This document shows, one piece after another, positions 1 through 64,000 of a stretch of 64,000 nt of DNA. This stretch comes from an uncultured Actinomycetes bacterium (GTDB lineage: Bacteria > Actinomycetota > Actinomycetes > Nanopelagicales > Nanopelagicaceae): the NCBI GenBank assembly GCA_903836945.1, contig CAILSO010000010.1, positions 1-64,000 of the forward strand, read 5' to 3'. The notes under the pieces are model-generated. The model worked only from the letters and a program-made list of their open reading frames with translations, made no database searches and was not told the DNA's origin. Position 1 is the first letter of the stretch; each line of letters opens with the position of its first letter. The position numbers and the translations under genes were made by a program.

Positions 1-1
1 G

Positions 2-172
2 ACGATGTATCCAGTAGTTCCGGATTACATCAAGTATCCAAATACCGGGCGAAGCCTTAGTGACACATTTGGCGAGATTGGACTTGCCGGCCACTGGATT
101 AAGGCGCTACTTCACTACATGTTCATTTACAAAGCCAAGGCCTTGCCGGGCTGGTCGAAGATTCCGGAATAG
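2..172 (+). CDS. C-terminal end of an FAD/NAD(P) oxidoreductase, possibly sulfide:quinone reductase (partial)
   Basis: The frame is open from the window edge to a TAG at 170-172, giving the last 56 residues of a protein that starts outside the window. The tail is rich in aromatic and basic residues (LLHYMFIYKAKALPGW followed by SKIPE). I associate this ending with membrane-attached sulfide:quinone-reductase-like flavoproteins, from memory and without an alignment. No catalytic Cys or nucleotide motif lies in the visible part. The genes downstream (CstR-like regulator, CoA-disulfide reductase with rhodanese, thioredoxin) fit a sulfide or persulfide role. The next gene starts ten bases downstream with a good ribosome site, so the two are probably co-transcribed. 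The family call is tentative; that it is a real coding end is fairly sure. Confidence 0.5.
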   Translation, partial: TMYPVVPDYIKYPNTGRSLSDTFGEIGLAGHWIKALLHYMFIYKAKALPGWSKIPE

Positions 173-181
173 GAGAGAAAT

Positions 182-328
182 ATGGATAACGCAAACGAAA
201 GCATTGCTCATGCACCGCTTCCAACATCAAAAACTTTGCGAGCCCGAAAGAATTTGATTATCCAATTCTGGAGATTTGCCGCTATCAATTTGAAAATGTT
301 AAAAATGATTCGAAAGGGACATCACTGA
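182..328 (+). CDS. 48-residue basic conserved small protein
   Basis: ATG at 182 follows a good ribosome site (aggagag at 171-177), and the TGA stop overlaps the ATG of the next gene (TGATG), so it is translationally coupled to the regulator. The peptide has a polar N-terminus, a basic stretch (LRARKN) and an amphipathic or membrane-associating segment (LIIQFWRFAAINLKMLKM), ending in RKGHH. I recall short actinobacterial proteins of this shape next to CsoR-like genes but know no function. It may anchor or assist the flavoprotein encoded just upstream; that is inference from position only. Confidence 0.6.
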   Translation: MDNANESIAHAPLPTSKTLRARKNLIIQFWRFAAINLKMLKMIRKGHH

Positions 329-621
329 TGGTTGCCGCAAAGAAGAACCCCACACATGTACTTTCAGACCAAGATCAGCTGGAAGCAATCGCAAAACGTA
401 TTAAGCGCGCCCAAGGTCAATTAGGCGCAGTGGCTCGGATGCTTGAAGAAGGTCGAAATTGCGATGAGATCATCACTCAGATGTCAGCAGTGAGCAAAGC
501 AGTGAATACCGCCGCCTTTACTTTGATATCAGCAAGTCTGAAAGAGTGCATCGTCGACAATAAGAATAATTCCGATGCAGTTACCGAAAAACTTCAAAAA
601 CTATTTCTCAGTCTCGCATAA
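328..621 (+). CDS. CsoR/CstR-family transcriptional regulator, persulfide-sensor-like
   Basis: 97 residues, the usual length of this all-helical DNA-binding family. The hallmark RIKRAQGQLGAVARML with EEGRNCDEI follows at residues 24-49. The family's two conserved cysteines are present at C45 and C74 with the canonical 29-residue spacing. The copper-ligand His of CsoR, four residues before the second Cys, is Ser70 here. Loss of this His with both cysteines kept is the pattern of CstR-type sensors that form di- or trisulfide bridges with persulfides. The downstream CoA-disulfide reductase/rhodanese and thioredoxin genes support a sulfur-responsive repressor rather than a copper one. The target operator should lie upstream of the operon, outside the window. 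Confidence 0.85.
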   Translation: MVAAKKNPTHVLSDQDQLEAIAKRIKRAQGQLGAVARMLEEGRNCDEIITQMSAVSKAVNTAAFTLISASLKECIVDNKNNSDAVTEKLQKLFLSLA

Positions 622-622
622 A

Positions 623-2260
623 GTGCGCATTGTCATTGTCGGAGGAGTCGCTGGCGGAATGTCAGCGGCTACTCGAATGCGTCGTCTAAACGCCGATGCA
701 GAAATCATCGTTCTGGAAAAGAGCGGGTACGTCTCGTACGCCAATTGTGGATTGCCTTATTACATCGGCGGAGTAATCACTGATGAGAGTGCACTGCTAC
801 TTCAAACACCTGAAAGCCTGCATAAGCGCTTTCGTTTAGATGTACGTGTAGGTAGCGAAGTAACTGCCATTGATGCCGCGACCAAGACTGTGACCGTTAA
901 GGGAATTACCGATCAGACTTACGAACTTACTTACGACAAATTGATTCTCTCTCCTGGTGCAACTCCTGTGAAGCCACCCATTCCTGGTGCTGAGCGAGCA
1001 ATGACTCTTCGCACTGTAGAAGATGTGAAAGCAATGTTTAGCGCTGTATCAGGTAAGCCTAAGACTGCGGTTGTTATTGGCGGCGGATTTATTGGAGTTG
1101 AAATTGCCGAAAATCTCATTCACCAAGGAATCAAAACTTCCCTTGTAGAAGCTTTGCCCCAAGTTTTAGCGCCATTAGATCCTGAGATGGCCCACATCGT
1201 TCATGATGAAATGCGTAACAAAGGACTCGATCTTTACCTCGCAAATGGCGTGAAAGAGATTGGGACAAGTGATGTCACGCTCGCTGACGGCACAGTTCTC
1301 GCCGGAGAAATCGTGATCATGGCGATTGGTGTTCGTCCAGATACAACTTTGGCGAAAATGGCCGGCCTCACCATAGGTGAGCGTGGCGGTATCACAGTTA
1401 ACGACCACAACCAAACATCACATCCAGATATTTATGCAATCGGGGATGCTGTTGAGAAGCGCGACGCCATTGATAGCGAAGCAACCTTGGTTCCATTAGC
1501 CAACCTTGCTAATCGTCACGGTCGCACCGTAGCTGATCACATTGCGGGCCGCTCGGTACGAGTTGTTCCAACTATTGGAACTGCGATTGTAAAAGTCTTC
1601 GATTTGGCAATCGGTACAACTGGCTGGAACGAGAAGCGATTGACTGCAGCTGGTCGAGATTTCCTAGCCATCCACACTCATCCAAGTTCTCATGCAGGGT
1701 ATTACCCTGATGCAAAACAGATGTCACTCAAATTACTTGTTGATCCAAAGAGTGGAAAGATTTTTGGTGCACAAGGCGTTGGTCGTGATGGAGTTGATAA
1801 GAGAATCGATGTCATTGCTACGGCAATGCGAGGTGGAATCACCGCCCCAGAATTAGCTGATCTTGAATTGGCCTACGCGCCCCCATTTGGAAGTGCGAAA
1901 GATCCAGTAAATATGCTGGGTTATGTTGCTGAAAATTTAATTTCAGGACTGACCAAGAGTGTTCAGTGGAGTGATGTCGAACGCCTTCAAAATGAAGGTT
2001 ACGGAATTATCGATGTCAGAAGTGCTGCTGAATTTGAACGCGGAACAATTCCAGGTGCAGTAAATATTTCAGTCGATGAGCTTCGTGAGCGAATTGCTGA
2101 AGTGCCACAGAAGAAATTGATCGTGACTTGCCAAGTCGGGCAACGCGGTCATACCGCATCTGTTTTGCTGCGCGAATTAGGCCACGAAGCATTCAATCTC
2201 GATGGCGGATACCTCACTTGGAGTCGCTCGCCAGCAAATCTTCAATCATTAAAGAAATAA
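623..2260 (+). CDS. CoA-disulfide reductase / NAD(P)H-dependent persulfide reductase fused to rhodanese
   Basis: 545 residues from GTG 623, one base after the regulator's TAA. The frame stays open upstream to 575, but that would overlap the regulator by 47 bases, and translation from 623 begins directly with the FAD-binding MRIVIVGGVAGGMSAA. Pyridine-nucleotide-disulfide oxidoreductase domains cover about residues 1-430. The single redox Cys (C42) lies in SYANCGLP, the CoA-disulfide reductase signature, and a second Rossmann motif (VVIGGGFIGVE) follows. A C-terminal rhodanese domain (about 450-540) has the active Cys near residue 503 in CQVGQRG. CoADR-rhodanese fusions reduce CoA or glutathione persulfides and polysulfides, which fits the CstR-like regulator before it. 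Confidence 0.9.
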   Translation: MRIVIVGGVAGGMSAATRMRRLNADAEIIVLEKSGYVSYANCGLPYYIGGVITDESALLLQTPESLHKRFRLDVRVGSEVTAIDAATKTVTVKGITDQTYELTYDKLILSPGATPVKPPIPGAERAMTLRTVEDVKAMFSAVSGKPKTAVVIGGGFIGVEIAENLIHQGIKTSLVEALPQVLAPLDPEMAHIVHDEMRNKGLDLYLANGVKEIGTSDVTLADGTVLAGEIVIMAIGVRPDTTLAKMAGLTIGERGGITVNDHNQTSHPDIYAIGDAVEKRDAIDSEATLVPLANLANRHGRTVADHIAGRSVRVVPTIGTAIVKVFDLAIGTTGWNEKRLTAAGRDFLAIHTHPSSHAGYYPDAKQMSLKLLVDPKSGKIFGAQGVGRDGVDKRIDVIATAMRGGITAPELADLELAYAPPFGSAKDPVNMLGYVAENLISGLTKSVQWSDVERLQNEGYGIIDVRSAAEFERGTIPGAVNISVDELRERIAEVPQKKLIVTCQVGQRGHTASVLLRELGHEAFNLDGGYLTWSRSPANLQSLKK

Positions 2261-2284
2261 CTACTACGAGAGAAGGATAGAAAT

Positions 2285-2455
2285 ATGTGCAGCAGAACTA
2301 CCTGCCGTAAGTGCGGAAAACCAACTTGGTCCGGTTGCGGAAACCATGTCGAGCAAGCTCTCAAGGGCGTTGCAAAGAAAGACCGTTGCCAAGGACATCA
2401 GAATGATCCGAAAGAGCCAGGCTTCTTCTCTAAACTATTCAGTAAGAAAGCATAA
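2285..2455 (+). CDS. 56-residue Cys-rich small protein (CxxCGKxTWSGCGxH family), copy 1
   Basis: ATG 2285 follows an agaagga ribosome site. The peptide starts MCSRTTCRKCGKPTW and contains SGCGNHVEQAL, then a further Cys and His (DRCQGH) and a basic tail (FFSKLFSKKA). The paired CxxC and CG(N)H, with the later C..H, looks like a small zinc-binding knuckle; that is inference. Similar short actinobacterial proteins are known to me only as hypothetical. It lies between the CoA-disulfide reductase and thioredoxin genes and is clearly paralogous to the next gene. Confidence 0.75.
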   Translation: MCSRTTCRKCGKPTWSGCGNHVEQALKGVAKKDRCQGHQNDPKEPGFFSKLFSKKA

Positions 2456-2466
2456 GGAGACCACTA

Positions 2467-2616
2467 ATGTGCAGTGCAGTTCGATGCGATAAATGCGGAA
2501 AAGCAACTTGGTCTGGCTGTGGCCAGCATATTGAAGAAGCGCTTGCTCCTTTTGGCGAAGATCAACGCTGTAAATGCGATGCCGAACTCTCTTCATGGGT
2601 GCCAGGCCAAAAATAA
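2467..2616 (+). CDS. 49-residue Cys-rich small protein (CxxCGKxTWSGCGxH family), copy 2
   Basis: ATG 2467 follows aaggaga. The protein repeats the plan of its neighbour: MCSAVRCDKCGKATW, then SGCGQHIEEAL, then QRCKCD. Both copies share CxxCGK-TWSGCG-H-E-AL, so this is a tandem duplication that has diverged outside the motif. The stop TAA ends at 2616 and the thioredoxin ATG follows at once at 2617, so the three genes are tightly coupled. A metal-binding or thiol-relay role in the sulfur operon is possible but unproven. Confidence 0.75.
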   Translation: MCSAVRCDKCGKATWSGCGQHIEEALAPFGEDQRCKCDAELSSWVPGQK

Positions 2617-2994
2617 ATGGCAGCGCTAAATGTAAAGAGTGAAGAGTTCGAATCTATCGCTCTCAAAGATGGAATCGTCTTCGTCGATTTCTGGGCTGAA
2701 TGGTGTGGACCATGCAAAATGTTTGGTCCCATTTTCGAAGCGGCATCCGAAAAGCATCCGGAATTCACTTTTGCGAAAGTGGATACCGAAGCCGAGCAGC
2801 AATTAGCTGCGGCCGCAGGAATCACCTCAATTCCAACTTTGATGGCATTTCGCGACGGCATCCTTGTCTTTAGAGAAGCTGGCGCTCTGCCCGCTCCCGC
2901 TTTTGATCAATTGATTGCGGCAATCCAGGACATTGATATGGACGACGTCCGCAAGCAAATTGCAGAAGAGGAATCAAAGAAAATTGCAGAATAA
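2617..2994 (+). CDS. Thioredoxin
   Basis: 125 residues with the canonical redox site WCGPCK (W29, C30, C33), the preceding VDFWAEW strand and the cis-Pro segment SIPTLMAF. It is a cytoplasmic dithiol reductant; no signal peptide is seen. It carries a 15-20 residue acidic/basic helical tail (VRKQIAEEESKK) beyond the usual fold of about 105 residues. The start directly abuts the stop of the preceding Cys-rich gene. In this operon it may reduce persulfidated or disulfide products of the rhodanese/CoA-disulfide reductase, by inference from position. Confidence 0.92.
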   Translation: MAALNVKSEEFESIALKDGIVFVDFWAEWCGPCKMFGPIFEAASEKHPEFTFAKVDTEAEQQLAAAAGITSIPTLMAFRDGILVFREAGALPAPAFDQLIAAIQDIDMDDVRKQIAEEESKKIAE

Positions 2995-3766
2995 ATCCGG
3001 AGATCTTTGGCGTTCCGAGCTAGCTAAATGGGCAATACCCCAAGAAATTCTCGATCAAGCGCCAACGAACCCTTGGATTCATCCCCCTGCAATGTTTCAA
3101 ATTCCCGACGTGATTGAAGATTCACCGTCACATCAACGTGCGCGCGAAATTCTTGGCCCTGATTCATCTGTATTAGATATCGGTTGTGGCGGCGGCATTG
3201 CTGCCTTCGCTTTAACTCCACCGGCAACTCACGTTATTGGCGTTGATCATCAACCCGAAATGCTGACTATGTTTGCAGAAAACGCAGCAGCTCGCGGAGT
3301 CACAAGTGAAACAATCGATGGATTCTGGCCGGAAGTGGAAGATGAAACTCCAACCGCCGACGTCGCGATGGCGCATCACGTTGTCTACAACGTCCAAAAT
3401 ATTGAAGATTTTTTAATCGCACTTAATTCACATGCGACCAAGCGCGTAGTTCTTGAATTTCCTCAGCGCCACCCGTTAAATGCGGCAGCACCGTTATGGA
3501 AACATTTTTGGAATTTGGATCGCCCTACTGGTCCGGCGCCAGAATTACTTATGAAAGTACTCGCTGAACTTGGTTTTGATGCAAAGATAGAATATTGGGA
3601 AGGGCGAATGCGTGAAGAGCCCAACCTTGAATCGGAAGCGCACTTCTCACGAATACGTCTCTGCCTGCCAGAATCACGCGAAGGTGAGATGCTGGAATTT
3701 CTCAAGCAAACTCCAAAGAAGAAGATTCGCGAACTTGCGACTGTCTGGTGGGATGTGTCCCACTAG
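2984..3766 (+). CDS. Class I SAM-dependent methyltransferase
   Basis: The SAM-binding motif I is VLDIGCGGGIAAFAL, followed by the acidic residue of motif II in VIGVDHQPEML. I place the start at TTG 2984, inside the end of thioredoxin (11-base overlap), because gaagagga precedes it and the N-terminal WRSELAKWAIPQEIL segment looks conserved; ATG 3092 would remove it. About 260 residues. The substrate cannot be read from the sequence. It closes the sulfur operon, but co-transcription does not prove a sulfur role. Confidence 0.8.
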   Translation: MQNKSGDLWRSELAKWAIPQEILDQAPTNPWIHPPAMFQIPDVIEDSPSHQRAREILGPDSSVLDIGCGGGIAAFALTPPATHVIGVDHQPEMLTMFAENAAARGVTSETIDGFWPEVEDETPTADVAMAHHVVYNVQNIEDFLIALNSHATKRVVLEFPQRHPLNAAAPLWKHFWNLDRPTGPAPELLMKVLAELGFDAKIEYWEGRMREEPNLESEAHFSRIRLCLPESREGEMLEFLKQTPKKKIRELATVWWDVSH

Positions 3767-4146
3767 ACAAGCTTTCGACTGGAAATTTAATGCCACAAGG
3801 TCAACACTCGTATTAGCGATTCATTCTGAATTAGAAGATGTGAGGAAGTGGTTCCCATTAAGGCACTCCGATTGATGGCATGGAAGTCCCAAGCTGAATT
3901 TGGAAGTATCGGAGAGCTAGGACCCTTTCCAAATTGTGGCACAACAAGAATCGAAAATAACAAAATGTCCACACCCGTGAGTCATATAACCGAACCAACA
4001 TGTGCCGACTCAAACAATAGCTCCAATTTATCTGCTAAAAATACTTTTGATTCCGCATTTAAATTCCTCTGCGATTTCTCCTGCAATTATCCAAACTCTT
4101 GATGCTGAGGTATGAGAGCAGTGTCATAAATGGGCCTTCTAGCAAG
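3767..4146 (+). other. Long intergenic stretch without a convincing gene
   Basis: About 380 bases between the methyltransferase stop and the -10-like box of the next gene, long for this packed window. Short open frames exist on both strands (for example 3848-4102 +), but none has a ribosome site, family motif or coding-like composition I can defend. A frame at 3768-3875 (QAFDWKFNATRSTLV...) reads like possible decayed coding sequence. A small RNA or gene remnant is possible; I see no clear hairpin terminator. Confidence 0.4.
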
Positions 4147-4152
4147 TAGGCT
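4147..4152 (+). promoter_or_regulatory. -10-like box of a leaderless start (fprA)
   Basis: TAGGCT lies exactly six bases before GTG 4159. This spacing recurs at many starts in the window and supports GTG 4159 over the in-frame TTG 4153 and GTG 4156. Confidence 0.6.
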
Positions 4153-4158
4153 TTGGTG

Positions 4159-5439
4159 GTGATTCAATACAAGGTTGCAATCGTTGGCGCTGGCCCAGCG
4201 GGTTACTTCACTGCCCAGGCACTCCAAAATGCATCTAATCATGAGCGCTCTTTCGCAATCGATTTAATCGAACGCCTGCCAACCCCTTGGGGTCTGGTTC
4301 GCTCTGGCGTTGCACCCGATCATCCAAAGATTAAGACTGTGGCAAAGGTATTTGAAAAAGTTGCAGCAGATCCCAACTTTAGATTATTTGCAAATGTTGA
4401 ATTAGGCAGAGATCTGGAATTAGCAGATTTAATTGATAGATATGACGCCGTAGTTCTCTGCACTGGTTCAACTAAGGGTAAGAAACTTGGGATACCTGGT
4501 GAGGATCTAGCAAACTCAATTTCAGCAGCGGAATTTGTGCCTTGGTATAACGCCCATCCAGATTTTGCAGATTTCAACATAGATTTATCCGGCAAAGTAG
4601 CAGTAGTAATTGGCGCCGGAAATGTTGCTATGGACTGCGCACGAATGTTGGCCGTTGAAGCACATGAATTGGATTCAACAGACACAGCTGAACATGCGCT
4701 AACAAAATTGCACGATAGTGAGATAAAGAAAGTATTTATTACGGCAAGACGTGGCGCGGAACATGCTGCCTTTACTTCGCCAGAACTTCGCGATCTACCA
4801 AAACTTGAGCACACCGATGTTTATATAAATCAAGATGATATTGACCTTGCGCAGACTCGGGCTGCTGCCGAAGCAGAGATCGAAAAGCACGTTGCGAGCA
4901 ATCTTGAAGCTATGCGATTAATCGCTGAGAGCACTAAATCTGGCAATGAAAAGTCAATGCACTTTCTCTTCCAGCACACTCCGAAGGAGATTGTCGGTTC
5001 AGGCAAAGTTGAGGCCGTTCTCTTTGAAACACCAAATGGCGAAGTACGAATCGATTGCGATTTGGTTATAACCGCAATTGGGTATGAGTCAGTGCCATAT
5101 GTAGGTGTGGAATTTGAAAAGGGAAAGATTAAAAACACCGATGGCCGGATTGGTAATTCAAATGTTTATACCGTCGGATGGGCCAAGCGCGGGCCTTCAG
5201 GCGTTATCGGGACAAATAAGAGCGATGCCTCTGATGTAGTTGAAATCTTGCTTAGCAATCTAGAGCACCCGAAAAACTTAGGCGATGTGACGCAACTCTT
5301 GAACTCTGATCATCTAGTGGTTGATCAAAATTATTGGCAACGTATCAATGAAGCCGAGACCAAAGCCGGGGAAGCGGTAGGTAAACCCCGCATAAAAGGC
5401 ACCACAGTCGCCTCATTACTGAATTTGGGAGGGCTCTAG
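4159..5439 (+). CDS. fprA: Ferredoxin/adrenodoxin-type NADP+ reductase
   Basis: 426 residues from GTG 4159. An FAD-binding motif VAIVGAGPAGYFTAQAL is at the N-terminus, then RSGVAPDHPKIK, typical of the adrenodoxin-reductase branch, then the NADP-binding VAVVIGAGNVAMDCAR. A C-terminal segment VGWAKRGPSGVIGTNKSDA is also diagnostic. The enzyme passes electrons between NADPH and ferredoxin. It is a cytoplasmic flavoprotein, complete at the family's usual length (about 450). It stands alone between the long gap and tRNA-Arg; a leaderless promoter box precedes it. Confidence 0.92.
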   Translation: MIQYKVAIVGAGPAGYFTAQALQNASNHERSFAIDLIERLPTPWGLVRSGVAPDHPKIKTVAKVFEKVAADPNFRLFANVELGRDLELADLIDRYDAVVLCTGSTKGKKLGIPGEDLANSISAAEFVPWYNAHPDFADFNIDLSGKVAVVIGAGNVAMDCARMLAVEAHELDSTDTAEHALTKLHDSEIKKVFITARRGAEHAAFTSPELRDLPKLEHTDVYINQDDIDLAQTRAAAEAEIEKHVASNLEAMRLIAESTKSGNEKSMHFLFQHTPKEIVGSGKVEAVLFETPNGEVRIDCDLVITAIGYESVPYVGVEFEKGKIKNTDGRIGNSNVYTVGWAKRGPSGVIGTNKSDASDVVEILLSNLEHPKNLGDVTQLLNSDHLVVDQNYWQRINEAETKAGEAVGKPRIKGTTVASLLNLGGL

Positions 5440-5476
5440 GTTGCAGGTAGGATTACCGAGTTAAACCGAATAACCA

Positions 5477-5552
5477 GCGCTTGTAGCTCAACGGATAGAG
5501 CATCTGACTACGGATCAGAAGGTTAGGGGTTCGAATCCCTTCAAGCGCACCA
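5477..5552 (+). tRNA. tRNA-Arg(ACG), 3' half reconstituted by an integrated element
   Basis: The cloverleaf is complete. The acceptor stem GCGCTTG pairs with CAAGCGC, the anticodon stem is TCTGA/TCAGA and its loop CTACGGA gives anticodon ACG (Arg, CGN after A-to-I editing). The T arm is AGGGG TTCGAAT CCCTT. CCA is encoded at 5550-5552. From 5506 on the sequence is shared with a second copy at 8549-8593, so it is the attachment site of the element downstream; in the distal copy the 3' end reads CACATAG, without an encoded CCA. Confidence 0.96.
5506..5550 (+). repeat. attL core (tRNA-Arg 3' half)
   Basis: 45 bp identical to 8549-8593. It runs from the anticodon stem through the acceptor stem to the first bases after the discriminator. 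Identity ends at 5551, where this copy continues with the encoded CCA and the other does not. Confidence 0.93.
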
Positions 5553-5616
5553 TATAAATGCAGGTCACACGCTGTATCTACTAAAAATCTCTTCTGATTT
5601 CTTTCTATTTATTTAG

Positions 5617-5640
5617 TTTTGCTAACACTTTGCTAACAGG
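5617..5640 (+). repeat. Candidate integrase arm-type sites, left
   Basis: Two direct copies of TTTGCTAACA lie side by side just after the integrase stop. A near-identical pair is present near attR at 8413-8433. Paired short direct repeats flanking the att core are typical of tyrosine-integrase arm-binding sites; the function is inferred. Confidence 0.5.
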
Positions 5641-5644
5641 CGGT

Positions 5645-6511
5645 TTATTCAACAGCCTTTGCGAATACAAGCGAGACATTAATTGCTTGGTCTGCGTCTA
5701 TGTGGGCGTAAGTCTTTGCCGTAACCATAGGGTCGCGGTGACCTAAGCGGTGAGCCACAATGTGAAGCGGAGTTCCAGCCTTGAGCAACTGCGTAGCGTG
5801 GAAGTGTCTAAGGTCGTGGAAGCGTTGCTCCGGCAGATTCACTCGGTTCTTAATCTTTGTGAATAACTGAGTGGGAGTCCCGTAGTAAATCGGTTCTCCA
5901 AACTCTGTTGCAAAGATGTAGCCGGTTTCATTCCAGAGGCTTCCAGCCCGTATGCGTTCTTCTAACTGACGCTTTCTGTGCTCTCTTAAGATTTCCACCG
6001 TTTCGGGATCAAGAGAGATTGTGCGCCTTCCTTCGCCACCTTTCGTAGAAGATTGAACGACACTTTCACCTCGAACAATTAGACGGTTCTTCGAGATAAC
6101 AAGTGAGCGATTCTCGAAATCAAGGTCGCTCCATTTTAAGGCGAGCAATTCGCCTTTTCTTGCACCTGTGTAAACCGCTAGACGGTAAATCGCAAAGAGA
6201 CGATGTGCGCTCGCTTCTGTAAGAAATGCTCGCACTTGTTCAGGAGAAAACGGCTCATTTACCTTTTTGTCATTCTTTGGGACAGGAACGCCCTTTGCAA
6301 CATTCTTTGGAATGATGCCTTCTACATCAACAGCGTAAGCGAGCGCATTTTTCAGCACCGCGCCAATGTATTCAACAGTCCTTCCAGATAGTTTTTCTCC
6401 CCTAGCACCGCCATTCTCAGAAAGTTCCCGATACATCTTCGCGACATCTGCCGGGCGCAACCTTGCAATCGGCATCTTCCCAAGTCTCGGAATAATGTAA
6501 GAATCAATCAT
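5645..6511 (-). pseudogene. Phage-type tyrosine recombinase (integrase), 5'-truncated
   Basis: 288 residues hold part of the SAM-like core-binding domain and the whole catalytic domain: Arg in YTGARKGELLALKW, the HDLRHFHATQLL box (H..R), and GHRDPMVTAKTYAH with the Tyr nucleophile. Full-length relatives have about 70-100 more N-terminal residues (arm-binding domain and start of the core-binding domain). Here the reading begins at [11 protein letters not shown] and a stop lies four codons upstream. Just beyond it the purH-derived sequence starts, so the gene is broken at that junction. It reads toward tRNA-Arg. A shortened product without arm binding is possible, but recombination activity is doubtful. 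Confidence 0.88.
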
Positions 6512-6525
6512 TCGCGCCGAGCACT

Positions 6526-6990
6526 AACGAACTTCGACCTATCTCTGGTGGGCTGTTGATTCAAGGGGTGGACGCGGTTGATGCCGATGGCGATGATGCA
6601 ACGAATTGGAAGCAAGTATCGGGAGATCCCGTTTCACCAGACGTTTTGAAGGATCTTGTCTTCGCATGGCGCGCAGTCCGCGCAGTGAAGAGCAACGCAA
6701 TTCTTCTCGCCCACAATGGCGCGTCAGTTGGCGTTGGAATGGGTCAGGTCAACCGCGTTGATTCTGCTCGTCTCGCTGTCAGTCGTGCCGGAGATCGCAG
6801 CAAGGCGAGCGTGGCTGCAAGTGACGCGTTCTTCCCGTTCGCCGATGGACTGCAGATCTTGCTCGACGCAGGTGTTGCCGCAGTCGTTCAGCCAGGTGGA
6901 AGCGTGCGTGACGAAGAAGTTATCACAGCCGCCAAGGCAGCAAATGTTCCAATGTTTATGACGGGCGTACGCCACTTCTCGCACGCGTAA
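6526..6990 (+). pseudogene. purH: 3' fragment of purH (AICAR transformylase/IMP cyclohydrolase)
   Basis: About 155 residues match the extreme C-terminal part of the AICAR transformylase domain: [65 protein letters not shown] and the terminal [10 protein letters not shown] complete PurH has over 500 residues, so two thirds of the gene, including the whole cyclohydrolase domain, is missing. There is no ribosome site or proper start; the in-frame TTG 6556 is only a formal one. Its bases look GC-richer than the surrounding genes, suggesting an outside origin. It begins right at the broken 5' end of the integrase gene. Confidence 0.9.
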
Positions 6991-7004
6991 GGCACACTTG
7001 GCGT

Positions 7005-8189
7005 ATGCGCAAACTTTTCGCTTCATTTGTAATAGTCGCCCTTTTGGCAAGTTATGCAGAGGGAGCTGTTGCGGCAACGCCGGTTGTAGCTGCGGGAAAG
7101 CCTTGTAATAAACCGGGGGCGATTCAGAGTTCTGGCAAGACCAACCTTCGATGCATGATTACAGGCGCTCGGTCCGCGGTTTGGAAGAAGTACAGCCCAT
7201 CTCCATCCCCGGTTAAACCGCCGAGTGCCCCCACTTCATTTTCAGATCTGTACGCTAATCGGCTAGGGATTTCGTACGCAGCATGGGCAAAGTCGAATAA
7301 CGTCTTTGTATCGAGTACAAAATTTCCACCCCCTGTGTCAATTTTTACAGGGCCGAATACCAAGCCCTATGAAACCAATGCCTTTGAAACGATTAGTAGA
7401 GTTACGAAACTTCTCGATGGAACTCAAGGAATCAAGAAGGTCAAAATCTTCTACTTTTCATTACAAGACGTTGATTGGGCAGCGAACATCGTGCAGTTGG
7501 AGATGGGCCAAGTTGAATACGAGAAGGGGAATCTCCAGCAAGGTGGACCTATCGTTGCTTGTTTCGGTGGAGGCGACTGCAATAGAAGCACCGCGTGGAC
7601 AACTGCGGATGGAACCGCCTATCTGCTGTTGGGGGTAACCGCCCATCCAGATGACGGTGAAATTAAATATGGCGTAGCTGATACGGAGTACTACAACGCG
7701 GCGGTTAAGTCGATTTACCTATCTCAAAATGCGTTGCTACCTGAAACAGCACCTTCGATTTACGCAGCGAACGAACCGCCTTTCTGGTTCCATCTTGGCG
7801 GCGAAATAATGGCAGCTTGCCTAGGTGGATCGGGTTCGGATTATCAAGCATTCGATGAATGCACAAAGGGGAGAGAAAGCTCATTTGGAAGTGGATTCCC
7901 GAGTGCGACCTTCGACAGCGTGACCACATACTTGGACTTATCCAATCTCAGCGGAATGTGGAGAGATTCGCATTATGCCTTTATGAATCAGGCACTCCCT
8001 ATAGGAACCGATCTGATGGAAATTTTCCTCGCACTAAAAGGCCCTTCTGTTCTCATTGATTTCGACACGATGATGAGTCAGGGCAAGACTTTCGAGGATT
8101 CATTCCAAGCCGAATTTGGAACTAGCTGGCAACTTGCAGCACCGGAGATTGCAAAAGTCGTTTGGGATAAATTCCAGAATCGCTACTGA
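7005..8189 (+). CDS. Secreted protein of unknown function inside the element
   Basis: 394 residues from ATG 7005, 14 bases after the purH stop. A signal peptide (MRKLFASFVIVALLASYAEGAVAA) is followed by a short module with two Cys and a Trp (C34, C50, W60; GKPCNKPGAI...LRCMITG...VWKKY), a Pro/Ser linker (SPSPSPVKPPSAP) and a domain of about 300 residues. The module resembles short Cys modules I have seen in other actinobacterial exported proteins; I do not recognise the large domain. It contains WFHLGGEIMAACLG and other Cys residues but no metalloprotease HExxH. In the donor it lay between purH and folD, so it was probably carried as cargo. It appears intact. Confidence 0.75.
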   Translation: MRKLFASFVIVALLASYAEGAVAATPVVAAGKPCNKPGAIQSSGKTNLRCMITGARSAVWKKYSPSPSPVKPPSAPTSFSDLYANRLGISYAAWAKSNNVFVSSTKFPPPVSIFTGPNTKPYETNAFETISRVTKLLDGTQGIKKVKIFYFSLQDVDWAANIVQLEMGQVEYEKGNLQQGGPIVACFGGGDCNRSTAWTTADGTAYLLLGVTAHPDDGEIKYGVADTEYYNAAVKSIYLSQNALLPETAPSIYAANEPPFWFHLGGEIMAACLGGSGSDYQAFDECTKGRESSFGSGFPSATFDSVTTYLDLSNLSGMWRDSHYAFMNQALPIGTDLMEIFLALKGPSVLIDFDTMMSQGKTFEDSFQAEFGTSWQLAAPEIAKVVWDKFQNRY

Positions 8190-8211
8190 CAGCGCTCGCA
8201 TCTTTCTCCGC

Positions 8212-8217
8212 TAAGAT
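8212..8217 (+). promoter_or_regulatory. -10-like box before the folD fragment
   Basis: TAAGAT lies exactly six bases before ATG 8224, so the donor folD was likely expressed from a leaderless promoter here. Confidence 0.5.
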
Positions 8218-8223
8218 TCACCT

Positions 8224-8376
8224 ATGACCGCACAGATTCTTGATGGCAAAGGGGGATTTACAGGCACTTCTGAGTACTGCAATCTAGAAATTGGGCGTAA
8301 AGCCGAACAGCCTCAGACCCGTCTGAACCACGTAGTTGCGAATGGTCTCCTTTTACGGAATAGGTGGACACTATAA
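8224..8376 (+). pseudogene. folD: 5' fragment of folD joined to element sequence
   Basis: The first nine residues, MTAQILDGK, are the N-terminus I recall for actinobacterial FolD (methylenetetrahydrofolate dehydrogenase/cyclohydrolase). From 8251 on the frame runs into element sequence (GGFTGTSEYC...) and stops at 8374-8376, giving 50 residues. FolD has about 285 residues, so this cannot be functional. purH followed by folD is a usual actinobacterial order, which supports the call despite the short match. The breakpoint coincides with the start of the first copy of the 110-bp flank repeat. Confidence 0.7.
8251..8359 (+). repeat. Element flank repeat, copy A
   Basis: About 109 bp alignable to 8450-8557 with one gap. 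Shared blocks include gggggat, acttctg, gcgtaaa-ccgaa-ag, ctgaa and ggtctcc followed four bases later by acgga. The two copies are roughly two-thirds to three-quarters identical by eye. Copy A begins exactly where the folD match ends and does not continue into tRNA sequence. Confidence 0.65.
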
Positions 8377-8412
8377 AAAGACTAGGATTTTAAAATAACT
8401 TTCATTCACTCA

Positions 8413-8433
8413 TTTTGCTAACAATTTGCTAAT
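8413..8433 (+). repeat. Candidate integrase arm-type sites, right
   Basis: The sequence ttttgctaacaatttgctaa matches the paired motif at 5617-5640 in the same orientation, on the attR side. It fits an arm-type binding-site pair. Confidence 0.5.
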
Positions 8434-8449
8434 ACTCCAGAAAAACAGT

Positions 8450-8557
8450 GGGGGATGTGGTGATACTTCTGGGTACAGCTATCTCCGAATTAAGCGTAAA
8501 ACCGAATAGTCAGAGACCACCTGAAACATTAGGAAACAAGCGGTCTCCGACTACGGA
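8450..8557 (+). repeat. Element flank repeat, copy B (adjoins attR)
   Basis: Imperfect direct copy of 8251-8359. Unlike copy A it runs straight into the att core at 8549. Confidence 0.65.
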
Positions 8558-8593
8558 TCAGAAGGTTAGGGGTTCGAATCCCTTCAAGCGCAC
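8549..8593 (+). repeat. attR core (tRNA-Arg 3' half, displaced)
   Basis: 45 bp identical to 5506-5550 in tRNA-Arg. It lacks the 5' half of a tRNA, so it is not a tRNA gene. It should carry the original chromosomal 3' end of the tRNA, which shows no encoded CCA. Confidence 0.93.
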
Positions 8594-8610
8594 ATAGATT
8601 TCATCCAGAG

Positions 8611-8616
8611 TAAACT
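8611..8616 (+). promoter_or_regulatory. -10-like box of a leaderless start (oxidoreductase)
   Basis: TAAACT lies exactly six bases before ATG 8623, with no ribosome site. Confidence 0.6.
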
Positions 8617-8622
8617 CCTTTT

Positions 8623-9630
8623 ATGAATATCCGAGTCGGGGTTATTGGCGTTGGAAATATCGGAACAGCACATGCGACAAACCTTGCTAAGGCGGTCTCA
8701 GGTTCAAGCGTCTCAGTTCTTTATGACTTTGATCAAAAGCGAGCTCAAGAACTAGCTATAGAACTTGGCGCGAAAGCCGTCGCAACTTTTCAAGAGGTCA
8801 TTGATTCACCTGAAGTTGATGCAATTCTTATTGCCTCTCCAGATAAGTTTCATAAAGAGCAAGTAATTGCTGCAATGAAATCTGGTAAACCAATTCTTTG
8901 CGAGAAGCCTCTGACTGTTACTGAAGCCGATGCCGAAGAGATTTTGGCTGCCGAAGTCTCACTTGGTAAGCGCTTAGTCCAGATGGGATTTATGCGTCGA
9001 TTCGATCCAGGATACATCCAACTTAAATCTGAGTTCAATGATGATGGAATTGGTGCACCGCTAATTATTCATAACATTCATCGCAATACTTTTGCAGCTT
9101 ATGGACTTAACACCGAAGGCACCCTGACTAATTCTGTCGTCCATGAATTCGATATTAATCGTTGGTTATTAGATGAGGAAATAAAATCGATTTCGGTGAT
9201 GGCAGGCAAGGCAAGCCCACTTACTCCAGATGGCCAGAAGGATCCGGTTCTAGTGATCATGGAATCGGAAAGTGGCGTTTTAATAACTGTCGAAGCCTTC
9301 ATGAATGACCAGTATGGCTATGAGGTTTCCTGCAGTGTTTCAGGAGTAAAGGGATCGGCAGATCTTGGCGAAGGATCCTTTGTCACAAGTTCTAAGAAAT
9401 TTAGCCGGGGATCAGAGATTCCAGAACTATGGCTAACAAGGTTTAACGAGGCCTATCGAATTCAATTGCAGGCCTGGATAAATTCAATTCGCGAAGGCAA
9501 ACTCCCAGTTGGCTCCAGCATCTGGGATGGTTATGCCGCAACAGTTTTAGCAAATAAGGCAGTCGAGGCTTATCGAACAGGTAAAAAAGTTGAAATCACA
9601 CTAAAGGCGAAACCGGGGATCTATTCATGA
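8623..9630 (+). CDS. Gfo/Idh/MocA-family NAD(P)-dependent oxidoreductase
   Basis: 335 residues. The N-terminal Rossmann motif is VGVIGVGNIGTAHA. The catalytic Lys lies in ILCEKPLT, and the substrate-binding HEFDINRWLL (His/Asp pair near residue 175) follows. The overall pattern is close to myo-inositol 2-dehydrogenase (IolG) members, but the substrate cannot be fixed from sequence. It is the first gene after the tRNA element and has its own leaderless-type promoter. The stop overlaps the ATG of the next gene (ATGA), so the two form an operon. Confidence 0.88.
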   Translation: MNIRVGVIGVGNIGTAHATNLAKAVSGSSVSVLYDFDQKRAQELAIELGAKAVATFQEVIDSPEVDAILIASPDKFHKEQVIAAMKSGKPILCEKPLTVTEADAEEILAAEVSLGKRLVQMGFMRRFDPGYIQLKSEFNDDGIGAPLIIHNIHRNTFAAYGLNTEGTLTNSVVHEFDINRWLLDEEIKSISVMAGKASPLTPDGQKDPVLVIMESESGVLITVEAFMNDQYGYEVSCSVSGVKGSADLGEGSFVTSSKKFSRGSEIPELWLTRFNEAYRIQLQAWINSIREGKLPVGSSIWDGYAATVLANKAVEAYRTGKKVEITLKAKPGIYS

Positions 9631-9914
9631 GCAAGGTTTATTTATTTGTAGAGATCGATGTTAAATCAGGTCAGAAGAGTGCTTTCCTTGAAAAGCTAGC
9701 CGCTCACGGGGCACATATCCGCACCGAAGAAGGCTGCGAAGCCCTAGAGATTTTTCATGATGTGAACGATGAGAACAAAGTTTGCGTATGGGAGATCTGG
9801 ACTTCCCGTGCCCAATGGGATGCACATATGGTTAATGATGCGAGCAAAGCGTGGCAACAAGTTGCACCAGCATTTGTTAATGGTGAAAAAATCACCGTTA
9901 TGGATGCTATCTAG
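9627..9914 (+). CDS. ABM-domain (YgiN-like) small protein
   Basis: 95 residues forming one antibiotic-biosynthesis-monooxygenase ferredoxin-like domain: N-terminal beta strand VYLFVEIDVKSG, EEGCEALEIFHDV, and VWEIWTSRAQWDAHM. Such proteins are dimeric and act as small monooxygenases, isomerases or accessory factors; the reaction is not predictable here. It is coupled to the oxidoreductase by ATGA overlap, so it may act on the same sugar- or polyol-derived compounds. Its stop overlaps the convergent neighbour by eight bases. Confidence 0.82.
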   Translation: MSKVYLFVEIDVKSGQKSAFLEKLAAHGAHIRTEEGCEALEIFHDVNDENKVCVWEIWTSRAQWDAHMVNDASKAWQQVAPAFVNGEKITVMDAI

Positions 9915-11535
9915 TTCCGGAACGCTTTCCAACCACTACATAAGTTGGATTAGCAGAGCTATTTGTGTAAATACCATCAGATGAAGTGAATGCTGCAGTC
10001 AGCACACCTTGTCCCTGCGTCATAGGTTTCCAAGTACAAGTTGCAGTGCCGCTGGTTACCGTTTTTGCGGAACAACGGTTAATTATTCGGTTTTTCCAAT
10101 AGAAATTTACGGTCCCAAGTGCAGAACTTGGGGATACCGTGACTGTAATCGTTGCGTTAATAAGTTTATTTACGCTACCGATAGAGATTGCTGCGGTAGT
10201 TCCGCCGGTAGTTGCAGTGATATTTGCAGTAATAGTTCCCGTGCCTTGATAGCCCGATTTAGCAACATAGTTGACGCTGACATTGACCACATCGCCGGCC
10301 AATGCACCTGATACCGAGTAAGAGCCGTTAGCGTTTTGGGTAAGAGTTAAGTTGCGGTTGGAATTGGATGAGTCTTGAACAGTAATTGTGTCCGCGGATA
10401 CCGTACTTGTATCAACTGTAAAAGTTGCGCCACCGGCTACGCCAAGTGGTGAATTAATACTTGGATTCGCAGTGGTTAGTGAAACCCCGGTATCGCGAAC
10501 GTACAATTGATATGGCATGGATGTCGCTACATTTGCACTCAATCCCGCACCGTATTGCCCGCTGCCCGAGTCTTGGGTGCAACAAGTTGGTCGGTCTCCG
10601 GAAGTTATCGCTAAAAGTCCAATTCCGCCAGAAGTGTCATTTGAACCTTCATCATCATAAGTTTGACCAGTTACTTGTCCATTCTCGTTGAATCCAAATC
10701 CCCAACGGGCACGAGTGTTATCAACGGAGCCACCGTAATTGAAACCAAAAAATCTAACATCTTTCTGTGTTGAGAAAAGGTGATTGCCATATGGATCATA
10801 AGGTGTTCTAGATGAGCTGTATGTAGCACCCGCTAATTTCCGTATTAGACATCGGTTAGAATTTGAAAACAAACTTAGTAATGTAAGTGGATATGTGGAA
10901 GGGCATGAAGATCCCTTTACTACTCCTGAATGACCAGTCCAAGTTGAGAGTGTTCCTGAAGTTAGAGTCTCTGCCCAAGTAAATCCGTAGGTTGATGTAA
11001 TTGAAGTTCCATATGCTCCTACGCCGCACGGCTGTGACGAGATTGTTGTTCCGTTATTGCAAAAGTTTCCAGTTGTTCCGGGCCAGACAGCAAGCACTTG
11101 ATTTGCAGTCATTGAATCAAAAACGTTGAACTTTGCATCTTCATCAGTCGTGCCTTGTGTACCGCTATAACTTCCAGAATTTGTCCATCCAGTCCAGGTG
11201 TATAGATAAGTGGTACCAGTAGAACTCCCCTTCATGGCGAGCATCCAGCCACCGCCACCCATATTTGAATCCATAATGGAATAAACCTGAGTTGACGTTC
11301 CATTTACTTTTATCCAATAGAGACCATTTGTATTTGTGCCGGTTGCTTGTTTTATTTGCCAAGCAGAATCACCGGGACAAGCACTAGCGGATCCAATAAC
11401 GCAACCATATGTTGCAGTGGTTGTAACTGCGTAAGCCTTAGTAATGGGATAAAAAACGGAGAGCACAAGTGCGCAAATTATTAAGAGATAACCAGACCTT
11501 CTTAACAATTTAGGCGATAGTGAATGTTCTTGCAC
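9907..11535 (-). CDS. Secreted fibrinogen-like/Ig-like surface protein
   Basis: 542 residues from GTG 11535, with a TAAACT box seven bases upstream. A basic N-terminus and hydrophobic segment (residues 14-36, ending AYA) form a signal peptide. Residues about 40-350 resemble bacterial fibrinogen C-terminal-like domains: GLYWIKVNG, then VYSIMDSNMGGGGW (GGGW near residue 97), repeated Cys pairs, and a closing MPYQLYVRDTG. Two Ig-like beta domains follow (about 360-450 and 455-540), rich in Thr/Ser/Val. No protease motif or sortase signal is seen. An adhesive or binding role at the cell surface is inferred. The gene ends inside the convergent ABM gene. Confidence 0.72.
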   Translation of the reverse strand: MQEHSLSPKLLRRSGYLLIICALVLSVFYPITKAYAVTTTATYGCVIGSASACPGDSAWQIKQATGTNTNGLYWIKVNGTSTQVYSIMDSNMGGGGWMLAMKGSSTGTTYLYTWTGWTNSGSYSGTQGTTDEDAKFNVFDSMTANQVLAVWPGTTGNFCNNGTTISSQPCGVGAYGTSITSTYGFTWAETLTSGTLSTWTGHSGVVKGSSCPSTYPLTLLSLFSNSNRCLIRKLAGATYSSSRTPYDPYGNHLFSTQKDVRFFGFNYGGSVDNTRARWGFGFNENGQVTGQTYDDEGSNDTSGGIGLLAITSGDRPTCCTQDSGSGQYGAGLSANVATSMPYQLYVRDTGVSLTTANPSINSPLGVAGGATFTVDTSTVSADTITVQDSSNSNRNLTLTQNANGSYSVSGALAGDVVNVSVNYVAKSGYQGTGTITANITATTGGTTAAISIGSVNKLINATITVTVSPSSALGTVNFYWKNRIINRCSAKTVTSGTATCTWKPMTQGQGVLTAAFTSSDGIYTNSSANPTYVVVGKRSGTR

Positions 11536-11549
11536 AGGCTTAAGTTTAA

Positions 11550-11915
11550 TTAAGGATTGAGCTTTAGAACACCGCCGCGGGAGGCACAGAATGCTTCTGC
11601 TCCCTGTATTCCGGTGTAGCTAAGGTCTTTGCATTGGGCCATATGCAGCGGCACGACTTGGATTTGGTGCTGGAAGCCCTGCGAAACTCTAGATTGAAGT
11701 GAGTTATTAGTCTTTTGAAGCTGTGTCAGATTCTTGCTGCTTGCTTGATCGATCGCCAAGAGAAATGTGCAGAGCAAAATTAGGAGAATGACGGAAACCC
11801 TAGGAGTCTTTCCAACCTTCTTGCCTTCGGTTGCGGCATCTTTATAGCCCTCTTCAATAGCGAAGTAGACATAACCCGCTAGGAAGAAGAAGAGCAGCCA
11901 AGCAACAATGTTCAT
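11550..11915 (-). CDS. Small membrane protein of unknown function
   Basis: 121 residues with two hydrophobic segments (about 4-20 and 42-57) separated by a charged loop, then a Gln-rich likely coiled-coil stretch (LTQLQKTNNSLQSRV) and a C-terminal part with two Cys (QCKDLSY..., EAFCASRGG). It lies 14 bases upstream of the fibrinogen-like gene on the same strand, so the two probably share a transcript. I do not recognise the family. An extracytoplasmic C-terminus with a disulfide is plausible but not shown. Confidence 0.6.
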   Translation of the reverse strand: MNIVAWLLFFFLAGYVYFAIEEGYKDAATEGKKVGKTPRVSVILLILLCTFLLAIDQASSKNLTQLQKTNNSLQSRVSQGFQHQIQVVPLHMAQCKDLSYTGIQGAEAFCASRGGVLKLNP

Positions 11916-11916
11916 A

Positions 11917-11942
11917 ATAGGTAAATGGTACTAGTTACCTAT
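11917..11942. repeat. Inverted repeat between manA and the small membrane protein
   Basis: ATAGGTAA and TTACCTAT form an 8-bp perfect inverted repeat around a 10-base centre. It sits just after the manA stop and just before the start of the next gene on the same strand. It could be an operator or weak terminator. Confidence 0.4.
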
Positions 11943-11947
11943 AACTC

Positions 11948-12973
11948 TTAAATGGCTCGAGCGGCATCCTTTGGCAATGGTGGACGGCAAACGACGCCTG
12001 AAGCACCGTTTAAGCTCCAATTTCCAGCGCTGAATGGAATCAGAATGGCATCGCCCTTGGTTATATCCATAGATGGAGCGTTATCGAATTTAATCGAACC
12101 GCTGCCTTCTAGCGTTAGGAAGATGCTGAAGCCGGCTAGAACTTCACTAATTTTGCCAGTCAAGTAATCGGCTCGGAAGTATGGATCTGCGACATCGGTA
12201 AAGACTGATGCATCGCTATTTGTAAATAAGCGATCAGCGAAGACAAGTTTCTCGGCTTCTGCCTTTTCGATAGGTGTATAACGAAGTGCATCTAAAACGG
12301 TGTCAAAGCCAAGACCTAAGTGGCCATCTTTAACGCCATCTACCGCAAAGTCATTCCATTCAAGGAGCGCTGACAAGTCGGTTGGTTCTTGGAGTTCTAG
12401 AACAAATATTCCGGCACCAATTGCGTGAGGCACTCCTGCAGGAACAAATACGGTGTCACCTGGTTTTACTTTAAATTTTTGAAGCGAGGCGAGTAATCCC
12501 ACTGAATCACGGGCATCGACCATCTTTGAAACTTCTGACTTTTCTAATTCTTTCTCAAAGCCGAGACCAACTTCTGCACCATCTGGAGATTCCAAGATGA
12601 TCCAAGCTTCAGTCTTTCCATGGTTTAAGGCAAGGTGTTCTTTAGCGAATTTTTTATTTGGGTGATAGTGAACTGGTAGGCGTTGATCTGGATCCAATAG
12701 CTTCATGAGTAATTCAGTGCTTGCACCAAAGGCGCTTAAGTGATCTGGTCCCAACCAACTCTCAGGGTTGGCGATTACTGAATCTCGAAGGTAGCTCCCA
12801 TCATCAAGAGTTGATAGTCCCATTGTCTTTTCACCAAAGCGAGTTGTCATTGAGCCAATCCACTCTTCTGGACGCATTGGGCCGCCAGGGCCGTGACGCA
12901 GGGCACCTATTCGATTGCCACCTTTGTAGAAGTGATCGAACTGATTAGAGGCGAGTTTTTGTGGATTGATCAT
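11948..12973 (-). CDS. manA: Mannose-6-phosphate isomerase, class I
   Basis: 341 residues. Metal-binding cupin motifs are visible: LPVHYHPNKKFAKEHLALNHGKTEAW supplies His and Glu ligands, and GDTVFVPAGVPHAIGAG with FVLELQEPTDLS is the family signature. The enzyme interconverts mannose-6-phosphate and fructose-6-phosphate, feeding GDP-mannose and glycan synthesis. Length is slightly below the usual 390, as in short actinobacterial members. The start ATG 12973 follows TAAATT by six bases, a leaderless arrangement. It stands apart from other sugar genes. Confidence 0.9.
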   Translation of the reverse strand: MINPQKLASNQFDHFYKGGNRIGALRHGPGGPMRPEEWIGSMTTRFGEKTMGLSTLDDGSYLRDSVIANPESWLGPDHLSAFGASTELLMKLLDPDQRLPVHYHPNKKFAKEHLALNHGKTEAWIILESPDGAEVGLGFEKELEKSEVSKMVDARDSVGLLASLQKFKVKPGDTVFVPAGVPHAIGAGIFVLELQEPTDLSALLEWNDFAVDGVKDGHLGLGFDTVLDALRYTPIEKAEAEKLVFADRLFTNSDASVFTDVADPYFRADYLTGKISEVLAGFSIFLTLEGSGSIKFDNAPSMDITKGDAILIPFSAGNWSLNGASGVVCRPPLPKDAARAI

Positions 12974-12979
12974 GCATTC

Positions 12980-12985
12980 AATTTA
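12980..12985 (-). promoter_or_regulatory. -10-like box of a leaderless start (manA)
   Basis: On the minus strand TAAATT lies exactly six bases before ATG 12973. Confidence 0.55.
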
Positions 12986-13043
12986 CACCTCAGATAAACT
13001 ATTGCAATAGCAAAAACTGCTAAAGAATCAACAGGAGTTAAAA

Positions 13044-13286
13044 ATGAAAAAAGTTCTGATCGGATCAATCTTGGCCATCGCACTTATTGGCGCTGGTAGC
13101 ACTGCATATGCTGCAACAACCAAGCCAACCATCAAGTCATCAAAAGGTGGCGCAGAAGGTACGGCTAATCATGAGATGAGCGAGAGCTCATCAACTCAGA
13201 AAGAAGAAGGTTCTGGCGCACCTGCCAAGAAGATTCCTTCAAAGTCAACCAAGAAGGCATCACCAAAGGCTTCAGTTAAGAAGTAA
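13044..13286 (+). CDS. Small exported Lys/Ser-rich protein
   Basis: 80 residues. A clear signal peptide (MKKVLIGSILAIALIGAGSTAYA) is followed by a low-complexity, disordered tail of Lys, Ser, Pro and Gly with no Cys. A good ribosome site (aggagtt) precedes ATG 13044. The function is unknown; polybasic exported peptides may bind envelope polymers, which is speculation. Its last 11 bases overlap the convergent MFS gene. Confidence 0.65.
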   Translation: MKKVLIGSILAIALIGAGSTAYAATTKPTIKSSKGGAEGTANHEMSESSSTQKEEGSGAPAKKIPSKSTKKASPKASVKK

Positions 13287-14442
13287 TAACCTTTCGCGCA
13301 GTTAGCGAAACTAATATCGCCAACCCCGCTGGGATCATCATCGCCCAGCGGAGGCTGGTTTGATCGGCCACAAAGCCAATTAATGGTGGGCCAATTACAA
13401 AGCCAAAGTAAGCAACGCCAGTAACCAGAGCGACTCCTTCAGCGGCCGAGACAACTCCGACAAATTCTGAATTAGCTAGTTTCCCGCTCGCACTAACCAG
13501 CATTGGAATTATTGTTGCCAGCCCTGCGCCAAGTAATAACCACGCAACAAGAATCCCGAAAATATTATTTGAGATTAGCCCAAGAGCTAAGCCGACTCCA
13601 GCAATCGCGCCAGACCAAGTCAGCAATTTACTTGCACCATATTTGGTGGCGATTCGATCGCCAGAGATTCTTCCCGCGACCATCATTGTTGAAAAGAATA
13701 CGTAGGGAAGTGCGGTGACAAATGGTGAGGCGTGGAAAGTGTCCCGGGCTAGTACGCCGCCCCAGTCACTTGCTGCTCCTTCACCGATCGCACCACCGAG
13801 TCCAAGTAGCCCCAAAATAAGAAACTTAGTTGGACGTTTGGATTTCTTGGCCTCCTTATTAATTACATGCTGATCGGCATTCGCTGGAAGAAACCAATTC
13901 TTAGTTAGAAGTGCAACAGTAAGAATCAGTATTCCTACTAATAAAAAATGTAATCGTGGTGTTAAACCGGCGCTCGCAGCAACTCCACCTATCGCACCAC
14001 CTGCTAAGCCACCTAAAGACCAACCGGCATGGAATTTACTCATGACCCGTTTGTCCCCAACATGCTCTAGCGCTGAGGCTTGGGAGTTCATTGATAGATC
14101 GTGAACCGAAGAGAGTGAGCCATAAATAAATAGTGATAACCAGAACCACTGAAGATTAAAGAGCAATCCAACTAGTGGTACTCCAAGACATAAAGTCATA
14201 GCTGAGTATTTAGTGACCGGGCCACTGCCGAACTTTGCGGCAATTTTGCTCGCTGGGCGAATGGCAATGAATACGCCAGCGGTTGCAAAAAGTAGTGATG
14301 TGCCAAGAAGGCTATTTGAGATAGCTAAGGTGCGTTTGAAATCTGGAATCCGAGAGACGAAGGTGCCTACAGAAAAGCCATTGATAAGGAAGGCAATTAA
14401 TGTGGCAATACGCGCTTTGCGATAACCATCGTTGGTGAACAC
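13276..14442 (-). CDS. MFS transporter (YbjJ-like)
   Basis: 388 residues with about 12 hydrophobic segments and a Major Facilitator pattern. FLINGFSVGTFVSRIPDFK is at the N-terminus, with a Gly-rich segment LGLGGAIGEGAASDWGGVLARD in the middle, which I associate with the YbjJ/FucP-like branch. The substrate is unknown. GTG 14442 follows TAGACT by exactly six bases, so the start is likely leaderless. It diverges from the NCS1 permease, the two starts being 43 bases apart. Confidence 0.83.
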   Translation of the reverse strand: MFTNDGYRKARIATLIAFLINGFSVGTFVSRIPDFKRTLAISNSLLGTSLLFATAGVFIAIRPASKIAAKFGSGPVTKYSAMTLCLGVPLVGLLFNLQWFWLSLFIYGSLSSVHDLSMNSQASALEHVGDKRVMSKFHAGWSLGGLAGGAIGGVAASAGLTPRLHFLLVGILILTVALLTKNWFLPANADQHVINKEAKKSKRPTKFLILGLLGLGGAIGEGAASDWGGVLARDTFHASPFVTALPYVFFSTMMVAGRISGDRIATKYGASKLLTWSGAIAGVGLALGLISNNIFGILVAWLLLGAGLATIIPMLVSASGKLANSEFVGVVSAAEGVALVTGVAYFGFVIGPPLIGFVADQTSLRWAMMIPAGLAILVSLTARKVITS

Positions 14443-14448
14443 GGATTA

Positions 14449-14454
14449 AGTCTA
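14449..14454 (-). promoter_or_regulatory. -10-like box of a leaderless start (MFS gene)
   Basis: TAGACT on the minus strand lies six bases before GTG 14442. Confidence 0.55.
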
Positions 14455-14473
14455 GTTACCGATCGCTTTGCCC

Positions 14474-14479
14474 TACGCT
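14474..14479 (+). promoter_or_regulatory. -10-like box of a leaderless start (NCS1 gene)
   Basis: TACGCT lies six bases before ATG 14486, which favours this ATG over the upstream in-frame TTG 14468. The two divergent -10-like boxes are only about 20 bases apart. Confidence 0.55.
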
Positions 14480-14485
14480 TTGCCC

Positions 14486-15901
14486 ATGGCCAAACACCTT
14501 GAATTAAATGGAACAAATGTGATTGCCGAACATGAACGAGGTGGTTCGGTTCGCTCATTGTTCTGGCCTTGGGCAGCTGGAAATATCTCACTCCTCGCTC
14601 TTTCTTATGGCTCATTCTTTTTAGGTTTTGGGATCTCTTTTTGGCAAGCCACATTTGCTGCCGTTATAGGAACGGTCGCATCCTTTGTTTTGGTTGGAAT
14701 TAGCTCATTAGCTGGCAAGCGAGCGAATGCTCCGACTATGACTTTATCCCGCGCGGCCTTTGGAGTTAAGGGCAATTTAATTCCAGGTTTACTTTCTTAT
14801 CTTATATTTGTCGGGTGGGAAACAGTTTTAGTCTCACTTTCTACCCTTGCCACACAAACGGTTCTAAGTCGCGTAGGACATATTGATCATAATCTTTCTC
14901 GAATTATTGGATTTCTAATTTCAGCAGGTTTAACAATCTTTGCTGGCGTACTTGGATTTCAAATGATCATGAAGATCCAGCGTTGGGTGACTATTGCAAC
15001 CATTGCTCTGACAGTTGGGTACATCGCCTTAACAATGAGCAAAATAAATTGGCAGCAAGTGCATTCAATCCACTCTGGAAACCTTCAAGGATTTATGGGA
15101 GCGCTGATCTTTGGTGTCACCGGAATTGGACTTGGCTGGGTTAATTCTGCGGCTGATTACTCAAGGTATTTGCCGCGTAATTCTTCTAGTCGCGGTGTTA
15201 TTGGATGGACCGTCTTTGGTGCATCAGTAGTCCCAATTATTCTCGTTATCTACGGCGCGATGCTTGCTGGAAGTAGCAAAGATTTAAGCGGAAAGATAGC
15301 TGCTGATCCAATCGGCGCCCTGACTACTTTGCTACCTACTTGGTATTTAATTCCATTTGCCCTAGTGGCAGTGCTGGGACTAATCGGTAATGCAATTTTA
15401 GATTTGTACTCATCTGGAATCACCTTGGTATCGATCGGCCTGCCAGTAAAACGACACGTTGCCGCCGCAATTGATGGCGTGATTATGACGATCGGAACGA
15501 TTTATATTGTCTGGATAGCTGGTAATTTCTTTGTGCCATTCCAAGGCTTTCTGATTACTTTGGGAGTACCGGTAGCAGTTTGGTCGGCGATCTTTGTAGC
15601 GGATGTAATTATGCGAAAGAAAGATTATGCCGAGGCAGATTTATTTAACCCATCTGGGCGATATGGTTCGTGGAACTTCAATTCACTTGCCTTGATTGTT
15701 GTCGGTTCAATTATTGGTTGGGGATTTGTCACAAATACTTCAGCCCCTTGGCTTTCCTGGCAGGGCTACTTCCTTGGAGTTATCGGAGGCAAGGACGGGC
15801 CTTGGGCTTATGCAAATATTGGGGTAATCCTTGCTTTGGTTATTGGTTTTATTGGACATCTGCTTTTAGCTAGAAAATCAATTAAGAAGCAAGAGGCATA
15901 A
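14486..15901 (+). CDS. NCS1-family nucleobase:cation symporter
   Basis: 471 residues, about 12 membrane helices. The N-terminal PWAAGNISLLALSYGSFFLG and later MTLSRAAFGVKGNLIPGLLSYL match the purine-cytosine permease (codB/FUR) pattern. These carriers import cytosine, purines, allantoin or hydantoins with H+ or Na+; the exact substrate is not readable. The frame is open to TTG 14468, but ATG 14486 with its -10 box is preferred. A hairpin terminator follows directly at the stop codon. Confidence 0.86.
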   Translation: MAKHLELNGTNVIAEHERGGSVRSLFWPWAAGNISLLALSYGSFFLGFGISFWQATFAAVIGTVASFVLVGISSLAGKRANAPTMTLSRAAFGVKGNLIPGLLSYLIFVGWETVLVSLSTLATQTVLSRVGHIDHNLSRIIGFLISAGLTIFAGVLGFQMIMKIQRWVTIATIALTVGYIALTMSKINWQQVHSIHSGNLQGFMGALIFGVTGIGLGWVNSAADYSRYLPRNSSSRGVIGWTVFGASVVPIILVIYGAMLAGSSKDLSGKIAADPIGALTTLLPTWYLIPFALVAVLGLIGNAILDLYSSGITLVSIGLPVKRHVAAAIDGVIMTIGTIYIVWIAGNFFVPFQGFLITLGVPVAVWSAIFVADVIMRKKDYAEADLFNPSGRYGSWNFNSLALIVVGSIIGWGFVTNTSAPWLSWQGYFLGVIGGKDGPWAYANIGVILALVIGFIGHLLLARKSIKKQEA

Positions 15902-15903
15902 AA

Positions 15904-15929
15904 AAAGCCCCGCAGTTACGCGGGGCTTT
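15904..15929. terminator. Bidirectional intrinsic terminator between the NCS1 permease and the cox operon
   Basis: The hairpin AAAGCCCCGC / GCGGGGCTTT has a 10-bp stem with a six-base loop and T/A runs on both sides. It serves both converging transcripts. Confidence 0.9.
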
Positions 15930-15942
15930 AATCTTTTATCTC

Positions 15943-16539
15943 TTAGATAAATGAAGTTGTAAGTGCAACGGAAACACCTGAGATTGCAATCCAGGTGAAC
16001 CATGATGCAGCAGTACGCATACGCCATTTTTCTAGTGCCGGGTCAACATCTGCCCGACGTGCACGAATCACAATTCCAAGTGCAATGAATGCAGCTAGGA
16101 AGTAGTGGAAGACGTTTGCGCCAGCCATAAGTACCCAAGTAGATGCATATGAACCTTCAAATGCGCCCGTGTCTTTCACGATGAAAGGCATGTTAGCGAT
16201 TTGATGGATCTGGTAATAGAAACCATATGCATAAGCAAGAAGTGAGATCACGGTTAGGTTGCCGACGGTCTTCGGATTGCGTTGAGCAATCTTGAAGACA
16301 ATGGCGGCAAGTAACAATGGATAGATACTCATCCAGCCAGATGCAGCACTGAAGTGATGTCCGCCCTTAGGTATCCAGCCATTGTTGGCATTTAGATTGC
16401 GAAGGTAGAAGTAGGTAAAGATCATGCCGAAGACGAACGAACCGTCAGCCACGATCAATAGTCGAACTCCTAGACGTTCACGACGACCAATTACTTCTGG
16501 CGCATCATGATGGACGTGGAATTTTGTGTCAGATGACAT
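15943..16539 (-). CDS. ctaE: Cytochrome c oxidase subunit III
   Basis: 198 residues, five hydrophobic segments. It matches the short heme-copper oxidase subunit III family: RRERLGVRLLIVADGSFVFGMIFTYFYLR at the start and a terminal helix. It lacks the first two helices of seven-helix forms, as is common in Gram-positive oxidases. It is last in the minus-strand operon cupredoxin-ctaC-ctaD-ctaE. Its ATG overlaps the ctaD stop by one base (TAATG). Confidence 0.85.
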   Translation of the reverse strand: MSSDTKFHVHHDAPEVIGRRERLGVRLLIVADGSFVFGMIFTYFYLRNLNANNGWIPKGGHHFSAASGWMSIYPLLLAAIVFKIAQRNPKTVGNLTVISLLAYAYGFYYQIHQIANMPFIVKDTGAFEGSYASTWVLMAGANVFHYFLAAFIALGIVIRARRADVDPALEKWRMRTAASWFTWIAISGVSVALTTSFI

Positions 16540-18410
16540 TACTTAACCGCCTTTCCATATCCATATGGATCACTTGTTACTACTGGTGGAGTATCGAAGT
16601 TAACTAGTGGAACTGGATAAGGAACTGTCCATTCCAATGTCTTCGCGCCCCAAGGATTCATAGGAGCGATAATGCCGTGGCGCCATGAGTGAACAACTCC
16701 CCATAGAAGAACGATGAATCCAATTCCAACACCGTAGGCACCAATGGTGCTAACCATGTTTGAAACGTGGAAGGTATCGGCGTAATCAACTACGCGACGA
16801 GGTTGTCCTTCTGCTCCAGCGGTAAACATTCCGAGGTAGAGAACTTGGAAACCAAGTTGAATAAACCAGAATGCAACGTAGCTTGAGCGCTCGTTAAACA
16901 TCCGGCCAGTCATCTTAGGGAACCAGTAAACCAAACCAGCAACTGCGCCAGTTAGAGCCGAGCCCATCAAGGTGTAGTGGAAATGCGCAGTTACATACAT
17001 AGATCCATGTAGGTAGTTATCTGCTGGCACATCTGAAAGATAGAGACCAGTAATTCCACCGACCAACATATTCCAAAGGAATGCGTAAACGCAGAGCATT
17101 GGCATCTTGAGCCAAGGCTTTCCATTCCAAAGGGTTCCAAGAATTACTAGGAAGATCAGACCAGTTGGGATTGAGATCATTTCAGTCGTGACCATGAAAG
17201 GTCCGTTAAGCATTGGCATCCAACCAGACATGTACATATGGTGGGCCCAAACTAGAACTGAGAGACCAGCAATTCCTGCAAAGCCGACAATTGCTGAGGT
17301 GTAAGAGAACAGAGGTTTTCTTACGAAGACCGGAACAATTTCCATAAGGATTGCAACACCTGGAATCAGGATTACATAAACCTCAGGGTGTCCCATGATC
17401 CAGAAGAGGTGGGCATATAGCCAACCACTTCCACCGAAGTTGGCATCAAAGAAACTGGTCATGAAAGTTCTGTCGAGTGCTGTTTGAATCATTGCCAACA
17501 TGAAGGTTGGGAATGCAGGAACAGCAAGTGCTACAGAAATTGTTGCGCCAATTACGAAGATTGGAACCCGGTTCCAAGACATTCCCTTAGCGCGCATTGC
17601 AACAACAGTTGCGGTGATATTTGCACCAGCGACTGCGGTTGAAAATGCAAAGATGATGATGGTTGCAAGGAAGGCGTTCATTCCTGGACCAGCCTGGATG
17701 CTTAGAGGTGCGTAAGCGGTCCAACCGGTTGGAATTCCACCCAAGAACCAAGCAGAACATAGGACTGGAATCGCGGTAAATAGAACCCACCAAGAAAGTG
17801 CATTAAGTCTTGGGAAGGCCATATCGGCTGCGCCAATCATGATCGGCATGATGAAGTTACCAAAAGGACCGGTTGCAACGATGATCATCGCAATGATCAT
17901 TGTGATTCCATGAAGTCCAACTAGTGAGTTGTAGACAGATGCGGTGATGAAGTGACCACCTGGCATTGCCAAGTTGGTACGAATCATCATTGCCATGGTT
18001 CCGCCAACTGCCAACATGGTAATTACACCCACGAGATATTGGATTCCGACAACTTTGTGGTCGGTGCAATATTTAAAGTAGCGCTTAATGCCTTGGCCAT
18101 CGCCAGCTAAGTAAAGCTGCTCTTCAGCAGTTAGATCTTTACCGATCAACCAACGCCAAGGTCCAATGAAGGCACCGATTCCAACTAGGAAACCAACGCT
18201 CCACATAAGCATTGAGGCAAGAAGTGTGCGGTTGTAATGCTGGAAGTTAACCGTTGCATCATCAGATGAATTGTTATTAAGTAAGTAATAAGTACCGAGT
18301 GCAAAGATGATTCCGACAACGAGACCGGTACCAGCATTTAACTTAGTGATAAGTGACTTACTTGGATTAGGGATCGGACGCGAGCTAACCCGATTATCTA
18401 ATGTGGTCAT
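16539..18410 (-). CDS. ctaD: Cytochrome c oxidase subunit I
   Basis: 623 residues from ATG 18410, which overlaps the ctaC stop (ATGA) and follows aaggagg. All metal ligands are visible: the low-spin heme His in VGLHGITM, the CuB/Tyr-His motif GHPEVYVILIPG, the CuB pair in WAHHMYMSG, and the high-/low-spin heme His pair in TAHFHYTLMG. The Glu of HPEVY, the proton-channel residue of A-type oxidases, is present. This is the terminal, proton-pumping oxidase core. The frame continues ten codons further upstream but would run into ctaC. Confidence 0.95.
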   Translation of the reverse strand: MTTLDNRVSSRPIPNPSKSLITKLNAGTGLVVGIIFALGTYYLLNNNSSDDATVNFQHYNRTLLASMLMWSVGFLVGIGAFIGPWRWLIGKDLTAEEQLYLAGDGQGIKRYFKYCTDHKVVGIQYLVGVITMLAVGGTMAMMIRTNLAMPGGHFITASVYNSLVGLHGITMIIAMIIVATGPFGNFIMPIMIGAADMAFPRLNALSWWVLFTAIPVLCSAWFLGGIPTGWTAYAPLSIQAGPGMNAFLATIIIFAFSTAVAGANITATVVAMRAKGMSWNRVPIFVIGATISVALAVPAFPTFMLAMIQTALDRTFMTSFFDANFGGSGWLYAHLFWIMGHPEVYVILIPGVAILMEIVPVFVRKPLFSYTSAIVGFAGIAGLSVLVWAHHMYMSGWMPMLNGPFMVTTEMISIPTGLIFLVILGTLWNGKPWLKMPMLCVYAFLWNMLVGGITGLYLSDVPADNYLHGSMYVTAHFHYTLMGSALTGAVAGLVYWFPKMTGRMFNERSSYVAFWFIQLGFQVLYLGMFTAGAEGQPRRVVDYADTFHVSNMVSTIGAYGVGIGFIVLLWGVVHSWRHGIIAPMNPWGAKTLEWTVPYPVPLVNFDTPPVVTSDPYGYGKAVK

Positions 18411-19198
18411 GCTGTGTGTCCTCCTTGTGCAGTTACCCAATTATTGAAATCAGCCGTGGTTACAACCGCGCCATTGGTCTCCATGTAAGCATGGTAGAGA
18501 CCGCAAAGTTCGGCGCACTTAACATCGAAGGCGCCTAACTTATTTGGCTTGGTTTGAACAGTTGTAGTTTGGTATCGATTTGCATCTGCCTTAACACCCA
18601 ACTGGACTGGCCAGAATGAGTGGTTAACATCTTCCGAAATAATCTTGAAGATAACCGGCTTATTGATTGGCAGCATTAGCTCGTTAGAAGTGACACCCTG
18701 TGCTGGGTAATTAAAGGACCAGACCCATTGGGATCCGGTTACTTCAACAACCATCGCATTTGGTGCATCTTTAGTTGCAGCTTCTGCCGAAGAGTTAAGT
18801 TCGATTAAGCCATAAAGAATTGCCACTAAGGCAAGTAGTGAAGACATAACTCCGAAGAGCGAAATTCCCAGACGATTAGTCCGAGTTGCCGGACCATCTT
18901 CTGGAGGAGTATCGCCACGATGGCCATGTCGGAAGGTGTAGGTGGCCATACTTAAAACAAAGCCACAAACAGGCGCCGAGATCCAAGTGAAGATAACCAT
19001 TAAACGTTCAATGGCGCGCATATCTGTACTCATCATGGTTGGCATCCACTTTGTGTAAAACTTGCCACCTAGGATGACGAAGCCGGTTGTGTAAAAAACC
19101 GCCCAGCCAAGGGTTTCAAGAACATCTTTGCGCTTTAGGAATTTAGTAAAACGTTCTCCCGGAGTTGGATTTAATTCAGGTGCGTTGTGATCACTCAT
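18407..19198 (-). CDS. ctaC: Cytochrome c oxidase subunit II
   Basis: 263 residues. Membrane helices lie at about 32-50, 67-87 and 108-130, then a periplasmic cupredoxin domain. The CuA site is complete: VNHSFW gives the first His, and CAELCGLYHAYM gives two Cys, His and Met. It is therefore a cytochrome-c rather than quinol oxidase subunit. The N-terminus is soluble rather than a cleavable signal. It overlaps both neighbours in the operon by four bases, so subunits II, I and III and the cupredoxin are made together. Confidence 0.93.
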   Translation of the reverse strand: MSDHNAPELNPTPGERFTKFLKRKDVLETLGWAVFYTTGFVILGGKFYTKWMPTMMSTDMRAIERLMVIFTWISAPVCGFVLSMATYTFRHGHRGDTPPEDGPATRTNRLGISLFGVMSSLLALVAILYGLIELNSSAEAATKDAPNAMVVEVTGSQWVWSFNYPAQGVTSNELMLPINKPVIFKIISEDVNHSFWPVQLGVKADANRYQTTTVQTKPNKLGAFDVKCAELCGLYHAYMETNGAVVTTADFNNWVTAQGGHTA

Positions 19199-19938
19199 GC
19201 GACAGTTACCTTTCCTGACATGTATCCATAAGTTGACATCACGCCACCGAACTTACGGTAGGTGCCATCGCCACATGGGTATTCGCAGTTCCAGACGTAA
19301 TCGCCTTTGCTGCCGGTTAAGAATGAGAATGTAACTGTGTGACCAGCATTCCTTGTTTCAGCATCCTTCGTTGGAATTGGATCGCCATTGTCCTTAGCTT
19401 CAACTTTAGGAAGCGGAACATTTATAAATAGTGGATCCTGAGTTCTAGTTGGCAAGCCGTGAAGTGTGAAGGTGTGCTGAACTTGGTCTGATGGAATTGA
19501 TGTCTGGGCAACACCATCAAATGTTGCAGTGCCTCCAACAGTTCCGACTACCTTGCCAAAGTAAGGGTTATTTAATTCTTCACCGCTGTCATAGACGTGA
19601 ATTGTCATTGTTATATAAGTATGTGCTGGAAGGACAACATGTGTGCTTGGACCATATTGTGGATAGCCGGTCTGCTTATTTACTTTGGCAGCGGCCGAAC
19701 CATCCTTAAGCGCTGTTTCACCATCAGGGTAAACACCCATGGTGACGGCAGCTTTCGGATAACTCATTCCATTAACACTGATCGAATCAGCAGACTTTGT
19801 TGCGTAGATTTTTCCTTGGGGATCACCACTCACTGAGTGAAGTGTTAATCCGACAGTCGCAACGACTGCTACTCCAAGTAGAGTTCCAACTAAAGCGCTG
19901 GCAACTCTCTTAGAGGCAGTCATATTTGAACTTGCCAT
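19195..19938 (-). CDS. Membrane-anchored cupredoxin-like protein of the oxidase operon
   Basis: 247 residues with one N-terminal membrane segment (about 12-34) and an extracytoplasmic beta-rich domain. Candidate copper ligands are His in VQHTFTLHGLP and, near the C-terminus, WNCEYPCGDG with Met residues further on (GGVM, YGYM). The CxxxC spacing equals that of CuA, but the His three residues after the second Cys is missing, so a standard CuA centre is not formed. It is the first gene of the operon, overlapping ctaC by ATGA, with a gggaagg ribosome site. It may be a dedicated electron donor or copper chaperone for the oxidase. Confidence 0.7.
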   Translation of the reverse strand: MASSNMTASKRVASALVGTLLGVAVVATVGLTLHSVSGDPQGKIYATKSADSISVNGMSYPKAAVTMGVYPDGETALKDGSAAAKVNKQTGYPQYGPSTHVVLPAHTYITMTIHVYDSGEELNNPYFGKVVGTVGGTATFDGVAQTSIPSDQVQHTFTLHGLPTRTQDPLFINVPLPKVEAKDNGDPIPTKDAETRNAGHTVTFSFLTGSKGDYVWNCEYPCGDGTYRKFGGVMSTYGYMSGKVTVA

Positions 19939-20082
19939 TTATGATGCCTTCCCTGTTTCTGTTGTATGTCCGGATTTAATCGGCAATGCAAAAAGATTGC
20001 ATTCTGATGTGGTTTGGGTAACAACCATTGCTACAGGGTACGCTTATTTACAGGAAATTCACACACTTTTGGGGGGTCAATC

Positions 20083-20874
20083 TTGAGGCTAAACCCAGCT
20101 TGGGATCTGGCCTTTCTGGCGCTGCTTTCGAGTCTGGCGGGTTGGTACTTCTTTGAAAACTGGGTGAGTCAAGTGGTTTCTAGGGGGCGACAAATCCTCT
20201 TCTACCTCGGCATAAGTCTGGCTCTTATTTTATTGGTTGGCCCGATTCCACATTTGGCCGTTCGTAACTTCACCTTCCATATGGTTCAGCACGTTGGGCT
20301 GATGATGCTGATTGCCCCGCTGCTGGTTCTGGGCTCACCGATCGAATTAGCGCTCGCCTCAAAGAGTCCCAAGGTCTCAGGATTAGTGCGCGGCCTAGGT
20401 CGAAACCTATTACTTCGTCAATTATTTCGCCCAGAAGTTGGCTTTGGCATTTTTCTGGCAACTTTAATCGCAACCCACTTTTCACCACTAGCCGATGCCG
20501 GCATGACCAATAGCAATATCCATGTCCTTGAATTATTTATGTTCTTAATCGGTGGCTTTATTTATTATTACCCAGTTCTAAAAGGCAACCCAACGCCTTT
20601 CCAAGTTCCTTATTTTGCTCGGGTTCTTTCGCTCTTTGCGATGATGCTCCCAGAAACAATGACCGGATTCTTTTTATATTCTGGAAATAAACTTTTACAT
20701 GCAATCCCGACGCAAATGTCAAACATGAAGGGGATGTCAGAACAACACTCAGGTGGCGCAATAATGTGGGCCATGGGAATGCTGATTGATGCCATTTGGA
20801 TTGCATCGGCAGTAAATGATTGGATTCAAAATGAGAAGGCAGTTAGCGAAGGATTAGATCAACATGAGCACTAA
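20083..20874 (+). CDS. ctaG: CtaG-type cytochrome c oxidase assembly protein
   Basis: About 263 residues from TTG 20083, preceded by ggggggt; the frame is open to 20014 but the upstream residues look unlike protein. Seven or so membrane helices. Family motifs include HMVQHVGLMMLIAPLLVLGSP near residue 65, the HVLELFMFLIGGFIYYYP region, and LLPETMTGFFLY. Caa3-type CtaG is needed for CuB insertion into heme-copper oxidases. It diverges from the oxidase operon across a shared 144-base region, which supports the role. Confidence 0.85.
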   Translation: MRLNPAWDLAFLALLSSLAGWYFFENWVSQVVSRGRQILFYLGISLALILLVGPIPHLAVRNFTFHMVQHVGLMMLIAPLLVLGSPIELALASKSPKVSGLVRGLGRNLLLRQLFRPEVGFGIFLATLIATHFSPLADAGMTNSNIHVLELFMFLIGGFIYYYPVLKGNPTPFQVPYFARVLSLFAMMLPETMTGFFLYSGNKLLHAIPTQMSNMKGMSEQHSGGAIMWAMGMLIDAIWIASAVNDWIQNEKAVSEGLDQHEH

Positions 20875-21097
20875 AGAAGTCGATCCAAAAAGAAAGTGGT
20901 TACTGATCTTTATTCCCGTATGCCTAGTCATGGGAGTTCTTGAATTCTTTCGTGGCCTATCTGGAAATTCGCGGAGTTGGCTCTACGTCTTTGAGTGGCC
21001 ATTCTTTGGCTTGTTTATTTATTACATGTATTGGAAGTTAGGGCAACCACAACCAGATTGGGATGAAAGTGATGATCCCAAACGCGAAATCGATTGA
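20864..21097 (+). CDS. Small membrane protein coupled to ctaG
   Basis: 77 residues, two hydrophobic segments (about 12-27 and 41-58) and an acidic C-terminus (DWDESDDPKREID). Its ATG lies inside the end of ctaG (11-base overlap). The family is unknown to me; position suggests an oxidase assembly or accessory role. It ends seven bases before the convergent guaB1 stop. Confidence 0.7.
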   Translation: MSTKEVDPKRKWLLIFIPVCLVMGVLEFFRGLSGNSRSWLYVFEWPFFGLFIYYMYWKLGQPQPDWDESDDPKREID

Positions 21098-21104
21098 TTA
21101 AAAA

Positions 21105-22549
<1,445 letters not shown>

Positions 22550-22566
22550 CCCCTAACCCTGACCGA

Positions 22567-22572
22567 TAACCT
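22567..22572 (+). promoter_or_regulatory. -10-like box of a leaderless start (esterase-like gene)
   Basis: TAACCT lies exactly six bases before ATG 22579. Confidence 0.55.
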
Positions 22573-22578
22573 AAGCGC

Positions 22579-23703
22579 ATGTTTGGCATCGTGGGTGGGG
22601 GCACAGAATTCCTGCTTTGGACTGCCACTTTAGGGGCGCTCGTCGCGACCGTCTTTCATTGGCATAGAGTCTGCGTTCACAATTTCCGAAATATTTTCAT
22701 TAGAGTTTCAGCAATTTTCCTGATTCAATTTCTATTCGTTGCCTCACTAGGAGTCGAATTAAATAAGTTTGGAAATTTTTACTCATCTTGGAGCGATCTA
22801 CTTGGGCTTAATAATGATTTATCCAAAGTTGCAATAAGCCCGCAATCATTAGCCACGATCTCAGCTAATGATGTTATGAGCGCAAAACGAACTCCTGGCG
22901 GAAGTTTAATTTTTCGTGAAATAATCACGGGTTCGGCCTCAAATATCTCTAATCATGTTTATGTTGTTGCATCGCCAAGCATTAGCAAAATTTTAGAAAA
23001 TAGCGTCTCCCCCCAACTACCTACCAATTACCAAGTAGTTGAACTCTTTCCGGGTTATCCCGGTGTTCCTGAAACTTGGATCGGCACTCTGCACGGAATC
23101 GAAACTATGGAGAACTTAGAAATAGCTGGCAAGATTCCACCGACAATTGCAATTATTCCATCGATCAATGTTGTGCGAGGTCTTGATACTGAATGCCTAA
23201 ATATTCCAGGAACATCCCAGGTCGAAACTTGGCTGACTACCGATATGCGAATTTTTGCCCAGAAATTTATTGGATTAGATGATCGCAAGTGGTCGACCTT
23301 TGGTTTTTCAACGGGAGGTTGGTGCGCTGCCGAGTTAGCAATTCGCCATACAGACATCTACCAGCATGCGATCTCACTTGCCGGATATTTCTCCCCGAGT
23401 TTTTCGGCGGGAGTAAATAAGCGCGAACGCAATGTCTTGATGGGCGATTACGATCTTGCAAAAATTGTTAAAGGCCAAGCGACAAATCCTGATTTACTGA
23501 TTATGTATTCCAAGAGCGATAAATTCTCATTTAGCTCGATGAATAAATTTATCGCTGGAGTAGGCACTTCAATTCCAATAAAATTAGTGGAGATTCCTCA
23601 CGGTGGTCACAATATTAAAATCTGGCAACCATTTGTGCAGACTGGATTTAATTGGCTGGCGCAATTAAGTGCGCCAAAAACAGTGGAGAATAAAGGTAAT
23701 TGA
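22579..23703 (+). CDS. Membrane-anchored esterase D/mycolyltransferase-like alpha/beta hydrolase
   Basis: 374 residues. Two N-terminal hydrophobic segments (about 10-27 and 38-58) anchor an extracytoplasmic alpha/beta-hydrolase domain. The nucleophile elbow FGFSTGGWCAAELA carries the Ser, an acidic residue likely follows near LLIMYSKSDKF, and the His is in IPHGGHN. The build (PGYPGVPETW, then lid and elbow) resembles the esterase-D/antigen-85 group. The substrate is unknown; envelope lipids or esters are possible. It ends one base before the convergent lysyltransferase-like gene. Confidence 0.72.
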   Translation: MFGIVGGGTEFLLWTATLGALVATVFHWHRVCVHNFRNIFIRVSAIFLIQFLFVASLGVELNKFGNFYSSWSDLLGLNNDLSKVAISPQSLATISANDVMSAKRTPGGSLIFREIITGSASNISNHVYVVASPSISKILENSVSPQLPTNYQVVELFPGYPGVPETWIGTLHGIETMENLEIAGKIPPTIAIIPSINVVRGLDTECLNIPGTSQVETWLTTDMRIFAQKFIGLDDRKWSTFGFSTGGWCAAELAIRHTDIYQHAISLAGYFSPSFSAGVNKRERNVLMGDYDLAKIVKGQATNPDLLIMYSKSDKFSFSSMNKFIAGVGTSIPIKLVEIPHGGHNIKIWQPFVQTGFNWLAQLSAPKTVENKGN

Positions 23704-25383
23704 CTAGACCGAGTGTGATCTAAATCCGGAGATAAATTTCTCCGCGCGCAAGGCCGCCCAGCCAACTTTCGGTAGCTCGCTCGCTTTTGGATAAATAACG
23801 TAACGGGTCTGCCACTCTGGCTGAAACTTTGCATTAAATCGGTACAAAGATTCAACTTGAAACCAATTTGAAAAGAAGCGAATTAGATTTCTAGTTCCGC
23901 GAGTAATTGGGCCAGCACTGATTTTGTCAGCTCTCTCGAAGAGCGATCTAAAGGCAGCAAAGTTGAGAGAGATATGAGTGATGCCGCCTTCTTTGGCATA
24001 CTCGACAGTTTCAGCAATGATCAATTCATTTAAACCAGGATCAGTCCCACGTTCACGTTGCATGCGATCAAGTGAGACACGGTGATCACCCCATGGAACA
24101 AAATAGAGAAATCCTTTGATTTGCCCTTCAAGTTCGGCAATCGTGATCAAACAATTTGCATCGCGTGCTTCAGCAAATCGATCCATCGACATTGAGAAAC
24201 CGCGCTCGGAGACGCCATAACGCCATTCCTTTGCAAGTTTACGAAGTTTTGAAATTTCCTCAGTGCTTAACTCACTAATACGCGCAGTCCGAGTGGTGTA
24301 ACCCTTGCGACGAATTCGATTGACCATCTGGCGAACATTTGCCATTGGGCGACCTTCAAGTGTGAAATCTGTAACTTTAATTACTGCTTCATCGCCAATA
24401 TCTATCGCCAACATATCGGCGCGCTCTACCCAGACTTCGCCACCGATATCACTTGCTCCCATAACAGCAGGAGTCCACGCATGCTCTTTTGCAATTGTTA
24501 GGAAGTTATCGATTGCCTCACGCCAGAGTGAATACTCACCAAAAGGATCACCACTCGCGAGCATCACACCGCCTTGCACTCGATAAGCGATTCCGGCTTT
24601 GCGATTATCAGACCAAACAACACTCTTATCTGCTCTAGTTGCAAAGTAGCCAAGGGAATCTTGATCTTGATCATGATTAATTAACGAAAATACTTGTTCC
24701 AGATCTTCATTCGACATTTTAGGTATCGGTGCCACACGTCTAAAGAAGAGCCAAACTGGGACTATTAAAGTGAAGAGACCCATAGTCAGTAGTGCAATAT
24801 CAACCGTGTTTGAGACTCGTTCGGAGGTGAATTCAACCGGACCAGTTACTCCGATCATTCCTTCTACAACCGTTAGAAGAATATTCTTTATCGAAGGATT
24901 TCCAACTAAATCTTTACTGTGACGGAAATGAATCATGAAAGTGCCAGAAACTATTACTAAAGAAACGCCAATTAATAGCGCCCTTACAGGTGCAAACTTA
25001 GTTGTTGGGTCTGAGACAGCATAAAATTCGTTTCGACAAAAGATAAGTAAAATTAAAAGTCCGGCAGATATTAATATCTGAATTGGATGCCGATGGATTC
25101 TAAAGGCATCAGAAATAACATTTAAAGCTAATGCGGCGATAGCAAAGTTTTTTGCTCTAGATTTCCGGCGCTTTAGGCCGCGTGCCACAATAATTAAAAG
25201 GATTCCGGTAAATACCGCGGTAGAAAAGGCGGTTGCATTAATCAATACGGGTACGTAATGGTCCAACTTATTTGCTTGAGGTCGAAACTTTCTAATCACA
25301 TTTGCCAAAATATTAAATATGCCAAATAGATAGGCAGCGCGTCCAAAGAAAGTCGGAGCAGAATTTGCAATTTTATTAATCAT
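23704..25383 (-). CDS. MprF/LysX-like aminoacyl-phosphatidylglycerol transferase (DUF2156)
   Basis: 559 residues. The N-terminal 230 residues hold about six membrane helices. The C-terminal part is a DUF2156 (GNAT-like) domain: SLGYFATRADKSVVWS, MLASGDPFGEYSLW, and the terminal RFNAKFQPEWQTRYVIYP. Such proteins transfer Lys or another amino acid from aminoacyl-tRNA to phosphatidylglycerol, changing surface charge. It is last in a three-gene operon with a deacetylase and a beta-propeller, joined by ATGA overlaps. There is no lysyl-tRNA synthetase fusion as in mycobacterial LysX. Confidence 0.8.
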   Translation of the reverse strand: MINKIANSAPTFFGRAAYLFGIFNILANVIRKFRPQANKLDHYVPVLINATAFSTAVFTGILLIIVARGLKRRKSRAKNFAIAALALNVISDAFRIHRHPIQILISAGLLILLIFCRNEFYAVSDPTTKFAPVRALLIGVSLVIVSGTFMIHFRHSKDLVGNPSIKNILLTVVEGMIGVTGPVEFTSERVSNTVDIALLTMGLFTLIVPVWLFFRRVAPIPKMSNEDLEQVFSLINHDQDQDSLGYFATRADKSVVWSDNRKAGIAYRVQGGVMLASGDPFGEYSLWREAIDNFLTIAKEHAWTPAVMGASDIGGEVWVERADMLAIDIGDEAVIKVTDFTLEGRPMANVRQMVNRIRRKGYTTRTARISELSTEEISKLRKLAKEWRYGVSERGFSMSMDRFAEARDANCLITIAELEGQIKGFLYFVPWGDHRVSLDRMQRERGTDPGLNELIIAETVEYAKEGGITHISLNFAAFRSLFERADKISAGPITRGTRNLIRFFSNWFQVESLYRFNAKFQPEWQTRYVIYPKASELPKVGWAALRAEKFISGFRSHSV

Positions 25384-26489
25384 CTAAATACTCCGGTATG
25401 TCCAAGTGAGTAACGCCCAGGTTGCGGGTAGATCGAAAGTCCGTGCGGCTCTTTGCCCACCGCAATTTTAGTTAAGAATTTTCCATGCTCGATATCAAAT
25501 ACGTAGACCTCATTGTTGTAGCGGCCAGAGACCCAGAATTCCTTTCCATCAGCAGAAATTCCACCCATATCTGGCGAACCACCTCCAGGAATCTTCCATT
25601 TCGCAACCAAGGCATTATCGCTAAAGCGAAGAACCGAGACACTTCCTTCGCCACGATTTGTGATTAGTAGGTTCTTAGAATCACGAGTGACATATTCACC
25701 ATGGGCGGCCTTACCTGTTTTAATAAATCCAAATGAGCCAAAGTTGTCGGCAGGCATGGTCCAGATTCCATCAGACATCATGTCGGCGACATAGAAGGTG
25801 CTGCCATCGGGTGAAATTTTTATATCTTGTGGCATTGGTTGCTTGTTGTAAGTCGTTGGAATTTTGGCGTACTTAAGGACCTTCATCTTTGCGGTATCAA
25901 CCAACATTAGCTCGCCACTAAATTCGCAAGTTGCCACAAAAAATGTTCCATCTTTGCTCCAGTCAGCATGATTTAAGCCATCGCATTTAACTGGAACCGT
26001 CTTCCTAATCGCCATTGTGTGTGGATCACGAAAAACCAATTGGCGATCGGCTTCTGCCATAACAATCGCATATTTACCATTTGGCGTGAAATAGAGATTG
26101 TATGGATCATGAACCGCAACTGATTTGCCAAGAGTTACGGTCATTGGATTGATCGGAGTTAGGAAATTTCCTTCATTGTCATTTACCCAAAGTGTTTTTA
26201 GATCCCATGATGGGACAACATGTTGTGGGCCGCGTGGAGTTTTCCATGTAGCAATTACCTTGAAGGTCTTTGGATCAATTACGGAAATTGTGTTGGAGGT
26301 ATGGTTTGGTACATATACGCGCTCGGGCATATCTTTAACAACAGGGCTAAGATGATTTGGGCGATCTGCGGAATAGATATCGTTCTGATCTAGTACGGGC
26401 GGCATACCTGCGAGTGGAGCGCTCGCGCCTGCTGGCACTATTCCAAGCGCTAAAACAATAATTGCAAATAATGCGGACAGCTTTTTCAC
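25380..26489 (-). CDS. Exported YncE-like beta-propeller protein
   Basis: 369 residues. The signal peptide (MKKLSALFAIIVLALGIVPAGASA) is followed by YVTN-type propeller repeats: VYVPNHTSNTISVIDPKTFKVIATW, then ...NLYFTPNGKYAIVMAEADRQ, FYVADMMSDGIW, and EFWVSGRYNNEVYVFD. It resembles the cytochrome-cd1/YncE propeller family but shows no heme-binding CxxCH. An extracytoplasmic binding or sensing role is likely; the ligand is unknown. It overlaps both operon neighbours by four bases. Confidence 0.8.
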   Translation of the reverse strand: MKKLSALFAIIVLALGIVPAGASAPLAGMPPVLDQNDIYSADRPNHLSPVVKDMPERVYVPNHTSNTISVIDPKTFKVIATWKTPRGPQHVVPSWDLKTLWVNDNEGNFLTPINPMTVTLGKSVAVHDPYNLYFTPNGKYAIVMAEADRQLVFRDPHTMAIRKTVPVKCDGLNHADWSKDGTFFVATCEFSGELMLVDTAKMKVLKYAKIPTTYNKQPMPQDIKISPDGSTFYVADMMSDGIWTMPADNFGSFGFIKTGKAAHGEYVTRDSKNLLITNRGEGSVSVLRFSDNALVAKWKIPGGGSPDMGGISADGKEFWVSGRYNNEVYVFDIEHGKFLTKIAVGKEPHGLSIYPQPGRYSLGHTGVFR

Positions 26490-27184
26490 GCAGCTCCTCC
26501 AAGTAGTTCGGTAAGGGTTACTGGAGTTAAACCCTTTGCATGCAAATTCTCGATAAGCCTTGGTAGCGCGTCGATCGTATTTTGATGGCCAAAGTGCAGA
26601 CTAATGATGCTGCCATTTTTTACATCTTTTGCGACATTAGAAAGAACTGCTGCTTTACCTGGATCTTGGTAATCATGGGAATCTACATCGTAGGAGATGC
26701 AATTTTTATAACCATATTTAAGCGCGGTTTTTCTAATCAGCGCCGTGGAGTATTGCGTGCCTGATGGGCGAAACCACTTGCCATGATTGCCAATTAATTT
26801 CTTAAGTTCATTTGCGCAGCCGGCAATCTCCGAATCAACTTTTGCGGCAGAAATGGTTTTCATCTGCGTATGTGTCATGGTGTGATTGCCAAGATCATGT
26901 CCGCCATCCAAGATTGTCTTGGCGATACTTGGTTCGCTTGCCAAAAATGTGCCGACCGCAAAGACGCTAACTTGGGTCTTAGTGCTACTCAATATATTTA
27001 ATAAGGTATGCGCAATTTTTAGATCGCCAGCGCCATGGAAGGTCAGGGCGACCCTAGGAGTCGAACGTGAACCATGGGCAATATCTGGCGATGCGGCGCT
27101 GGCCAGGGCGCTGAAAGGAAGTTGCATCAGCCCGCCTACGGCGATGGCGCTACCGACCAAAAAGTTACGGCGAGAGATCGTCAT
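26486..27184 (-). CDS. Tat-exported NodB-type polysaccharide deacetylase, atypical motif 1
   Basis: 232 residues. A twin-arginine signal (SRRNFLVGS, then a hydrophobic stretch) directs Tat export. NodB motifs: motif 2 LGNHTMTH (metal His pair), motif 3 FRPSGTQ, motif 4 SYDVDSHDYQD, motif 5 SLHFGHQNT. Motif 1, normally TFDD, reads VALTFHGAGD, so the catalytic-base and metal-ligand Asp are shifted or replaced. I recall an actinobacterial subgroup with this TFHG.GD form. Whether it is an active deacetylase is open. First gene of the operon; TATCCT lies six bases before its ATG. Confidence 0.8.
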   Translation of the reverse strand: MTISRRNFLVGSAIAVGGLMQLPFSALASAASPDIAHGSRSTPRVALTFHGAGDLKIAHTLLNILSSTKTQVSVFAVGTFLASEPSIAKTILDGGHDLGNHTMTHTQMKTISAAKVDSEIAGCANELKKLIGNHGKWFRPSGTQYSTALIRKTALKYGYKNCISYDVDSHDYQDPGKAAVLSNVAKDVKNGSIISLHFGHQNTIDALPRLIENLHAKGLTPVTLTELLGGAA

Positions 27185-27190
27185 AATCGA

Positions 27191-27196
27191 AGGATA
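27191..27196 (-). promoter_or_regulatory. -10-like box of a leaderless start (deacetylase operon)
   Basis: TATCCT on the minus strand lies six bases before ATG 27184. The leaderless start gives the Tat signal peptide directly. Confidence 0.6.
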
Positions 27197-27275
27197 CTCG
27201 CGTGGATAGGGCGATCTTGTGCGGGAAGTGGGTGGGAGTTGCTACTGTTTTGGCACCCGCTGAAATGGAGAGCAC

Positions 27276-28208
27276 TTGAGCGAAGACGACGAGAACTCAG
27301 AGGATATTGTCACTGAGGAGATGCTTTGGGAGCGGATTCCTGAAGTTGAAGGGCTTGATCGTGCCAATACTTATTATGAATTGAGTGCGCGAATTTATGC
27401 GCGCGGACAATATGACGAGGCGCTGGCTTTAGCTGAAACCGCTCGCGATATTTATGCCGAATTGGGTTCGGTTGCTCCTTCGGATGGTCTAGCTCAGGCT
27501 TACTCTGCAATTGGCTATAACTTAAATCAACTCAAGCGAATCAATGAAGCCGCAAATGCCATGAGCAAAGCAGTCGAATTATTGCGCGAATCAAAATCGC
27601 CAATGGCGATTGATCTGGCCTGCACATTAGGTGAGTGGTGGTTTAGTTCAAAGGAATATCAAAAAACTATCGATTGCATGAGTGACTGCGTCCAAGAACA
27701 TTTAGTTGATGGCAACGACAGTGGCGCGGCAAATGATTTATATCTAATTGGTTGCGCACAACGCGAACTTAAGAATTACGGTGATGCGCTTGAAGCATTT
27801 CAAGAGGCCAGAACTTATTTCAAGAAGTTGAAGGAAGTTATCAACGTGGGTCGTTGTGATCAAAAGATCGCCCATTGCCTAATAGAACTTGGCGATGGCG
27901 AAGCGGCCTTGATTTCAGCACAGAAATCACTTGATGTTTTCAATACCGCGCACGATCACTATCGTGAGACTTACTCAATGCTGGAAGTAGGCAAAGCACA
28001 AATCTTGGCTGGTCAAGAAGAGACTGGTCTAAATACCTTAGATCGCGTCTTAGAGATTGCTACGGAATCAGACAATAAAGATTTTGAATTCATCGTTGAG
28101 ATAGAACGACGCATTGCAGAAGTCCTACATAACTTGGGGCGCGATGATGAGGCTGATGAAATCGAAAGAAGAATCGCTGCTGTTGCCGAAATAATCGATA
28201 ACGATTAA
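27276..28208 (+). CDS. Tetratricopeptide-repeat protein
   Basis: 310 residues from TTG 27276 after tggaga. It is built of about six TPR-like helix pairs: TYYELSARIYARGQYDEALALAETARDIY, then GLAQAYSAIGYNLNQLKRINEAANAMSKAVELL and later YGDALEAFQEARTYFKKL. It is acidic, with no signal peptide, so cytoplasmic. It is a protein-protein interaction scaffold; the partner is unknown. Its end overlaps the convergent methyltransferase gene by four bases. Confidence 0.82.
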   Translation: MSEDDENSEDIVTEEMLWERIPEVEGLDRANTYYELSARIYARGQYDEALALAETARDIYAELGSVAPSDGLAQAYSAIGYNLNQLKRINEAANAMSKAVELLRESKSPMAIDLACTLGEWWFSSKEYQKTIDCMSDCVQEHLVDGNDSGAANDLYLIGCAQRELKNYGDALEAFQEARTYFKKLKEVINVGRCDQKIAHCLIELGDGEAALISAQKSLDVFNTAHDHYRETYSMLEVGKAQILAGQEETGLNTLDRVLEIATESDNKDFEFIVEIERRIAEVLHNLGRDDEADEIERRIAAVAEIIDND

Positions 28209-28840
28209 TTATTAAGGTGTTGCATTGCCCAGGCATACATGGCAATTGCACCTGCGGCAGAAGCATTCATAGATCTCGTTGAACCATATTGGCGAATCGC
28301 CAGGACAGTCTGGCAAATAGCGACCGCCTCATCTGACATGCCGGCACCTTCTTGTCCAAAGAAGAGCACACATTTTTCTGGCAGCCGTGTCGTTTCAAGT
28401 TCCTTGGAAATTGGCAGATTGTCGATTCCAATTATTGGAGTCTCATTTTCGGCACACCAATTGGCAAAGTCTTGGACGGTTGGGTGATGAAGCACATGTA
28501 GGTATTTATCGGTAACCATAGCCCCGCGCTTATTCCAATCGCGCTTTCCAACGATATGTACCTTCTCAACATTGAAGGCATTAGCTGTGCGAACTACCGA
28601 GCCAATATTTAAATCATGTTGCCAATTTTCAATTGCAATTTGAAGTTTATGTCGTTTGGTATCTAAGTCAGCGACGATTGCTTCAACGCTCCAGTAGCGA
28701 TACTTATCTAATACATTCCTGCGATCGCCATTTTCAAGTAACTCTAAATCAAAGTGAGCATCAGTTGGCCACGGCTTTGGGTGAGGTCCGACTCCGACAA
28801 CTGGATAGAATTCGCCAGGTCCAATTTCTGCGGTGGTCAT
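28205..28840 (-). CDS. TrmH/SpoU-family RNA 2'-O-methyltransferase
   Basis: 211 residues with the three SPOUT motifs: NIGSVVRTANAF, VLFFGQEGAGMSDEA, and IRQYGSTRSMNASAAGAIAMY. It methylates ribose of tRNA or rRNA; the target is not readable. It lacks the extra N-terminal RNA-binding domain of RlmB/TsnR, keeping only a short lead. ATG 28840 has TAAAGT six bases upstream, sharing a short divergent region with the EamA gene. Confidence 0.85.
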   Translation of the reverse strand: MTTAEIGPGEFYPVVGVGPHPKPWPTDAHFDLELLENGDRRNVLDKYRYWSVEAIVADLDTKRHKLQIAIENWQHDLNIGSVVRTANAFNVEKVHIVGKRDWNKRGAMVTDKYLHVLHHPTVQDFANWCAENETPIIGIDNLPISKELETTRLPEKCVLFFGQEGAGMSDEAVAICQTVLAIRQYGSTRSMNASAAGAIAMYAWAMQHLNN

Positions 28841-28846
28841 ATCGCA

Positions 28847-28852
28847 ACTTTA
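28847..28852 (-). promoter_or_regulatory. -10-like box of a leaderless start (TrmH-family gene)
   Basis: TAAAGT on the minus strand lies six bases before ATG 28840. Confidence 0.55.
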
Positions 28853-28862
28853 GGGGGAGTTA

Positions 28863-29768
28863 GTGGTTAAGGAAAAATCCTGGCTTCCAATTTATCTCGC
28901 TCTTGGTTTTATCTGGGGCTGCTCATTCATCTTCATTAAGTTAGGTCTCGAGTTTCTAACGCCGCAAGGCGTTGCCTTTGGTAGATGCGCCCTCGGGTCA
29001 ATAACACTTTTAATTATTTTGAAGGTTAGAAAAATCTCCCTTCCAAGTGGCACCAAAACTTGGTTTTACCTTTGGATTGTTTCGCTCTTGCTAAATGTTA
29101 TTCCTGGAGTGCTTTTTGCATTTGCAGAACAACGAGTGACTTCCATTCTCGCCGGAATAATTAATGCCTGCACGCCCTTGGCAAGTGTCATAGTTACGTT
29201 AATTGCATTTCGTGATCAGAAACCTAAGGCCTATCAACTTCTAGGTTTGGTAATTGGTGGATTGGGAGTTGCGACAGTTCTCGGAGTCTGGCGCGGCATC
29301 GGTTCTAATTCTGGAGTTGGCGTAATCGCCTTGCTCGCCGCGGTTACTTGCTACGGACTTTCTTTTCCGATTATTCGCAAGTACTTGACGCCGCTTAAGT
29401 TGCGATCTGAAAGTTTGGCCGCTGGCCAAGTAACTTCTGGAGCAATAACCCTGCTGCCATTCTTTCTAATAAATGGCATTGCCAAAGATCAGTACCGAGT
29501 CGGTCCAGTTTTGGGAATGCTTGCCCTTGGAATCTTTGGTAGTGGAATCGCCTACATTTGGAATTTTAGAATCGTTGAATTAGCGGGTGGTTTTATTGCA
29601 AGTAGCGTCACCTACCTGACGCCTGTCGTAGCGGTGATAGTCGGTGCGATTTTCCTTGGCGAGAAAGTTTGGTGGTTTGAGCCACTTGGTGGCCTTGTGG
29701 TGCTCTTTGGCGCGGCCATTTCGCAGGGTAGGTTCAATCGACTACTTAAAATTGAAAGCAAGGCATAA
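28863..29768 (+). CDS. EamA/DMT-family transporter
   Basis: 301 residues, ten membrane helices in two EamA halves: WLPIYLALGFIWGCSFIFIKLGLEFLTP, with GLVIGGLGVATVLG near the middle, and a second half ending in IFLGEKVWWFEPLGGLVVLFGA. It is a small-metabolite exporter or importer; the substrate is unknown. GTG 28863 has ggggga upstream. It is followed eight bases later by the dacB start. Confidence 0.85.
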   Translation: MVKEKSWLPIYLALGFIWGCSFIFIKLGLEFLTPQGVAFGRCALGSITLLIILKVRKISLPSGTKTWFYLWIVSLLLNVIPGVLFAFAEQRVTSILAGIINACTPLASVIVTLIAFRDQKPKAYQLLGLVIGGLGVATVLGVWRGIGSNSGVGVIALLAAVTCYGLSFPIIRKYLTPLKLRSESLAAGQVTSGAITLLPFFLINGIAKDQYRVGPVLGMLALGIFGSGIAYIWNFRIVELAGGFIASSVTYLTPVVAVIVGAIFLGEKVWWFEPLGGLVVLFGAAISQGRFNRLLKIESKA

Positions 29769-29769
29769 T
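29764..29769 (+). promoter_or_regulatory. -10-like box of a leaderless start (dacB)
   Basis: CATAAT lies six bases before ATG 29776 and overlaps the EamA stop. It supports ATG 29776, not the upstream in-frame start at 29644 inside the EamA gene. Confidence 0.5.
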
Positions 29770-29775
29770 TACCTA

Positions 29776-30888
29776 ATGCGCAAAATCGGAATAGCCATTA
29801 CGGCCCTTGGCCTATCGCTATCCACTATTGCACCGGCGAATGCAAACTTACTTCCTAAGTCTTTTTTGAAGTTAGCTAACTCTCCCGCACTAGCTCATCC
29901 AGGAATCATCGTGATTAATCCAAATAGCAATCAAACCCTCTTCGAAGATAATGCAGATACTTTGCGAGCCCCGGCCTCGGTTCTCAAATTAGTATCTATG
30001 ACTACGGCTGTAAAAACTTTGGGCGTTGATAAAGTTTTTAACACTTCAATTTATGCGACAAACCAAGCGGATACTTTTGCATTGATCGGCGATCGGGATC
30101 CCTGGCTAACAGCTACCCCATACGAAGCAAAGAAGTACCACCGTGCTTTTTCGCCCTCATTAATAAATGCGATCCTTAAAGAGCACCCAGAAATGCGCAC
30201 AATTAATTTAGATGTGAACGGTGTTTATTCAGCTGATTTAGAGATCCTGAAGCGTTTTTATCGCCATCACTTGACCATCAATATAAATCAGATGCCATCT
30301 ATTGAAGCAGCAAAGGCTGAGGCGACAACTAAGTTGGCCGAGATTCAATCTCCACCTCTAAAAAATATTGTGCAATTTACCTTGCTTTGGTCTGACAATA
30401 TTTTGGCAGATCGGTTAGCGAGATCGGCTGGACTTCAGCTTGGACTTGGCACTGATGTTGCTGGAATTCAAGGTGCCTTTGATAAAACATTAACTGAATT
30501 GGGTGTTTCGACAGATGGTCTCCAGGTTTTTGATGGAAATGGTTTATCGCATGAGACGAGAATTTCGGCGCACACTGTTGCCAATCTATTAATAAAGATC
30601 AAAGAAGATCCTGCGCTTTCAGTTATTTATGAAGGCCTGCCGCTTGCGGGAAAAACTGGAACTTTGAAAACTCGTTTTGTTAAAGATGCACCTAAGGCGG
30701 TTGGTCTAGTTAAAGCAAAAACTGGCTGGATTGATACCTCTGTCAGCCTGGCTGGATATGTAAATGTTGGTGCAGAACAATATGTATTTGCCGTAATTGC
30801 CGATCATGTGAAGCCATATGAAACATATCGCGCACAGGCACGAATTGCGATTGACAAGATGCTGGCAACAATTGCGAAGCCGGCCTAA
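29776..30888 (+). CDS. dacB: D-alanyl-D-alanine carboxypeptidase/endopeptidase (PBP4 type)
   Basis: 370 residues with a signal peptide (IGIAITALGLSLSTIAPANA). Penicillin-binding motifs in order: SVLK (Ser68 and Lys71, in APASVLKLV), SDN (WSDNILADRL) and KTG (LAGKTGTLK). The protein trims peptidoglycan stem peptides outside the membrane. It is shorter than Gram-negative PBP4 (about 450-480), mainly in the inserted domain. The next gene, ctaB, starts on its last base (TAATG). Confidence 0.87.
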   Translation: MRKIGIAITALGLSLSTIAPANANLLPKSFLKLANSPALAHPGIIVINPNSNQTLFEDNADTLRAPASVLKLVSMTTAVKTLGVDKVFNTSIYATNQADTFALIGDRDPWLTATPYEAKKYHRAFSPSLINAILKEHPEMRTINLDVNGVYSADLEILKRFYRHHLTININQMPSIEAAKAEATTKLAEIQSPPLKNIVQFTLLWSDNILADRLARSAGLQLGLGTDVAGIQGAFDKTLTELGVSTDGLQVFDGNGLSHETRISAHTVANLLIKIKEDPALSVIYEGLPLAGKTGTLKTRFVKDAPKAVGLVKAKTGWIDTSVSLAGYVNVGAEQYVFAVIADHVKPYETYRAQARIAIDKMLATIAKPA

Positions 30889-31760
30889 TGTATAAATTAA
30901 GAATTGCGCCATATGTAGCGTTGATGAAATTAAGAGTTGTAGAACTCTTACTAGTCACAACGCTCCCAGCCTTATTTTTAGCGGCTAAGGCGACGCCTTC
31001 CTGGAAAATCACGATTGCAACTCTTATTGGTGGCACTTTGGCTGCCGGCGCCTCAAATGCTTACAACATGATCATTGAAGTGGATTCCGATCGCTTAATG
31101 GCACGCACCGCAAAGCGACCAATTGTTAATGGAGATGTTTCTGAATCACAGGCATTTATTTTCGCTTCTGCCCTAACCATTGTTTCGCTCTTAATTTTCT
31201 CAATCTTTACAACGGTACTTGCAACAATTCTGACTGCAGCGGCGATTGTCTTTTATGTCTTTGGTTACACAATTGGGTTAAAGCGTCGCACCTCGCAAAA
31301 TATTGTTTGGGGTGGCGTTGCAGGTTGCATGCCGGTTCTAATCGGCTGGGCAGCAATCACTAACTCACTTTCACTAACCGCCTGGCTCTTCTTCTTCTTA
31401 ATATTCTTCTGGACGCCACCGCACTTTTGGGCTCTAGCAATTAAATATAAAGATGATTACGCCGCGGCTGGAATCCCGATGTTGCCGGTCGTAGCCTCAA
31501 TTAAAAATGTGCGAAATCAAATGTGGTTCCACACAATCGGAATGATTCTCTGCTCATTTGGCGTGGATGCCAGCGCGCATTTGCCTTGGTGGTGCTGGGT
31601 TATTACGGCAGTGATCGCTCTTGGGTTTGTGCAGCAATTAATAAGCATTGATGGCGAAGATTCAAATAAGGCAGCTGCCAAGTTATTTCACTGGTCAATT
31701 ACTTACTTGACTGTTTACTCACTGCTCTTGGTTATTGCAGTGCTTGTTGCAAATCCTTAA
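30888..31760 (+). CDS. ctaB: Protoheme IX farnesyltransferase
   Basis: 290 residues, about nine membrane helices. The prenyl-diphosphate motif NMIIEVDSDRLMARTAKRPI is typical of CtaB/CyoE, followed by YTIGLKRRTSQNIVWGGVAG and FFWTPPHFWALAI. It makes heme O, precursor of heme A for the aa3 oxidase encoded at 16-19 kb. It is coupled to dacB by a one-base overlap. Its 3' end overlaps the convergent metZ by 29 bases. Confidence 0.92.
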   Translation: MYKLRIAPYVALMKLRVVELLLVTTLPALFLAAKATPSWKITIATLIGGTLAAGASNAYNMIIEVDSDRLMARTAKRPIVNGDVSESQAFIFASALTIVSLLIFSIFTTVLATILTAAAIVFYVFGYTIGLKRRTSQNIVWGGVAGCMPVLIGWAAITNSLSLTAWLFFFLIFFWTPPHFWALAIKYKDDYAAAGIPMLPVVASIKNVRNQMWFHTIGMILCSFGVDASAHLPWWCWVITAVIALGFVQQLISIDGEDSNKAAAKLFHWSITYLTVYSLLLVIAVLVANP

Positions 31761-32958
31761 TTAGATCGGACGAATGTTCTAGCCCGACAGATAGGCGCGC
31801 CAAAGAATCAGTAATGCCCATGGAAGCTTTTGTTTCGGCATCTAATCTGCGATGAGTCGTAGATGATGGATGAGTTATTAAAGATTTACTATCGCCCAAG
31901 TTATTGGAGATATCAATAACCTTGAGTTGATCCATAACTTCAAAGAGTGCTTTAGATCCGCCATGAACTTCAAAACTAAGAGTTGTACCACCACCGCTCA
32001 TTTGTTTTTGGGCAGTTGCATAACCTGGATGAGTTTTAAGTCCTGGGTAATTAACGCTCTCAATCTTTGAGTTTTGTGCTAAAAATTCGGCAACCACCTG
32101 AGCGTTTTCGTTCATACGATTAACTCTCATTGAAAGTGTCTCTAAAGATTTAACCAAGACCCAGGCATTGAAGGCGCTAAGAGTTGGGCCGGTATGTCGG
32201 ATAAATGGATTTAAGTATGAGTGGATGTAATCAAAGCTGCCAAGAATCGCGCCGCCAAGTACTCGACCCTGCCCATCGATATGTTTTGTAGCTGAGTACA
32301 TAACAACATCCGCGCCATGTTGCAATGGCTTTTGCAAAATAGGCGATGACATAACGTTATCGACGATAACTGTCGCACCTACTTTATGCGCCAGATCGCT
32401 AACCACTTGCAGATCAACAATCTCTAGCATCGGATTACTTGGGGTTTCTATAAATACAACTTTGGTTGGCTTATTTAAAGCCTTTGCCCAAACTTCCGGA
32501 TCATTTCCTTTAACAAATTCAACGCTGACGCCCCATTTAGGCAAGATTTCATTTAATACGACATAGCAAGAACTAAACATTGAGGCGGCAGCAACAATGC
32601 GATCACCGCTTTCAACCATGCAGGCAACCGAAGCGAACATCGCAGACATTCCGGATCCGGTAGCAACACAAAACTCTGCACCTTCGATTGCAGCCAAACG
32701 CTGTTCGAACATTGCAACCGTTGGGTTGGCAAAACGACTATAAACAAAGTGATCTACCTCGTCGGTAAATGAATGAACCGCTTGTTCGGCGCTTGTATAT
32801 GTGTAGCCACTTGTTAGGTACATGGCCTCACCGGTCTCACCAAATCCAGAGCGCGCTAGGCCAGCCCTTACTGCGAGTGTTTCTTCATGTAACTCCCAGT
32901 CAGGTGTGACATCACATGATTCGTTTGAGTATCCCCAAGGGCGATGTTGGTGCGACAT
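31732..32958 (-). CDS. metZ: O-succinylhomoserine sulfhydrylase / Cys-Met PLP enzyme
   Basis: 408 residues of the Cys/Met metabolism PLP family. The PLP Lys is in YSATKHIDGQGRVLGG, and the phosphate site in ATGSGMSAMF. The GQGRVLGG form and the N-terminal LAVRAGLARSGFGETGEAMYLTSGY resemble MetZ rather than cystathionine beta-lyase. It likely forms homocysteine from O-acylhomoserine and sulfide. TAAACT lies six bases before ATG 32958. The gene is monocistronic, converging with ctaB. Confidence 0.87.
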   Translation of the reverse strand: MSHQHRPWGYSNESCDVTPDWELHEETLAVRAGLARSGFGETGEAMYLTSGYTYTSAEQAVHSFTDEVDHFVYSRFANPTVAMFEQRLAAIEGAEFCVATGSGMSAMFASVACMVESGDRIVAAASMFSSCYVVLNEILPKWGVSVEFVKGNDPEVWAKALNKPTKVVFIETPSNPMLEIVDLQVVSDLAHKVGATVIVDNVMSSPILQKPLQHGADVVMYSATKHIDGQGRVLGGAILGSFDYIHSYLNPFIRHTGPTLSAFNAWVLVKSLETLSMRVNRMNENAQVVAEFLAQNSKIESVNYPGLKTHPGYATAQKQMSGGGTTLSFEVHGGSKALFEVMDQLKVIDISNNLGDSKSLITHPSSTTHRRLDAETKASMGITDSLARLSVGLEHSSDLIKDLQQALQ

Positions 32959-32964
32959 GTTCGT

Positions 32965-32970
32965 AGTTTA
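32965..32970 (-). promoter_or_regulatory. -10-like box of a leaderless start (metZ)
   Basis: TAAACT on the minus strand lies six bases before ATG 32958. Confidence 0.6.
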
Positions 32971-32975
32971 GTAGT

Positions 32976-32981
32976 TATGGT
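32976..32981 (+). promoter_or_regulatory. -10-like box of a leaderless start (ABC ATPase gene)
   Basis: TATGGT lies six bases before GTG 32988. The metZ and ABC -10-like boxes are only five bases apart, back to back in the 29-base divergent gap. Confidence 0.55.
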
Positions 32982-32987
32982 TGAGAG

Positions 32988-33911
32988 GTGGATACGCCCC
33001 CAGATTCAACTATTGCAATAAGTACAAGTGGCCTGACAAAGATTTATGGCGATCGCGCAGCGCTCTCCGATGCCACATTCACAGTTCCCGCCGGGACTAT
33101 CTGTGGTTTTGTTGGTCCAAATGGCTCGGGCAAAACAACAACAATTCGAATGTTGCTTGGGCTAATTTCCCCAACCTCGGGCTCGGCATATGTTTTAGGT
33201 GAGAAAATTTCGCAACCAGAAAATTATCTCCCACGCGTGGGCGCCATGATTGAAGGACCGGCTTTTTATCCGGCGCTTTCCGGCGCGGAGAATTTAAAGG
33301 TTTTAGCCAATCTTGGCGGGTTTCCAATTTCACGAGTTACCGAACTTCTAGAAAAAGTCGGCTTAGGCGAACGCGGTCAATCTAAATATAAAACCTATTC
33401 ATTAGGCATGAAACAACGACTAGGAATCGCAGCGGCACTCTTGCCAAATCCAGATTTATTAATTCTAGATGAACCAACAAATGGTCTCGATCCATCTGGC
33501 ATTCACGAAGTACGCGAACTTATTCGATCACTTGCAAGATCCGGCACAACCGTCTTTGTATCTTCACATCTACTTAGTGAGTTGGAGATGATTTGTGAAT
33601 CGCTGGTAATGCTCCGCGAAGGAAAGGTAATTTTCACCGGATTAACCCAAGAACTTTTAAAAGCCCAGACTCCGTTGATCGTTGCAATTCCAGAGTACGC
33701 AGTTGACCTGGCAAAATTAGTAGGAATTGTTACTGCCGCCGGGTTTACTTCCAAGGTGGTCGCTGAAAGGTTAGAAATAAGCGCGCCAGTTGATTGGTCG
33801 GCAACTTTGAATCGTTTGGCCTTTGAGGCTGGGATTACCTTGTCTGCCATCTCAAAAGTTTTACCAAGCTTGGAAGATACCTTCTTTGAAATGACAGGTG
33901 ATGCCCAATGA
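32988..33911 (+). CDS. ABC transporter ATP-binding protein
   Basis: 307 residues. Walker A GPNGSGKTTT, signature YSLGMKQRLGIA, Walker B LLILDEPTNGLDPSG, then the H-loop in VFVSSHLLSELE. A C-terminal extension of about 80 residues is typical of DrrA/NatA-like exporters. It overlaps the permease gene by ATGA. The pair forms an export-type ABC system; the substrate is unknown (drug, peptide or lipid are the usual kinds). Confidence 0.9.
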   Translation: MDTPPDSTIAISTSGLTKIYGDRAALSDATFTVPAGTICGFVGPNGSGKTTTIRMLLGLISPTSGSAYVLGEKISQPENYLPRVGAMIEGPAFYPALSGAENLKVLANLGGFPISRVTELLEKVGLGERGQSKYKTYSLGMKQRLGIAAALLPNPDLLILDEPTNGLDPSGIHEVRELIRSLARSGTTVFVSSHLLSELEMICESLVMLREGKVIFTGLTQELLKAQTPLIVAIPEYAVDLAKLVGIVTAAGFTSKVVAERLEISAPVDWSATLNRLAFEAGITLSAISKVLPSLEDTFFEMTGDAQ

Positions 33912-34699
33912 TTAATGTTGTTATTGCTGAATTGCGTAAGTTACGTCGACCAACCCTTCTACTTTCAACCTTACTTACTGTCGGATTGTTATCTGGATTA
34001 TTTACATCACTAGTTTTTCTTCGCGTCGGCGCCAAGGGTGGCAATGGCAAGCGCGGCGAGGCAATCACTGCAGCAGAGTTAAGTCACGCTACCGGCTTCT
34101 TATATGGATTTAAGTTAGTTGGAACCTTTTTAGGTTTAGTTGCGCTATGCGTCTTTGCTTCGCAAACTGCACAGGAATACACCTACGGAACCCTTCGCAA
34201 TCTCTTAGTTCGCCAGCCAGCTCGCATGAAGGTATTAGCTGGCAAATTTATCTCGATGAAAATATTTGCCGCGGCCATGGTTATCTTCGCCGGAACAATA
34301 ACAATTTCACTTTCTTATGCTTTAGCTGGCCACGCAAAGGTCTCGACCAGCCTTTGGTCTAGCGGGGCAGCGATGCATCTGCTTGCCCAGGCCACTTTAA
34401 ATATATTTATCCAAACCTTAAGTTTCGGTCTCTTTGGAATGATTCTCGGACTCTTATTTAGATCACCAATTAGTGCAATTGCAGTTGGGGTTATCTGGAC
34501 CTTGATTTTGGAGACAATTCTTGGTGCGGTTATTTCAAGTACTAGTAAGTGGTTGCCTGGAGCCAATTTTTCAAATATTGGTGAAGGAGGCTCGCTTCTA
34601 GTTAGCTATAAACATTCACTGGCTGTGACTCTCTGCTATCTCTTGCTCGGTTCTTTAATCGTTTCAGTGCTTTTCAAAAGGAGAGATGTCGCAAATTAG
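33908..34699 (+). CDS. ABC transporter permease (ABC-2 type)
   Basis: 263 residues with six hydrophobic segments, starting VVIAELRKLRRPTLLLSTLLTVGLL and containing TAQEYTYGTLRNLLVRQPAR, the hallmark of ABC-2 permeases. It is coupled to the ATPase gene by four-base overlap. The stop is followed by short self-complementary stretches (GTCGC/GCGAC at 34688-34703) that may form weak hairpins. Confidence 0.86.
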   Translation: MINVVIAELRKLRRPTLLLSTLLTVGLLSGLFTSLVFLRVGAKGGNGKRGEAITAAELSHATGFLYGFKLVGTFLGLVALCVFASQTAQEYTYGTLRNLLVRQPARMKVLAGKFISMKIFAAAMVIFAGTITISLSYALAGHAKVSTSLWSSGAAMHLLAQATLNIFIQTLSFGLFGMILGLLFRSPISAIAVGVIWTLILETILGAVISSTSKWLPGANFSNIGEGGSLLVSYKHSLAVTLCYLLLGSLIVSVLFKRRDVAN

Positions 34700-34775
34700 C
34701 GACACCGCTACAAGTTAGCGAAATTTCTCAGCCTGGCGCCTTACCCTTGTGGGATTAACTTCCCTGGAGGTATTG

Positions 34776-35993
34776 ATGTTTGTAAATCGGAGCAAGCGCG
34801 CGCGAGTAGTAATCGCTGCCATTCTCCTTTTCACATTAGTTAGTCCTACCTTCGCGCAGGCAAAAACTCCGGCCCCAACCCAAGCGCAGATTGATGCAGC
34901 TAAGGCGGCCGAAGCGGCGAAGGCTGCTGCAGCAGCTGCGGCACAAAATAATTTAAATAAAGCAACCCAAACCCTTAATCAATTAGTAGCCGTAGCAAAT
35001 GCTGCAACTACCGCTTATAAAAAAGCGCAGAAAGATTTAGCTCTTGCTACAGCAAATGCAAATGCTGCTGCATTGCATGCACAAAAGACCCAAGCAGCGG
35101 TTAATGCAGCAAATCAAACTATTGGAAAGATGGCGGCCAATGCCTACAAAATGGGTGGCGATTTCACAAATATCAACTCAGTTCTTAATGCAAATGGGCC
35201 ACAAGATTTAATTGATCGACTCTCAACTTTAAATAATTTAGGTGCGGCAAATTCGACTGCGCTAAAGCGATACCAAGCCGCAGAAGTTGTTGCAAAGGCA
35301 GCCCAAGCAGAAGCCGATCGCACTAAAGCAATTCAAGTTACAGCTACGGCAAAAGTTGCTGCAGCAAAACAAGCCGCGGATACTGCGAAAGCTGCACAAC
35401 AAAAAGAGGTTGATCGATTAACAGCAATTCAAAATCAACTAGCCGCTGAACTAGCAAAGGCTAAGAATTTTAGAATTACCTTGGAACAACAAAAGCAACT
35501 CTCACAACTAGAAGAGGCCAATTCAAATATTGCTGCCCAAACTTCTGGACAGTTTAAAGTTTGGCCTGATCGTGGTTTTAAAGGTCGCTCAACAATCCGA
35601 TCAACTGACGCGATACGTTCCGATGCCGTTGCCTTTGCAAAGAAGCAGGTATTGGCCAGACTCCCATATGTCTGGGGCGCACAAGGACCGAACTCCTTTG
35701 ACTGTTCTGGTCTGGTCTATGCCGCTTACCGCTCTGCTGGTCTTGGCTATCCAGCTTGGTCACGGCTAAATGCAGCGCTTTATTTTGTTGATACAAAGCG
35801 AGTTCCATTTAGCCAATTAGTTCCAGGTGACTTACTGTTCTATTCATATGATGGATCAGTTCAAAATATTCATCACATAACAATTTATGCTGGCAATGGG
35901 ATGATGTGGGAAGCGAATTCAAAGCATGCCGGGCTCTTATATTCAAATATGTATAGCATCAAGGGCTTAATGCCATCTGGCGGTCGCGTTTAA
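34776..35993 (+). CDS. Secreted NlpC/P60 peptidoglycan hydrolase with coiled-coil
   Basis: 405 residues from ATG 34776 after ctggagg. A signal peptide (to about residue 28, ...SPTFAQA) is followed by a long Ala/Lys/Gln-rich coiled-coil (about 30-250) and an NlpC/P60 domain. The catalytic Cys is in FDCSGLVYAAYRSAG (about C310), and the His in NIHHITIYAGNG, with PGDLLFY between. It cleaves D-Glu-DAP type bonds in the wall, like mycobacterial RipA-type proteins, and is likely active in cell separation. The coiled-coil may hold it in an inhibited form or bind FtsEX-like regulators; this is inference. Confidence 0.87.
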   Translation: MFVNRSKRARVVIAAILLFTLVSPTFAQAKTPAPTQAQIDAAKAAEAAKAAAAAAAQNNLNKATQTLNQLVAVANAATTAYKKAQKDLALATANANAAALHAQKTQAAVNAANQTIGKMAANAYKMGGDFTNINSVLNANGPQDLIDRLSTLNNLGAANSTALKRYQAAEVVAKAAQAEADRTKAIQVTATAKVAAAKQAADTAKAAQQKEVDRLTAIQNQLAAELAKAKNFRITLEQQKQLSQLEEANSNIAAQTSGQFKVWPDRGFKGRSTIRSTDAIRSDAVAFAKKQVLARLPYVWGAQGPNSFDCSGLVYAAYRSAGLGYPAWSRLNAALYFVDTKRVPFSQLVPGDLLFYSYDGSVQNIHHITIYAGNGMMWEANSKHAGLLYSNMYSIKGLMPSGGRV

Positions 35994-36001
35994 TTCTTTA
36001 T

Positions 36002-36007
36002 TAGAGT
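36002..36007 (+). promoter_or_regulatory. -10-like box of a leaderless start (tilS)
   Basis: TAGAGT lies six bases before ATG 36014. Confidence 0.55.
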
Positions 36008-36013
36008 GCTCCC

Positions 36014-36976
36014 ATGAGCGCAGCTAATCCAGCAACGGTGGAACTTCGCCGAACCCTGCGTCCGTGGCTTTCAAATTTGCCGCCATATTCAAAAGCCTTG
36101 GTCGGTGTTTCCGGTGGCGCCGATTCTTTAGCGCTCGCAATTGGTCTTAAATTAGAGGCACAAAATTTTAATGTGGATGTAATTCCAGTAGTGGTCGATC
36201 ACGGTTTGCAGGAAAACTCCGATGTAATAGCAAAATCAGTAGTTGAAAGATTGAAGGGGCTAGGTTTTGCTGAGGTTTTTTCAGGACGGACTCAGGTAAC
36301 AATGCTTGATGGTTTAGAAGCTTCGGCTCGCAGAGCGCGTTACCAAATATTCAATCAGGCTTTAGATACATATGGTGCCGGAGTTTTTTTCTTGGGTCAC
36401 ACTGAGAATGATCAAGCCGAGAGTGTCTTACTTGGACTAGCACGTGGTTCTGGAACAAAATCGCTCTCTGGAATGGCCCAAGTTAATGGTGCATTTATTC
36501 GGCCGCTACTTAATCTTTCGCGTGAAGTAACAGAGGAAGTTTGTGCGGAAAATAAAATTGAATACTGGAGTGATCCACATAATTTAAATGAAGATTTCAC
36601 TCGAGTTCGGGTACGCAAAAATATTTTGCCGCTGATGGAGAGCGAGATTGGCCCCGGAATCATCAAAGCTCTCGCCAGATCTGCCCGAATTTTGCGCGAG
36701 GATAGTCAGGCGCTGGATGCACTTGCTAGCGAATTCTTAGTTGGAAGATTGGTTAATGATCTGGAGATTTCAGAGTTGGCGGCTCTACCCAAGGCGATCC
36801 GCTCCCGAGTATTGCGACTGGCCATCTACTCGGCTGGGGCCCCGGCAGGCTCAATTTCCGCCGAACACCTCGAACCGATCGAGGCGCTGGTCACAGATTG
36901 GCACGGGCAAGGGGTTACTTCGCTCCCAGGTGGTGTGAAGGTCACCCGATTATCGGGCAGACTTTCGCTCTCATAA
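36014..36976 (+). CDS. tilS: tRNA(Ile)-lysidine synthetase
   Basis: 320 residues. The PP-loop ATPase motif SGGADSLALAIGL lies near residue 35, followed by VVDHGLQ and LGHTENDQAESVLLGLARGSG, both diagnostic. The enzyme modifies C34 of the CAU-anticodon tRNA-Ile to lysidine. It is the short actinobacterial form without a long C-terminal domain. It starts the cluster tilS-hpt-ftsH-folEPBK, a conserved actinobacterial order. Confidence 0.92.
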   Translation: MSAANPATVELRRTLRPWLSNLPPYSKALVGVSGGADSLALAIGLKLEAQNFNVDVIPVVVDHGLQENSDVIAKSVVERLKGLGFAEVFSGRTQVTMLDGLEASARRARYQIFNQALDTYGAGVFFLGHTENDQAESVLLGLARGSGTKSLSGMAQVNGAFIRPLLNLSREVTEEVCAENKIEYWSDPHNLNEDFTRVRVRKNILPLMESEIGPGIIKALARSARILREDSQALDALASEFLVGRLVNDLEISELAALPKAIRSRVLRLAIYSAGAPAGSISAEHLEPIEALVTDWHGQGVTSLPGGVKVTRLSGRLSLS

Positions 36977-37003
36977 CCGCAACTTTAGAAAGGCAAGCCA
37001 CCT

Positions 37004-37555
37004 GTGGACTTAGCAACAACTGGCACCGATATCGAGAAGGTAATTGTTTCGCATGACCAGATTCTTGCCCGCTTAAAAGAACTTGCTGCTCAAGTTGAAA
37101 AAGATTACGCCGGACGTGACCTCTTACTAATTGGTGTACTAAAGGGCGCAGTTATGACTATGGCAGATTTTGCAAGATCGCTACAACGTCACATCGAGAT
37201 GGATTGGATGGCGGTCTCTTCTTACGGCTCCGGAACAAAATCAAGTGGCGTAGTTAGAATTTTAAAAGATTTAGATCGAGATATCACCGGACGAGAAGTA
37301 ATAATCGTTGAAGATATTGTTGATACCGGTTTGACCCTTGGCTGGCTTAAGTCAAATCTAGAGTCACGTGGTGCAAAGAGCGTTGAAATTTTAACCATGC
37401 TTCGCAAGCCAGATGCCGCAAAGGTTGAAGTTGATGTTAAGTATGTTGGTTTTGATATCCCAAGTGAATTTGTTGTTGGATATGGCTTAGATTTCAATGA
37501 AAAGTATCGCAACCTTGATTTTATCGGCGTACTAGCAAAGCACATGTACTCATGA
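37004..37555 (+). CDS. hpt: Hypoxanthine phosphoribosyltransferase
   Basis: 183 residues from GTG 37004 after gaaagg. The PRPP-binding motif VIIVEDIVDTGLTL is present with the upstream LIGVLKGAVMTMADFAR. It salvages hypoxanthine and guanine to IMP and GMP. It overlaps ftsH by ATGA, as usual in this conserved cluster. Confidence 0.94.
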   Translation: MDLATTGTDIEKVIVSHDQILARLKELAAQVEKDYAGRDLLLIGVLKGAVMTMADFARSLQRHIEMDWMAVSSYGSGTKSSGVVRILKDLDRDITGREVIIVEDIVDTGLTLGWLKSNLESRGAKSVEILTMLRKPDAAKVEVDVKYVGFDIPSEFVVGYGLDFNEKYRNLDFIGVLAKHMYS

Positions 37556-39672
37556 CAACTAAGAAACCTACTAAGAAGGCAGCGCCAAAGAGTTCAAAGC
37601 CAAATTTGAAACCGAAGTTGCCAGAAAATAAAGTAAAACTTCCAAAGATCAACTTCCGTCGTTTGATGCGCGGACCGTTGTTCTGGATCGTTATGGCCTT
37701 AATCGTTGTAAGCGTCTTTGGCAAGATTTCAACAAGCGGAAATCAATTTGTCAAGACTGATACCTCAACTCTTCTAGCTGCGATTAGTTCCGAGAAGGTT
37801 GAATCAGCAAAGATCATTGATAAAGATCAAAAGCTGGAAGTTATTTTAAAGAGCGGTCAATACCTCAAGGGTTCACAACGCCTTTACTCTTCTTACGTAA
37901 CTGGTGAAGAGCCAGGGATTGTTGAATTATTAACCAGTAATCCACCACCAAAGGCTTGGGATGTAACAGTTCCAACTCAATCATTGTTGGTCTCGCTCTT
38001 TATGAGCTTTGCGCCATTACTTTTAATTGGCTTCCTATTACTTCTATTTATGGGGAATACCCAAGGTGGAAATCGAGTATTTTCATTTGGAAAATCTCGG
38101 GCGAAACTTCAAAATAAAGAGACTCCGACAAATACTTTCGCCGATGTAGCAGGCGCTGATGAAGCTGTCGCCGAATTAGTCGAAATTAAAGATTTCCTAG
38201 CTGCGCCACAAAAGTATCAAGATATGGGCGCCAAGATTCCAAAGGGAGTTTTACTCTACGGCCCTCCCGGAACCGGAAAGACTCTGTTGGCTCGCGCCGT
38301 CGCCGGTGAAGCGAATGTTCCGTTCTATTCCATTTCAGGTTCTGAATTTGTGGAGATGTTTGTTGGAGTTGGCGCATCTCGAGTACGCGATCTCTTTACG
38401 CAAGCAAAGGCAAATGCCCCAGCCATCGTTTTTGTTGACGAGTTAGATGCTGTTGGTCGGCAACGTGGTACGGGTATGGGCGGCGGCAATGATGAACGCG
38501 AACAAACGCTTAACCAATTACTTGTAGAACTAGATGGCTTTGAACCAAATAGCCAGGTCATTTTAATAGCTGCAACAAACCGACCAGATGTTTTAGATCC
38601 GGCCTTACTTCGACCAGGACGTTTTGATCGCCAGATTCCAGTTGACCGCCCAGATCTAAAGGGTCGCGTTGCAATCTTGAACGTTCATGCAAAGAACAAA
38701 CCAATTGCCAAGAGCGTTGATATGGAAGAGTTTGCCAAGCGCACTCCTGGTTTTACCGGTGCTGATTTAGCCAACGTTTTAAATGAGGCCGCGCTATTAA
38801 CGGCTCGCGAAAATGCAAAGGTAATCACAACTGAATATTTAGATGAGGCGATCGATCGCGTTATGGCTGGACCACAACGCAAATCACGTTTGATGACCGA
38901 AGAAGAACGTCGCATTACTGCTTACCATGAAGGCGGACACGCGCTTGTTGCGCATGCGCTTCCACAGACTGATCCGGTTCATAAAATCACGATCATGCCT
39001 CGAGGTCGGGCACTTGGTTACACCATGATCCTGCCGGAAGAAGATCGTTATGCAACAACTCGAAACCAATTATTAGATCAGCTGGCTTATTCATTGGGCG
39101 GTCGCGCTGCGGAAGAATTGATCTTCCACGATCCAACTACCGGCGCCTCAAACGATATTGAAAAGGCAACTAATTTGGCTCGTGCAATGGTTACGCAATA
39201 TGGAATGACCGAGCGTATTGGTGCGATAAAACTTGGCGTTAGCGAAGGAGATCCATTCCTTGGCAAGACTTATGGCCACGAACGTGATTACTCAGAATCT
39301 GTTGCAAGTATCGTCGATCAAGAGATTCATGATCTAATTACAAATGCGCACCAAGAGGCATATGAAATTCTTGTAGAAAATCGTGCTACCTTGGATAAAT
39401 TAGTAACGATTCTCCTTGAGAAAGAGACAATTCTTAAGGATGAGATCGAAGTTATATTTAAGGGCGTTAAGAAGGTCTCAAGGCGTCCAGCTTGGACCGG
39501 ATCTGCAAACCGCAAACCAAGTGAACTCCCACCTGTTGCGATGGCGCCGGCTAAGAGCGGAATAGTAAGCGTTGCCGCGAAGGCACCTACTGAAGCTCCG
39601 ATTGAAGTGAAGCCAGAAGTTAAGAAAACTAGCGCAAAGAAAAAAGTTACACCGCCACCTGCGGAGGCTTAA
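37552..39672 (+). CDS. ftsH: ATP-dependent zinc metalloprotease FtsH
   Basis: 706 residues. Two membrane segments (about 42-60 and 142-165) flank a short exterior domain. The AAA domain has Walker A GPPGTGKT, Walker [12 protein letters not shown], the SRH region [19 protein letters not shown], and a zinc-protease site HEGGH. The N-terminal 40 residues are Lys/Pro-rich and disordered; the C-terminal 80 residues form another low-complexity tail. It degrades membrane and regulatory proteins. The stop TAA abuts the folE GTG with no gap. Confidence 0.95.
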
Positions 39673-40296
39673 GTGAGTGAGATTAGTTCGGTATCGATGG
39701 GGCCACATGATGGAGGCGCCAAGAACGCCTTTGATCAGGCCCGCGCTGAACGCGCGGTTACCGAATTACTTCTAGCAATTGGTGAAGATCCAAATCGCGA
39801 AGGTCTGCAAGATACACCGGCTCGAGTAGCGAGAGCGCTTAAAGAAAACTTTGCCGGACTTTGGCAGACTCCGGAAGAAGTTCTATCAACGACCTTTGAT
39901 ATTGGCCATCGAGAATTAGTAATCGTTCGAGATATTGAAGTCTTCTCTCATTGCGAACATCACCTAACTCCTTTTCATGGAGTTGCGCATATCGGTTACA
40001 TCCCAGGAGAACGTGGTCAGATAACCGGTCTTTCAAAGTTAGCCAGGCTCGTAGATTTGTATTCAAGAAGACCTCAAGTTCAAGAGCGCTTAACTTCGCA
40101 AGTGGCTGATGCACTAGTTGAAGTATTAGACCCAGCTGGAGTCATCGTTGTTATCAATTGTGAGCACCTGTGCATGTCTATGCGCGGAGTACGTAAATCC
40201 GAAGCGCGCACTATTACAAGTGCAGTACGCGGACAACTTCGCGATCCAGCTACTCGCGCGGAAGCAATGAGTTTAATTACCGCGAATAATCGGTAA
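39673..40296 (+). CDS. folE: GTP cyclohydrolase I
   Basis: 207 residues from GTG 39673, the base after the ftsH stop, with GGAGG inside the ftsH end. Zinc and catalytic motifs: [45 protein letters not shown], and [14 protein letters not shown]. First step of folate synthesis from GTP. It heads the folE-folP-folB-folK run. Confidence 0.95.
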
Positions 40297-40298
40297 AC

Positions 40299-41102
40299 AT
40301 GAGCCAAGAACGTACCCTGGTTATGGGAATCTTGAATGTAACTCCAGATTCTTTTGCAGATGGTGGAAAACATTTTAATTTTGATTCAGCGATCGCGCGG
40401 GCAAAAGAGATGATTGCCGAAGGCGTTGACATCATCGATGTAGGCGGAGAGTCAACTAGACCGGGCGCAGAACGCGTAAGTGAAGAGGAAGAGCGGGTGC
40501 GCGTTATTCCAGTAATCACGGAGTTAGCTGAGCTTGGTGCAACTATAAGTATCGACACAATGCGTGCTTCAACTGCCGTAGCGGCGATTGGTGCGGGAGC
40601 AACTTTGGTCAATGATGTTAGTGGTGGTCTGGCAGATCCTGATATGGCAAAGGTAATTGCCAAGAACCCAATGGTTCAATATGTAGTTATGCATTGGCGC
40701 GGACACTCAAAGCAGATGCAAGAAGCTGCAGTTTATAAAGATGTGGTCTCAGAAGTTAAGAACGAACTAGATGAGCGAGTAATAGATCTTTTGAAAAGCG
40801 GCGTAAATGCGGAACAAATAATTATTGATCCGGGTATTGGCTTTGCGAAAGAGGCCGCTCACAATTGGGAGCTCCTGCGAAATATCGAACGTTTGGCGCT
40901 CTTGGGATATCCAATTTTGGTTGGCGCTTCGCGCAAGCGATTCCTAGGCGAGCTACTTGGTGCTAACTCACCAGATGATCGGGAGGCGGCAAGTATTGCC
41001 ATCACCACAAAGATGGCAGAGCTAGGAATTTGGGGAGTGCGCACCCACTCAGTGAAGCCACATCGCGATGCGATTGAAGTAGTTACTGAGCTATCAAAAT
41101 GA
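40299..41102 (+). CDS. folP: Dihydropteroate synthase
   Basis: 267 residues of TIM-barrel type. MGILNVTPDSFADGGKH is the first signature, with IIDVGGESTRPGAERV the second. It condenses pterin with p-aminobenzoate. It overlaps folB by ATGA. Confidence 0.95.
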   Translation: MSQERTLVMGILNVTPDSFADGGKHFNFDSAIARAKEMIAEGVDIIDVGGESTRPGAERVSEEEERVRVIPVITELAELGATISIDTMRASTAVAAIGAGATLVNDVSGGLADPDMAKVIAKNPMVQYVVMHWRGHSKQMQEAAVYKDVVSEVKNELDERVIDLLKSGVNAEQIIIDPGIGFAKEAAHNWELLRNIERLALLGYPILVGASRKRFLGELLGANSPDDREAASIAITTKMAELGIWGVRTHSVKPHRDAIEVVTELSK

Positions 41103-41461
41103 GCGACCTAATTTCAATTCTTGGTGTTAGTGCAATTGGCTATCACGGCGTCTTTCCAGAGGAACGTAGAGATGGTCAGGAATTTATCGTTGATGCAGAT
41201 CTCCAATTAGATCTTAGCGCTGCTGGAGAAAGTGATGATCTAACAAAGACTATTGATTATTCAAAGGTAGCTGACTTGATCGTATTTGAAATTACTGGAA
41301 CTCCGGTGAATCTGATTGAAGCGTTGGCAACCAGAATCTGCGCAAAAATTTTAGGCGAATTTAGCCAGGTTGATAAGTTAAAAATTACGGTTCATAAGCC
41401 CAGCGCTCCAGTAGTTGCAAAGTTCTCAGATATCTCAGTAACGATTGAGAGATCTCGTTGA
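41099..41461 (+). CDS. folB: Dihydroneopterin aldolase
   Basis: 120 residues, the family's normal size. ISILGVSAIGYHGVFPEERRDGQEFIVDADL carries the substrate-binding motif, and the catalytic Lys lies in KITVHKPSAPV. It makes 6-hydroxymethyl-dihydropterin. Its stop overlaps the TTG of folK (TTGA). Confidence 0.93.
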   Translation: MSDLISILGVSAIGYHGVFPEERRDGQEFIVDADLQLDLSAAGESDDLTKTIDYSKVADLIVFEITGTPVNLIEALATRICAKILGEFSQVDKLKITVHKPSAPVVAKFSDISVTIERSR

Positions 41462-41913
41462 AGGTAGTTATTTCGCTGGGATCTAATCTTGGCGATCGGG
41501 AAGAGAATTTAGAATCAGCAGTAACTGAATTAAATAAACTTGTGAGGGTAACTCATCTATCAACCTTTTATGAGACCGATCCAGTTGGGGGTCCACAGCA
41601 GCCCGATTATTTAAATGCGGTCTTGATTGCCGAATCAGAACTTGCCCCGGAAGAGTTGTTAGAAGAAGTCATGGCAATTGAAGCGGGACTTGGTCGAGTG
41701 CGATTAGAACGCTTCGGTCCGCGCACTATCGATATTGATTTAATTACCATCGACGATTTAGAAATTAAGAGCATCAGACTAGAAATTCCACATCCACGGG
41801 CACACGAGCGCGCTTTTGTTTTAGAACCGTGGTTGGAGATTGATCCTGAAGCGAGAATTCCTGGCCGGGGCCAGGTGAGCGCTCTTTTAGCGCAATTGTC
41901 GGATTCGGAGTAG
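41458..41913 (+). CDS. folK: 6-hydroxymethyl-7,8-dihydropterin pyrophosphokinase
   Basis: 151 residues from TTG 41458 (KVVISLGSNLGDREENLESAV). Signatures: YETDPVGGPQQPDYLNAV and RFGPRTIDIDLITID. It activates the pterin for FolP. It is the last gene of the folate run; a 40-base gap separates it from panC. Confidence 0.94.
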   Translation: MKVVISLGSNLGDREENLESAVTELNKLVRVTHLSTFYETDPVGGPQQPDYLNAVLIAESELAPEELLEEVMAIEAGLGRVRLERFGPRTIDIDLITIDDLEIKSIRLEIPHPRAHERAFVLEPWLEIDPEARIPGRGQVSALLAQLSDSE

Positions 41914-41953
41914 CCTTTTATTCACGAGCCCGGTACCCGGAAAGGACTGGAGC

Positions 41954-42742
41954 ATGAGCCTAAATCTAAAGCAACCAGTTGCCTTTGTTCCGACCATGGG
42001 CGCACTCCATGCCGGACATCTCTCCTTAATTGAGATTGCCAAAAGTTATTGTGACGAAGTTGTTGTAAGTATCTTCGTAAATCCATTGCAATTTGAAAAC
42101 TCAGATGATTTAGCGAAATACCCACGTTCGCTGACGAGTGATATTGAGCTTGCAGAAAAGTCTGGCGCTACTTTTGTCTGGGCCCCAACATTCGAAGAAA
42201 TTTATCCAACCAAACCGGAAATCATTTCTTCGGGTGCGATTGGAAATTTATTTGAAGGAGTTCACCGCTTTGGCCATTTTGATGGAATGTTGACGGTAGT
42301 AAAAAGGTTATTTGAAGAGGTAAAACCTAAGTATGCAATTTTTGGTGAGAAAGATTTTCAACAATTATTTTTAGTTAAGAAAATGGTGGCCGACTTAGCT
42401 ATCCCGGTAAAAATTATTGCCGCCCCAATAATTCGGGAGAGTTCTGGTCTGGCGATGTCCTCTAGAAATACCCGACTCTCTGAGATCGACAAAGTTAAAG
42501 CCACCGTTATCTCAAAGGCGCTTTTTTCCGCGGCCAAGAAGGAGCCAACAGAAAAGGCTCGGGCGGAATTACTTAAAGTACTAAGTAGTGAATCAGATTT
42601 TATTTTGGATTATGCCGAGATTATCGATGAGGCGACCTTTGAAGTCGCTAATGAAGAAAGCCTAAATACCCGAGCCATTGTCGCGGGTTGGCTAAGTGGG
42701 ATCCGTTTGTTAGACAATATGCCAATGCGGAGCGCACTATGA
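41954..42742 (+). CDS. panC: Pantothenate synthetase
   Basis: 262 residues from ATG 41954 with ggag just upstream. Motifs FVPTMGALHAGHLSLIEIA (HIGH-like), VVSIFVNPLQF, and YAIFGEKDFQQLFLVKKMV. It joins pantoate and beta-alanine. Its stop overlaps the nadB start (ATGA). No panD follows, unlike the usual panC-panD pair. Confidence 0.94.
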   Translation: MSLNLKQPVAFVPTMGALHAGHLSLIEIAKSYCDEVVVSIFVNPLQFENSDDLAKYPRSLTSDIELAEKSGATFVWAPTFEEIYPTKPEIISSGAIGNLFEGVHRFGHFDGMLTVVKRLFEEVKPKYAIFGEKDFQQLFLVKKMVADLAIPVKIIAAPIIRESSGLAMSSRNTRLSEIDKVKATVISKALFSAAKKEPTEKARAELLKVLSSESDFILDYAEIIDEATFEVANEESLNTRAIVAGWLSGIRLLDNMPMRSAL

Positions 42743-44346
42743 AATTACTTTCGGGCGTACCCGGCTGGACGGTAACCGCAGATGTAGTTGTGATTGGTTC
42801 CGGCGTAGCTGGATTAACGACTGCGCTAAATCTTCGTGCAAGTGGTCTCTCGGTTTTACTTGTTACGAAGGCGCAGATAGATGAAGGTTCGACAAAGTGG
42901 GCGCAAGGTGGAATCGCAGCGGCCCTTGGACCGGGCGATACGCCAGATCAACATAAGAAAGATACTTTGATCGCTGGCGCCGGACTTTGCGATAGCAAGG
43001 CAGTTGAAGTTTTAGTAACCGAGGGACCGGAGGCTGTACGTAAGTTAATTGCCCGCGGCGCAGTCTTTGATAAATCGGAAAGCGGTGAAATTTCACTAAC
43101 CCGCGAAGGTGGGCATCTGCGTAATCGCATTCTGCACGCCGGTGGCGATGCAACTGGGGCAGAAGTTTCAAGAGCTCTATTGGCTGCAGTTCAAGAAGAT
43201 TCTGGCATTGAAGTTATCGAAAATGCGCTTGCAATTGATGTCTTACAAAATTCCGCTGGAAAAGTTTATGGATTAACACTCCATGTTATTGGCGCGGGAA
43301 GTCGAGATGGTGTTGGTCGAGCGCTGGCTCGAGCCGTTGTCATCGCGACAGGTGGTCTTGGCCAGGTTTATTCTCAGACTACAAATCCATCAGTTTCAAC
43401 TGGTGATGGTGTGGCGCTAGCCCTTCGCGCCGGAGCAGAGATCGCGGATGTTGAATTTATTCAATTCCACCCAACTGTTTTGTGGCGCGATGAAAGTTTA
43501 TCTGGGCAACAGCCGCTAATTTCTGAAGCGGTTAGAGGTGAAGGCGCCTTCTTGGTAAATAACAAGGGCGAACGCTTTATGAAAGATAAACATCCGCAGG
43601 CAGATTTAGCGCCGCGCGATATCGTTGCAAAAGAAATTTTTAGACAGATGAAGGAGAGCAATTCGCCTCATGTTTGGCTTGATGCAACTGGGATTAAAGA
43701 TTTCCCAGATCGCTTTCCGACAATTTATGCATCTTGTTTAGAGAATGGGATTGATCCAACAAAGCAATTGATCCCAGTATCTCCAGCTTCGCATTATGCA
43801 TCTGGTGGCGTGCTTGTTGATTTAGTCGGCAGAACAACCATTCCAGGACTTTATGCGTGTGGTGAAACCGCTTGCACTGGTGCGCATGGCGCCAATCGAT
43901 TAGCTTCAAACTCCCTGCTGGAAGGCTTGGTCTTTGGCACCAGAATCGCCTCAGATATTGCACAAAATATTGGAGCAGAAATTGCTGCGGAAGAAATTGC
44001 GCAACCAACTTTATTAATTGATCCAGCGATTAAATTGACCTTGCAATTAGCGATGAGCCAAGGCGCCGGCGTAATGCGTTCGGAAAGTTCGTTACGTGAG
44101 ACTTTAGCGACGCTAGAGCAATTAGGAACTAGAACTTTTACGCAGCCTTGCATTGAGGCCTGGGAAGTCTCGAACTTATATCTACTTGCAACTGCGATTG
44201 TTCGAGCCGCCCTAGCCAGAACTGAATCACGCGGCTCGCATTGGCGAAGTGATTTTCCAGATTCATCCGATAAATGGCTGCAGCGAATTATCCAAAGTTA
44301 TGATGTAAATGGAGATTGGCATATGAGATTTGAAGAGGTTAAGTGA
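42739..44346 (+). CDS. nadB: L-aspartate oxidase
   Basis: 535 residues from ATG 42739, which overlaps the panC stop; the frame also runs 17 codons into panC. FAD motif VVVIGSGVAGLTTALNL, STKWAQGGIAAALG, the substrate loop FIQFHPT, and GETACTGAHGANRLASNSLLEGLVFG identify NadB against succinate dehydrogenase. It makes iminoaspartate for de novo NAD synthesis. NadA is not in the window. Confidence 0.94.
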   Translation: MKLLSGVPGWTVTADVVVIGSGVAGLTTALNLRASGLSVLLVTKAQIDEGSTKWAQGGIAAALGPGDTPDQHKKDTLIAGAGLCDSKAVEVLVTEGPEAVRKLIARGAVFDKSESGEISLTREGGHLRNRILHAGGDATGAEVSRALLAAVQEDSGIEVIENALAIDVLQNSAGKVYGLTLHVIGAGSRDGVGRALARAVVIATGGLGQVYSQTTNPSVSTGDGVALALRAGAEIADVEFIQFHPTVLWRDESLSGQQPLISEAVRGEGAFLVNNKGERFMKDKHPQADLAPRDIVAKEIFRQMKESNSPHVWLDATGIKDFPDRFPTIYASCLENGIDPTKQLIPVSPASHYASGGVLVDLVGRTTIPGLYACGETACTGAHGANRLASNSLLEGLVFGTRIASDIAQNIGAEIAAEEIAQPTLLIDPAIKLTLQLAMSQGAGVMRSESSLRETLATLEQLGTRTFTQPCIEAWEVSNLYLLATAIVRAALARTESRGSHWRSDFPDSSDKWLQRIIQSYDVNGDWHMRFEEVK

Positions 44347-45224
44347 TGACACTTTCAGCGCAATTGAGTAAGAAATTATCGGAGTTGGGATTAGACCCAA
44401 CAAATGTAGAAGCAATTGCAAAAAGTGCTCTGGCCGAAGATCTTGCAGGTGGGATTGATGTGACTTCAGTTGCCACGATCTCCGAAGCAAGTCAATCAAT
44501 TGCGGAATACCGTGCCCGCAGAGCTGGAGTCGTGGCCGGATTAAATATTGCAGCGGCAGTGTTGGAAGTGGGCGGAATTAGTAATTATCAGATCCTTTGT
44601 GATGAAGGAGCCTCAGTGCAGGCTGGTGCGATAATTTTGCAAGCGCAGGGGGATACTCGTTCGTTGCTATTAACCGAACGCACAGCGCTAAATCTCCTAG
44701 GCCGATTAAGTGGAATTGCGACGCTAACAAATCAATGGGTACGCGAAATTTCTGGAACAAAATGTGCAATCAGAGATACTCGTAAGACCACACCACTACT
44801 GCGTGAATTTGAAAAGTTTGCCGTAAGAATTGCCGGCGGAGTAAATCACCGAATGTCCTTATCGGATGCCGCCCTGATTAAAGATAACCATGTGGTTGCC
44901 GCCGGGGGAGTTACAGAGGCCTTTAACTTGGTAAAGAAAATGAATCCAGATCTCCCACTTGAAGTAGAAGTTGATTCCCTCGAACAATTGGCAGAAGTAG
45001 TAGAGGCTGGTGCGGATTTAGTCCTTCTCGACAATATGTCGCCAGAGGATTGCCGCAAGGCAGTTCTTTCAGTAAATGGAAAGTGCAAACTCGAAGCTTC
45101 GGGCGGTATTTCTCTTGAACAAGCTCGTGCATATGCCGAGACCGGCGTTGATTATCTAGCGATCGGCGCTCTTACACACTCAGCACCCGTTTTGGATATC
45201 GGACTTGATTTGAGAATGGAGTAA
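44343..45224 (+). CDS. nadC: Quinolinate phosphoribosyltransferase (nicotinate-nucleotide pyrophosphorylase)
   Basis: 293 residues from GTG 44343 (GTGATG overlapping the nadB stop; ATG 44346 is the alternative). Motifs: LTERTALNLLGRLSGIATLTNQWV, RDTRKTTPLLREFEKFAVRIAGGVNHR, and EVEVDSLEQLAEVVEAGADLVLLDNM. It forms nicotinate mononucleotide from quinolinate. It lies two bases before coaX. Confidence 0.95.
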   Translation: MMTLSAQLSKKLSELGLDPTNVEAIAKSALAEDLAGGIDVTSVATISEASQSIAEYRARRAGVVAGLNIAAAVLEVGGISNYQILCDEGASVQAGAIILQAQGDTRSLLLTERTALNLLGRLSGIATLTNQWVREISGTKCAIRDTRKTTPLLREFEKFAVRIAGGVNHRMSLSDAALIKDNHVVAAGGVTEAFNLVKKMNPDLPLEVEVDSLEQLAEVVEAGADLVLLDNMSPEDCRKAVLSVNGKCKLEASGGISLEQARAYAETGVDYLAIGALTHSAPVLDIGLDLRME

Positions 45225-45226
45225 AA

Positions 45227-46003
45227 ATGTTATTGACAATAGATGTTGGTAATACAAATACCGTCCTTGGAATATTTGAGGAAGCCGCTCTAATTAAATC
45301 TTGGCGAGTAAAGACTGATCCACGCGATACCGCTGATGAACTTTGGATCCGTTATTCCGCGCTATTGGCAAAATTTGAAGTAACCTCACTGGCTATATGT
45401 TCTACGGTGCCTTCAACACTTCGCGAGTTACGCACGATGGTCTCTCAATATTTCTCTGAAGTCCCAGCAACAATCGTGGAGCCCGGAGTTAAAACCGGAG
45501 TGCCACTCTTGGTTGATAATCCTCGCGAAATTGGCGCCGATCGAATCGTAAATACTTTGGCAGCACACGCTTTGTATGGTGAGAATGGGCCATGCATCGT
45601 TGTTGACTTTGGAACTTCAACTAATTTAGATGTGGTCTCTCCGAAGGGAGAATTTCTTGGTGGCGCACTTGCTGCTGGAATAGAAATTTCAGTTGAAGCA
45701 CTTGCTGCTCGCGCCGCGCAACTTCGTAGAGTTGAATTGGTAAAGCCAAAGAATGTAATTGGAAAAAATACGGTGGAAGCTCTGCAATCAGGCACCATCT
45801 TTGGTTTTGCAGGTCAGGTCGATGGGCTGGTTACCCGCATCTCGCAAGAACTTTTTACTCTCTATCCTGAGACTAAAGAGGTCAGCGTTATTGCTACTGG
45901 TGGGTTAGCGCCATTAGTTATTGGGGTTAGTGAAACCATCGATTTTCACGAGCCAGATCTCACCTTAATTGGGCTTCGACTAGTCCATGAGCGCAATTCT
46001 TAA
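45227..46003 (+). CDS. coaX: Type III pantothenate kinase
   Basis: 258 residues. The N-terminal P-loop-like LLTIDVGNTNTVLGIFE, the GADRIVNTLAAHALYG and VVDFGTSTNLDVV motifs, and GALAAGIEISVEALAARAAQLR match CoaX. It starts coenzyme A synthesis from pantothenate, the product of PanC upstream. Confidence 0.93.
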   Translation: MLLTIDVGNTNTVLGIFEEAALIKSWRVKTDPRDTADELWIRYSALLAKFEVTSLAICSTVPSTLRELRTMVSQYFSEVPATIVEPGVKTGVPLLVDNPREIGADRIVNTLAAHALYGENGPCIVVDFGTSTNLDVVSPKGEFLGGALAAGIEISVEALAARAAQLRRVELVKPKNVIGKNTVEALQSGTIFGFAGQVDGLVTRISQELFTLYPETKEVSVIATGGLAPLVIGVSETIDFHEPDLTLIGLRLVHERNS

Positions 46004-46023
46004 CAGGTAGAGTTTGCTCCCTC

Positions 46024-47541
46024 ATGAGTGAAGTAACCACAAATCCCGCCGTGCCAGAAGACGATGATCTGCCAGAACAATTACGGATCCGCCGAGAGAA
46101 GCGCGCAGCAATAATCGGACGTGGTGGTGAGGCTTATCCAGTTTCAGTTCCCAAGACCACTTCCCTTAAGGAAATTCGCCAGACCCATAAAGATTTAGCA
46201 ATTGATGTTGCAACCGGGATTACTGAATCAGTAGTCGGTCGCGTCATTTTTAAACGTGATACTGGAAAGCTTTGTTTCGCAACGCTTCGCGAAGGTGATG
46301 GCACAGAAATTCAAGCCATGTTCTCTCTCGACAAAGTCGGGGCAGATCTTTTAGAACTTTGGAAGGCTGAAGTAGATCTCGGCGACTTAGTAAGTGTTAC
46401 AGGTGAAGTAATTACTTCCAAGCGTGGTGAATTATCGATCCTGGCCAGTGAATGGAAGATGGCGGCAAAATCACTTCGTCCATTGCCGGTAGAACATAAG
46501 CCACTCTCTGAAGAGACTCGTGTTCGCATGCGATATGTAGATTTAATTGTTCGCCCCGAAGCTCGTAGCAATGCCCGACTTCGACCAAAGGTAATGAGCT
46601 CACTTCGTGAGACTTTTGCCAAGCGTGAATTTATTGAAGTTGAAACTCCAATGCTTCAGGTCATGCACGGTGGTGCCGCAGCACGTCCATTCAAAACATT
46701 TAGTAATGCTTACGATATGGATCTCTTCCTACGCATTGCTCCAGAACTTTTTCTTAAGCGCTGCATCGTCGGTGGCCTAGAGCGCGTCTTTGAAATTAAC
46801 CGCAACTTTAGAAATGAAGGCGCAGATTCAAGCCACTCACCAGAATTTGCGATGATTGAAAGCTACCAATCATTTGGTGATTGGAATTCAATCGCCGCGC
46901 TGACACAACAGCTTGTTCAAGATGCCGCAATGGCAGTTTCAGGTAGCCATGTTGTAACTCACCATGATGGTCGCCAATTAGATTTTGGTGGAAAATGGCG
47001 CGAGGCATCGTTATTTGATCTAATCTCAGAGGGCGTTGGGCAAGAAGTAACTCCACAAACCACCTTAGATGAGCTTAAGAGGATCGCCACAAAGTTAGGT
47101 ATGAAGGTGGATCCAAAGTGGGTTACTGGAAAACTTGCTGAAGAGATCTTTGAACATGTATGCGAAGGAAAACTTGGCGGACCGATCTTCGTTAAGGGAT
47201 ATCCAGTAGATACCTCACCACTTGTTCGCGAACACCGCGAGATTCCAGGTGTAGTTGAGAAGTGGGATCTTTATGTTGAAGGTTTTGAACTAGCAACAGG
47301 TTATTCAGAATTAATTGACCCAGTAATTCAGCGCGAGCGTTTGATTGAACAAGCCTCTCTTGGTGCAAAGGGAGATCTTGAAGCGATGCAACTTGATGAA
47401 GATTTCTTGCGCGCGATGGAATATGCGATGCCACCAATGGGTGGAATGGGAATGGGTGTTGATCGATTATTGATGGCGCTTACTGGTCTTGGAATTCGCG
47501 AGACTATTTTATTCCCATTGGTTAAACCAGAAGAGTCTTAA
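46024..47541 (+). CDS. lysS: Lysyl-tRNA synthetase, class II
   Basis: 505 residues. An N-terminal OB-fold anticodon domain (about 60-160) is followed by the class II core: motif 1 VRMRYVDLIV.., motif 2 FEINRNFRNEGADSSHSPEF, motif 3 GMGMGVDRLLMAL. It charges tRNA-Lys; Lys-tRNA is also the substrate expected for the MprF-like protein at 23.7-25.4 kb. The start ATG 46024 lacks a strong ribosome site, with a TAGAGT box ten bases upstream. Confidence 0.95.
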   Translation: MSEVTTNPAVPEDDDLPEQLRIRREKRAAIIGRGGEAYPVSVPKTTSLKEIRQTHKDLAIDVATGITESVVGRVIFKRDTGKLCFATLREGDGTEIQAMFSLDKVGADLLELWKAEVDLGDLVSVTGEVITSKRGELSILASEWKMAAKSLRPLPVEHKPLSEETRVRMRYVDLIVRPEARSNARLRPKVMSSLRETFAKREFIEVETPMLQVMHGGAAARPFKTFSNAYDMDLFLRIAPELFLKRCIVGGLERVFEINRNFRNEGADSSHSPEFAMIESYQSFGDWNSIAALTQQLVQDAAMAVSGSHVVTHHDGRQLDFGGKWREASLFDLISEGVGQEVTPQTTLDELKRIATKLGMKVDPKWVTGKLAEEIFEHVCEGKLGGPIFVKGYPVDTSPLVREHREIPGVVEKWDLYVEGFELATGYSELIDPVIQRERLIEQASLGAKGDLEAMQLDEDFLRAMEYAMPPMGGMGMGVDRLLMALTGLGIRETILFPLVKPEES

Positions 47542-47544
47542 ATA

Positions 47545-48042
47545 ATGTCAATAACAATTCGCCCAGCGACCACCGCTGACATTAAAACCATTCGTCATTT
47601 AATTGATGAGTATTCTGCAGGTCGTCGTTTGTTGCAAAAAGAGACCGTGACTCTTTACGAAAGCGTTCAAGAATTTACCGTTGCAGAGCAAGATGGAAAG
47701 GTTGTTGGCTGCGGCGCACTGCACGTACTTTGGGAAGATCTAGCCGAAGTTCGCACGATGGCAGTGGATCAATCGCTTCGGGGCAAAGGTGTGGGACACC
47801 AAATTTTGGAATACATTATTGCTAGAGCAAGCGCCGTTGGCGTTAAGCGAATTTTCTGTTTAACTTTTGAGACCGCATTTTTTGCTCGTCACGGCTTTGT
47901 TGAAATTGAGGGAACTCCAGTCGCCCCAGATATTTATCAAGAACTCCTTCGCTCCTATGACAGCGGTGTGGCTGAGTTTCTGGACCTTGAGAGCGTGAAG
48001 CCAAATACCTTGGGCAACACCCGAATGCTCAAAACCCTCTGA
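47545..48042 (+). CDS. argA: Short GNAT amino-acid N-acetyltransferase (ArgA type)
   Basis: 165 residues, one GNAT domain. IRPATTADIKTIRHLIDEYSAGRRLLQK, VVGCGALHVLWEDLAEVRTMAV, and the acetyl-CoA loop RGKGVGHQILEYI match the short actinobacterial N-acetylglutamate synthase (Rv2747 type). It starts arginine synthesis. It lies three bases after lysS. Confidence 0.85.
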   Translation: MSITIRPATTADIKTIRHLIDEYSAGRRLLQKETVTLYESVQEFTVAEQDGKVVGCGALHVLWEDLAEVRTMAVDQSLRGKGVGHQILEYIIARASAVGVKRIFCLTFETAFFARHGFVEIEGTPVAPDIYQELLRSYDSGVAEFLDLESVKPNTLGNTRMLKTL

Positions 48043-48195
48043 GCCACCACAAAATCTGGGGTAATTTTCCGAGTTTTCGGGCATAAGTTGGGCCATTTTT
48101 CGGTTAGAACCAATAAGGCCTATCGCATTAGGCTATCCATATCCGCGCAGCCTTAGGGCGCCGTGGCGTAATAACTAGTAGAAGAGGTGGATTCG

Positions 48196-50703
48196 ATGTT
48201 CGAGCGGTTTACAGATCGAGCTCGTCGCGTTGTTGTATTGGCGCAAGAAGAAGCTCGCATGCTCAACCACAATTACATCGGAACTGAACACATCCTGCTT
48301 GGCCTCATCCATGAAGGTGAAGGCGTTGCCGCCAAAGCGCTTGAAGCACTGGGTATCTCACTTGAAGCAGTGCGCTCGCAAGTTGAAGAAATAATCGGTC
48401 AAGGACAACAAGCTCCTTCCGGCCATATTCCATTTACACCACGTGCCAAAAAGGTTCTCGAGCTCTCTTTACGAGAGGCGCTACAACTTGGCCATAATTA
48501 CATTGGCACCGAACATATTCTTTTAGGTTTAATTCGCGAAGGCGAAGGAGTTGCTGCGCAAGTTCTTGTAAAACTCGGCGCCGATCTCTCCCGCGTTCGT
48601 AATCAAGTTATTCAACTTCTCTCCGGTTATCAAGGAAAAGAAGCGGCTACTTCTGGTGCACCTGCAGAAGGAACCCCATCTACTTCATTAGTTTTAGATC
48701 AATTCGGTCGCAATTTAACCCAAGCCGCACGCGAGGGTAAGTTGGATCCAGTAATTGGTCGCGATAAAGAGATCGAACGAGTTATGCAAGTTCTTTCTCG
48801 TCGCACAAAGAACAACCCAGTATTAATCGGCGAGCCAGGAGTTGGTAAGACCGCGATCGTTGAAGGACTTGCTCAAGCAATCGTTAAGGGCGATATTCCA
48901 GAGACGCTTAAAGATAAGCAGGTTTACTCACTGGATCTTGGCGCTCTTGTTGCTGGCTCTCGTTATCGTGGAGATTTTGAAGAGCGTTTAAAGAAAGTTC
49001 TGAAAGAGATTCGTACCCGTGGCGATATCGTTCTATTTATCGATGAGATTCATACTCTTGTCGGTGCCGGCGCAGCCGAGGGTGCGATTGATGCTGCAAG
49101 TATCTTGAAGCCAATGTTGGCCCGTGGCGAACTCCAGACAATTGGCGCGACCACCCTTGATGAATATCGAAAGCACTTTGAAAAAGATGCCGCTCTAGAG
49201 CGTCGCTTCCAACCAATTCAAGTCTCCGAACCAACCGTTGAACATACGATTGAAATCCTTAAGGGACTTCGCGATCGCTATGAATCACACCATAAAGTTT
49301 CGATCACCGATGGCGCCCTAGTTGGCGCAGCTCAAATGGCTGATCGTTATATTTCAGATCGTTTCCTGCCAGATAAGGCGATTGATCTAATTGATGAAGC
49401 TGGTTCAAGGCTGCGCATTCGTCGCATGACTGCGCCACCAGAGCTTCGTGAATATGACACAAAGATTGCTGATGCCAGAAAAGAGAAGGAATCGGCTATT
49501 GATTCCCAAGACTTCGAACGCGCCGCATCATTACGCGATAAAGAGAAGAACTTAATTGAGGAGAAGAAGGAACGCGAAAAGACTTGGAAGGCTGGCGATC
49601 TAGATCAGGTTGCAGAAGTAACCGAAGAGTTAATTGCTGAAGTTCTCTCAAATGCAACTGGTATTCCAGTCTTTAAGTTAACCGAAGCTGAGACCGCCAG
49701 ATTACTTCGCATGGAAGATGAGTTGCATCGTCGGGTAATTGGTCAAGATCAAGCGATCAAGGCGCTTTCACAAGCAATCCGCCGTACTCGCGCTGGTCTT
49801 AAAGATCCACGTCGCCCTGGTGGTTCATTTATCTTCGCCGGACCTTCTGGAGTTGGTAAGACTGAACTTTCTAGAACTCTTGCCCAATTCTTATTTGGCG
49901 ATTCTGATGCCTTAATCCAATTGGATATGTCTGAATATTCCGAGAAGCACACCGCCTCACGTTTATTTGGCGCGCCTCCAGGATATGTTGGGTATGACGA
50001 GGGTGGTCAATTGACCGAGAAGGTTCGTCGTAAACCATTCTCGGTAGTTCTCTTTGATGAGATCGAGAAGGCACATCCAGATATCTTCAACTCACTTCTT
50101 CAAGTTCTTGAAGATGGTCGACTAACCGATTCACAAGGTCGCGTAGTTGATTTCAAGAACACCATCATCATTATGACCACCAACCTCGGTACTCGTGATA
50201 TTTCCAAGAGCCTAAATCTTGGCTTCACAAATACCGCAGATCTAACTGGTAACTACGAGCGAATGAAGGGCAAGGTAAATGAGGAACTTAAGACTCATTT
50301 CCGTCCAGAGTTCTTAAACCGTATCGATGATGTAATTGTCTTCCATCAGCTTAGTGAGAATGAGATTATCCAAATTGTTGATCTCATGATTGCTGGACTC
50401 GATGAGCGCCTTCGCGCACAAGATATGACAATCGAATTAACAACGGAAGCAAAAGCGTTGCTAGCCAAGCGTGGATATGATCCATTATTAGGAGCGCGCC
50501 CACTTCGTCGCACAATTCAACGCGAAATTGAAGATGTGCTCTCTGAGAAGATTCTCTTTGGTGATGTAAAGCCAGGAGAGATCACTCTGGTTGGTGTTAC
50601 AAAGAATGGTGATGAAGAAATATTTAGCTTCACCGGAATGCCAAAGGCTATCTCGCCAGATACACCTGGAGATTTAGCACAAGCACCAACAACTACCGAT
50701 TAA
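48196..50703 (+). CDS. clpC: ATP-dependent Clp protease ATPase subunit ClpC
   Basis: 835 residues from ATG 48196 ([29 protein letters not shown]), the usual actinobacterial start; GTG 48187 is in frame but lies in the ribosome-site region (agaagaggtgg). Two Clp_N repeats, then AAA1 with Walker A GEPGVGKT, a UVR motif in the middle ([17 protein letters not shown]), AAA2 with GPSGVGKTE, and a C-terminal D2-small domain. It unfolds proteins for ClpP. It ends four bases inside the convergent radA. Confidence 0.96.
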
Positions 50704-52076
50704 TTAATCTTTACGCGAGCGATCGCCTGCTCTAAGCGGGCGACCTCCATAATCTCGATGCCAGCGATCTTTATATCGCTGCCCATCGGAACCATCGCGC
50801 GTTTAAAGCCAAGTCGGGCTGCCTCTTGGATTCGCTGAGTTGCGCCAGTTACTTTTCTGATCTCACCGGCTAGGCCAACCTCGCCAATTGCAATTAAATC
50901 TGCTGGAAGTGCCAGCCCCTTCGCGGCCGAACCAACTGCGAGGGCAACGGCTAAATCTGCGGCAGGCTCGGCGATCTTCATCCCACCAACTGTTGCTACA
51001 TAAACATCGCGGCCGGAGATCTTTATATTTGCGCGAAGTTCTAGAACCGCCAAGGTCATTGATGTACGTGGATTATCTAGGCCCGAAGTCACTCTTCTGG
51101 AATTTCCCCAATCGCGCCCATCGGGAACCGGCGCACTAACTAGCGCCTGAATCTCGGCAAGAAGTGGCCGGCGACCTTCCAGGGTTACGGTTACACAGGT
51201 ACCAGGCACTGGTTCGCTGTGACGAGTTGTAAATAAACCAGTTGGATCAGGCAAGGAAGTTATACCCGACTCATTCATATCAAAACAACCAACTTCATCG
51301 GAGGCACCGAAGCGATTTTTAATTGCGCGAATCAAACGCAACCTTGAATGGCGCTCGCCTTCAAAGTTCAAAACTACATCTACTAAGTGTTCGAGTAATC
51401 GTGGTCCGGCAATGGATCCATCCTTTGTTACGTGACCAACCAGGACCAGAGTTATTGCTCGCTCTTTCGCGATGCGAATAAGAGCTGCCGCGATTTCACG
51501 AACTTGGGTTACCCCACCCGGTGCGCCATCGACGGTGGAACTTGAAATAGTTTGAATCGAATCGATAACTAAGAGTTGTGGTTTAACCGCATCGATCTGC
51601 GCAATAACCGAACCTAATTCACTTTCTGCTGCCAACCATAAGTTTGGGTCAATTGCATTTAAGCGTTCGGCGCGCAAACGAACTTGTGAGGCCGATTCTT
51701 CGCCGCTGATATACAACGCAGTCAACTTCTGGCGGGCACTTTCTGCCGCAACACTTAGTAGTAAAGTTGATTTACCAACGCCTGGTTCACCGGCTAATAA
51801 AATTGCCGCGCCAGGTACTAAACCACCACCTAGGACTCGATCTAATTCGCTGACACCACTTGAACGAGCCTTCGCGCTCTCTAAATTAACTTCACCGATC
51901 GGTAGGGCGGCAGTTGTTACGTGACCGGCAACTAGCGAAAGTTTTTTCGGTGCCGCAACTTCTTCAACGCTACCCCAGGCCTGACATTCGCCACATCGAC
52001 CAACCCATTTGGTGGTACTCCAACCGCATTCCGTACAGCGAAAGGGGTCCTTTGCTGGTGCCGAATTCTTAGCCAT
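50700..52076 (-). CDS. radA: DNA repair protein RadA
   Basis: 458 residues. An N-terminal C4 zinc finger (FRCTECGWSTTKWVGRCGEC), then a RecA-like core with Walker A GEPGVGKSTLL, the KNRFG motif (KNRFGASDEVGCF) and a C-terminal Lon-protease-like domain. It helps branch migration in recombination. TAGGGT lies exactly six bases before ATG 52076. Confidence 0.94.
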   Translation of the reverse strand: MAKNSAPAKDPFRCTECGWSTTKWVGRCGECQAWGSVEEVAAPKKLSLVAGHVTTAALPIGEVNLESAKARSSGVSELDRVLGGGLVPGAAILLAGEPGVGKSTLLLSVAAESARQKLTALYISGEESASQVRLRAERLNAIDPNLWLAAESELGSVIAQIDAVKPQLLVIDSIQTISSSTVDGAPGGVTQVREIAAALIRIAKERAITLVLVGHVTKDGSIAGPRLLEHLVDVVLNFEGERHSRLRLIRAIKNRFGASDEVGCFDMNESGITSLPDPTGLFTTRHSEPVPGTCVTVTLEGRRPLLAEIQALVSAPVPDGRDWGNSRRVTSGLDNPRTSMTLAVLELRANIKISGRDVYVATVGGMKIAEPAADLAVALAVGSAAKGLALPADLIAIGEVGLAGEIRKVTGATQRIQEAARLGFKRAMVPMGSDIKIAGIEIMEVARLEQAIARVKIN

Positions 52077-52082
52077 GGGGCA

Positions 52083-52088
52083 ACCCTA
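52083..52088 (-). promoter_or_regulatory. -10-like box of a leaderless start (radA)
   Basis: TAGGGT on the minus strand lies six bases before ATG 52076. Confidence 0.55.
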
Positions 52089-52145
52089 GCCCCCGCATAT
52101 GACAGGAATTAGACTCAACATTTAATCAACCACGCCGATTTCACC

Positions 52146-52164
52146 CTTGCAAAAGCTTTGCAAG
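52146..52164. promoter_or_regulatory. Palindrome in the radA-rhodopsin gap, candidate operator
   Basis: CTTGCAAA and TTTGCAAG form an 8-bp perfect inverted repeat with a three-base centre, about 120 bases before the rhodopsin gene. It may be a regulator site or overlap a -35 region (TTGCAA). A second, GC-rich palindrome lies at 52223-52234 in the probable leader, next to a possible hairpin. Confidence 0.4.
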
Positions 52165-52263
52165 AGACGGATGCTATTCACGGTTAATTCTCAGGTGACT
52201 ACATATGGCTCACTTGGGGATAGCCGCCGGCGGCCAAAAGACCGCTGGAACTTAATGCCCCAC

Positions 52264-52285
52264 GGAGGCTAATAGGAGGCTAATA
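52264..52285 (+). repeat. Tandem duplication of the ribosome site before the rhodopsin gene
   Basis: GGAGGCTAATA is repeated twice head to tail, so two Shine-Dalgarno cores precede the start at 52287; the nearer lies seven bases from the ATG. This gene has a strong ribosome site and a leader, unlike the leaderless genes around it. Confidence 0.75.
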
Positions 52286-52286
52286 G

Positions 52287-53057
52287 ATGGTAAACCTAAC
52301 AAACGGCCAATGGAGTTCGTTGTACAACATGTTCTCCTTTGGTTTGATCTCGATGCTCGCGTGTACCGTTTACACATTGGTGTCACAGAGCCGTGTTCTA
52401 CCGAAATACCGTAGTGCCCTTGTCCTTTCCTCAATGGTTACATTCATTGCGGCATACCACTACTTCCGAATCTTCAACTCTTTCAACGAATCTTCTATGA
52501 AGGGCGCTGTAACCGTTGGAACTTCACAAGGTTCATTCAACGAGGCATATCGTTATGTTGACTGGATTTTGACCGTACCTCTACTTCTAGTAGAAGTAAT
52601 CGCAGTTCTAGGACTTGCAAAGGCAGCTGCATCTTCATTGATCGGTCGCTTAGTTCCAGCATCAGCAGCGATGATCGCTCTTGGTTACCCAGGAGAAATC
52701 TCAAATGTTAATAGCACCAAGATTATCTTCGGTGTCCTATCGACACTTCCTTTCCTATACATCCTTTATGTTCTATTCGTAGAACTAGGAAAGTCTCTTG
52801 ATCGTCAACCAGAAGGCGTTGCAGCAACCGTTGGTCGCTTGCGTCTACTTCTTATTGCAACATGGGGCGTTTACCCAATTTCATACCTTCTTCCAATCCT
52901 CCACAAGACAACCGAAGCTAACGCTGCCGGTTCCTTCGTGGGACGCCAGATTGGTTACACAATTGCAGATGTACTTGCAAAGTGCGTATTCGGCCTAACA
53001 ATCTTCAAGATTGCTAAGTTGAAGTCAGTTGCAGAAGGAATGAAGGACGATCACTAA
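52287..53057 (+). CDS. actR: Actinorhodopsin (light-driven proton pump)
   Basis: 256 residues, seven helices. The DTE proton-pump motif is complete: D92, T96 and E103 in YVDWILTVPLLLVEV. H58 (AAYHYF) is the counter-ion His partner, and K232 in DVLAKCVFG binds retinal. L100 sits at the colour-tuning site and indicates green absorption. G149 (IIFGVLSTLP) aligns by eye with the fenestration Gly of xanthorhodopsin, so a carotenoid antenna may bind. It is expressed from a strong ribosome site and followed by a strong hairpin, suggesting a highly expressed single gene. The retinal-forming genes lie just downstream. Confidence 0.96.
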   Translation: MVNLTNGQWSSLYNMFSFGLISMLACTVYTLVSQSRVLPKYRSALVLSSMVTFIAAYHYFRIFNSFNESSMKGAVTVGTSQGSFNEAYRYVDWILTVPLLLVEVIAVLGLAKAAASSLIGRLVPASAAMIALGYPGEISNVNSTKIIFGVLSTLPFLYILYVLFVELGKSLDRQPEGVAATVGRLRLLLIATWGVYPISYLLPILHKTTEANAAGSFVGRQIGYTIADVLAKCVFGLTIFKIAKLKSVAEGMKDDH

Positions 53058-53076
53058 TCTGATCTAGCAATTAAAG

Positions 53077-53106
53077 TTAGGGCCACTCCAAAAGGAGTGG
53101 CCCTAA
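53077..53106 (+). terminator. Hairpin terminator after the rhodopsin gene
   Basis: TTAGGGCCACTCC and GGAGTGGCCCTAA form a perfect 13-bp stem around an AAAA loop. No long T run follows, but the stem is the strongest seen in the window. Confidence 0.85.
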
Positions 53107-53122
53107 TTCCTTACTGATTAGT

Positions 53123-53128
53123 TATTAT
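53123..53128 (+). promoter_or_regulatory. -10-like box of a leaderless start (small membrane protein)
   Basis: TATTAT lies six bases before ATG 53135. Confidence 0.55.
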
Positions 53129-53134
53129 TCTGAC

Positions 53135-53374
53135 ATGACAAATTATCGCTGGGGTGGCTATCTACTTGTTGCTATGGGTTTAATTAATCTTAGGTATCAC
53201 ACTGGACATGCCAATAATCTAAGCCACAGTTTGATAATTTCAATTCCAGGTGCCCTTTTATTGTTGGCTACTTGGACAAAACCGCTACAAAAAACTTTAG
53301 AAAAAAAAGCAATAAAATATTCTTGCCTACTGATTGGCGCCGCACTAATTATTTATGCCGGAGTAAATAAGTAA
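53135..53374 (+). CDS. Small membrane protein of unknown function next to actR
   Basis: 79 residues with three hydrophobic stretches (about 8-20, 30-45, 60-76). It has no Cys and no motif I recognise. Its leaderless-type promoter box supports that it is real. It ends at the crtYd stop (convergent, no gap). A link to rhodopsin or carotenoid function is only by position. Confidence 0.6.
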   Translation: MTNYRWGGYLLVAMGLINLRYHTGHANNLSHSLIISIPGALLLLATWTKPLQKTLEKKAIKYSCLLIGAALIIYAGVNK

Positions 53375-53683
53375 TTATTTCTTGCCTTCTATTCCTTTTC
53401 GGCCCCAAAAGACCCACATCCCCATAACCGATAGAACTAAGGAAAATCCAAAGAGTAAATCCTCAATCGGGGCACCGGCTAAACGCCTACCAATAATTGC
53501 ATTTGGGTTGTACATGACAATATTTCTAGAGGTTAGCCACCAATTAGTAAGTAGCTGAAAAGGCAAGATAATTGCATAGGAAGTCCAAAAGACAGATTTT
53601 GTAAGAAGTTGAGTGCGAATCACGAAGAGATCAAAGATCACCGCCACTATCACTGATCCAAGGGCAATATCGGTGTAAATCAT
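53375..53683 (-). CDS. crtYd: Lycopene cyclase, small subunit CrtYd
   Basis: 102 residues, three membrane helices. It carries the half-cyclase signature APIEDLLFGFSLVLS. In actinobacteria CrtYc and CrtYd form a heterodimeric cyclase acting on the ends of lycopene or related carotenoids. It overlaps crtYc by ATGA. With Blh it should supply beta-carotene and so retinal for the rhodopsin. Confidence 0.85.
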   Translation of the reverse strand: MIYTDIALGSVIVAVIFDLFVIRTQLLTKSVFWTSYAIILPFQLLTNWWLTSRNIVMYNPNAIIGRRLAGAPIEDLLFGFSLVLSVMGMWVFWGRKGIEGKK

Positions 53684-54012
53684 CTCTCATCCCCAACTGG
53701 CCAGTGCTTCTTTACCGAACGAACGCCTTCGATAGTCATAATTGCAGCTATCGGAACGATTAGGAAAAAGAGAAATTCTTCAAGTGGAATCTTGAAGGGT
53801 CCATAAATTCCAAGGATCTGCTTAGGATCAAAACTCCAGTGGTGATGAGACACTGCATAGGCATCCCAGGTGATAAATGGAATTGCGATTGGAATTATGC
53901 TCAGAAGAACCCGTTTGATTCGTTTTAAAACTCTAATTTTAAGAACTAGCTCCAACCAGAAGGAACCGCAAATTGTGAAAAGCAGCATCGCCAGATAACT
54001 AAATTTCAACAT
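53680..54012 (-). CDS. crtYc: Lycopene cyclase, small subunit CrtYc
   Basis: 110 residues from ATG 54012, six bases after cggagg; GTG 54018 is in frame but sits in that ribosome site. Three membrane helices and the motif IPLEEFLFFLIVPIAA, the twin of the CrtYd signature, with ITWDAYAV and HHHWSFD upstream. It starts 38 bases from the divergent blh start, so the two promoters must overlap. Confidence 0.85.
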   Translation of the reverse strand: MLKFSYLAMLLFTICGSFWLELVLKIRVLKRIKRVLLSIIPIAIPFITWDAYAVSHHHWSFDPKQILGIYGPFKIPLEEFLFFLIVPIAAIMTIEGVRSVKKHWPVGDER

Positions 54013-54037
54013 GGCCACCTCCGCAGGAATCTTTTCC

Positions 54038-54043
54038 TATACT
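54038..54043 (+). promoter_or_regulatory. -10-like box of a leaderless start (blh)
   Basis: TATACT lies six bases before ATG 54050; the box is close to consensus. Confidence 0.65.
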
Positions 54044-54049
54044 AGACCT

Positions 54050-55006
54050 ATGGCAAACAGCGCTCGAATAGTCTTCAAGAGTGTTCGAGATTTTTCATCT
54101 CTCGCCGTAGCAATTGGTCTATTACTTTCGATAATTCTCTCAATTTTCGTAGGAAAGACAGACCTTAATTGGCAGGTCGCACTCGCTTTAATCGCGATTG
54201 CAATAGGAATTCCACATGGCGCGGTTGATCATTTAATTGCCTTGAAAAGTAGTTCTAAATTGAAAATGGCATCGTTGATCTCAGGTTATGTAGCGATTGC
54301 GGCAGTTGCCGTTTTAGCAATATTGAAATGGAACGTTCTGGGCTTTCAGTTGGTACTTGTTATGTCGTTTCTACATTTTGGCTTTGGTGATATGGCATTT
54401 ATATCCGAAACCGACCGACTCTCATCAAAGGCGCAAATTTCTTGGCCACTTAAGTTTTCCTATGCCTTGGCCATCGGATCAGTGCCGGTCTTAATTCCTC
54501 TTACAAAGCAGAGCAGTATCAACGCCTTGGCCAAGGTAAATCCCCATTTAATTAATTGGGCTGGCTCATACGCCCATGGAATCTATCTAGTGACTTTAAT
54601 ATGGGCTGGACTTTGCGTAATTTTACTTTTGAAGGATCGGCGCATTCGTGAGCTTTTAGATTTACTTTTGTTAGTGCTCCTGGCGGTAATTACTCCACCA
54701 CTTGTCGCCTTTGCGCTTTACTTCGGGAGCTGGCATGCCATGCGACATACCGCCAGACTCACGCTTTTATTGCCCAAGTCAATCAAAGCGGCAGAAAATG
54801 GGAAATCAGTCTCATCTTTCTTTTCCGCAGTCTTGCCTGGCTTGCCAGCGTTAGCGCTGACCTTAATTGTCGCTGCAGTTATTACTTTGGCTAAGGGCGG
54901 AAATATCTCAGCAAATTATCTCTGGTATTTATTAGTGGTCGTGTGGGCGCTAACCGTGCCGCACATGATGGTTACGGCAAGAATAGATCGTAAGGCGCTT
55001 CGCTAA
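54050..55006 (+). CDS. blh: Beta-carotene 15,15'-dioxygenase, Brp/Blh family
   Basis: 318 residues, about eight membrane helices. Metal-ligand His motifs: IPHGAVDHLIAL near residue 60, FLHFGFGDMAF near 120, and FGSWHAMRHTARL near 240. It cleaves beta-carotene into two retinals, the actinorhodopsin chromophore. An in-frame ATG at 54011 exists but ATG 54050 has the leaderless box. It ends at the convergent Cys-rich gene with no gap. Confidence 0.92.
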   Translation: MANSARIVFKSVRDFSSLAVAIGLLLSIILSIFVGKTDLNWQVALALIAIAIGIPHGAVDHLIALKSSSKLKMASLISGYVAIAAVAVLAILKWNVLGFQLVLVMSFLHFGFGDMAFISETDRLSSKAQISWPLKFSYALAIGSVPVLIPLTKQSSINALAKVNPHLINWAGSYAHGIYLVTLIWAGLCVILLLKDRRIRELLDLLLLVLLAVITPPLVAFALYFGSWHAMRHTARLTLLLPKSIKAAENGKSVSSFFSAVLPGLPALALTLIVAAVITLAKGGNISANYLWYLLVVVWALTVPHMMVTARIDRKALR

Positions 55007-55825
55007 TTATCCCTTGGCGGCAATTGTTGCTGGGTGAATAACAAATAGCGGAAGTTCACGCTTCTTCTGTTCTTTTTTGAGAAGTGAGATAGCTTGCATA
55101 CGAGCATCGCAGAATTCCTTCAGCACGTTATAGGCCGGAATTCCCATCAAAGCTACTAGTTCTGGTTGGTTAGAAATATAAACTGGTTCGGCTCCAACAT
55201 GGGCTTCGGTATTAGAGGTGCAATACCAGTCAAAGTCTGCGCCACCATCGCCCCAAGCTAATCTTTCATACTCACCAATTACATTAATTGTGATCTCACG
55301 TTCACCAAATTCGCGAGTTTCAAAGCTACGGCGAATTGGTAATTGCCAACATACATCTGGCTTGGTTTCAACGAAGTGGACACCTTCTTTTTGAGCAAGA
55401 TGGTGCAAGACGCAACCGAAGGAGCCGGTGTAACCCGGTGCTTCGTAACCTACGCGGTTAAGGAAGATACAAGAATCATTTACCTTGCGGGTTTTGCGGT
55501 CCTTATCCAAACCAACTTCAGAAACCTGCATCTTGCCTTTAGCTTTCTTCGGTTGTGCTTCATCAAAGAACTGCCACATATCTTTGGTAATGCGCTTTGC
55601 AATTTCTACAGTTCTAGCTTCATCTTCTTCATCAGAATAGTAAGCACCATCAGAGCAGCAACCAGCATCAGGCTTGTCGGCATCAATTCCACAGCAGCCA
55701 TTGCCATAGATGCAGGTCCAATAAGAAGTTAGCCAAGTTAGATCACACTTGTAGAGCTCTTCTTCATTGGCCGGGTCTGCGAACTCAACCCAGTCTCTGG
55801 CAAAATTCGGTTTTACTTCTGGCAT
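55007..55825 (-). CDS. Cys-rich actinobacterial protein of unknown function
   Basis: 272 residues with eleven Cys. Six lie at the start (C27, C38, C44, C45, C56, C57 in the CDLTW, TCIYGNGCCG and AGCCSDG segments), and C119, C138, C159, C202 and C239 are scattered later, several next to His (GCVLHH). The paired CC motifs look like metal or Fe-S ligands. I recall similar actinobacterial proteins annotated as hypothetical. There is no signal peptide, so it is cytoplasmic. A TAGGCT box lies eight bases before the ATG. Function open. Confidence 0.72.
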   Translation of the reverse strand: MPEVKPNFARDWVEFADPANEEELYKCDLTWLTSYWTCIYGNGCCGIDADKPDAGCCSDGAYYSDEEDEARTVEIAKRITKDMWQFFDEAQPKKAKGKMQVSEVGLDKDRKTRKVNDSCIFLNRVGYEAPGYTGSFGCVLHHLAQKEGVHFVETKPDVCWQLPIRRSFETREFGEREITINVIGEYERLAWGDGGADFDWYCTSNTEAHVGAEPVYISNQPELVALMGIPAYNVLKEFCDARMQAISLLKKEQKKRELPLFVIHPATIAAKG

Positions 55826-55882
55826 AGTGCGAGAGCCTAGGGCTTATTCGGTAAATAAGCACATCTTAAATTTGCGATTCGG

Positions 55883-55888
55883 TAGGCT
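55883..55888 (+). promoter_or_regulatory. -10-like box of a leaderless start (proC)
   Basis: TAGGCT lies six bases before ATG 55895. Confidence 0.6.
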
Positions 55889-55894
55889 TGCAGT

Positions 55895-56710
55895 ATGAGC
55901 ACGCTATCTGAGAGCAAATACCAAGTCGGAGTTATCGGTGTTGGCGTAATGGGTGAAGCGCTCTTAGCTGGCTTAGTAAGTGCGGGATTTCCAAAGGCGG
56001 CAATTAGTTTCGCTGAAAAGCGCACTGAACGAGCCGATGAGATCAAGGGAAAATATGGGGCAACCCATCTTGAGCTAGATGAGCTTTTAGGCAAGAGCGA
56101 TGTCGTGTTGCTTGTAGTGAAGCCACAAGATCTTGGCGATCTACTCACAAACTATGGCGCTAAATTTAAATCAGGAGCCTTAGTTCTCTCATTTGCCGCT
56201 GGGAAGAATACAAAATTTATCTCATCCCATTTAAACCCAGATATTTCAGTTATTCGAGTAATGCCAAACACCCCAACCTTAATCGGCAAGGGCATGGCTG
56301 CCATATCTGCCGGTCCTAATACCTCTAATGAACAACTCGCTTTTGTAAGTGGATTTCTTGAAGCATGTGGCAAGGTGATCACTGTTGATGAAAGCTTGCA
56401 AGATGCGGTCACGGCAGTAAGCGGATCCGGTCCGGCATATATCTTCGCCTTTGCTGAAGAAATGATTGCGGCAGCGATTGCCCTTGGACTTTCAGAAGAA
56501 GATGCCAGCACTTTGACTATCCAAACAATTGTTGGCGCAGCTGGAATGCTTGATGAGAGTGGCTTGACCCCAACAAAATTGCGCGAGAATGTTACGAGTC
56601 CAAATGGAACAACCGCTGCGGCGCTCGCAAAATTTAGCGAGGGCCAACTTGGGGATCTAATTAGTAAGGCGATGAAGGCGGCAAAAGATCGGTCTGCGGA
56701 GTTAGCGTGA
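55895..56710 (+). CDS. proC: Pyrroline-5-carboxylate reductase
   Basis: 271 residues. NADP-binding VGVIGVGVMGEALLAGLV, VIRVMPNTPTLIGKGMA, and the C-terminal signature in DAVTAVSGSGPAYIFAFAEEM and LRENVTSPNGTTAAAL. It makes proline from pyrroline-5-carboxylate. It overlaps the next gene by GTGA. Confidence 0.95.
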   Translation: MSTLSESKYQVGVIGVGVMGEALLAGLVSAGFPKAAISFAEKRTERADEIKGKYGATHLELDELLGKSDVVLLVVKPQDLGDLLTNYGAKFKSGALVLSFAAGKNTKFISSHLNPDISVIRVMPNTPTLIGKGMAAISAGPNTSNEQLAFVSGFLEACGKVITVDESLQDAVTAVSGSGPAYIFAFAEEMIAAAIALGLSEEDASTLTIQTIVGAAGMLDESGLTPTKLRENVTSPNGTTAAALAKFSEGQLGDLISKAMKAAKDRSAELA

Positions 56711-57657
56711 AATTTCGCAAAGCGGTTGCTCTGGCAATTCTCTTCGCTCTGATCACACCCTCCATCGCAACTGCGGCAAAGAAACCAACGCCTGCGGCCA
56801 CATATAAAATAACTAAAGTAGTTTTGGCAAAGCCCGATCTGATTACAAATTTAAGTGGTGGAGCTGGAGATCAAATATCTGCTGCCATAACAACGCCATC
56901 ATCAATCATCTTGACTGGAACCGTTGAAAGTAATACCGCCGGCGGTAGTGATGGTTACTTGGTCTCTTACAACCTTGATTTAACTAAGTCCTTTGAACTC
57001 CGTTTAGGCGGTAGCGGTGATGAGATCGCCACCGCTTTGGTCTCGGATAAGAGCGGAAATATTTGGGTGGCCGGGGCGCAGAGCACTGCAACGAGTTCGC
57101 AAGCTAGTGCGACTGAGAGCGCTACGGTGAATGTAGATAATGTGAGTACAACCGCGGTGACCAAACCAGCTGGTGCGCTTACTCAATTAACCCTTTGGAA
57201 GGTTTCACCTACAGGCCAACTCCTAGCAACTTACAGCACTGAAACCGGAGGCGTAGTACTCCCGAATTCTTTAGTCCAAGTGGCTAATGGCTTTCGCATC
57301 ATGGGAAATTTAAATGATCAATTCTTTTCAACAACCGTTGATGCAAATGGCATCTTTGGAAATTTATTGCAGACCACAACAAAGCCAAAACCCCCGGTCT
57401 CGCCAGAGATAATTAAGGCCGGAACTGGAAACTTAAAGAGTTACATTTCTAAGGGCGCAATCGCAGGGATCCCGAGTTGGAAGCCAAAGAGCCCAACACC
57501 GGTCCTAATTGGATATAGCAAGAGTGGCCTAATTACACGGGCAAATTATTTCCAAGGCAAAGTCTTGGATGTTTTTTACATAACTGGTTTTGGCCCCATC
57601 GTTATTACCGAACGAAGCGATGGCTATGGTTTAATTGAATTAGGGCTTGCGAAGTAG
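56707..57657 (+). CDS. Exported SBBP-type beta-propeller protein
   Basis: 316 residues from GTG 56707. The signal peptide (VALAILFALITPSIATAA) is followed by beta-propeller (SBBP-like) repeats such as GGAGDQISAAITTPSSIILTG and GGSGDEIATALVSDKSGNIWVAG, then Thr/Ser-rich linkers and a beta-strand C-terminus. The role is unknown, likely extracytoplasmic binding. It is coupled to proC by four-base overlap without functional link. It overlaps the convergent protease gene by 18 bases. Confidence 0.7.
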   Translation: MKFRKAVALAILFALITPSIATAAKKPTPAATYKITKVVLAKPDLITNLSGGAGDQISAAITTPSSIILTGTVESNTAGGSDGYLVSYNLDLTKSFELRLGGSGDEIATALVSDKSGNIWVAGAQSTATSSQASATESATVNVDNVSTTAVTKPAGALTQLTLWKVSPTGQLLATYSTETGGVVLPNSLVQVANGFRIMGNLNDQFFSTTVDANGIFGNLLQTTTKPKPPVSPEIIKAGTGNLKSYISKGAIAGIPSWKPKSPTPVLIGYSKSGLITRANYFQGKVLDVFYITGFGPIVITERSDGYGLIELGLAK

Positions 57658-60003
57658 CGAAAGTTTTCCAGAATTAGCAACGAGTAAATACTTTACATTA
57701 TTAAGTGTCAGCCATTGCGCCCCCATCACTCCATCAAAGTTTCCAGCAGAAATTAAGTTGGTACTTTGGTCTGCCTTGGTTGTAATGCAGAGACGAAGTT
57801 GGCAGGCATAGGCAATGTACTTGTCATCGACCGCAAGAGGAGATGATGGGGTACCAAAGTAATCTGGGGTAATTGAAAGCGGAGCAATTACATTGTTAAG
57901 TAGCGACCACTGAACTTGATCTGCTTTTGGAACTGATGGACCCGATGCTGCTAACCAACTGCCGTAAAGGTATTTTCCAACAGTATTGATAGCGAGATCG
58001 TAACCAGCGACGATTGAATTACCGCTGCTACTTTGAATTGTTTGGTAATTCCAGTCTTCGGGATATCCGGAGTCGCGATAGGCCAATCGGACCTCTCCGC
58101 GGAGGGCTTGATGAGCTTGATTTACCGAGAGCACGGAGTCATAAAAAACGTAGGCACGATTTCCGATGGCGGTTGCCTTGAGATGGAATGCGACATCTCC
58201 CGAAGTGCGATTGTTATCCGCCGTATCGCCATCAACAATTTCATAGCTCCAGCCGGACTTAATTTTAATTGCACCAAGCAAAATACCTTGGCTCTCGTCG
58301 CGATAGAAGACCTGCAAACCTGCCGGCGTATAAGCGCAGGCATTTGAAACACTTACATCACTTGCGGTTCGCGTGCGAAATGGTTCTCGATAATCTTGAA
58401 CTTTTTCGGCATTGCCATCGACAATTGAGTAATTCCATTTTTTACCATCAAATGAAGCTGTACGAAGATCCTTATTCACTAAATCTGGATAGAAGAGATT
58501 TAGCACATCGCTCTTGCCATTTTTACTTACGCACAGCGAAACCGCACCAGCAACGTTATTGCTGGTCTTGCCAGCTGAACTTGAATTGCCATCAACGGTT
58601 TGGATTACCCACTTCTTATTTATATATGAGGCTAATTTAAGAGTTCCGTGGGCGCTGTCGGCATATGCAATAACGGTATTACCGCCAAAGGTACCGGTAG
58701 CTAAGTATTTTCCATCCGCATTTGGATCAAGCGTTGAAGAACTCCAGGATGGCTGTGGCGTTACCTTATTAGTCGTAACAACATCAGAACTTCCATTTTC
58801 ATTATTTGCAACGATTGAAAATGTATAAGTGGCACCGTTGGCTAAGCCTTTTATTACTGCTGGTGAGCCATCAATCATCTGGCTTCGCCCGGTTTGATCA
58901 TTGGTAACCGTGTAGCCACTTACCTTTGCAGTGCGTGAGTTAATTGGTGGATCGAAAGTTATTACAGCTGATTTATCACCGACTAGAGCCTTGGCATTGC
59001 GGACAATCGCCGGCATTCCAGCTGCTTTTCCAGCCGGAGGCTTGGTTAACATATCTTTTAGCATTGCTAAAAGAATTGGGCCAGGTGCGTGAAAGACTTC
59101 GCCGGCCGCAAGATTTGGCGTCATAACAGCATCGGGACCACTTCTAGAAAAAGTATTTTCATCCAAGTGGCTAACTGAAGAACCTTGTTCCCAAATAGAT
59201 GGGGTGTAGAGCTTTGGCATTACGCCATTGTTTGCCGCCGTTGCGTTAGCGCCAGCCCACACAAGTGAAGTGGTAAGCGCGCTTCCTAATTCAAAGGAAG
59301 GTGCGGGAAGATCCATCAGGCGTCGACCATCAGAAGTTTGCGCGTAGGCATCAAATGGCGTTGGCTGTTGGATATTTCCAACTTGCGAGGATGGAAAATA
59401 ATCTGCATTTGAAAGAAAACCCAGGCCATGGCCAAGTTCATGCAAGATCATCGACTCTAGATCATAAAGAGTTGGGGGACAGTTTCCATCTGTGCCGGTA
59501 TAAAGCGATGAGGCATTAATAGAATTTATTCGAACTGTTACTTCTGGTTGAGTTGGATCTAAATCTTTGCCAGCAAGTGCATTCGCCATTGCAGAGGCAT
59601 ACCAAAGATCCTTATCTGGAATATTTGCAAAGTTGGTTAAGAATTTTCCTGGCGTAGCTGCTGCTAGGACACCTGGCGTTGAAACCCGTTCCCAGTTGAC
59701 GGAAATATTAATTGGCACCGAAGATGAAAAATTCGCAGACCAAACATCAATTGCGGCCTGAATAGCCGGCCGATATTGATCTGGAACGGTGTTGTAATTA
59801 ACGATGAAGGTTGATTGCTTATCTAGGTGACTCTCGTGTGGCGTTGTTGGGAAATTCTGTGCACTTGCCGCAATCGTTTTGGAAGCGTAGGTATAGATCC
59901 AAGGTGCATTTACTGATTTTATTTCGGGCGTTAATGCGCTGGCCGGTGCTGCAAGCAAACCGCCAAGCAGGGCGGTCGTTAGCAGTAAATTCTTGGCTCG
60001 CAC
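57640..60003 (-). CDS. Secreted metzincin-type metalloprotease with FnIII and propeller-like domain
   Basis: 787 residues from GTG 60003. Signal peptide (to about residue 23), then a protease domain with HELGHGLGFLSNAD at residues 188-201, the HExxHxxGxxxxxD form (third ligand Asp, as in snapalysin-like metzincins), and a Met-turn-like segment SGPDAVMTPN further on. An FnIII domain follows (about 345-430; ADKSAVITFDPP..., YTFSIVANNENGSS). The C-terminal 350 residues hold repeated propeller-like strands (for example NTVIAYADSAHGTLKLASY). A TAGCAT box lies seven bases before the start. It probably degrades external protein. Confidence 0.85.
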   Translation of the reverse strand: MRAKNLLLTTALLGGLLAAPASALTPEIKSVNAPWIYTYASKTIAASAQNFPTTPHESHLDKQSTFIVNYNTVPDQYRPAIQAAIDVWSANFSSSVPINISVNWERVSTPGVLAAATPGKFLTNFANIPDKDLWYASAMANALAGKDLDPTQPEVTVRINSINASSLYTGTDGNCPPTLYDLESMILHELGHGLGFLSNADYFPSSQVGNIQQPTPFDAYAQTSDGRRLMDLPAPSFELGSALTTSLVWAGANATAANNGVMPKLYTPSIWEQGSSVSHLDENTFSRSGPDAVMTPNLAAGEVFHAPGPILLAMLKDMLTKPPAGKAAGMPAIVRNAKALVGDKSAVITFDPPINSRTAKVSGYTVTNDQTGRSQMIDGSPAVIKGLANGATYTFSIVANNENGSSDVVTTNKVTPQPSWSSSTLDPNADGKYLATGTFGGNTVIAYADSAHGTLKLASYINKKWVIQTVDGNSSSAGKTSNNVAGAVSLCVSKNGKSDVLNLFYPDLVNKDLRTASFDGKKWNYSIVDGNAEKVQDYREPFRTRTASDVSVSNACAYTPAGLQVFYRDESQGILLGAIKIKSGWSYEIVDGDTADNNRTSGDVAFHLKATAIGNRAYVFYDSVLSVNQAHQALRGEVRLAYRDSGYPEDWNYQTIQSSSGNSIVAGYDLAINTVGKYLYGSWLAASGPSVPKADQVQWSLLNNVIAPLSITPDYFGTPSSPLAVDDKYIAYACQLRLCITTKADQSTNLISAGNFDGVMGAQWLTLNNVKYLLVANSGKLSLLRKP

Positions 60004-60010
60004 ACGGAAA

Positions 60011-60016
60011 ATGCTA
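60011..60016 (-). promoter_or_regulatory. -10-like box (metalloprotease gene)
   Basis: TAGCAT on the minus strand, seven bases before GTG 60003. Confidence 0.45.
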
Positions 60017-60074
60017 TCGTCTCTTTACCGGACCAGACCACCAAATGAGTTTTTAGTTGAAAGGTGCCACCGAA

Positions 60075-60326
60075 GTGACCGTTGTAACTCTTTACTCGCG
60101 CCACAACTGTCACCTCTGCGAGCAAGCTTTACAAGAGCTGGAAAAACTTCAGAGCGAATTCTCATTTGAGATCCAAGAAAAATTCATAGATGGTGATTCG
60201 AAACTTGAATACGAATATGGTGAACAAGTTCCGGTCACTCTAATTGATGGCAAACGCCATGACTTCTTTAAAGTTGATCCAGATAGATTTAGATTAGCTA
60301 TGCAAGAACATCATCGGCATCAATGA
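60075..60326 (+). CDS. Glutaredoxin-like protein (DUF836)
   Basis: About 83 residues from GTG 60075, which follows gaaaggtg by eight bases; TTG 60057 is the longer alternative. The fold is thioredoxin-like: VVTLYSRHNCHLCEQALQEL with the CxxC redox pair, then VPVTLIDGKRHDFF with the cis-Pro. A small thiol-disulfide oxidoreductase. Its last 29 bases overlap the convergent helicase gene. Confidence 0.83.
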   Translation: MTVVTLYSRHNCHLCEQALQELEKLQSEFSFEIQEKFIDGDSKLEYEYGEQVPVTLIDGKRHDFFKVDPDRFRLAMQEHHRHQ

Positions 60327-61938
60327 TCCGATAGGCATAACCTTGTTCGGCCAAGAAGCGCTGACGGTTCTGAGCAAAATCTTGATCAACGGTGTCACGT
60401 GCAACTATGGAATAGAAGCGGGCGCCTCGTCCATCTGCCTTCGGACGCAATACTCGACCAAGGCGTTGTGCTTCCTCTTGCCTTGAGCCAAAAGTTCCGG
60501 AGACTTGAATTGCAATAGTTGCTTCAGGTAGATCGATTGAGAAATTTGCTACCTTTGAAACTACTAAGCATTTGATTTCACCGGTGCGATAGAGTCCAAA
60601 TAACCGTTCACGTTCCTTGATTGGAGTATCGCCTTTAATAACCGGAACGCCAAGTTCTTCGCCTAGTGCATCTAGTTGATCAATATATTGACCGATGATC
60701 AAAACCTGATCCTCGCTATGTTGTCTGGCAAGTGCTTTTGCAACTTCTCGCTTGGTAAGAGTGGTTGCACAAAAACGGTATCGATCTTCTGGTTCGGCCG
60801 TGGCATATGCCAATCTCTCGGCCTCTGTCAGATTAACGCGCACTTCAACACAATCTGCAGGTGCAATATAACCTTGTGATTCAATCTCTTTCCACGGAAC
60901 GTCGAAACGTTTTGGGCCGATGAGTGAGAAGACCTCACCCTCCATTCCATCTTCGCGCACCAGAGTTGCAGTCAGGCCTAGGCGGCGGCGCGATTGAATA
61001 TCAGCGGTAAACCTAAAGATTGGTGCCGGAAGCAGGTGCACTTCATCATAAATAATTAGACCCCAGTCGATCGCATCAAAGAGATCTAGGTGTGCGTACA
61101 CCCCTTGCTTTCGAGTGGTCATAACTTGATAGGTGGCAATGGTTACTGGGCGAATCTCTTTTTTAGATCCGGAGTATTCACCGATCTCATCTTCAGTGAG
61201 TGTGGTGCGCTTTAGTAATTCATCACGCCATTGTCTTGCAGCAACAGTATTCGTAACCAAAATTAACGTAGTTGCCTTTGCATGTGCCATTGCTGCTGCG
61301 CCAACAATAGTTTTGCCAGCACCGCATGGAAGTACAACGACACCGGAGCCACCATGCCAAAAACCTTCAGCCGCTAGCTCTTGGTACTTTCGAATACTCC
61401 AACCATCTTGGACCAAATCAATTTCATGGTGTTCCCCGTCAACATAGCCCGCAAAATCTTCAGCCGGCCAACCTAATTTAAGAAGGGCTTGTTTTAGGAA
61501 ACCACGTTGACCTGGGTGGACCACGATCGTCTCTTCATCTAATTGCAAGCCAAGCATTGGCGCGATCTTCTTGCCCCGAGTTACTTCCTTTAAGATAGCC
61601 GGATCATTTGAGACCAGAGTTAAACCATGAACTGGATGTGCCTCCAGGCGCAGACGTCCATAGCGCGACATAGTCTCGGCGACATCAACAAGTAGCGCAT
61701 GAGGTACCGCAAAGCGCGAATACTTAAGCAAGATATCCACGACTTGTTCTGCATCATGGCCAGCTGCTCGCGCATTCCAAAGTCCGAGCGGTGTTAAACG
61801 ATAAGTGTGAATATGTTCTGGAGATTTTTCGAGCTCAGCAAATGCGGCGATCGATCTACGACATTCATCGCTTTGCGGATGGTCAACATCTAAAAGCAGG
61901 GTCTTATCGCTCTGGACGATTAGGGGACCATCAGTCAT
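60298..61938 (-). CDS. XPB/Ssl2-family DNA repair helicase
   Basis: 546 residues. An N-terminal damage-recognition-like domain precedes two helicase lobes: Walker A VVVLPCGAGKT, the DEVH box (IIYDEVHLLPAP), LGLTATLVREDG, and motif VI EEAQRLGRVLRPK. Bacterial XPB homologues unwind DNA 3' to 5' and are linked to nucleotide excision repair. In mycobacteria it lies next to a helicase-associated gene, as here with an M20 peptidase gene between. It overlaps that peptidase gene by eight bases. Confidence 0.93.
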   Translation of the reverse strand: MTDGPLIVQSDKTLLLDVDHPQSDECRRSIAAFAELEKSPEHIHTYRLTPLGLWNARAAGHDAEQVVDILLKYSRFAVPHALLVDVAETMSRYGRLRLEAHPVHGLTLVSNDPAILKEVTRGKKIAPMLGLQLDEETIVVHPGQRGFLKQALLKLGWPAEDFAGYVDGEHHEIDLVQDGWSIRKYQELAAEGFWHGGSGVVVLPCGAGKTIVGAAAMAHAKATTLILVTNTVAARQWRDELLKRTTLTEDEIGEYSGSKKEIRPVTIATYQVMTTRKQGVYAHLDLFDAIDWGLIIYDEVHLLPAPIFRFTADIQSRRRLGLTATLVREDGMEGEVFSLIGPKRFDVPWKEIESQGYIAPADCVEVRVNLTEAERLAYATAEPEDRYRFCATTLTKREVAKALARQHSEDQVLIIGQYIDQLDALGEELGVPVIKGDTPIKERERLFGLYRTGEIKCLVVSKVANFSIDLPEATIAIQVSGTFGSRQEEAQRLGRVLRPKADGRGARFYSIVARDTVDQDFAQNRQRFLAEQGYAYRIIDADDVLA

Positions 61939-63007
61939 TAATTAATTCCTTAATAAAGGCCGCTAGTAATTTAACTCGCATCGGAATTGATGAAAGCAGA
62001 ACTTGTTCGTGTGGTGCATGAGCGCCATCTCCAACCGCACCAAGTCCATCGAGGACTTTGGCACCTGCAGCGGCCGCGAAGTTTCCATCACTTGCCCCGC
62101 CGACGCTAGCGCAACCGATTGGCGCCATACCAATTGTTTTAGCTACTTGCTCTAACTTTTCATATAACTCTGTAGTGGATGAAACCTCAAGAGGGGGGCG
62201 ATTTATTCCGCCAGTGACTTCAATCTTTGCAGCACTATTTGAAAGCTTCAGATTCAAAATGGCTGAATCAACACGGATTAACTCATCTGCTGAGAAGGAA
62301 CGAATATCGAGATCTAGAGTTGCAATTTCTGGGACCGTGTTGGTTGTGGTACCTGATTGCATGGTGGTTGGGACCACGGTTGTGCCATGTTCTGCGCTTT
62401 CAAGTGCAACTATCTGATTTACCAATTCTGCGATCAAAACCGTGGCGTTTATTCCCTTTTCAGGTTCAAGGCCGGCATGCGCAGCGCGACCCAAGACTTT
62501 GATTTGATACATCGAAGTTCCTTTGCGCCCAACCTTTGCCTTGCCGTTTAGCGATGCCTCAAGAACCAGAACCGCTGCCGCCTTAGCTGAAAGCCGTTTA
62601 ATTAATTCGCGAGAACTTTGGCTACCAATTTCTTCATCGGTAGTTGCAATCAGCGCAACATCTTTTTGCGCACCAGGAATTTCTTTTAGGGCATAGAGGG
62701 CCTGGAGAAATCCAGCTTTCATGTCAAAGATTCCGGGACCTTTAGCGACATCACCATCAACCTGCCAAAGTGGCAAGTAAGAACCTTTTGGCCAAACGGT
62801 ATCTAAGTGGGCCAATAAAATAATCTTTGGAGTTTTGCTGCCCCACCAAAAAATTGGACGTCCTTCTTCTTCAACAATTTGGGCGGGCTGCTCTAAATTA
62901 ACATCAGCAATTTTCTTTGCTAATTCAACAATGCCACGACAGGCAGCTAAATCATCAGATGGCGATTCAAACTCCACCAGAGTTTTGAGGTCTTCGACGA
63001 TGCCCAT
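61931..63007 (-). CDS. M20-family metallopeptidase
   Basis: 358 residues. Zinc-ligand motifs: LLAHLDTVWPKG, GIFDMKAGFLQA, ATTDEEIGS (catalytic Glu), with VLEASLNG later and APHEQV at the C-terminus. A dimerisation domain (about 165-275) interrupts the catalytic domain. The pattern is that of carboxypeptidase G2/glutamate carboxypeptidases. No signal peptide; cytoplasmic. It lies between the XPB and helicase-associated genes. Confidence 0.88.
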   Translation of the reverse strand: MGIVEDLKTLVEFESPSDDLAACRGIVELAKKIADVNLEQPAQIVEEEGRPIFWWGSKTPKIILLAHLDTVWPKGSYLPLWQVDGDVAKGPGIFDMKAGFLQALYALKEIPGAQKDVALIATTDEEIGSQSSRELIKRLSAKAAAVLVLEASLNGKAKVGRKGTSMYQIKVLGRAAHAGLEPEKGINATVLIAELVNQIVALESAEHGTTVVPTTMQSGTTTNTVPEIATLDLDIRSFSADELIRVDSAILNLKLSNSAAKIEVTGGINRPPLEVSSTTELYEKLEQVAKTIGMAPIGCASVGGASDGNFAAAAGAKVLDGLGAVGDGAHAPHEQVLLSSIPMRVKLLAAFIKELIND

Positions 63008-63021
63008 GGGTTAAGTCTGCC

Positions 63022-64000
63022 TTATTTCGCTTCGCTGACGCCGGTTATTCTTGGAATTCTAAAATTCTGCATCTCACCGGTTGCATGGTCACGGGCAATT
63101 AAGGTGCCAAGTGAAATTGATATCGGATCAATTAAGCGATTAGAGACCCCGCCATTAGTGTCGGCGTAACCGATAGTTAGGGTTGCTTGCTCTTCGATAT
63201 ATTGATGAAGTAGATCTAAAGTTTCATTTGCAGTGGTGCGCGGAATTTCCCGAGGTTTGTGCGCACTAGCTTTTTCACCAGCACGAAGAGCTCGAACCGC
63301 AGATTTAATTATGGTTTCACCCGGAACAGTTGTTTCACTTAAAATTCTGGGTGGCCTTGGCCGTGATTTTGCGCGGCGTACAGCGGGAGCAGAAACTAAA
63401 ATTCCAGTTGCATTTTCCGCAGCAGGTAAATACCCGCTCTCGCGTAGGGTGGCAATGCACTCAACAAGATCGGTATCGGTGATTAATACCTGTGGTGCAA
63501 GTTTTCTAAAACGTAAATGTTCAAGTTTTTTATCATGAAGAATCTGTGCGATTAGACCTTCATCTTCACAACGTAAGTAGGCATGCGCAGTGCCGACACG
63601 AAGGCGCCCATGCCGCTTAGCAACATCATTGATTAAGTACTCCAATGGTTGTGGCATTGGGGTCTTCGATGTCTTTTTTAGAAAATCTTTAATCTGATCG
63701 CCGGTTTGACCATGATCTAAACCGCGTCGAATCGAGCTCTCACTAAATCTAAATACCGTTGCGCCACCACGACTTTCGATATCGGCGATAGTGCCAATCA
63801 TGTTCGAGACCTCGATTGTTAAAGGCCCTGGTGCAATGGCGCTGTTATCGGCTTGAATCAAGATGTGGTCAACTGGTTTAGGAAGTGCGGCTTCAACGCC
63901 CAGATCTTCTAAATTATTTAAAAGCGCAATTCCGAATGTAGAGATGGCACCTTGTCCAGTAATTCCAAGCCATTCAGCTTCGCGCAGAGTCCACTCAATA
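63022..64000 (-). CDS. Helicase-associated (Helicase_C_3/XPB-Ssl2 N-terminal type) protein, partial
   Basis: The frame is open on the minus strand from the stop at 63022 to the window edge, giving about 325 C-terminal residues; the start lies outside. The segment VDHILIQADNSAIAPGPLTIEV, followed by DIESRGGATVFRFSESSIRRG and MPQPLEYLINDVAKRHGRLRVG, matches the actinobacterial helicase-associated family found beside XPB (Rv0862c type). A DNA-binding or repair partner of the helicase is inferred. The ending contains a WYL-like strand set (IDPISISLGTLIARDHATGEM). Confidence 0.85.
   Translation of the reverse strand, partial: IEWTLREAEWLGITGQGAISTFGIALLNNLEDLGVEAALPKPVDHILIQADNSAIAPGPLTIEVSNMIGTIADIESRGGATVFRFSESSIRRGLDHGQTGDQIKDFLKKTSKTPMPQPLEYLINDVAKRHGRLRVGTAHAYLRCEDEGLIAQILHDKKLEHLRFRKLAPQVLITDTDLVECIATLRESGYLPAAENATGILVSAPAVRRAKSRPRPPRILSETTVPGETIIKSAVRALRAGEKASAHKPREIPRTTANETLDLLHQYIEEQATLTIGYADTNGGVSNRLIDPISISLGTLIARDHATGEMQNFRIPRITGVSEAK

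Follow-up and report, generated by a model that had tools for sequence, protein, structure and literature searches.

Small cysteine proteins associated with CstR-type persulfide operons in Actinomycetota

The operon and its two small genes

The window analysed in this study is a stretch of 64,000 nucleotides from an uncultured member of the Nanopelagicaceae (contig CAILSO010000010.1). At its start, the plus strand carries in this order the tail of a sulfide:quinone reductase (SQR) gene, a 48-aa open reading frame (ORF), a CstR-type repressor, a CoA-persulfide reductase with a C-terminal rhodanese domain (CoAPR), the small genes A and B, a thioredoxin and a methyltransferase. Judging from the sequence, A and B sit in a tight operon with persulfide-handling genes: the SQR tail, CoAPR–rhodanese and thioredoxin genes share one strand, with gaps of at most 24 bp. 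The first feature (2-172, +) is the C-terminal end of an SQR-like flavoprotein, with a 54-residue match of 81% identity to the C-terminus of the protein encoded at L060:2003-3463, which in turn matches the solved SQR structure 3sx6 (4.6e-36) and the NCBIfam family SQR_III (7e-16, under its cut-off). Because the contig begins inside this gene, the operon promoter lies outside the window. The 48-aa ORF (182-328, +), the stop codon of which overlaps the CstR start, has no match in Pfam. Its homologues (48-57 aa) occupy the same place in L060, L052, L045 and L053, directly after the SQR gene in relatives, and share the pattern NESIAxAPLPTxKTLxxRxNL..RF..IN..M..MIRKGHH. In L052 another small ORF (3865-4041), which we take to resemble a YHS-type metal-binding domain, lies between the conserved 48-aa ORF and CstR.

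The repressor (328-621, +) belongs to the CsoR family (PF02583, 2e-21), and its best PDB matches are 7mq3 and 7mq1. The next gene (623-2260, +) encodes a protein with PF07992, PF02852 and PF00581 that matches PDB entry 8a56, 'Coenzyme A-persulfide reductase', at 1e-156. It scores 460.8, below the NCBIfam cut-off of 578.8 for CoA-disulfide reductase, and combines a CoA-disulfide reductase domain with a rhodanese domain and both catalytic cysteines. These two, C42 and C503, are its only cysteines, and correspond to C42 and C508 of Enterococcus faecalis CoAPR, both of which are required for catalysis according to the available text of PMC9405070. Downstream of A and B are a thioredoxin (WCGPC; 2617-2994, +; PF00085 3e-23, TIGR01068 over cut-off) and, last in the run, a SAM-dependent methyltransferase (2990-3766, +; PF13649 2.3e-9; start codon not fixed), which follows the thioredoxin in many relatives as well. 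Farther along the window, a tRNA-Arg (acg) at 5477-5552 is followed by a tyrosine integrase gene (5645-6511) on the opposite strand, a combination typical of integrated elements, which may mark one here.

Gene A (2285-2455, +) encodes a long form of 56 aa, with a zinc-knuckle-like core and a C-terminal amphipathic tail, GFFSKLFSKK; gene B (2467-2616, +) encodes a short form of 49 aa whose core ends in RCKCD, without the tail. Both ORFs sit exactly where the original prediction had placed them, and the reductase and thioredoxin that it named as their flanks are correct; it overlooked the CstR-type repressor, the SQR tail and the amphipathic tail of A. AAGGA-type ribosome-binding sites precede both start codons, that of B being overlapped by the stop codon of A, and the thioredoxin ATG directly follows the stop of B. 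The motif that the two proteins had been said to share is real, and they are true paralogues: 20 of 38 core residues are identical in an ungapped comparison, and a search of the proteins of the same genome with A recovered B at E 2.8e-10, together with a third copy on another contig (1.6e-10). The pattern C..CGK.[TS]W.GCG occurs twice in the six frames of the window, as against no occurrence in 50 shuffles. The head-to-tail duplication holds for the window, but such tandems are found mainly in its relatives; none of 40 loci outside the taxonomic family of the window has two copies in the same orientation no more than 150 bp apart.

An alignment of 204 distinct family members (of 206, one 179-aa reading and one spurious 3-bit match being dropped) has C2, C7, C10, G17, C18, H21 and C35 invariant in all 204, although the invariance of C10 and C18, like that of W15, is partly by construction, since members L041-L120 were found with a pattern fixing these three positions. 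A further His or Cys stands at position 38 (or 37), with CxxH in 130 of 158 long forms and CxC in 42 of 46 short forms. There are thus seven conserved Cys/His positions within fewer than 40 residues, a pattern that fits a metal or thiol site and agrees with the minimal metal or thiol modules suggested in the original prediction; the conserved residues outside the putative ligands are K12, T14, W15 and G17. A cysteine always directly follows the initiator methionine, and removal of the methionine by aminopeptidase would expose an N-terminal cysteine. AlphaFold models of A and B, of modest confidence (pLDDT 76 and 72, pTM about 0.46), have the same topology (strands 3-6 and 13-16, helix 22-25), which suggests an arrangement in which a helix comes after a zinc knuckle. 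A structure search of model A against the PDB returned 12 matches, all with E >4, and Z reached 2 in none of 25. From the ligand pattern and the predicted fold, the family probably binds zinc.

An amphipathic GFFxRLFG(K/R)-like tail ends 141 of 158 long forms and none of the 46 short forms. Escherichia coli MinD ends in KKGFLKRLFGG, its membrane-targeting sequence, and the long forms share with it a GF(L/F)x(K/R)LFG pattern at the extreme C-terminus; however, the resemblance is confined to this tail, and membrane binding by the small protein is a prediction. In helical moment, the tail exceeds shuffled sequences by a small margin (0.574 versus 0.497), so the membrane claim rests on the motif and its position, and on these grounds tethering of the long form to the membrane seems somewhat likely. 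As the tail is present in long forms and absent from short ones, the A/B pair looks like membrane-tethered and soluble versions of one protein.

Distribution and genomic neighbourhood of the A/B family

Genes of the A/B family were found in 35 of 60 relatives, in 122 of the 296 class genomes and in 30 of the 246 phylum genomes searched. Thus, the family extends widely through the Actinomycetota, where confinement to close relatives had been set beforehand as grounds for abandoning the idea. Searches of 72,556 plasmid records gave 67 matches with the first query and 77 with the third; every genus among those listed is actinobacterial, a few records being shown without a name. The genome_contigs collection contains at least 593 stretches with the pattern, 581 of which encode relatives of A and B, and two of the best 80 of these 581 have Acidobacteria titles and may be misbinned. 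On the viral side, one unannotated phage record matched, as did 4 of the 22 candidates from viral contigs, and the best PHROGs value was 0.012.

The suspicion that such short genes are easily missed by annotation was borne out on the plasmids. By a tally that uses an incomplete plasmid gene table, 49 of 60 places listed have no annotated feature, nine are called 'hypothetical protein' and two lie in unannotated records. Neither A nor B matches any family over the cut-off in Pfam or NCBIfam, and among 71 members scanned the best values were 0.0032 (Pfam) and 0.019 (NCBIfam), each in a few members and none convincing. A sequence search of the PDB with A gave no match; a profile match (0.41) to a cerato-platanin-like protein in the PDB was taken as chance. 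No description of the family or its peptide motifs was found in a search of the literature, mostly open-access. As far as these searches show, the operon type is already known and its small cysteine-protein component is apparently undescribed.

For the analysis of neighbourhoods we took 40 case loci outside the taxonomic family of the window, each consisting of the best A/B-family match of its genome with 6 kb on each side and lying more than 150 kb from the contig start (40 of the 41 eligible among the matches listed; G295 was left out), and as controls 40 stretches of the same contigs at a distance of 120 kb. The neighbour profiles were built mostly from other loci; some case genomes also supplied training loci (L113 and L147, for example, look like one contig), which slightly favours the cases. 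Six genes were counted as core persulfide genes (CstR, rhodanese, CoA-disulfide reductase, DsrE, TauE and persulfide dioxygenase); 33 of the 40 case loci contain at least one of them in the 6 kb on either side, as against none of the 40 controls. The link to sulfur genes is therefore upheld, the scattered neighbourhoods that would have spoken against it not being seen. By gene, CstR/CsoR-family regulators are present in 30 of the case loci, rhodanese in 20, persulfide dioxygenase, TauE and DUF302 in 14 each, thioredoxin in nine and CoA-disulfide reductase in six, each being absent from all 40 controls, and the nearest profiled neighbour is no more than 300 bp from the A/B-family gene in 26 loci. 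The expected co-occurrence is seen for rhodanese and, less often, for CoA-disulfide reductase. Adjacency to CoA-persulfide reductase, found in six loci, is one arrangement among several, and A/B-family genes more commonly have CstR, rhodanese, TauE or persulfide dioxygenase beside them. On named plasmids the neighbours are a CsoR-family regulator, rhodanese, an FAD-dependent oxidoreductase, an MBL-fold hydrolase, DsrE and TauE. Among 265 class genomes outside the taxonomic family of the window, a CstR-type regulator occurs in 82 of 92 with an A/B-family gene, compared with 59 of 173 without one.

The situation within the taxonomic family of the window is different. Here 30 of 31 genomes have an A/B-family gene and only nine have CstR; persulfide genes are missing from the surroundings in 19 of 20 loci analysed, and an operator (described below) was near the gene in none of the 20. 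One chromosomal site, flanked by genes for a FUSC-type exporter and, according to Pfam, a zinc-type oxidoreductase, holds the whole operon in L051 (2290-8264), with the short form at its head, parts of the operon in L008 and L055, and just the short gene between both flanks in L239-L243, L245 and L246; in L244 and L247 FUSC alone of the two flanks was detected at the cut-off. One reading is that the operon was lost stepwise, the short gene surviving last, and the opposite direction, gain, is also possible. Since short copies persist without the operon, the short form probably functions independently of it and has a role where the operon is gone. Conversely, 59 of 150 CstR-positive genomes have no A/B-family gene, and the persulfide circuit of Streptomyces coelicolor is described with four genes in the available text of PMC7533328; the family is therefore not essential to the pathway.

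Regulator type and operator

Copper-sensing CsoR proteins use a Cys-His-Cys site. The window repressor has the two thiols of a CstR (C45 and C74), with serine (S70) at the histidine position, and in all 87 aligned CsoR-family neighbours of A/B-family genes both cysteines are kept and the third position is A, S, G or T, never His. Because no neighbouring regulator has this histidine, we rejected a reading of the locus as a copper CsoR operon. The spacing of Cys 45 and 74 equals that of Cys 37 and 66 in ScCsoR of S. coelicolor, a two-cysteine repressor that polysulfide releases from ATACCn6GGTAT sites, as described in the accessible part of PMC7533328.

The palindrome ATACCCC-N1or2-GGGGTAT, which is compatible with the ScCsoR site as given there, was searched for with up to one mismatch unless called perfect here. 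It is present in 19 of the 40 case loci and none of the 40 controls, and in 63 of the best 80 of the 581 genome_contigs loci. Of 42 A/B-family genes, 10 have it in the 300 bp upstream, as against none of 2000 control windows. In 30 genomes chosen by hand among family carriers, most of them with CstR and hence not a random sample, perfect sites occur in 24 genomes and number 36; 11 of these lie within 300 bp upstream of an A/B-family gene (0.005 expected) and 20 within 2.5 kb (0.045 expected). Four of the seven case loci without core genes, namely L154, L178 and L179 (solitary genes) and L186 (a divergent pair), have an operator 35-93 bp upstream and no core gene within 6 kb, and so look like distant regulon members. 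No perfect or clear site was found in the genome to which the window belongs, the assembly of which does not include the promoter of the window operon.

In Streptomyces, the copper regulator CsoR binds a nearly identical palindrome (PMC3902906, as far as its available text goes), and the site alone is therefore no proof of CstR control; solitary A/B-family genes could still be under copper control. Perfect palindromes far from A/B-family genes (G082, G212, G066, G150, G039, G178 and G269) mostly have A/T centres (AA, TT or AT), and those near such genes mostly have centres containing C or G, as noted post hoc and by eye. The centre of the palindrome may distinguish the sites of copper CsoR from those of CstR. 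Since the neighbourhoods, the His-less regulators and the placement of the operator agree, the A/B proteins almost certainly belong to the CstR (persulfide-sensor) regulon.

Possible function and relation to known systems

The explanation that we favour as a whole, at about even chances, is that the family consists of zinc-thiolate proteins of the CstR regulon that act as acceptors or carriers of sulfane sulfur, with A held at the membrane and B soluble. When the cell senses persulfides or polysulfides, A and B would be made under CstR control. The predicted core of two strands and a short helix would be built around the C7-x2-C10 knuckle and C18-x2-H21, together with C2 and with C35 and H38 or C37, and would bind one zinc through C7xxC10, C18xxH21 and/or C35 with H38/C37. 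One or more thiolates left free, C2 or C35, could accept sulfane sulfur, which might then be handed to rhodanese/CoA-persulfide reductase, to persulfide dioxygenase, or to thioredoxin, which would reduce it. Form A would be held by its MinD-like amphipathic helix near SQR, which makes persulfide, and form B would be free in solution. Sulfane-sulfur transfer itself, suggested by genomic context, is plausible at somewhat less than even chances. A bolder proposal, which we regard as rather unlikely, is that these zinc-thiolate microproteins form a class of their own among dedicated carriers of sulfane sulfur. In membrane-tethered and soluble versions, they would gather persulfide sulfur at the membrane and deliver it to rhodanese, CoA-persulfide reductase or persulfide dioxygenase, a role analogous but unrelated to that of TusA/DsrE-type carriers.

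The leading alternative takes A and B for small chelators of Zn(II)/Cu(I), produced in sulfur stress, which would protect or re-supply metal stripped or precipitated by sulfide and persulfides instead of carrying sulfur. The seven closely spaced Cys/His positions would suit such a metal buffer, and the palindromes that precede two family genes, G271 and G039, have AT at their centre. However, all 87 neighbouring regulators are of the CstR type, the 15 neighbours inspected around six isolated loci include no metal pump or chaperone, and metallothioneins have a higher density of cysteines than the A/B family. The same regulator family and operator do serve copper control too, in what is accessible of PMC3902906, and we consider metal buffering possible but rather unlikely. 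Ranked second is a structural zinc finger that binds a partner (rhodanese, CoAPR, SQR or a regulator), the long form recruiting this partner to the membrane with its amphipathic tail. The strand-strand-helix models of both A and B agree with such an adaptor, and the conserved K12, T14, W15 and G17 would suit protein contact, but the neighbours differ between loci and provide no constant partner; we consider this reading improbable.

The solitary short copies between the FUSC-type exporter and the quinone-oxidoreductase-like gene, seen in many of the streamlined relatives examined, could instead point to a housekeeping protein that is co-regulated with the persulfide genes and acts elsewhere, for example in redox or quinone metabolism. 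The operon of L051, and in part those of L008 and L055, occupy that same site. Against this, the regulon and neighbourhood link is strong in other genomes, and the FUSC and oxidoreductase genes, which in relatives border the place of the operon, need not be functional partners; we regard a housekeeping role as very improbable.

The closest described systems are the ScCsoR/PDO/TauE/rhodanese circuit of S. coelicolor (PMC7533328) and CstR/CoAPR/RhdA/RhdB of E. faecalis (PMC9405070), which have the same sensor type and enzymes and the operator class seen in relatives of the window. In contrast, the small cysteine protein is not among the components described in the available parts of these two sources, and here it is present in one or two copies, inside the operon or under the same control. 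The C(P)XCG zinc-finger micro-proteins of Haloferax (PMC11241148 and PMC10716476, as excerpted) are likewise shorter than 70 residues, with a CxxCG knuckle and predicted zinc. Their definition requires two C(P)XCG motifs, however, whereas A and B have one CxxCG each and fall outside it; the A/B family combines a single CxxCGK knuckle with GCGxH and RCxxH/RCxC, and its sulfur-operon context is fixed. PerR of Synechococcus senses sulfane sulfur at a structural zinc site, and thereby offers a precedent for persulfidation of zinc-bound cysteines, but it is a DNA-binding regulator (PMC9952342, from the text available).

Persulfide homeostasis in actinobacteria is an active field of research, and in these bacteria sulfane sulfur affects antibiotic production, according to the accessible text of PMC7533328. 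The A/B family is a likely overlooked part of the sulfide/persulfide detoxification system, and illustrates how short genes escape annotation. A widespread, unnamed small protein under a persulfide sensor would be a missing component of the pathway, and the fact that streamlined relatives keep the short form by itself suggests that it has a role also where the pathway has been lost.
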